Origin: Clostridiales bacterium
GTDB lineage: Bacteria > Bacillota > Clostridia > Christensenellales > Borkfalkiaceae
Assembly (NCBI GenBank): GCA_022781715.1
Contig: JALETB010000101.1
Span: 1-33,919 of the forward strand
Direction: 5' to 3'
DNA length: 33,919 bases
Shown here: one piece after another, positions 1 through 33,919 of the stretch
Position numbering within the stretch: the stretch's first letter is position 1
Layout: every line of letters begins with the position of its first letter
Program-made: the position numbers and the translations under genes
Notes under the pieces: generated by a model
The model's database searches: none
What the model saw: only the letters and a program-made list of their open reading frames with translations
What the model was told of the DNA's origin: nothing

Positions 1-97
1 GTTCTCTCGCGGTGAGGCTTTCGTAACCTCTTTCTTCGATGAGATTCATCGCCGCGGTTATCATCTGATCTCTTGTAAATTTCGGTTTCGGTGGCAT
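1..97 (-). CDS. TetR/AcrR-family-like transcriptional regulator, N-terminal fragment (runs off window start)
   Basis: Reverse complement from ATG at 97 reads MPPKPKFTRDQMITAAMNLIEERGYESLTARE, a typical TetR_N helix-turn-helix start. Confidence 0.7.
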   Translation of the reverse strand, partial: MPPKPKFTRDQMITAAMNLIEERGYESLTARE

Positions 98-126
98 TGT
101 TACCTCTGTGTTTTTCTGTTAAGCGT

Positions 127-159
127 TCTTTCGCTTGGGGCTTTGCCCCAAGCGAAAGA
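127..159. repeat. Perfect 15-bp inverted repeat (hairpin), 3-nt loop
   Basis: tctttcgcttggggc-ttt-gccccaagcgaaaga; lies in the predicted 5'UTR of the TetR-like gene and downstream of the LRR gene stop. Confidence 0.75.
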
Positions 160-204
160 GGATATCCTCTTGTTTGTTATATAACACTTGTTATTATTGT
201 TTCT

Positions 205-234
205 ATTATCTCACGTTTAATCGGATTTGTCAAT
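205..234 (-). promoter_or_regulatory. Sigma-A type promoter for the partial TetR-like gene
   Basis: Minus strand reads TTGACA-17 bp-GATAAT. Confidence 0.6.
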
Positions 235-256
235 TATAATCCGTTAAAACCTGCGA

Positions 257-1258
257 TTAATTATCTTTTTTGATATCTCCGTCGGTGCAGTGAACGGTGT
301 AATCGCCCGTGTCGAGATCCCAAGCATAATTTTTATTAATCCTGTTCCATTGTTCTATCGTTCCGTTATAGTAAATATTTGTAAGGTTTCTACAACTAAT
401 AAAAGCGTACCGGCCGATAGAAATTACGCTGTTCGGTATTGTAATGCTTGTAAGTCCTATGCAACCACTAAATGCTCCATTGATGGAAGTCACGCTGTTT
501 GGTATTGTAATGTTCGTAAGTCCGGAGCAACCGCTAAATGCGTTATTACCTATAGAAGTTACGCTGTCCGGCATTGTAATGTTCGTAAGTCCGGAGCAAC
601 CGCTAAACGCGTTATTACCGATAGAAGTTATGTTGTTTGGCATTGTAATGTTTACAAGCCCCGCACAATCGCTGAATGCGTTTTCACAGATATATTTTGC
701 GCCACTCGCTATCGTAACGCTAAGTCCGGCGCAACCCTTAAAAGCACCCCCGCCGATTGAAGTTACGCTGCTCGGTATTGTAATACTTTTGATTCTGCTA
801 CAGCCCGAAAACGCGTTATTACCGATAGAAATTACACTGTTTGGTATTTTAACGCTCGTAAGGTCGATGCAACCCGCAAACGCACCGTTACCGATAGAAG
901 TTGCGCTACTTGGAATTGTAATACTCATAATTCCGCCACAATTTTCAAATGCGGAATCGGCGATTGCTGTGACCGCGTAACCGTCTGGACTGACGGAGGG
1001 GATGACTATGTTTACGTCCGTGCAAACACCTCTCGATACGGTACAGGTCTTTTCATCCTCGTTTATTTTATACGATAAGCCAACGGATGGCTGTAGTTCT
1101 TCGCCTGTTATTTCGCTTGTCGATTCGGTATCGGTTATCGATTCGCTTGCCGAAGATACGCTCGTCGAATCGCTTTCCTTTTTTCCGCAAGCCGTAACCG
1201 CCGCGGCGGCTATGCATATGACAAGAGCGGCGACGATTGCGATTAAACCTTTTTTCAT
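257..1258 (-). CDS. BspA-type leucine-rich-repeat (LRR_5) surface lipoprotein
   Basis: Signal peptide with lipobox (AAVTAC), then repeated 'IPNSVTSIGNNAFSGCSGLTNITIP' units of about 23 aa. Confidence 0.92.
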   Translation of the reverse strand: MKKGLIAIVAALVICIAAAAVTACGKKESDSTSVSSASESITDTESTSEITGEELQPSVGLSYKINEDEKTCTVSRGVCTDVNIVIPSVSPDGYAVTAIADSAFENCGGIMSITIPSSATSIGNGAFAGCIDLTSVKIPNSVISIGNNAFSGCSRIKSITIPSSVTSIGGGAFKGCAGLSVTIASGAKYICENAFSDCAGLVNITMPNNITSIGNNAFSGCSGLTNITMPDSVTSIGNNAFSGCSGLTNITIPNSVTSINGAFSGCIGLTSITIPNSVISIGRYAFISCRNLTNIYYNGTIEQWNRINKNYAWDLDTGDYTVHCTDGDIKKDN

Positions 1259-1297
1259 GTTCTTTATCTCCCTATATCATAATATATAGTATATCAA

Positions 1298-1325
1298 ATT
1301 ATATCATATTATTATGTTTTGTCAA
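1298..1325 (-). promoter_or_regulatory. Sigma-A type promoter for the LRR lipoprotein
   Basis: Minus strand TTGACA-16 bp-TATAAT upstream of the ATG at 1258. Confidence 0.6.
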
Positions 1326-1330
1326 CTCCC

Positions 1331-1930
1331 TCAGGCGAAAAGGGTTTTTATCATTTCGCAGACCTTTTCCTTCATGACGGAATAATCGAGATAATCGTGC
1401 GTGTCGTAAACGTATTCGTGCGCGAAAGACTGAATGGAATTCATCGCCAGATGTACACCCTCTTTCAGCCCTTTCTTTTCAAAACCGAGTTCGCCGAGTT
1501 TTGCGTAAATTTTTTCGGTGATTACGTCCTGCAACGCCATAAATTCGTTTTTCACGTCCTCGTCGCTCACTTCGAGAGAGTGAAGCGTGTTGTGAAGATG
1601 AGCGTTTTCCTTGTGCGTTTTTATCGTCACGTCGATAAATTCAACGATAAGCGCGTCGATATCCAGCGGCAGTTTCATTCCGTCGATTATCTTGCCGAAA
1701 GGTTCGGTAACCTTATCGATATATATTTTGAGAACGTGGAGCAGAATATCGCGTTTGTCTTTGAAATAACTATATACTATTCCGGTGGAAACCCCCGCGC
1801 GCTTCGCAATCTCCTGCGTGTTCGCACTGTAATAGCCGATTTCGGCGAATAATTCGTAACTTGCGTCGATTATTTTCTGCTTTTTTTCGTTGGACCGCTC
1901 CTGTTGCGGCTGTCTTATCGTCTTTTCCAT
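1331..1930 (-). CDS. TetR/AcrR-family transcriptional regulator
   Basis: MEKTIRQPQQERSNEKKQKIIDASYELFAEIGYYSANTQEIAKRAGVSTGIVYSYFKDKRDIL is a canonical TetR HTH. Start placed at the internal Met (1930) rather than the ORF-track start. Confidence 0.9.
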   Translation of the reverse strand: MEKTIRQPQQERSNEKKQKIIDASYELFAEIGYYSANTQEIAKRAGVSTGIVYSYFKDKRDILLHVLKIYIDKVTEPFGKIIDGMKLPLDIDALIVEFIDVTIKTHKENAHLHNTLHSLEVSDEDVKNEFMALQDVITEKIYAKLGELGFEKKGLKEGVHLAMNSIQSFAHEYVYDTHDYLDYSVMKEKVCEMIKTLFA

Positions 1931-1936
1931 ATATCC

Positions 1937-1965
1937 ATTATATAATATTCCGAAAAAAAAAGCAA
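1937..1965 (-). promoter_or_regulatory. Putative promoter of the TetR-family gene
   Basis: Minus strand TTGCTT-17 bp-TATAAT, with the -10 ending 7 nt before the likely ATG. Confidence 0.4.
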
Positions 1966-2005
1966 GAAAAATTTTATGAATATGAAAAAACATTCATATT
2001 TTTGC

Positions 2006-2034
2006 TTGACACCGGAATTCGCTCTTGCTATAAT
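2006..2034 (+). promoter_or_regulatory. Consensus sigma-A promoter of the feo operon
   Basis: TTGACA (2006-2011), 17-bp spacer, TATAAT (2029-2034). Confidence 0.8.
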
Positions 2035-2070
2035 GAATGCGAAATTGAAGTTTTATTCATATTTCAAAAA

Positions 2071-2089
2071 TAAACTAAGCCATAGTTTA
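2071..2089. promoter_or_regulatory. 19-bp palindrome in the feo leader, possible metalloregulator operator or RNA hairpin
   Basis: TAAACTAAGCCATAGTTTA, 8 of 9 base pairs symmetric about a central C. Confidence 0.35.
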
Positions 2090-2093
2090 GCCG

Positions 2094-2123
2094 CAGGCGA
2101 TTGTGGTTTAATGCAATCGCCTG
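2094..2123 (+). repeat. Leader hairpin upstream of feoA
   Basis: caggcgattg-tggtttaatg-caatcgcctg, 10-bp perfect arms. Confidence 0.55.
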
Positions 2124-2149
2124 AGGCAAAGTGAAAAAGGAGAAAAGGT

Positions 2150-2362
2150 ATGCCTATAGTTTTAGCGCCGACAAATCAGCAACTCAGAATAGTCCGGATA
2201 GCGGCGGACGATAAGTTGAAAAAACATCTCGAAAGTCTCGGGATAACGTTGGACGGCGAAATTACAGTTTTAAGTTCGAGCGGCGGAAGCGTTGTAGTTA
2301 AGGTAAAGGACGGACGCATCGCCCTCGACGGCAACCTTTCGACGAAAATTTTCGTCGCGTAA
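2150..2362 (+). CDS. FeoA-like protein (first copy)
   Basis: 70 aa, SH3-like FeoA pattern (KKHLESLGITLDGEITVLSSSGGSVVVKVKDGRIALDGNLSTKIFV); RBS aaggag. Confidence 0.75.
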   Translation: MPIVLAPTNQQLRIVRIAADDKLKKHLESLGITLDGEITVLSSSGGSVVVKVKDGRIALDGNLSTKIFVA

Positions 2363-2401
2363 GATTAGTAATCAATCAGGTTGGATTTAAGGAGATATAA
2401 A

Positions 2402-2635
2402 ATGGAGAAAACTCTTAATTTGTTTGAGGTCGGCGAACACGGAACGGTAAAGTCCGTAACCGGTGAAGGCAAAATCAAAAGACGTCTTTTCGATATGGGA
2501 ATCACTCCCGGCGCGGACGTTCTTATGAGAAAGAAAGCGCCTTTGGGCGATCCCATCGAGATTACCATAAGAGGCTACGAACTCACGCTTCGTAAAACCG
2601 AGGCTGTATGCGTCAATATGGAGGTAAACAAATAA
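2402..2635 (+). CDS. feoA: FeoA family protein (second copy)
   Basis: KIKRRLFDMGITPGADVLMRKKAPLGDPIEITIRGYELTLRKTEA is a classic FeoA motif; TAATG overlap with feoB. Confidence 0.88.
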   Translation: MEKTLNLFEVGEHGTVKSVTGEGKIKRRLFDMGITPGADVLMRKKAPLGDPIEITIRGYELTLRKTEAVCVNMEVNK

Positions 2636-5133
2636 TGAAAAGATTTGCCCTGGCAGGCAACCCGAATTGCGGAAAAACGACGCTTTTCAACAGTCTGACG
2701 GGCTCTACGGCTCACGTCGGCAACTGGCCCGGCGTGACGGTCGACAAACGCGACGGCGTTTATAAAAAATGCGCCGAACCTATTTCGATAGTCGACCTTC
2801 CCGGTATTTATTCCCTTTCGCCTTACACTCCCGAAGAAGTTATTGCGAGAAATTACGTTTTGGACGAGAAGCCCGATTGCGTTATCAACATCGTCGACGC
2901 GACGAACTTAGAGCGTAACCTTTATCTTACCACTCAACTTCTCGAAATAGACGTTCCTATGGTCGTCGCTCTCAACATGATCGACGCCGTTGAAAAAGTA
3001 GGCGACAAAATCGACGAAAAAGCCCTTGAAAACAAACTCGGCGTACCCGTCGTAAAGATTTCCGCTCTCAAAGAAAAAGGTCTTAAAGAACTTATGGATA
3101 AGGCTTATAACGAGAGCAGGAAAAAGCGCGTAGGCGTTACCGTTTTAAAGGATTCGCCCCTTGCGCACGTCATCGGCGACGTAAAAATCGCGCTTGAAGG
3201 TCAGAACGTTGCAAACCCGCTGTTCCACGCCGTTAAACTTGTCGAAAACGACGAGATCGAAGTGAAAATGCACAAAGAAACGGTCGGAATGGTCAGCGCG
3301 TTCAAAAAGACGTTCAACGACGATATTTTCGGCAACGACTTCGAGGCTATGGTTGCGGACGCGAGATATAAATACATATCCAAAAACTTCGCGCCGGTCG
3401 TAACCCATAAAAACAAAGAAAAATTCAAAACTTCCGCCTCGGATAAGGCGGATAAGATACTTACGCACAAGGTTTGGGGTATTCCCATATTCCTCGTCGT
3501 TCTATTCCTTATTTTCCACCTTACGTTCTCCGAAAACCTGTTCCTCCTTAACGGATTCGGCGATGGCTGGATGCCTTCTCTTTCCGATAACGAAGCCTTC
3601 CTCGAAAAAGACGACGACGGCAACGTTGTTTATGAAGACAATCTCGATTACTACATGACCGAGGACGGCGATTATCTCACCGTCGGAAGCGAAGGCGTAA
3701 CCGACAACGGCAACGGTACTTATTCCATCGAAGGCGAGGACGGGGAGTTTGTCGCCGACGACGAAGGACGTCTTGGAAGCCGAGTGCCTGTTCTTAACTA
3801 CGGTGGAAGGTGGCTTGCAACTATTTACGACGGAACGATTTATTCGCCCGGCGTTGTGGTAAACAATATCTGGAACGATATGATAGTCGGCGAAATAGCC
3901 GGACGTATTCAGGAGGCCGTCGACGGCAGCGAAATGTCTGACTGGGCGAAAGGTCTTATCAACAACGGTATCATAGACGGTATCACTTCCGTTCTTTCGT
4001 TCCTCCCTCCGATTCTTGTATTGTTCTTATTCTTCTCGATTCTCGAAGATTCCGGTTATATGGCGCGTATCGCGTTCATTCTGGACAGAATGTTCCGTAA
4101 ATTCGGACTTTCGGGAAGAGCGTTCCTCCCGATGATCATGGGCTTCGGTTGTTCCGTTCCCGCAATGATCAACACGAGAACGCTTGCAGACGAAAAAGAA
4201 AGAACGGCAACCGTTCGTGTTATTCCGTTCTTCTCCTGCGGAGCAAAGCTTCCTATACTTACGGCAGTTGCCGGCGCGCTTGTTATCGGCACGGGCATCA
4301 GCGCGGATCTGATCACTTACTCGATGTATCTCTTAGGTATAATAACCGCAATCGTTTCGGTTCTGCTTATGAGAAGCACCTCGCTCAAAGGCGAAACGCC
4401 TCCGTTCATAATGGAACTTCCGGCATATCACGCGCCGCAGTTCAAGAACCTTATGGCTCACCTTTGGGACAAAACGAAGCACTTCGTAAAGAAAGCCTTC
4501 ACGATAATCCTTGCTTCGACAATCGTCATCTGGTTCCTCACTCACTTCGATTTCCAGTGGCATATTCTTGCCGACGAAAAAATCAACGAGAGTATTCTTG
4601 CCAAGATATCGATGCTCGTTCAGCCGATCTTCACTCCCGTCGGATTCGGAAGTCAACTCGGTGAATACGGTTGGGTATTCGTTCTTGCGGCTGTTTCTGG
4701 ACTTATCGCAAAGGAAAACGTTATTTCCACATTCGGAACGCTTGCGGCTTGCCTTATCGCTAACCCCGCGGTCGCTGCCGAAATCGGACTTGCGAACATC
4801 ACGAGCGAAGCGGGTATCGGCGCCGTCAAGGCAATGATTCTTGCAACGGGTATCTCCGTTCCGGGACTCCTCGCGTTCATCGCGTTCAACATGACGACCA
4901 TTCCGTGCTTCGCGGCCGTAGGTACCGCAAAAGCGGAACTTCAGGATAAGAAACGTTATAAATGGACACTCCTGTTCTGGGTTGCAACGTCTTACATCGT
5001 ATCCGCTATGGTTTACACGATCGGATCCTGGTGGTGGACGGCGTTCATATGGGCGGCGGTTGTCGCGGCGGTCGCTGTCGTGATCGTTATGAGAAACAAA
5101 AAACTTGCGGCAAAACAGAACGTTCTTGCGTAA
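2635..5133 (+). CDS. feoB: Ferrous iron transport protein B
   Basis: N-terminal G domain (GNPNCGKTTLFNSLTGSTAHVGNWPGVTVDK, DLPGIYSLSPYTPEE) and multi-TM permease (FLPMIMGFGCSVPA). Confidence 0.97.
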   Translation: MKRFALAGNPNCGKTTLFNSLTGSTAHVGNWPGVTVDKRDGVYKKCAEPISIVDLPGIYSLSPYTPEEVIARNYVLDEKPDCVINIVDATNLERNLYLTTQLLEIDVPMVVALNMIDAVEKVGDKIDEKALENKLGVPVVKISALKEKGLKELMDKAYNESRKKRVGVTVLKDSPLAHVIGDVKIALEGQNVANPLFHAVKLVENDEIEVKMHKETVGMVSAFKKTFNDDIFGNDFEAMVADARYKYISKNFAPVVTHKNKEKFKTSASDKADKILTHKVWGIPIFLVVLFLIFHLTFSENLFLLNGFGDGWMPSLSDNEAFLEKDDDGNVVYEDNLDYYMTEDGDYLTVGSEGVTDNGNGTYSIEGEDGEFVADDEGRLGSRVPVLNYGGRWLATIYDGTIYSPGVVVNNIWNDMIVGEIAGRIQEAVDGSEMSDWAKGLINNGIIDGITSVLSFLPPILVLFLFFSILEDSGYMARIAFILDRMFRKFGLSGRAFLPMIMGFGCSVPAMINTRTLADEKERTATVRVIPFFSCGAKLPILTAVAGALVIGTGISADLITYSMYLLGIITAIVSVLLMRSTSLKGETPPFIMELPAYHAPQFKNLMAHLWDKTKHFVKKAFTIILASTIVIWFLTHFDFQWHILADEKINESILAKISMLVQPIFTPVGFGSQLGEYGWVFVLAAVSGLIAKENVISTFGTLAACLIANPAVAAEIGLANITSEAGIGAVKAMILATGISVPGLLAFIAFNMTTIPCFAAVGTAKAELQDKKRYKWTLLFWVATSYIVSAMVYTIGSWWWTAFIWAAVVAAVAVVIVMRNKKLAAKQNVLA

Positions 5134-5221
5134 AAGCAAAACGGGTTTGAAATTATCCGCCGGATCTTTGAACGTAAATAAATTCGGATTGAGTGTATAG
5201 ATTAATCCAAGGAGAGCAAAT

Positions 5222-5383
5222 ATGGGCGCTTGGGAAATACTTTTAATAATTGCATGCGCGGGCATTGTGATAGCAGTGAGCGTGACGTCGATAATCAAAA
5301 AGAAACAAGGCAAACACGATTGTGATTGCGGCGGCGATTGCGCGCATTGTTCTGCTTGTCAAAGCGCGACGAAAAAGAAATAA
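5222..5383 (+). CDS. FeoB-associated Cys-rich membrane protein
   Basis: 53-aa ORF not in the track: MGAWEILLIIACAGIVIAVSVTSIIKKKQGKHDCDCGGDCAHCSACQSATKKK; one TM then a Cys cluster, directly after feoB. Confidence 0.82.
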   Translation: MGAWEILLIIACAGIVIAVSVTSIIKKKQGKHDCDCGGDCAHCSACQSATKKK

Positions 5384-5400
5384 TCTTCCAAAAATAAGGG

Positions 5401-5436
5401 GCGCGCCCGGGTCGAAAGACCCGGGCGCGCTCTTTT
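5401..5436 (+). terminator. Rho-independent terminator of the feo operon
   Basis: gcgcgcccgggtc-gaaa-gacccgggcgcgc followed by tctttt. Confidence 0.9.
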
Positions 5437-5528
5437 GTGTTGTTTGCTGTGTTTGTGTGTTAATCGGCTTATAGAACGGCTTTTGCGGGTCGTTCTATAA
5501 ATTTCCGGTTAAGTTTGCCGCTGATTTT

Positions 5529-6704
5529 CTAAGTTTTCGGCTGATTTTCTTTCGCTGCGATAAGGCGTTTATAATCGTTTTCGATCATATCCGTCACTTC
5601 GTTCCACGTCTTATAAAGATCTCTTTTCGCATCGGCAGCCACGCGGTTATAAAGTTCTTCGTCCGATATAATTTCGATAATTTTGTCCGCATAAGCCTCT
5701 TCGGAAGGGTCGGCAAAAAATCCGTTGACGTTTTCCGTAACCGTGCCTGCGGTTTTCGCACCCCTTAAAAACAGAGTTGGGGTGCTTTGGCATGCGGCTT
5801 CTATCTGAACGAGCGAGTTGGTGTCGTATAAAGAGGGGAAGAGGAAAAGTTTTGCTCTCGCGTAAATTTTTTCAAGCGTTTCCTTGTTTTCCACCTTGCC
5901 GCAGAAAATAATTTCGTTTTCGAGCCCGAGTTCACAGGCGAGTTCTTTCAGTTCGTCCTCGTCCTGTCCGTTGCCGACGAAAAGCGCTTTAAAAGCCACG
6001 CCTTTGTCTTTAAGGACCTTGAGCGAGCGGATAAGAAAATCGAGATTTTTAAGATAGTTGATTCTGCCCACAAAGAGGAAGACGATGTCGTCTTCTTTTA
6101 ACGAAAACATATCGTTAACGAACTTATACGCCGACTTTTTATCATCGATGGGCGTATGCGCCGTAGCGTTCGGGCGGATATAACAAGGCGCGGTCAAGCC
6201 GTATTCGTCCACATAAAGCCGGCGGATAGCCTCGTTCACGGTGTAACATTCGTCGCACGCGTTGAAAACCTGCATCATCGCGCGCATTGCGAGTTCTACG
6301 CTCTTTTTGAGTTTCAGGTTTCTCTCGAAATCGAGTTTATATTGCGAATGAATCGTCGCAACCAGCGGTATTCCGCGCTTTTTTGCAAACGCTCTGCCTA
6401 TCATTCCCACGGGAAACGGCGAGTGAATATGCACTACGTCGAGTTCGCATTTCCTCAGTTCGCTCGTGAAATGGGGGTCGAGCGCGGGCATCGGCACCAC
6501 GTAATCGTATTTGTCGATCGAAAGCGATTCGCATCTCACCACTTTATAGGGGTAAACCGAATCGTCGTGCTTCGTCAGTCCGTTCGGACAGAACACGGTC
6601 ACGTCGTTTCCCTTTTCGGTTAAAAGCCTTGCGTAATTGTCGACGACTTTGATAACGCCGTCTATCATCGGGTAGAACACGTCTACGAAAAATCCGATCT
6701 TCAT
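5529..6704 (-). CDS. Glycosyltransferase family 4 (diacylglycerol glucosyltransferase-like)
   Basis: GFFVDVFYPMIDGVIKVVDNYARLLTEKGNDVTVFCP, HIHSPFPVGMIGRAFAKKRGIPLVATIHSQY, FVGRINYLKNLDFLIRSL. Confidence 0.88.
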   Translation of the reverse strand: MKIGFFVDVFYPMIDGVIKVVDNYARLLTEKGNDVTVFCPNGLTKHDDSVYPYKVVRCESLSIDKYDYVVPMPALDPHFTSELRKCELDVVHIHSPFPVGMIGRAFAKKRGIPLVATIHSQYKLDFERNLKLKKSVELAMRAMMQVFNACDECYTVNEAIRRLYVDEYGLTAPCYIRPNATAHTPIDDKKSAYKFVNDMFSLKEDDIVFLFVGRINYLKNLDFLIRSLKVLKDKGVAFKALFVGNGQDEDELKELACELGLENEIIFCGKVENKETLEKIYARAKLFLFPSLYDTNSLVQIEAACQSTPTLFLRGAKTAGTVTENVNGFFADPSEEAYADKIIEIISDEELYNRVAADAKRDLYKTWNEVTDMIENDYKRLIAAKENQPKT

Positions 6705-6767
6705 TTTTCCTCCGTTTCAGAGAGATTTATGGTTTCCGCGTCCGGTGCGGCGGAGTGTCGGGCTTGC

Positions 6768-8447
6768 TTATTTTGCGAGTTCTGCGTGCGCATTCGGCGC
6801 GACGAGAACGGTGAAATAATCGGTGTAAACAACGCTGCCCGCCTTTGCTTTGGGCGGCTTTTTTACGAATCTTTTCTCGGCGTAGTCCACGGGAACTTTG
6901 CTTGCGGCTTGCGCTTCCGAATAAAATGCGCAAATCTCCGCGGCTTTAACGATAACGTCGTCCGGGATTTCGCCGCCCTTGGTTTCGATTATTACATGCG
7001 AGGAGTGATACCCCTTGGTGTGCAGCCACATGTCGTTTTTAAACGCGCGTGAAGTGAGCCTGTCGTTCTGAACGTTGTTTTTGCCGCATTTAACCACGTA
7101 TCCGTCCACGTCGAAAACCCTGTACGGCGATTCTTTTTCCTGCTTTTTGCGGAATTTCGGCGGAGGAGTTATGCCTTCGTTTATCAGTTCGTTTTCCACG
7201 TCCTCGAAGTCGGCTACGTTTTCCGCGGCGAGAATTTCCAGGCGCACCGAGCCGAGATAAGCGAGTTCTTTTTCCGTCTGCTCCTTCTGCGGAGTGACGA
7301 TTTCGAGCGCGCGTTTTTCTTTGGCGTATTTTTTGAAATACCTCTGCGCGTTTTTGTTGGGAGTGAGGTTTTTGTCGAGGGTTATCTTCACGGGTTTGTT
7401 TTCATCGTAATAATTTTCGAGCGTAACCTCGCTCATCCCCTCTTTGATTTTGTACATATAGGCGGTTATCAATTCGCCTTTCAGCCTGTTTTCTTCATAG
7501 TCTTCGCAGGAAAGAATCTTTTCCTTTTCGCCCTGAAGTTTTTTCGTGTTCTTTTTTATCAGACCGTTGATTTTATCGAGCAATTGCTTTTGTTTCAGCG
7601 CGAAGCCTTTTTTAACGTCGCGCGTCGTATAAAATTCGTCCTGTCCGTCGGTTATCGAGTCGTAATATTTCTTCTCGCCGGGAACGGTGAGATAATCGAA
7701 AACGTAAAAATCCCGCAGTTTGCCCTCTCCCGCAACGTTCGGGCGGATCGGCGGGGCGAAATAGAGTGAATAAAGTCTCTCATATAACTTTTCGTTATCC
7801 TTTTCGCCGGCGCATCTGTGAGCGAATTCGTTCGCCGTGGGGAAGGAAAGCCCCTTGAAATTATTGAACAGAAAATTATCGAGATTATCGCCGGAAAACG
7901 CCGTTAATCGGCTTATAGAGGCGTTTTTATCGGATAAGTCCGCTTTATCCTGCGGCTTTGGGAACTTGTATTCCGCGCCGGATAGCGTAACTCTCGAAGT
8001 CGCCACGTCCAAGGGGGCGTTTTTCAGGCAGCCTAAAATCAGCCCGTTTTCGGTGAGAATAAGGTTGGAATATTTGCCCATAATTTCCGCGTAAAGAATC
8101 TTTTTCACGTTGTCGCGGAAGTCGTTTTTGCAGGCGAACGTGAGGGCGATTATTCTTTCCGAACCGAGTTGTTCCACCTTTTCTATTGTTGCGCCTAAAA
8201 CGTGTTTGCGCATGAGCATGCAAAAATTCGGCGCGACTTTCGGGTTCGGTTTTTCTTTCGAGATAAACCCGACCCTGCAGTTTTCCGCGTTGGAAGAGAG
8301 GACGAGCGTCCGCGTTCCGCGCGCGGTGTAAACGAGAAGATAAACGTCGTCCTTGTCCGGTTGCGACACCCTGTTTATTTTCGCGCCGCGAAGAATTCCG
8401 TCGAGTTCGGCGGCTGTGTGATGAAGCGTGAATGCGTCCTGCGGCAT
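6768..8447 (-). CDS. rqcH: Ribosome-associated quality control factor RqcH / NFACT (FbpA-like)
   Basis: MPQDAFTLHHTAAELDGILRGAKINRVSQPDKDDVYLLVYT; C-terminal NFACT-R HTKGYHSSHVIIETKGGEIPDDVIVKAAEICAFYSEAQAASKVPVDYAEKRFVKKPPKAKAGSVVY. Start at 8447 after a ggagga RBS. Confidence 0.92.
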   Translation of the reverse strand: MPQDAFTLHHTAAELDGILRGAKINRVSQPDKDDVYLLVYTARGTRTLVLSSNAENCRVGFISKEKPNPKVAPNFCMLMRKHVLGATIEKVEQLGSERIIALTFACKNDFRDNVKKILYAEIMGKYSNLILTENGLILGCLKNAPLDVATSRVTLSGAEYKFPKPQDKADLSDKNASISRLTAFSGDNLDNFLFNNFKGLSFPTANEFAHRCAGEKDNEKLYERLYSLYFAPPIRPNVAGEGKLRDFYVFDYLTVPGEKKYYDSITDGQDEFYTTRDVKKGFALKQKQLLDKINGLIKKNTKKLQGEKEKILSCEDYEENRLKGELITAYMYKIKEGMSEVTLENYYDENKPVKITLDKNLTPNKNAQRYFKKYAKEKRALEIVTPQKEQTEKELAYLGSVRLEILAAENVADFEDVENELINEGITPPPKFRKKQEKESPYRVFDVDGYVVKCGKNNVQNDRLTSRAFKNDMWLHTKGYHSSHVIIETKGGEIPDDVIVKAAEICAFYSEAQAASKVPVDYAEKRFVKKPPKAKAGSVVYTDYFTVLVAPNAHAELAK

Positions 8448-8559
8448 AATTTCCTCCTTTTTTGTTTGCGACAATTTATTCCGCCGCCCGCAAAAATACG
8501 GTTTCCGGGCGACATGTACAATATGATATAACACAATTATATATTTTTTTTAAATAAAA

Positions 8560-8586
8560 GCAAATTTTATTGACGGAAAAATTTGC
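8560..8586. repeat. 9-bp inverted repeat with 9-bp spacer upstream of tig
   Basis: gcaaatttt-attgacgga-aaaatttgc. Confidence 0.5.
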
Positions 8587-8644
8587 AAAATAAAATAAAA
8601 TGTGTTAAAATAGCACCACGCACAGAAAACATCAAGGAGCAGTT

Positions 8645-9931
8645 ATGAAATACACTTTTGAAAAAGGCGAAAAAAGTTCGGTAAAAATCACCGTCACTCT
8701 CACCGCGAAAGAATGGGCGGCAATGCAGGACAAAGCCTATGAAAAGACCAAAGGCAAATATCAGTTGCCGGGATTCCGTAAAGGACACGTTCCCAAGTCT
8801 GTAATCGAGCAGAGTTACGGCAAGGGCGCGTTTTATGAAGAAGCGATCAACCTTGCGTTCGCTCAGTATTATTACGACGTACTCGAAAAAGAGCCGACCA
8901 TAGAGCCTATCGACAGACCCGACGTGGGCATAGACAAACTCGACGACAAGGGGCTTACCTTCACCGCGACCGTACCCGTTAAACCCGAAGTCAAACTCGG
9001 CGACTATAAAGGTATAAAGATCGAAAAAGTTGAGTATAATGTTAAGGACGACGACATCGCGACCGAAGTCAACAGGCTTCTGGAGCAGCACGCCGCCGAA
9101 GAAAACGTTGAAGGCAGACCCGCAAAAGACGGAGATATAACCGTCATCGATTACAGCGGCAGCGTCGACGGAGTCAAGTTCGCCGGCGGCACCGCGGAAA
9201 AACAGAACCTCACGCTCGGCAGCGGAATGTTCATCCCCGGCTTCGAAGAGCAGGTCGTCGGAATGAATATCGGCGAAACCAAGGATATAACCGTTAAATT
9301 CCCCGACGATTACGGCGCGGACGAACTCAAGGGTAAAGACGCCGTGTTCACCGTAACTCTTCACGAGATAAAGGAGAAAAAACTTCCCGAACTCACCGAC
9401 GAATTCGTAAAGGAAAAAACGGGCAGCGAAACGGTAGACGCTTATAAGGCGAGCGTTAAGGAAAAACTCGAAAAAGCCAACGCTCAGAGAGCGGAAAGAG
9501 AAATCGAGGACAAAATCATCAAAGCGATAACGGATAAGAGCGAAGTCGAAATCCCCGACAGCCTTGTGGAAAGAGAAATCGACAACATGGTTCAGCAGGC
9601 TTCTTACAGACTTATGTATCAGGGCTTGAAATTCGAGGATTATCTCAAATACACCAACCAGACTATGGAAGCGTATAGAGAAGGTCTTAAAGATTCGGCT
9701 AAGGATCACGTGAAAACTCAACTCGTTATCGACAAAATCCTCACCGACGAAAAAATCGAAGCGACGAAGGAAGACGTCGACGCGAAGATCGCCGAACAGG
9801 CTCAGTCGGTCGGAAAAGACGCCGAAGAATACGCGAAAACGGTGAGCGACAAACAACGCGGCTACATCGAAAACGGTGTGGTTATCGATAAACTCTTTAA
9901 GTTCCTTAAAGAAAACAATACAATTGCTTAA
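8645..9931 (+). CDS. tig: Trigger factor
   Basis: Ribosome-binding GFRKGHVPKSVIEQSYGKGAFYEEA, FKBP-type PPIase domain, C-terminal chaperone domain; followed by clpP and clpX. Confidence 0.97.
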   Translation: MKYTFEKGEKSSVKITVTLTAKEWAAMQDKAYEKTKGKYQLPGFRKGHVPKSVIEQSYGKGAFYEEAINLAFAQYYYDVLEKEPTIEPIDRPDVGIDKLDDKGLTFTATVPVKPEVKLGDYKGIKIEKVEYNVKDDDIATEVNRLLEQHAAEENVEGRPAKDGDITVIDYSGSVDGVKFAGGTAEKQNLTLGSGMFIPGFEEQVVGMNIGETKDITVKFPDDYGADELKGKDAVFTVTLHEIKEKKLPELTDEFVKEKTGSETVDAYKASVKEKLEKANAQRAEREIEDKIIKAITDKSEVEIPDSLVEREIDNMVQQASYRLMYQGLKFEDYLKYTNQTMEAYREGLKDSAKDHVKTQLVIDKILTDEKIEATKEDVDAKIAEQAQSVGKDAEEYAKTVSDKQRGYIENGVVIDKLFKFLKENNTIA

Positions 9932-9941
9932 TATCGCGATG

Positions 9942-9978
9942 AAAGAGGCTGTTAAAATCCGATTTAACAACCTCTTTT
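9942..9978 (+). terminator. Possible attenuator/intrinsic terminator between tig and clpP
   Basis: aaagaggctgttaaa-atccga-tttaacaacctctttt, one G-U pair. Confidence 0.5.
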
Positions 9979-9997
9979 AAATCAAAAGGAGAACAAC

Positions 9998-10579
9998 ATG
10001 GCTTTAATACCTATGGTAGTCGAACAAACCGACAGAGGCGAGCGTTCGTACGATATTTATTCCAAACTTCTCGAAGAGAGAATCATTTTCATAACGGGAG
10101 AAATCAACGACGCGGTGGCTAACACCGTCGTTGCGGAACTTTTGTATCTCGAAGCGAAGGACAGCACCAAGGATATCGACATTTATATCAACAGCCCCGG
10201 CGGAAGCGTGACTTCCGGGCTTGCCATTTACGACACGATGAACTTCATCAAGTGCGACGTTTCCACGATATGCATAGGAATGGCGGCTTCCATGGCGGCG
10301 TTTCTGCTTTCGAGCGGCAAAAAGGGCAAGCGTTACGCCCTTCCGTCGTCCGAAATAATGATCCATCAGCCGCTCGGCGGCGCGCAGGGGCAGGCGAGCG
10401 ATATCAAAATTCAGGCGGAGCATATTCTCGCGCTCAAAAAGAAACTCAATTCCGTTCTTGCCGCGAACACCGGCAAACCCGTCGAACAGATCGAAAAAGA
10501 TACCGACAGAGACAACTATCTTACGGCGGAAGACGCGCTCGGTTACGGACTTATAGACAAGATTTTTTATAACAGATAA
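9998..10579 (+). CDS. clpP: ATP-dependent Clp protease proteolytic subunit
   Basis: [59 protein letters not shown]. Confidence 0.98.
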
Positions 10580-10641
10580 TCGCGGTCGCCGGCAAGACGC
10601 ACGATAAACGATATCTGTTTTTCTGCCGAAAGGAGGTTTAA

Positions 10642-11886
10642 ATGGCTAACAATCATATCGGCGGCGAGGACGATCGTCGCTGCTCGTTTTGCGGAAAACC
10701 TAAGGAACTCGCAAAGAAACTCATTGCCGGTCCCGACGGGGTTTATATCTGCGACGAGTGTATAGATATCTGCAAGGAAGTTCTGGAACGCGAGGAAAAA
10801 AAGACCCGCGACGAGGACGCGCGGCTTTTAAAACCGCACGAAATCAAAGCCGAACTCGACAAATACATCGTCGGGCAGGATAAAGCGAAAAAGGTTCTGT
10901 CCGTCGCGGTGTATAATCATTATAAAAGAATACGCCTTAAAAACGAGGATAAGGACGACGATACGGAGATCGAAAAAAGCAACGTGCTTTTGTTGGGACC
11001 CACCGGTTCGGGCAAAACGTTGCTCGCGAGGACTCTCGCGAAGATTCTCAACGTTCCGTTCGCCGTTGCGGACGCGACAACGCTCACCGAAGCGGGTTAC
11101 GTCGGCGAGGACGTGGAAAACATTCTGCTAAAACTCATTCAGAACGCCGATTACGACGTGGAAAAGGCGCAGAAAGGCATAATTTATATCGACGAAATAG
11201 ATAAAATTGCCAGAAAAAGCGAAAACGTTTCCATCACGCGCGACGTCAGCGGCGAGGGCGTTCAGCAGGCTCTTCTCAAAATAATAGAGTCCACGGTGGC
11301 GTCCGTTCCCCCGCAGGGCGGAAGGAAACACCCGCAGCAGGATTTTATAAGAATAGACACCACGAACATTCTGTTCATCTGCGGCGGCGCGTTCGTAGGG
11401 CTTGACAAAATCGTCGGCAAGCGTCTGGACAGTTCGTCGCTCGGCTTTGCCGGGAAACTCAAAACGACCGAGGAAGATTCGATTGCTTATATCGACGAAA
11501 TTCAGCCGCAGGATCTTACGAAGTTCGGGCTTATTCCCGAATTCGTCGGAAGAATGCCCATCGTCGTGGGGCTTCACCCGCTCGACGAAACCGCGCTCGT
11601 GAAAATAATGACCGAGCCGAAAAACGCGATTATAAAACAGTATAAAAAACTCGTCGGGATCGACGACGTGGAACTCGTGGTCACCGACGATGCCGTTTTG
11701 GAGGTCGCGAAAAAGGCGATCGCACTGAAAACGGGTGCGAGGGGCTTGAGAACTATTTTCGAAAATCTGATGCTCGACAGCATGTACGACATTCCTTCGG
11801 AAGAGGGCGTGGAAAAGGTTATTATCGACAAAGAAGTGGTTCTGGGCAAAAAATCGCCCGAAATAATCAAAAAGGACATCGCCTGA
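10642..11886 (+). CDS. clpX: ATP-dependent Clp protease ATP-binding subunit ClpX
   Basis: N-terminal Cys4 zinc-binding domain ([15 protein letters not shown]), Walker [27 protein letters not shown]. Confidence 0.98.
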
Positions 11887-11921
11887 GCGTGAAATCGCAT
11901 TGAATTAATAGTTAAACGTGC

Positions 11922-11962
11922 GGCGGCGGAATTTGCGTTTTTCGCAAATTCCGCCGCCTTTT
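11922..11962 (+). terminator. Rho-independent terminator after clpX
   Basis: ggcggcggaatttgcg-loop-cgcaaattccgccgcc followed by tttt. Confidence 0.85.
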
Positions 11963-12036
11963 ATGTTTCCCGACGTTTTTTTCGCAACCTTTTCGGCGGA
12001 AATTTCGGCAAAAAAATATAAATTTGAAATTTATCA

Positions 12037-12065
12037 TTGACAAATCGGGAAGCGTTTAGTATACT
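12037..12065 (+). promoter_or_regulatory. Sigma-A type promoter for the PH-like membrane protein pair
   Basis: TTGACA-17 bp-TATACT. Confidence 0.65.
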
Positions 12066-12131
12066 ATCAGTATAATGAGAAATAAAATAGAGTAGGTATA
12101 TGCTCTTTTTATATTCGAGGGAGGGTTTCAG

Positions 12132-12842
12132 ATGAACGTCGACGAAAACGTAAAAGCCGACGCGTTCGGTCAAAGACAAGCCAAACACGGTCTTGTTCTG
12201 GCGGAAGGCGAAAGAATCGTTGATAGTTTCGATTACGACTGTTACGCTATACACGATAAAGCGAACAGCACTATTACGACGGAAACGACGGTGATGCTTA
12301 CAAACAAAAGGCTCATACATACCACCTATTCCGAAAGCAGGAGGAGGACGTCCAAGAGAAACGTGGAAATTCCCGTTGACAGAATCGACGGCGTTTCTTC
12401 GTATTTCAAAACCGCAAAGCGTTATTGCGTGTGGGGGATAATCGTTCTTTCCGATCTCGCGGCGTTGTTCCTCGTTGCGGGCATACTTCTTGCTGCGGGC
12501 GTTTTCGGCCCGATCATAAACGCGACTGCCGATTTGTTAATCGCATTCGGCGCGTGCGTTCTCGCCGCCGCGGGGGTAGCGCTTTCGATAATTTTCGCAA
12601 AGAAGAAAATGTGCTTCGGCGTGACGGTTTACACGAAAGATCGCCCCGACGTTCCGTGCAGAGTTATGAGCATCAGCAAAGAGAGCGGATATCTTGCCGA
12701 CGTTCTCGAAAAAGACGACGATTGTCTTACGGCGGATATGGTTGAAGCCGAAAGTATGGCTCGCGCGCTTTCAAACGAGATTATGCAGATAAAAATCGAA
12801 AACGAAGCGGAGGAAATGAATGATGGAAACAATGTTGGCTAA
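12132..12842 (+). CDS. PH-like domain membrane protein (uncharacterised)
   Basis: Two hydrophobic segments, PH-like 'ITTETTVMLTNKRLIHTTY...VEIPVDRIDGVSSYFK'. Confidence 0.7.
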   Translation: MNVDENVKADAFGQRQAKHGLVLAEGERIVDSFDYDCYAIHDKANSTITTETTVMLTNKRLIHTTYSESRRRTSKRNVEIPVDRIDGVSSYFKTAKRYCVWGIIVLSDLAALFLVAGILLAAGVFGPIINATADLLIAFGACVLAAAGVALSIIFAKKKMCFGVTVYTKDRPDVPCRVMSISKESGYLADVLEKDDDCLTADMVEAESMARALSNEIMQIKIENEAEEMNDGNNVG

Positions 12843-13386
12843 GGACGAAGTTCTTATAAAACAATATGATTACGCGGTTACGAAGACCAAACATGACATC
12901 GTTATGCACAGCGTCATCGTCACGGACAGAAGAATTATTTCTCAGCAGCAGGGCAAAAGAACCTTCGCTAGGGACGAAATGCCCATCGACCACGCCGATT
13001 ACATACTGACCGATTTCGACAGTTATAAAAGTTCGGTCACGCTTTCGGTCATCCTGTTCGTTTTAAGCGTTCTTCTCGCCGTGGGCGGATTTGTGTGGAG
13101 CAGGTTTGTCGACGGAACTTATTGGTTCCTTATTCCGTCGGGATTGGCGGTCGTCGCGGTTGTTTTCGCGATTATAACTCTCGTCGTTGCTCTTACGAGA
13201 AAGGGCGCGTCGGCAGAACTCGAAATCAGATCCCGTCAGCCCGTTTACGAACTTCTCAGTTTCAGTGCGAACGGAATGAAAACTTCGAGCCGTATGGAAA
13301 AACTCAAAATCAAAGTAGATAAAGAAGTCGCCGAACAAATGCTCAACGAGATCGGCGCGTTGATTCTGGAATACAGAAAGAAATAA
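12823..13386 (+). CDS. PH-like domain membrane protein, second member of the pair (uncharacterised)
   Basis: 'DIVMHSVIVTDRRIISQQQGK...EMPIDHADYILTDF' parallels the upstream protein; overlaps its 3' end, RBS gcggagg. Start could also be 12820. Confidence 0.7.
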   Translation: METMLAKDEVLIKQYDYAVTKTKHDIVMHSVIVTDRRIISQQQGKRTFARDEMPIDHADYILTDFDSYKSSVTLSVILFVLSVLLAVGGFVWSRFVDGTYWFLIPSGLAVVAVVFAIITLVVALTRKGASAELEIRSRQPVYELLSFSANGMKTSSRMEKLKIKVDKEVAEQMLNEIGALILEYRKK

Positions 13387-13404
13387 CATTAAATAAAATC
13401 GTAA

Positions 13405-13439
13405 GGCGGCGTCCGAAATTTTTCGGACGCCGCCTTTTT
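13405..13439 (+). terminator. Rho-independent terminator
   Basis: ggcggcgtccgaaa-tt-tttcggacgccgcc followed by ttttt. Confidence 0.88.
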
Positions 13440-13444
13440 CGTTG

Positions 13445-13489
13445 ACACAGTAAATATCCACCCGCTATGCGGGTGGATATTTACTGTGT
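13445..13489. repeat. Perfect 21-bp inverted repeat between convergent genes
   Basis: acacagtaaatatccacccgc-tat-gcgggtggatatttactgtgt. Confidence 0.9.
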
Positions 13490-13490
13490 T

Positions 13491-14351
13491 TTATCGCTTG
13501 ATAAGGTTCAGGTTCGTCTTGCGCCAGTTCAGGGGCGACATTCCGTATTCCTTTTTGAACGAGTTTATATAGTTGCTCTGATTGGAATAGCCGAGCGTCT
13601 GCGCGATATCCGAAACCGAAAGGTTCGTGTTGAGAAGAAGAGTGGTGGAGTAAGCCATTTTTTGACGGTTTATATATTGAATAAGCGTGCAGCCGAAATA
13701 TTCTCTGAATTTGCGGCATACGTGACCGTGGCTGTATCCCGTTCTATCGATGAGTTCGGGCAGAGAAGAAAAGGGCGAATCGAGAACGGAAGAGGTGGTT
13801 ACGTTGAGTTTGGAGAGCATATCCAGCAGCCAGTCCGGCGTTTGCCTTGCGGGGTAATAACGCGTTTCCGCGTAAGCCGCCAGGGCTTCCATGATGAGGC
13901 AGTTGTGAAGAACGTTCACTTCTTCCTGAGAGTTGCTATCGCGAACGGCGGTGATTTTCGCGGCGGTGGCTTCGATGGAATCGATATGCGTTTTGTCTAT
14001 CACGCATGTTACGGGAACGTCGCTGTTTATCAATTCGTCGTATAATCCCTCGTGAATAATATCCGCAACCTGCCGCATTTTTTCATCCGAAACATAGATG
14101 TCGCGGTAGACGGCGGGCGTGCCTTTCAGGTTTACGTAATGAATATCGGAAGGGCGGATGATGGTGAGAGAACAGGCTTTTAAACCGATGTCTCCGCTGT
14201 CGAAATGATTGACGTATTCGCCCTTTATCGAAACGGTGAGTTCCCAGAAAATGTGGCAGTGCCGCTCGATATCGTGGTTAAAAATTAACTCTGTATAAAG
14301 CCCGTTAATGAGATTAAAATTATAAATAGGATAATTTGGATTTTTTGACAT
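13491..14351 (-). CDS. AraC-family transcriptional regulator with N-terminal cupin-like sensing domain
   Basis: C-terminal two-HTH domain: 'LIDRTGYSHGHVCRKFREYFGCTLIQYINRQKMAYSTTLLLNTNLSVSDIAQTLGYSNQSNYINSFKKEYGMSPLNWRKTN'. Start at MSKNPNYP. Confidence 0.93.
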   Translation of the reverse strand: MSKNPNYPIYNFNLINGLYTELIFNHDIERHCHIFWELTVSIKGEYVNHFDSGDIGLKACSLTIIRPSDIHYVNLKGTPAVYRDIYVSDEKMRQVADIIHEGLYDELINSDVPVTCVIDKTHIDSIEATAAKITAVRDSNSQEEVNVLHNCLIMEALAAYAETRYYPARQTPDWLLDMLSKLNVTTSSVLDSPFSSLPELIDRTGYSHGHVCRKFREYFGCTLIQYINRQKMAYSTTLLLNTNLSVSDIAQTLGYSNQSNYINSFKKEYGMSPLNWRKTNLNLIKR

Positions 14352-14666
14352 TATTCTCTCCCTGCATTCCCTTATAATTGTTATTATAATACAAAAATCA
14401 GCATATATCAAGAGAAAACGCAAAAAATATATATTAAAATTTAACATTATTACGTAGCGAAAAAGTCAAAAAAAGACAATTTTGAACACAAAATTTTATC
14501 GGAATGCGGCGCGATTTAAATCCGCGCGGCGAAAAAATGTTAATTATTCACACATTATTGCAAAAAAAAGGAAAGACAATGCGCGCATAAGCGGTTACAA
14601 TAAAGTTATAAGATGCGGGTGAATAAGAAAATCGACCGCAAAAAAATTTGAAACGGCATTATAATG

Positions 14667-14704
14667 CCCCGCGGACCGGTCGCTGATGCGAGCGGTCCGC
14701 GGGG
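14667..14704 (+). repeat. GC-rich leader hairpin immediately upstream of the carbohydrate operon
   Basis: ccccgcggaccggtcgc-tgat-gcgagcggtccgcgggg, 16 of 17 pairs, no U tract, about 14 nt before the start codon. Confidence 0.75.
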
Positions 14705-14718
14705 TGCGGGAGAATATC

Positions 14719-16662
14719 ATGAGGCTCACGGGAAAAAGAATGAAAAACATAGCGATTGTATTCGCAGTCTTTCTCGCTTTGTGTTTTTCGGTTTTTGCCG
14801 GGCTGTCTTTCACGGAAGCGAAAGCGGACGGAGGAACGACCGGATCGGAATCTTATGCGGTTGCAAAAATGGATAAGTCGGGCAGAATCGATCTCGATAT
14901 GGTTATCGATAAAGACAGGTTACCCGCATATCTTGCAGACAACGAGAATTTTAACGCTTACGTTAACGCAAGCGTTAAAATTCTCGTCAACAATTCGGCG
15001 GATAACGACACCCTGACGGTGAAATACATAAAAGAAGAGGGAAATTCTTATCGCGTGGGAATTAAGTCGAGAAGGCTCAGCGCAAGGCTTACGAGCGCGT
15101 GGAACTGGTTCGCCTGGGATAAATTTTCGTCTTACGCGAGCAGCACGAGCGCGAACTTCCCGGAGATAGAGGATATCGCGGACGGATATCTCGTCAAATC
15201 GCTGATGAAGGTGAAAGGCTCGCTCCCGATAGGGCAATATAAATTATTGCAGAACAACAACGTAAGCATTCTTCCCACCGACGTTGCGACGGGTAAAACG
15301 ATTACGACGAAAGAATTCGCGACGATTGCCGAGAATTCTTCTTCAAAAGAGTATATGGGCATGTTCCGCCTTGCGGGCTTAGGTTTTCTGGACAAAATAA
15401 CGCTCGAACTGCCCGGCAAAGTCACTTACGTTTCTTCCGAGGGAGTTAAGGTCGTCGGCGATAACAAAATCGAAATAACTTCGTTCAGAACGCAGGCGAA
15501 CGTCGTCGGTTACGATTACGTCACGGACGAAAACGGACGGATAACTTACGGCGATGACGGGAAACCCGTTAAAATCGAAGATATCGGCAGAAAAGAAATC
15601 GACTATATGCTCGGCTACTTCGTTTACGAGGAAAGCCCGAACTATCTGCTCATCGGCTGCCTTGCGGGCGCGGGGGCGATTCTTATAGGACTTCTGATTT
15701 TCTCCATAGTCACGGGCAGAGCGAAAAGGTTCTTCCGCGGAGAAAAGTTCGCCAAAATCAAACGGCATAAAATGATTTATTTAATGCTCATCCCGAGCGC
15801 GATTCTCGTGATAACGTTCTGCTACGTGCCTATGTTCGGCGTGCTGATCGCCTTTAAGGACTTCACGCTGACGGACGGGTTCATCGGGAGCGAATGGGTG
15901 GGGCTTAAATACTTTAAACATATAGTACTCGGCGCGGACGAAAACGTTTTCCTCGTTTTCAGAAACACCATTTATATCGCGCTCATAAGAGTTGCCACAA
16001 ACTTCCCCGCGATTCTCATTTTCGCGCTTATGATCAACGAAGTTTCGTCGGGCAAAGCAAAATCGGTCATAAGGACGATATCGTACCTGCCGAACTTCAT
16101 TTCCTGGATCGCCGTAGGCGGTATGGCTCTTTCGATATTCTCGATGAACGGCGGACTTTTAAACAAAGTAATATCCGCGATAAAAGGCGAGGCGTTCGTT
16201 AAGGACTGGTATTCCGAAAATACAACGATCTGGTGGATATTCCTCGCGCTCTCGTCGATGTGGAAATCGCTCGGCTGGGGAACTATCATTTATATGTCCG
16301 CCCTCGGGTGCATAAATTCCGAACTTTATGACGCGTGCAGCATAGACGGCGGCGGCAGATTCCGGAAAATCATCACGGTCACGATTCCCGGAATAGCCAA
16401 CGTGATAATGTTGCAACTCATCATGGACGCGGGCAACCTTATCCGCGATAACTACGAACAGGTGCTTGCGCTGACTAACGGAAGCCAGTATCTGAACGAT
16501 TCAACTTACATAGTCGGCTCGATGGCTTATTCCGCCGTAATGGGCGGCTCGGGCTACGCGATGGCAACGGCGTTCGGACTGATTCAGGGCGCGATAGGGC
16601 TTGTGCTTGTTATCCTGACAAACGGAATAGCCAAGAAAACGGATAACGAAGGGGTGCTTTGA
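14719..16662 (+). CDS. LplB/CUT1-type ABC transporter permease with an N-terminal signal-peptide-bearing extracytoplasmic domain
   Basis: Signal peptide (IAIVFAVFLALCFSVFAGLSFTEAKA), about 290-residue ectodomain, TM (YLLIGCLAGAGAILIGLLIFSIV), then permease 'HKMIYLMLIPSAILVITFCYVPMFGVLIAFKDF' and EAA-like 'SELYDACSIDGGGRFRKIITVTIPGI'. Confidence 0.88.
   Translation: MRLTGKRMKNIAIVFAVFLALCFSVFAGLSFTEAKADGGTTGSESYAVAKMDKSGRIDLDMVIDKDRLPAYLADNENFNAYVNASVKILVNNSADNDTLTVKYIKEEGNSYRVGIKSRRLSARLTSAWNWFAWDKFSSYASSTSANFPEIEDIADGYLVKSLMKVKGSLPIGQYKLLQNNNVSILPTDVATGKTITTKEFATIAENSSSKEYMGMFRLAGLGFLDKITLELPGKVTYVSSEGVKVVGDNKIEITSFRTQANVVGYDYVTDENGRITYGDDGKPVKIEDIGRKEIDYMLGYFVYEESPNYLLIGCLAGAGAILIGLLIFSIVTGRAKRFFRGEKFAKIKRHKMIYLMLIPSAILVITFCYVPMFGVLIAFKDFTLTDGFIGSEWVGLKYFKHIVLGADENVFLVFRNTIYIALIRVATNFPAILIFALMINEVSSGKAKSVIRTISYLPNFISWIAVGGMALSIFSMNGGLLNKVISAIKGEAFVKDWYSENTTIWWIFLALSSMWKSLGWGTIIYMSALGCINSELYDACSIDGGGRFRKIITVTIPGIANVIMLQLIMDAGNLIRDNYEQVLALTNGSQYLNDSTYIVGSMAYSAVMGGSGYAMATAFGLIQGAIGLVLVILTNGIAKKTDNEGVL
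14942..14987. repeat. Perfect 18-bp inverted repeat inside the permease-fusion coding sequence
   Basis: acgagaattttaacgctt-acgttaacgc-aagcgttaaaattctcgt. Confidence 0.9.
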
Positions 16663-16666
16663 TACT

Positions 16667-17455
16667 ATGAAAAGAGATTTTGCGCTCGACCGCCCCTTAG
16701 GGCAGAAACCTTACGGCGGCGGAAGTTGCGCGATTTTCAGAAAAGTTGCCTGCATCGGCGATTCGCTCGCTTCGGGCGAACTGGAAATCGTGAGAGAAGA
16801 AGAAAGACATTATCTCGACCTTTACGATTATTCCTGGGGACAATTCCTCGGGAGAATGACAGGTGCGAAAGTTTATAATTTCTCGCGCGGAGGAATGTCC
16901 GCTTCGGAATACATGGGCGGCTGGGCTGAAGAGAACGGCTGCTTCGACGAAGAGAAGAAATGTCAGGCTTACATAATCGCGCTCGGCGTCAACGACCTGC
17001 TCAATATGGGGCAGGAAGTAGGCGGCGTTGCGGATATCGGCGGCGATAAAAAAACTTTCGCGAGGTATTATTCCGAAATCGTGCTGAGATACAAAAAAAT
17101 CGAGCCGAACGCAAAATTTTTCTTCGTTAGCATGCCGCGGCAGGAAATCGACGATGCGGGCAGAACGGAGAAAAAAGAACAACTCGTAAGGTTTCTCTAT
17201 GAACTGAGCGAAACGCTCCCGAATTGTTACGTTCTCGATTTTTATAAACACGCGCCCGTATACGATGCGGAATTCGTAAGAAAATATTATTACAACGGGC
17301 ATATGAATGCATCCGGTTACAGGCTGACCGCGGAATATATCGTTTCGGGCATTCATTCGATCGTGGAGGCGTTCCCCGAGGAATTCGAAGACGTTCCGCT
17401 TATAGGAACGGAGCATCATTATCTTGTGGAAAATTGCGAAGGAGGGAAAAGATGA
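16667..17455 (+). CDS. SGNH/GDSL hydrolase (possible carbohydrate deacetylase)
   Basis: Block I 'IGDSLASGE', block III 'GVND', C-terminal 'NGHMNASGY'. Confidence 0.85.
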   Translation: MKRDFALDRPLGQKPYGGGSCAIFRKVACIGDSLASGELEIVREEERHYLDLYDYSWGQFLGRMTGAKVYNFSRGGMSASEYMGGWAEENGCFDEEKKCQAYIIALGVNDLLNMGQEVGGVADIGGDKKTFARYYSEIVLRYKKIEPNAKFFFVSMPRQEIDDAGRTEKKEQLVRFLYELSETLPNCYVLDFYKHAPVYDAEFVRKYYYNGHMNASGYRLTAEYIVSGIHSIVEAFPEEFEDVPLIGTEHHYLVENCEGGKR

Positions 17456-18333
17456 AGAAATACAAGAGCGACAGAGCGTTCGATATCGTCAACGGACTGA
17501 TCATCGCGCTTTTATGCGTAACTTTCATTCTGCCTTTCTGGATGATGATCATCAGTTCGTTCACCGAGGAGATATCTCTCAGAGTGAACGGATATAAACT
17601 TTTCCCGTCGGCGTTTTCCGCGGCGGGTTACGAGTATATTTTCTCGTCGCCCGATTACAACATTTTAAGGGCGATAATCAACTCGGTGATAATTTCCGTT
17701 TCGGGAACGGTTCTTTCCGTTGCGGTTTCGCTCATCACCGCTTACGCGCTCAGCAAAAAGTACGTGGTCGGCATCAAGGGAATCAACGTGTTTTATATAA
17801 TCACGATGTTCTTCGCCGGCGGAACCATTCCGCTTTACCTCGTTATCAGGGGCATCGGGCTTTACGACACGATCTGGGCGCTTATCATTCCGAGCATGTT
17901 CAGCCTTTATCATATCATTCTGGTGAGAAGTTATTTTTATTCGCTTCCCGCCGCGCTCGAAGAAGCGGCGATGATCGACGGCGCGAACGATTTTAAAATT
18001 CTCGTGAGCGTGTTCCTGCCGATATCCGTGCCGATGGTGCTTACGATAGCGTTTTTCATGTTCGTGGACAGATGGAACAGTTGGATGGACGCGCTTTTAT
18101 ACCTCGGGCAGAGCGAAAAGAGCAAATCTTTGCGCCCGTTGCAGTTCGTGCTTAAACAAATTCTCGAAAACTCCGAAAATTCCGGCGGGTTGGACGGTTC
18201 TGCCGCCATCACCCCCGTTCTTTCCGCAAAATCGGCGGCGGTTGTCATAGCGATCGCGCCGTTGCTCGCGATATTCCCGATTATCCAGAGATATTTCGTG
18301 AACGGAATCACGATAGGGGCGGTTAAAGGATGA
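17452..18333 (+). CDS. ABC transporter permease, YtcP/AraQ (MalG-like) type
   Basis: 'PFWMMIISSFTEE', 'SYFYSLPAALEEAAMIDGANDFKILVSVFLPISVPMVLTIAFFMFVDRWNSW'; ATGA overlap with the upstream gene. Confidence 0.92.
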   Translation: MKKYKSDRAFDIVNGLIIALLCVTFILPFWMMIISSFTEEISLRVNGYKLFPSAFSAAGYEYIFSSPDYNILRAIINSVIISVSGTVLSVAVSLITAYALSKKYVVGIKGINVFYIITMFFAGGTIPLYLVIRGIGLYDTIWALIIPSMFSLYHIILVRSYFYSLPAALEEAAMIDGANDFKILVSVFLPISVPMVLTIAFFMFVDRWNSWMDALLYLGQSEKSKSLRPLQFVLKQILENSENSGGLDGSAAITPVLSAKSAAVVIAIAPLLAIFPIIQRYFVNGITIGAVKG

Positions 18334-18473
18334 AATCGACGAGGAAAGCGGCTAAGCGAGCGAAAATTCGTCTAAGCAGAGCGGCGGAAACAATAACGGA
18401 AAAGGTTGCGGAGCGAACGCGAACGGAGGCGGAATTCCGCTTTTGCTTGCGGCATTTGCGACGTTTTGCATAA
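18330..18473 (+). CDS. Small Arg/Lys-rich ORF, translationally linked (hypothetical)
   Basis: 47 aa MKSTRKAAKRAKIRLSRAAETITEKVAERTRTEAEFRFCLRHLRRFA; ATGA overlap with permease stop. May be fortuitous. Confidence 0.25.
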   Translation: MKSTRKAAKRAKIRLSRAAETITEKVAERTRTEAEFRFCLRHLRRFA

Positions 18474-18515
18474 AAACAAAAAAAATAAAAAAACAGTAAA
18501 CAAGGAGAGGAAAAA

Positions 18516-20210
18516 ATGAAAGCACTCAAAAAAATCCTTTGCGCCGTCACGGCAATGATCATGGCGATCAGTTTCGCGTCATGCGGGAAAACAGGCTCTT
18601 CCACGGGCGGGGACAATTCTCAGTCGGTGGAGAGCAACTCCGGTTCGGGAACGAAATACGATCCCGCAACCCGCCCCGCAGGGAAGAAAATAGTCATTTA
18701 TTGCGGCGGTTCTTCCGAATACAGCGTGGTTAAAGGCTCCGAAGAAGCCGTTGTTAAAAAAGCGGTTGAAGACGCTTATTACGCCGACACCGGCATCTCG
18801 CTCAATTTCGAGGTTCAGTATCTCGGAACGAACATGCAGAGCGTTCTCGCGAACAGCCTTGTGGCGAACGATCAGGTAGACATCGTCATATCTCACACCA
18901 GATTTGATTCCGGTATCGACGATTATGCGATCGGTCAGGGCATCTACTATGACCTTGCGAGGACCATCAGCCGTTACGGAAACAACATTACCGATAAGAC
19001 CGATCTCAACACGATGACCACGTTCAACGAAGAGGTAATCGGTATTCCTTCTTACGTCAACCCTTATAAGCACGGAATTCTCGTGAGAAAAGACTATATG
19101 AGAGCCGTGGGTTACACCGACGACGCCGCCGAAGCGCAGGAAAAAGGACTTACCCTTTTGACCACAATCGAGCAGTTCGAGGATATGTGCAAAAAGATGA
19201 AATCCAAAACCGTTACGAAGCAGGACGAAGATTCGGCTTATTCCGTGAGCGGCGCGATCTGGGATATCGAAAAGGTGTTCACGGGCGCGTTCTCAAACGC
19301 GGGTTATTTCTTCTACGGCGAAACGACGAACGAAAAGGGCGAAACGATAATCGCTCCCGGTTTTGCTCAGGAGGGATTCAAAGACCTTCTTCAGATGGAA
19401 TACAGATGGGTTAACGACGCGAAGATTCTCCCGAGCGACGCGAACACACAGTCTCTCGAGGCATCGGAAGGTCAGTTCGTTGCCGGTCTTACGGGCGTGT
19501 TCATGACCGACCCCACCGTCACTCATCTCATCAAAGTGGCAAGAAAAACCAAAGCGCAGAACCCCGAAGCGGAATTCACCGTTTTAGGACCTCTCGCGCA
19601 GGCAAAATCTCCCGAAAAAAAAGGGTTTATGCGTCTTTCCACCGGTTATAAGGCTGCGGTCGTCATGAAAGACTCTCAGAATGCGGAAGATATCGTGAAG
19701 TATGTGAACTGGATGTATTCCGACGTCAGGAATTACAACCTCTGCATGTACGGCGTTGAAGGTTCGCACTGGGTGAACAACGGCGACGGAACGTATTCTT
19801 ACCCCGAGGGCAAAGAATCGTATCTCACGAGAGCGCCTTATTCGGGAATCTTAGCGCTCGTTGAAAACCAGAATATGTCTGACCTTGTTTACAGCGGATA
19901 TACCGAACAGGAAAGAGGCTGGCTCACCGCGGCGAGAAACAAAGATCTTTACGTTAAAAACGATATCATCGATTACATTCTCCCGAGAAACGAAGGTATG
20001 TCGCAAAAGCATTCCACCGCGCTCAACACTTACTGGAACGGCGTTGCCGCTTCCGCGTGGTCGGGCAACTCGGATCCGTCCAGGAAGAGTACGGATAATC
20101 CGAATATCACCAACGCGGAATTTTTCAGATGGAATTACCTTCAAGACGACGCGGAATATCTTGAATTTGTGACGAGCCAATACAAACTAATGAAGCAGAT
20201 GAGAGGTTAA
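18516..20210 (+). CDS. ABC transporter extracellular solute-binding lipoprotein (LplA-like)
   Basis: Lipoprotein signal 'AMIMAISFASCGKTGSS', then a solute-binding fold pattern 'KKIVIYCGGSSEYS', 'YYDLARTISRYGNNI', 'GIPSYVNPYKHGILVRKDYMRAVG'. Confidence 0.92.
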   Translation: MKALKKILCAVTAMIMAISFASCGKTGSSTGGDNSQSVESNSGSGTKYDPATRPAGKKIVIYCGGSSEYSVVKGSEEAVVKKAVEDAYYADTGISLNFEVQYLGTNMQSVLANSLVANDQVDIVISHTRFDSGIDDYAIGQGIYYDLARTISRYGNNITDKTDLNTMTTFNEEVIGIPSYVNPYKHGILVRKDYMRAVGYTDDAAEAQEKGLTLLTTIEQFEDMCKKMKSKTVTKQDEDSAYSVSGAIWDIEKVFTGAFSNAGYFFYGETTNEKGETIIAPGFAQEGFKDLLQMEYRWVNDAKILPSDANTQSLEASEGQFVAGLTGVFMTDPTVTHLIKVARKTKAQNPEAEFTVLGPLAQAKSPEKKGFMRLSTGYKAAVVMKDSQNAEDIVKYVNWMYSDVRNYNLCMYGVEGSHWVNNGDGTYSYPEGKESYLTRAPYSGILALVENQNMSDLVYSGYTEQERGWLTAARNKDLYVKNDIIDYILPRNEGMSQKHSTALNTYWNGVAASAWSGNSDPSRKSTDNPNITNAEFFRWNYLQDDAEYLEFVTSQYKLMKQMRG

Positions 20211-20235
20211 CCCCTCCCGGCAGAGGAAAATCACT

Positions 20236-20688
20236 ATGTGGATTACGGTAATTGCGATCCTGATATATCTCGAAATCCTGCAAACCGGCTTGTTTTTTAT
20301 GTTGAAAGGGTCGGCGGAAACCCCGGGATTATCGATCTTTATCCCCGTTTACGGGCTGAAACACATCACCCGGACGGGCAAAATAAAAATACTGAGCGTT
20401 CCCGTGGAAAAGCCGTTCGGCTTTTTCACGGAACTCCTCGTCATCGCGCTTCTTTGCGCTCTTTACTGGAAGTGGGGCGTGGATAATCTTTCGCTCAAAG
20501 CCTACACCTGGCTCGGGCAGATCATGGTTCTTCCCATCGCCATCTGCCTCGGATTGTGTTATCTTGCCGTGGTGAAGTCGGCGATAAACGTCTGCGGAAG
20601 TTTTTCCGGCGGGAAAAAAGCCGTGTGTATCGCCCTGTCCTTCCTTATTCTTCCCGTGCCGTTCATTTATATGGCTAAATCTAAATAA
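20236..20688 (+). CDS. Small multi-pass membrane protein, unknown function
   Basis: 150 aa with about four hydrophobic segments and 'PGLSIFIPVYGLKHI' resembling DUF5684-type proteins. Confidence 0.6.
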   Translation: MWITVIAILIYLEILQTGLFFMLKGSAETPGLSIFIPVYGLKHITRTGKIKILSVPVEKPFGFFTELLVIALLCALYWKWGVDNLSLKAYTWLGQIMVLPIAICLGLCYLAVVKSAINVCGSFSGGKKAVCIALSFLILPVPFIYMAKSK

Positions 20689-20701
20689 TTTATCGGAGGA
20701 A

Positions 20702-22606
20702 ATGATGAAAAAGTTATTATATTGGTTAATGGCGGTCGTGCTGGCGGCGTCCTCGTTGGCGTGCTTAGCCTCCTGCGGCGGCGGAACTTCAACGTCTGAC
20801 AAAGAACCGAACCCGGGAACGTCCGAAAGCGTTTCGGAAGAACCGGGCAGCGATTCTTCAACTTCGTCGGGAGACGACAACGTGACTTATGTCGACGTTC
20901 CGTCCGCTCCCGTTTACGAAACGATCGATTACGGCGACTACACGACTTATTATTTCGACAGCGTATCCGGCAGCGACGAAAACGACGGAACGAGCGAAAT
21001 TACGCCTAAAAAGACTCTCGGCGAGGCGGAAAAAATCGTCCGCGGCGCAGCGGCGGGTTTGAGAATCCTTTTCAAAGGCGGCTCTGTGTTCGAAGGGCGT
21101 TTAACGCTTGAAAACTTCGCTTCGACTAAGGAAAAACCGCTTTACGTCGGCAGTTACGATGCCGGGCGCGCGATCATAAGCGCGGACGCGGGCGCGGCTG
21201 TCAACCTTCTCGGCGACAATGCGAGAATTTTCGACCTTGAAATTAAAAACTCAAAAGGTTCGCAGGGCATACGCGTCGAAGCGGCGAAGAACGGCGTTTC
21301 CGAAAACATCGTCGTGGAGAACTGTTACGTACACGAAGTGGGCTGGAACTGGGAATACGATTTCGACGTTAAAGCCTTTGCAAACGGCGAGGGCAACACG
21401 AAGAACGAGGTGGACGTGAAAAAGGTCTGCCCCGATAAAAGTTACCATTATGCGACGTGCGGAATTTATTTCGTTGCGCCCAAAGGCGACAGTCAGAATT
21501 ACAGAATGTTCAGAAACGTCTGGGTTATGAACAACAAAATCACCGAAACGGGCAGAGCGGGCATTATATTCGACAGCAGTTGGCAGTCGGGTAACGGCTG
21601 CGCCTGGGGCGGCGTGAATAAATACAGAAATATGGACGACGGCTGGTATCCGCCCGAATTTGTCGTGATAAGCGGCAACGACATTTCTTATGTCGGCGGC
21701 GACGGAATAGTCCCCATCGGCGTTCAGGATTGCTGGATAGAGCATAACACCGTTATTCATTCGGCTATTTTAGGCAGAGCGGGCAACGCCTGCGCGGCTA
21801 TCTGGCCGGTCAACGCGAGAAGAGTTTACATTCAGTATAACGAAGCGGGATATACTCATCTCGATAACGGCTGCACGGACGGCGAGGGCTTCGATATAGA
21901 TATCGGCTGCTCGGAAATTTATTTCCAATATAACTACTCGCACGATAACGCCGGCGGCGGCTTGCTTCTTTGCAACATTCATTCGCAGATGCCTTTATAC
22001 GACGAAAACGGTCACCCCGTGATTAACGAAGAAACGGGCAAACAGGAAACCTTCGACGACAGAGGTTACTGGGATAAAGTTTACATCCGCAACAACGTTT
22101 TCGCCAACAACGGAGCAAGCGGTTCGAACGCCGCGTTCCTCGTTGTTTCGAGCGATTGTCATAACGCCGTTTGCGAAAATAACATAGTCGTGATGAAAAA
22201 GGGTATGTTCTCTCAGAATCTCATCACCACGGCGGACTGGGGAAAAAGCGGCAAACAACAGGGCTTCGTTTTCAGAAACAACATTTTTTACAGCATAGGC
22301 GAACAATATTCGACAATCGATATGTCTTATTCCGAGAATTACGTTTTCGAAAATAACCTTTACTGGAATTTCCCCGATTCCTTCTTCGACGAATGGAACG
22401 GAATCACGGACGCCTCCGCGATTCTCGACATAGACCCGGGCATCACGCTCCCCAAAGACAGAAACGGTTTTTCGGTCGCTTCTTCGTTTAGGCCGACCAA
22501 TGCGGAAGTGTTTTCAAAGGGCAAAAAACTCCTTTCGCTCAACCGTCTCGATTTTGCGGGCGCGTCTGCCGAAGGGAAGAGATATCTCGGCGCGTTCTGC
22601 GCCTGA
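20702..22606 (+). CDS. Right-handed parallel beta-helix lipoprotein (paralog 1)
   Basis: Lipobox 'LACLASCGGG'; 'YYFDSVSGSDENDGTSEITPKKTLGEAEKI' and 'DGEGFDIDIGCSEIYFQYNYSHDNAGGGLLLCN'. Confidence 0.85.
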   Translation: MMKKLLYWLMAVVLAASSLACLASCGGGTSTSDKEPNPGTSESVSEEPGSDSSTSSGDDNVTYVDVPSAPVYETIDYGDYTTYYFDSVSGSDENDGTSEITPKKTLGEAEKIVRGAAAGLRILFKGGSVFEGRLTLENFASTKEKPLYVGSYDAGRAIISADAGAAVNLLGDNARIFDLEIKNSKGSQGIRVEAAKNGVSENIVVENCYVHEVGWNWEYDFDVKAFANGEGNTKNEVDVKKVCPDKSYHYATCGIYFVAPKGDSQNYRMFRNVWVMNNKITETGRAGIIFDSSWQSGNGCAWGGVNKYRNMDDGWYPPEFVVISGNDISYVGGDGIVPIGVQDCWIEHNTVIHSAILGRAGNACAAIWPVNARRVYIQYNEAGYTHLDNGCTDGEGFDIDIGCSEIYFQYNYSHDNAGGGLLLCNIHSQMPLYDENGHPVINEETGKQETFDDRGYWDKVYIRNNVFANNGASGSNAAFLVVSSDCHNAVCENNIVVMKKGMFSQNLITTADWGKSGKQQGFVFRNNIFYSIGEQYSTIDMSYSENYVFENNLYWNFPDSFFDEWNGITDASAILDIDPGITLPKDRNGFSVASSFRPTNAEVFSKGKKLLSLNRLDFAGASAEGKRYLGAFCA

Positions 22607-22617
22607 AAAGGAGAGGT

Positions 22618-27071
<4,454 letters not shown>

Positions 27072-27082
27072 TAAGGAATGTA

Positions 27083-29377
27083 ATGCTTATGCTTACTGAA
27101 AAAGCGTTTGAAAAAGCCAGGCCCGTGTGGGCGGAAGGCGAGGAAAAAACGATGAATCTCTCGTGCGTGTTCGCATGGGAGGTCGGCGCGAGTTCCGAAC
27201 TGGTGTTAAGGCTGACGGCAAGTTGTTTTTACAGAGCGTTTTTAAACGGCGAACTCGTCGCTTACGGACCGGCGCGCGCGGCGCACGGTTTGTTCCGCGT
27301 GGACGAATGGAAACTTCTCGGCGCAACCCGCGAAAAAAACGACGTGGTTATCGAGGTCGCGGGGTATAACTGCAAGAGTTTTTATTCTCTTGACCAACCT
27401 TCGTTTTTGCAGGCGGAAGGATTGGCGGACGGAAAAATAGTTTTCGCGACGGATGAAAATTCCGATTGCAGAATTTTAACGGAAAGACTCAGAAAAACCG
27501 CAAGGTTTTCCTTTCAGCGGAGTTTTACCGAGTGTTATCGGTTCGATCTTCCTCCGCAGTCGTTCGCCCATTCGGCTTCTTTCGGCAAAAAGGTTGCCGT
27601 CTGCGAGACGGAACCGAAAAAAACGATTCCGAGGGGCATCGATTATCCTATATTTAAAGAGGAAAAATTCGGATTTACCGAATGGGGAACGTTTGAGCGC
27701 GACCCCATGCGGAAATTTACCGACGTGAGATATCTCACCGATAAGGAAATCTGTATTTTCGACAGGGACGAACTGGAAGTAAAGCCGTTCGACGAAGCGT
27801 TCGGCTTAACCTATCGGAAAAACGCCGCCGAAACGTATAGCGGCGAGTTAAAAAGCGGGGAGTACGCGCTTTTCCGTTTTCCTTATTCACTGACGGGGTT
27901 CATCGTTACGGGATTTACAGCCAAAACGGACGCTAAAATTTTAGTCCTGTTCGAAGAGGTCGATAATAGAGCGAAAAAGGACGATAATCAACCTATAGCC
28001 ATAGATTTCTGGCGTAATGACACGATAAACATCATCGATTACGCGGTTAAAAAAGGCGAGTTCAAGCACATATCTTTCGAGCCTTACACGGCGGCGTATA
28101 TAAAAATCGTGGTGCTTTCCGGTGAGATAAATATAGGCGAAACGGGAATGATCCGTTACGAAAACCCGAACGCCGGCAGGCTGGAATTTGAGTGCGACGA
28201 CGAAAAGCTCAACGTCGTTACGGAAGCGGCGAGAAGAACGCTTGCTCAGAATTCCGTGGACGTTCTCACGGATTGTCCGTCCAGAGAGCGTGCCGGGTGG
28301 CTGTGCGATTCCTATTTTTCGTCGCGGGCGGAAAAACTTTTCACCGGCGGCAACGCCGTGGAGAGGGTTTTCCTCGAAAACTACGCTTATCAGTCCGAAA
28401 ATATCGGGCTGGGGAAGGGCATTCTCGCGATGTGTTATCCCGCCGATTTCGGCAAGCCGGAGTTTATCCCCAACTGGATGATGTTCTATCTTCTGGAACT
28501 CGAGGATAATTTCCGCAGAACCGGCAACGAAGAAACGCGTTCCGGGAGCGAGGAAAAAGCGCGAGGAGTCATTTCTTACTTTAAAAAATTCGAAAATGAA
28601 TACGGACTTTTGGAAAATCTCGAAAACTGGGTTTTCGTGGAGTGGTCGAAGGCAGGCGATCCCGATTACGTGAAGGGAGTCAACTTTCCGTCGAACATGC
28701 TTTACGCGGCTGCCCTTGCGGCGTTCGGCGAACTTTACGGAGAAAAAGAGTACGTCGAAAAGGCCGAAAAGATGAAAGAAACCATCCGCAAACTCTCGTA
28801 TAACGGCGAATTTTTTGAAGATAACGCGATAAGAAAGGACGGGAAACTCACTCACGTCGGGCATACTACGGAAACCTGTCAGTATTACGCGTTTTACTTC
28901 GGAACGGCTACCCGCGAAACTCACCCCGCGTTATATAACGCGTTGCTCGAAAAGTTCGGACCTTTGCGCGACGAAACCAAGGTTTATCCGTCGGTTGCCA
29001 AGTCTAACGCGTTCATCGGCAATATGCTTCGTTCGGACTATCTCGTCCGCGAGGGGCTGGGGAGTAAATTTCTCGAAGAAGCGAGAGAATATTATTACAG
29101 AATGGCTTCCGTGACGGGTACTCTCTGGGAGCATGACAGAATTCAGTGCAGTTTAAATCACGGTTTCGGCGCGTACGCGGCTAATATGATCGTCCTTTCG
29201 CTCAGCGGATACCGCTATACGGACGAAACGAGCAGAACCGTTCACATAAGAAAAGAAACTTCGCCCATAGGCTACCGGATATCTATTCCGGTGAACGGCG
29301 GATTCGTGAAACTCGAAAACGGAAAGAGCGGCAAAACCGTTTCCGTGCCGGACGGATATTCCGTTTCGGAAGAATAA
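27083..29377 (+). CDS. GH78-like alpha-L-rhamnosidase (six-hairpin glycosidase)
   Basis: 'DVLTDCPSRERAGWLCDSYFS' and C-terminal 'GTLWEHDRIQCSLNHGFGAYAANMI' are characteristic. Start could be the GTG at 27068. Confidence 0.82.
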   Translation: MLMLTEKAFEKARPVWAEGEEKTMNLSCVFAWEVGASSELVLRLTASCFYRAFLNGELVAYGPARAAHGLFRVDEWKLLGATREKNDVVIEVAGYNCKSFYSLDQPSFLQAEGLADGKIVFATDENSDCRILTERLRKTARFSFQRSFTECYRFDLPPQSFAHSASFGKKVAVCETEPKKTIPRGIDYPIFKEEKFGFTEWGTFERDPMRKFTDVRYLTDKEICIFDRDELEVKPFDEAFGLTYRKNAAETYSGELKSGEYALFRFPYSLTGFIVTGFTAKTDAKILVLFEEVDNRAKKDDNQPIAIDFWRNDTINIIDYAVKKGEFKHISFEPYTAAYIKIVVLSGEINIGETGMIRYENPNAGRLEFECDDEKLNVVTEAARRTLAQNSVDVLTDCPSRERAGWLCDSYFSSRAEKLFTGGNAVERVFLENYAYQSENIGLGKGILAMCYPADFGKPEFIPNWMMFYLLELEDNFRRTGNEETRSGSEEKARGVISYFKKFENEYGLLENLENWVFVEWSKAGDPDYVKGVNFPSNMLYAAALAAFGELYGEKEYVEKAEKMKETIRKLSYNGEFFEDNAIRKDGKLTHVGHTTETCQYYAFYFGTATRETHPALYNALLEKFGPLRDETKVYPSVAKSNAFIGNMLRSDYLVREGLGSKFLEEAREYYYRMASVTGTLWEHDRIQCSLNHGFGAYAANMIVLSLSGYRYTDETSRTVHIRKETSPIGYRISIPVNGGFVKLENGKSGKTVSVPDGYSVSEE

Positions 29378-29434
29378 AAGAAAAATCGTTGCCGCGCCGG
29401 GGTGAAGCAATCGCCGCGCGGCGGAGAGGGAAAA

Positions 29435-31294
29435 ATGAAGAAAAAATTATTGTCTGTTTTGATTGTGATGGCGATGCTTTTCTGTTTCGCCGTCGCGTGC
29501 GCCACGGACGAGGGTTCGCAGTCGGGGAATCCCGGGGAGAGCGGCTCATCGGTGAAAGAAAGCGTGTCCGCGAGCGAATCTGCGGAGGACCTTTCCGATT
29601 ACACTTTGCCTTCGTCCGCACCCGTGTATGACGAGATAGATATGACGGCTTATACGGACATGTATTTCGACGCGGACGGCGGCGACGACGCGAACGACGG
29701 ATTTTCGGAAGAGTCGCCGAAAAAGAGCGTTCCGGCTCTGAACGACGCGATTCGCAATCAGTCCCAAAAGGGCGCGCTCAGAATCTGCCTGAAAGGCACG
29801 TTCCGCGGCTGCGTTGAAATAAGCGGATATTCCGCAAGCAAAACAAGCCCGCTCATTGTTACTTCTTACGGAGGCAAACAAGCCGTTATCGACGGAAACG
29901 GGGCGGAAAACGCCGTTATTATAAGCGGCGGAAACATCCGGCTCAGAGACGTGGAAATCACGAACCCGAAAGGGCTTCGCGGCGTTTACGTTTTCACCAC
30001 GGGGCATTACGAAAACCTCGTGATTTCCGGTTGTTATATCCATAACGTCAACTGGAACTGGACGAAGAGCGACGCCGAAGAAAGTTATTTTAACCGTCTG
30101 GACGAACTCGGCAAAGAGGGCGTTGCGGAAGTCGATTCAGTGTTTGTTTACGAGCGCGGCGGCATAATTTTCAACACCGCAACGGGTTCCGCGCCCTGCT
30201 GGCTCGAAAACGTCTGGGTGGAAAACAACACGATTGAAAAAGTTTCGAGAAGCGGCGTTTTCATGACGAGCAACTGGATTAAGAAAATCGGCGTGGCGTG
30301 GGGCGTGAATCCCTATTGCGACGACGACCATGGTTATTACCCGTCCAAAAACGTCAATTTCGTCGGCAACAAAGTCAATCTTACCGGCGGCGACGGACTC
30401 GTGATGATAGGCGTTAAAGGCGGTTATTTCGAAAGGAACGTATCTTACCACGCTAATTTCCTCGGCAGATCGGGGACGGCAAACGTGGGAATGTGGCCCA
30501 TTTCATCGTCCGATATCGTGATGCAGTATAACGAGGCGGCTTATTGTCACCTTGCGAACGGCGGCGCGGACGGCGAGGGCTTCGATATAGATATCGGTTG
30601 CAGAAACATTCTCTTCCGTTACAATTATTCTCACGATAACGACGGCGGCGGAATTCTGCTTTGCAACACGGGCGGACAGGTTACGCTTTGCGACGAGGAA
30701 GGAAACGTAAGAAAGGACGAGAACGGCAAAGTCGTCACTCTGAAAGGCCGCGCGGAATGGAGCGACGTTTTCATCAAGAACAACGTTTTTGCCCGCAACG
30801 GCAAAAAGAAAGGAAACTTCCCCGCGCTCATGCACGTGGCCGGTTCGTGCGAAAACGTGTACTTTGAAAACAACACCGTTATTTTCACCGATAACGCTAA
30901 GCAGCCGCTCATGACGGTAACGAAGTGGGACAGCGAATACGATTCGTCTTCGCCGAACAAGTTCTATTTCAGAAACAACGTGTTTTTAAGCCCCGTTGCG
31001 AACGAGAGTTATCTCAAATTTACCCATATGGGCGAAGATTATCTCTTCCGTTCCAACGTCTATCACAACATGAGCATCAGTTTTGCGGAAATCGCTTCCG
31101 ATTCGAAGGCGTTTTCGTTCGACCCGCTCATCGAAATGCCGGGCGACCTGAGAGGTTACGATAAGATTTACGATTTCGCCCCGGGCGAGAAAAAATGTTC
31201 GGAAGGAGCGGTGCTTATAAAAGGCAGAAATCTTTACGACGCCGCGGGAAAAAACGTTAAAAACAGGAGATATTTCGGAGCGATCGCCGCATGA
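29435..31294 (+). CDS. Right-handed parallel beta-helix lipoprotein (paralog 3)
   Basis: Lipobox 'FAVACAT'; 'MYFDADGGDDANDGFSEESPKKSVPALNDAI' and 'DGEGFDIDIGCRNILFRYNYSHDNDGGGILLCN'. Confidence 0.85.
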   Translation: MKKKLLSVLIVMAMLFCFAVACATDEGSQSGNPGESGSSVKESVSASESAEDLSDYTLPSSAPVYDEIDMTAYTDMYFDADGGDDANDGFSEESPKKSVPALNDAIRNQSQKGALRICLKGTFRGCVEISGYSASKTSPLIVTSYGGKQAVIDGNGAENAVIISGGNIRLRDVEITNPKGLRGVYVFTTGHYENLVISGCYIHNVNWNWTKSDAEESYFNRLDELGKEGVAEVDSVFVYERGGIIFNTATGSAPCWLENVWVENNTIEKVSRSGVFMTSNWIKKIGVAWGVNPYCDDDHGYYPSKNVNFVGNKVNLTGGDGLVMIGVKGGYFERNVSYHANFLGRSGTANVGMWPISSSDIVMQYNEAAYCHLANGGADGEGFDIDIGCRNILFRYNYSHDNDGGGILLCNTGGQVTLCDEEGNVRKDENGKVVTLKGRAEWSDVFIKNNVFARNGKKKGNFPALMHVAGSCENVYFENNTVIFTDNAKQPLMTVTKWDSEYDSSSPNKFYFRNNVFLSPVANESYLKFTHMGEDYLFRSNVYHNMSISFAEIASDSKAFSFDPLIEMPGDLRGYDKIYDFAPGEKKCSEGAVLIKGRNLYDAAGKNVKNRRYFGAIAA

Positions 31295-31443
31295 CGAACA
31301 ACGGGCGGCGGCAGACTTCAGAATATAAAATAAAATCAGAAAAAATCGATTTCGCCGGTTCCGCGCCCTATGGGGGAGATCAAGCGTTTTCGCCTGAACG
31401 GCGCGAGGAAAGCGGAACGAAAAAACAGGAGGAAAATATATGA
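31291..31443 (+). CDS. Small hydrophilic ORF linked by 4-nt overlaps on both sides (hypothetical)
   Basis: 50 aa MTNNGRRQTSEYKIKSEKIDFAGSAPYGGDQAFSPERREESGTKKQEENI; ATGA overlap with upstream stop and downstream start. Confidence 0.3.
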   Translation: MTNNGRRQTSEYKIKSEKIDFAGSAPYGGDQAFSPERREESGTKKQEENI

Positions 31444-33919
31444 AGAAAATCAGACTTTTGGCATTGATTTTGTGCATGGTTGCGGCAACGGCGTGCTTTT
31501 TCGCTTGCGGCAACACCGGAACTTCGGAATCCGCCGGCTCGACCGACGGCGAAAACACAATCAGATTGCCGGAAATCGGGCTCGATCTTTTTGAAGACAA
31601 GGAACTGACTTTACCCGAGTCGGTTTCGGGACTTGCCACGTGGGCAAGTACGGACGAAACTCTCGTCACGGTCAAGGACGGAATAGTTTCGGCAACCGGA
31701 CAGAAAGAGGGGGCGGCAGAAGTCAGCGCGACTGTCGGCGACATCCTGGTCATTTACCCGATAAAGGTAGAGGACTCCGGTGAAACGCCTGCTCTGGACG
31801 CGACACCGTTTTCCGTTTACAAAGGAAAAACGGCGAACATCAAAGAGTATCTCTCTCTGACGTATAAGGAAATCGAAATAACCGAAGGCGTTACGTATAC
31901 TTACAACCCCGTCGGCGCTCAGGTTACCGTTGCCGAGGACGGAACGGTCAGCGGCGTCGCTGTCGGAACAACGATAATTAAGGTAAAAGCGACTTACAAA
32001 GGATTTCAGACTTCTGCGAAATCCGTTCCGGTTACGATCGAAGAGTCGGATATCGTTAAACCCGCTAAGGATAAAGTTTCGCTTTCCATATTCGAAGACG
32101 ACGTCGATCCCACTTCTTACGAAATAGAAGCGGAAGCGTTCATCAACGCCGAAAAGGTTGAAGACGCAACTATCGTCGCTTCGATCGAAGAGGGCGAAGA
32201 ATACGTCGAACTCAACGGACTCACCATAACCGCGAAAGCGGTCGGTAAAGCGGTGATTCTTCTCACTTACAACGGCGAAACGATGACCGTTACGGGCAGA
32301 ATCGAAGTCACCGTTCACGACGACACCGTGGAATATAAAGCGGGCGCGAATATGATATCGAACGGGGAAAGTACGTTCAATAAGGTTTTCGACGGCGAGT
32401 TTAAAGATTGTTATGAGTTCACTCTCGGCACCAAAGGCAACTATTGGGATAACGCCGTTACCAACTCTTCCGTCACAGATATTGCGAATGAGGGATACAA
32501 GACGTTCTCTTACGAAATTTATTTCGTAGACAGCGCTTCGCTCGTGGTTTATATTCCTTCGGCTTTCCAGAGCAATTCCGGAGCGTACTGTATGTACGAC
32601 CTTTCCACCACGGGGAATAAATTCAGATCCGTGATGGGAACATACACCGGCGACGATGACCTTCTCCACATTTACGGAGCGGACGGACAACGCCTTGCCG
32701 ACGAAACCGAACTCGTAACGGGTCAGTGGTATACCATCGTTTACGATCTTTCCACTTATTCCGACGGCTGGTCCATGTTGGGCTTCTCCATCAACGCCAC
32801 GGCGAACGGACAGAAAGCATACCTCCGTAACTTCGCGTTCCACACCACGGCTAATCTGCTTCCGAACGGAACTTACGACGCACGTCATCCGATAGGCGAA
32901 GTGGAAGACCCGGAAGTGACTAACGAAAAGGACGACTTCATTAACAAACTTATTATCGGCTCGAAGGCTGTTTCGGTCAAAAAGGTCGTAAACGGCGATT
33001 TCGCGGGTTCGTATAAGATCAGAAGTCAGACTTCGGCTACAGTCGGATCGATTTCCTTCGGCGACATTCACAACCGGGCTTTCGAACCGCAGGAATTCTT
33101 CGCCAAAGGATACCATTATATCAAATTCGATATTTATATCGCAAGCGGCAACGGACTCGGTATTTGTAACTGGGTCAAGGGCGTAGACGGCAAAGCGGAC
33201 GTCAAACTCGAAACGACTATCACTCCGGACACCTCAACGCACGACACCGTTCGCATTTATAACGAAAGAGGGAACATTTCCGCGCTTAAACAGGGCGGCT
33301 GGTACACCGTTCTCGTCGACGTGCCTTATGATGAAAACAATCTGCCCGAATGGGATCTGTTCTATATCGGTTTGCCCGGCTCCAAATACGTGCCTGCGAT
33401 CGGATACGTCAGAAATTTCGAATATCTTAAAACCGACCCCGAAATCGTCGGCGATAGCAGCCAAATCGCGCAGGAATTAACCACGGCGGCAAGCCTCGTT
33501 AAGCAGACGGAAGCGATCGACGGCGTTGAAGAGGCTTATCTCTATACGAACAACACCTTAAACTGGTACACCGGCAGACTTGACTTTAAGCCCGAAACTT
33601 ACTTTAATAAAGCCGTCGCGCTTAAAGTAAGATATAACGACGCGGCTCGTTTGTTCTTCTCTATAAACTACGTAAACTCTTATGACAGAAACAGCTGGAC
33701 GTTCGATAAGAACATTCACCATTTCACTCTTAGCGGAGAATACGTCAAAACACCCGTCGAAAACGTCTGGTACGAACTCGTTATCGATCTCACCGCTACG
33801 GGAAATAGGGACTGGATGAATTACATCACCATGGACGTAACCGGCGCAACCGGCAATGGCGTTTACATTGCGGATCTCAGAATTCTCGACGAATGTCCTT
33901 TTGATGTTCCCGAAGAAGA
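31440..33919 (+). CDS. Lipoprotein with bacterial Ig-like (Big_2) domains and three repeated CBM-like beta-sandwich modules; 3' end outside window
   Basis: Open for 826 codons to the window end (not in the ORF track). MKKIRLLALILCMVAATACFFACGNTG lipobox; Big_2-like 'TYTYNPVGAQVTVAEDGTVSGVAVGTTIIKVKATYKG'; repeats with 'GQWYTIVYDLS', 'GGWYTVLVDVP', 'NVWYELVIDLT'. Confidence 0.88.
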   Translation, partial: MKKIRLLALILCMVAATACFFACGNTGTSESAGSTDGENTIRLPEIGLDLFEDKELTLPESVSGLATWASTDETLVTVKDGIVSATGQKEGAAEVSATVGDILVIYPIKVEDSGETPALDATPFSVYKGKTANIKEYLSLTYKEIEITEGVTYTYNPVGAQVTVAEDGTVSGVAVGTTIIKVKATYKGFQTSAKSVPVTIEESDIVKPAKDKVSLSIFEDDVDPTSYEIEAEAFINAEKVEDATIVASIEEGEEYVELNGLTITAKAVGKAVILLTYNGETMTVTGRIEVTVHDDTVEYKAGANMISNGESTFNKVFDGEFKDCYEFTLGTKGNYWDNAVTNSSVTDIANEGYKTFSYEIYFVDSASLVVYIPSAFQSNSGAYCMYDLSTTGNKFRSVMGTYTGDDDLLHIYGADGQRLADETELVTGQWYTIVYDLSTYSDGWSMLGFSINATANGQKAYLRNFAFHTTANLLPNGTYDARHPIGEVEDPEVTNEKDDFINKLIIGSKAVSVKKVVNGDFAGSYKIRSQTSATVGSISFGDIHNRAFEPQEFFAKGYHYIKFDIYIASGNGLGICNWVKGVDGKADVKLETTITPDTSTHDTVRIYNERGNISALKQGGWYTVLVDVPYDENNLPEWDLFYIGLPGSKYVPAIGYVRNFEYLKTDPEIVGDSSQIAQELTTAASLVKQTEAIDGVEEAYLYTNNTLNWYTGRLDFKPETYFNKAVALKVRYNDAARLFFSINYVNSYDRNSWTFDKNIHHFTLSGEYVKTPVENVWYELVIDLTATGNRDWMNYITMDVTGATGNGVYIADLRILDECPFDVPEE

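Follow-up and report, generated by a model that had tools for sequence, protein, structure and literature searches.

An extracytoplasmic domain fused to, or encoded beside, an LplB-type CUT1 permease in Borkfalkiaceae

The locus and its fused gene

The window, by which we mean the whole stretch of 33,919 nucleotides that was analysed, contains what is, judging by its genes, a carbohydrate importer operon with an AraC-type regulator. Its features are as follows.

13491..14447, minus strand: AraC-type regulator, divergent (HTH_18, 9.5e-20)
14719..14826, plus strand: signal peptide, aa 1-36, with a signal-peptidase-I-like site between AKA and DGG (hydropathy, alignment)
14827..15639, plus strand: extracytoplasmic domain, aa 37-307, of no named family; its C-terminal half has a motif distantly resembling LppM
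15640..15711, plus strand: transmembrane (TM) helix ending the domain, aa 308-331 (hydropathy)
15712..15759, plus strand: basic linker, predicted to be cytoplasmic (sequence)
15760..16662, plus strand: complete CUT1 MalF/LplB-type permease, including the stop codon (Pfam/NCBIfam matches)
16667..17455, plus strand: SGNH/GDSL hydrolase, flanked by the permease genes (Pfam Lipase_GDSL_2, 1.1e-12)
17452..18333, plus strand: second, MalG-type permease, likely start ATG 17452, overlapping the hydrolase gene
18516..20210, plus strand: solute-binding lipoprotein (SBP_bac_1, 4.4e-8), whose clade occurs, within our sample, solely with ectodomain permeases
20236..20688, plus strand: small membrane protein, also found between solute-binding protein (SBP) and beta-helix-type genes in relatives
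20702..22606, plus strand: secreted right-handed beta-helix lipoprotein (Beta_helix, 8.8e-5, just below the cut-off)

By its sequence the transporter itself is an ordinary CUT1 importer, its operon being recognised as such by the MalG-type partner (17452-18333) and the solute-binding lipoprotein (18516-20210). It resembles the LplB / YtcP-YteP type importers, e.g. those of Bacillus subtilis (PMC11466899, PMC5730181), in its permease pair, its large SBP lipoprotein and the AraC-type regulator nearby, and in showing no ATPase gene among those seen in the operon. The small membrane protein occupies the same place between SBP and beta-helix-type genes in the window (20236-20688) and at L027:8772-9254, L038:2033-2509 and L039:9339-9806.

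One uninterrupted reading frame (14686-16662) covers the signal peptide, the domain and the permease, and its likely product (14719-16662) has 647 aa. On sequence grounds ATG 14719 is the likely start, because GGGAG lies just 5' of it and ATG 14686 falls in the loop of a hairpin. This hairpin (14667-14704; 17-nt arms, 94% complementary) is situated just 5' of the likely ribosome-binding site of the fused gene and reaches -40.6 kcal/mol for 71 nt (z -4.45), with no T-run and no Rfam match. Hydropathy reveals a signal-like segment at aa 11-29 and one TM helix at about 308-331, followed by the permease helices. A sequence-only reading of this DNA, which likewise took 14719 as the start, had described an uninterrupted frame for a signal peptide, a soluble part, a TM helix and a complete LplB-type permease; reading frame, hydropathy and Pfam all confirm this, and the soluble ectodomain is present, but the size given for it, about 290 residues, was slightly high for a mature domain of about 271. 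The stretch 'DENGRITYGDDGKPVKIEDIG' that was singled out does lie in the domain, as an insertion common to the closer relatives only. A lipobox-like C occurs at the signal-peptide site in about half of 20 aligned relatives and is absent from the window copy. The linker is much longer in some relatives, and in some fusions it is of low complexity and cytoplasmic.

The permease part matches Pfam BPD_transp_1 with 29.9 bits against a cut-off of 26.4, and the UgpA, MalF and GlcT models match the permease part only, each below its cut-off. The MalF of the E. coli maltose importer also bears a large extracytoplasmic part on a MalF-like subunit, probably near the SBP, but this P2 region is internal (residues 91-271) and not behind a cleavable signal peptide, whereas the window domain is N-terminal. 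The earlier contrast with MalF holds, since the MalF model aligns to the permease core alone (aa 390-619 of the 658-aa frame counted from ATG 14686), and descent from MalF P2 was rejected because the domain is N-terminal and the MalF model stops short of it.

Ordinary members of the LplB / YtcP-YteP type differ from the window in having no N-terminal ectodomain (0 of 80). In this control set of 80 LplB-type permeases among the matches listed, one genome per species, N-terminal extensions ahead of the first helix reach 97 aa at most, in agreement with the statement that LplB permeases normally begin near it. No recognisable copy of the domain was detected near these 80 listed permeases. The window's own genome encodes a second CUT1 permease, of 691 aa, on contig C117 (L004:3172-5247), with a different N-terminal signal-peptide ectodomain that gives weak beta-propeller-like matches and was not found in 100 relatives.

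Fused and separate copies of the domain

When 398 genomes from the family of the window were searched with the domain profile, 24 copies of the domain were recovered in 23 of them: 16 fused to a permease (including one fusion interrupted by the contig end inside the permease), seven separate and one at a contig end. Each of the seven separate copies is a gene for a signal peptide, the domain and a TM helix, directly upstream of a permease gene, and the helix that ends the domain also terminates these separate proteins. None of the 24 family copies lies away from a permease. Six of the seven split pairs have overlapping genes, with 4 to about 23 nt in common, and in the seventh a short gap separates the two; the overlap is ATGA in L027, L028, L030 and L031, whereas in L026 and L029 it amounts to about 23 nt, provided that the permease starts at its first in-frame ATG. 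Because the split relatives make the same protein from the gene directly upstream, domain and permease are partners either way. SGNH-type hydrolase-like genes recur beside domain-linked permeases (window 16667-17455; L041:4850-5530; L166:776-1483; L040:461-1144).

The architecture is not a chance one, as homologous domains occupy the same position in many other genes, with 14-37% identity to the window copy. Two more fusions are present in one genome of another family in the same order, and one of these is the closest relative of the window gene that we found (54% identity over the whole protein, 74% over the permease). This suggests horizontal transfer. At E <= 1e-5, the 391 genomes sampled from the class gave no further matches except partial ones, in frames of 250-320 aa from one family. 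The three of these frames examined whole (L140, L141, L145) are standalone lipoproteins that share the order lipobox, domain and TM helix, but they are about 250-310 aa long and are separate, unfused genes; in L140 and L145 the lipoprotein gene adjoins an sfsA-like gene. The domain was not found in viral contigs, where the matches are to permease cores only.

In the permease tree the domain-linked permeases cluster, and fused and split ones interleave in one neighbourhood, with shuffles never giving a value as low. Well-supported branches of this tree require the fused label to have changed at least four times. All 14 of the other permeases with at least 47% identity to that of the window are domain-linked. 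The sole permease labelled as having no domain inside the domain-linked part of the tree, L227, is probably cut by a contig edge and not a true loss, because its contig stops where the permease begins, and a copy of the domain is truncated by the end of L042, a second contig from that genome. Relatives that encode the two parts as separate genes, raised earlier as a sign that the fusion might derive from sequencing, do exist, yet fusion recurs among relatives as a genuine biological state. An assembly artefact was rejected given the many independent fusions in independent assemblies.

Affinities of the domain

Neither Pfam nor NCBIfam has a model that picks up the domain, whether in the window copy or in its relatives, and these searches gave no sign that the ectodomain is a named common domain of CUT1 permeases. 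Weak matches to CIF (E 0.15), DUF4959 and Prophage_tail were set aside as inconsistent, each arising from one member only, and a PDB profile search with the domain gave a best E of only 0.24. Single-sequence AlphaFold produced a poor model (pLDDT 45.6), and because of this value its Foldseek matches are meaningless.

Profile comparison of mature domains, with signal peptide and TM helix removed, gives a more distant lead. Against 27 LppM-family sequences the domain profile scores 38.6, compared with 18.0 for the best of 300 column shuffles and 14.2 for the reversed profile, and an LppM sequence used in this comparison retrieves the LppM structure 2nc8, a pseudo-beta-barrel, with an E of 5.5e-4. 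Against the standalone Clostridia lipoproteins (L140, L141, L145) the score is 49.1 over 143 columns (best shuffle 20.0). LppM (PF21946, PDB 2nc8) has the same order of parts as the domain copies, namely signal peptide or lipobox, extracytoplasmic domain and C-terminal TM helix, and has in common with them a PG...nTv motif, far above shuffled controls. The window domain is longer than LppM, and the similarity is confined to that one motif of 29 columns, which makes "LppM-like" a lead and not an assignment. Nor do we claim membership, because the PF21946 model has no match in the window genome, nor any in the domain scans. On balance, these profile scores make a distant relationship to LppM probable. 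To our knowledge, LppM is not part of any permease. An SBP-like domain was rejected, as there is no SBP family match and the profile scores 13.4, at background, against the SBPs of the domain operons themselves.

What the domain may do

We consider it very probable that the domain is an accessory extracytoplasmic subunit of the CUT1 carbohydrate importer. The best-supported part of this reading is that the signal peptide exports the domain of about 270 aa and the TM helix anchors it with the C-terminus inside, from where the basic linker enters a normal permease; export, anchor and linker together place the domain beside the mouth of the translocation path. That the domain is a physical partner of the transporter is argued mainly by the Rosetta-stone pattern of fused and split genes. 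In the SBP tree, 12 sequences from domain operons group as a single clade (100/99 support), distinct from 10 control SBPs, and this separation, which may reflect shared ancestry alone, supports the partnership along with the gene pattern.

The sequence-only reading had put forward docking of the binding lipoprotein, substrate capture or gating of transport as functions that the ectodomain could have.

The leading reading, which we hold tentatively, is that docking of the SBP is the main job of the domain. It leads because the domain-operon SBPs form a clade of their own and because MalF P2 contacts MalE (PMC3150292). The domain, which may descend from an LppM-type membrane-anchored lipoprotein, would help to keep or place the binding protein (18516-20210), or the cargo it carries, above the permease, in a manner analogous to that of the P2 loop for MalE but with a different structure. 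The speed at which the domain diverges speaks against a docking face for the SBP that is tight and conserved, where such change would be unexpected: the domain is less conserved than the permease in 190 of 190 pairs (median identity 23% vs 48%) and less conserved than the SBP in all 66 pairs that have one (23% vs 35%).

Rapid divergence is what one would expect if the domain itself captured differing ligands outside the cell, such as a glycan or glycolipid, and fed them to the SBP or the permease. Such an extra site would be comparable to GlnPQ, where GlnP has N-terminal extracytoplasmic domains fused to its TM domain (PMC8025302), and LppM binds a mannosylated lipid (PMC6151718), which we count in favour of capture. 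The enzymes of the domain operons vary as well (GH35, KDPG aldolase, beta-helix proteins, arabinose/fucose-isomerase-like proteins). The fused domains of GlnPQ and OpuA, however, have the SBP fold and serve as the binding protein, whereas the window operon has a separate SBP and a domain that does not resemble one. With no SBP or reliable lectin family match, a background score against the operons' SBPs and no recognisable ligand residues in the domain, we regard capture as unlikely.

Fast divergence would also suit a spacer or anchor that gives the permease, its lipoproteins or secreted enzymes their place within the envelope and makes few sequence-specific contacts, as would the lipobox in about half of the domain copies and the long low-complexity cytoplasmic linkers of some fusions. 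Even very distant copies, however, keep the overall length, the helix position and several columns (G55, S93, R119, G129, G156, G233, G299, Y300), more than a bare spacer needs, and this explanation appears rather unlikely. It is improbable that the domain acts as a sensor that uses the transporter to signal substrate or the state of the envelope to a regulator such as the neighbouring AraC-type protein: AraC-type genes do adjoin many domain operons, but such genes are common beside sugar operons, and the fused protein has no signalling domain. A meaningless or assembly-made fusion of neighbouring genes is hardly credible, because, even though seven relatives encode the parts apart in mostly overlapping genes, one step from fusion, the 16 fusions of one family and the two of another come from independent assemblies and from several parts of the tree.

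Taken as a whole, an accessory subunit, probably of LppM descent, whose most likely job is to help position the SBP or its cargo is the best explanation, and a reasonably probable one. A stronger version is possible, if somewhat doubtful: a family of LppM-derived anchored accessory subunits that joined one permease/SBP clade, was repeatedly fused and split, and directly hands substrate or SBP to the permease.

Implications

What appears new here is the outside domain, its fused and split behaviour and its restriction to a lineage, none of which we found described in the literature searched. That search, with partial coverage of journals, yielded no description of LplB permeases with an ectodomain, nor any under the terms DUF3153 or LppM domain. 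Type I sugar importers are taken to consist of two permeases, two ATPases and a binding protein, and the LppM-type domain is known mainly from a mycobacterial lipoprotein. If our interpretation is correct, these importers would have a new component in the form of a conserved extra subunit outside the cell, which occurs in nature fused as well as separate, and the LppM-type domain may have a transport-related role. The fused and split operons would then also offer a ready-made system for testing how binding protein and permease meet in cells of Gram-positive type.
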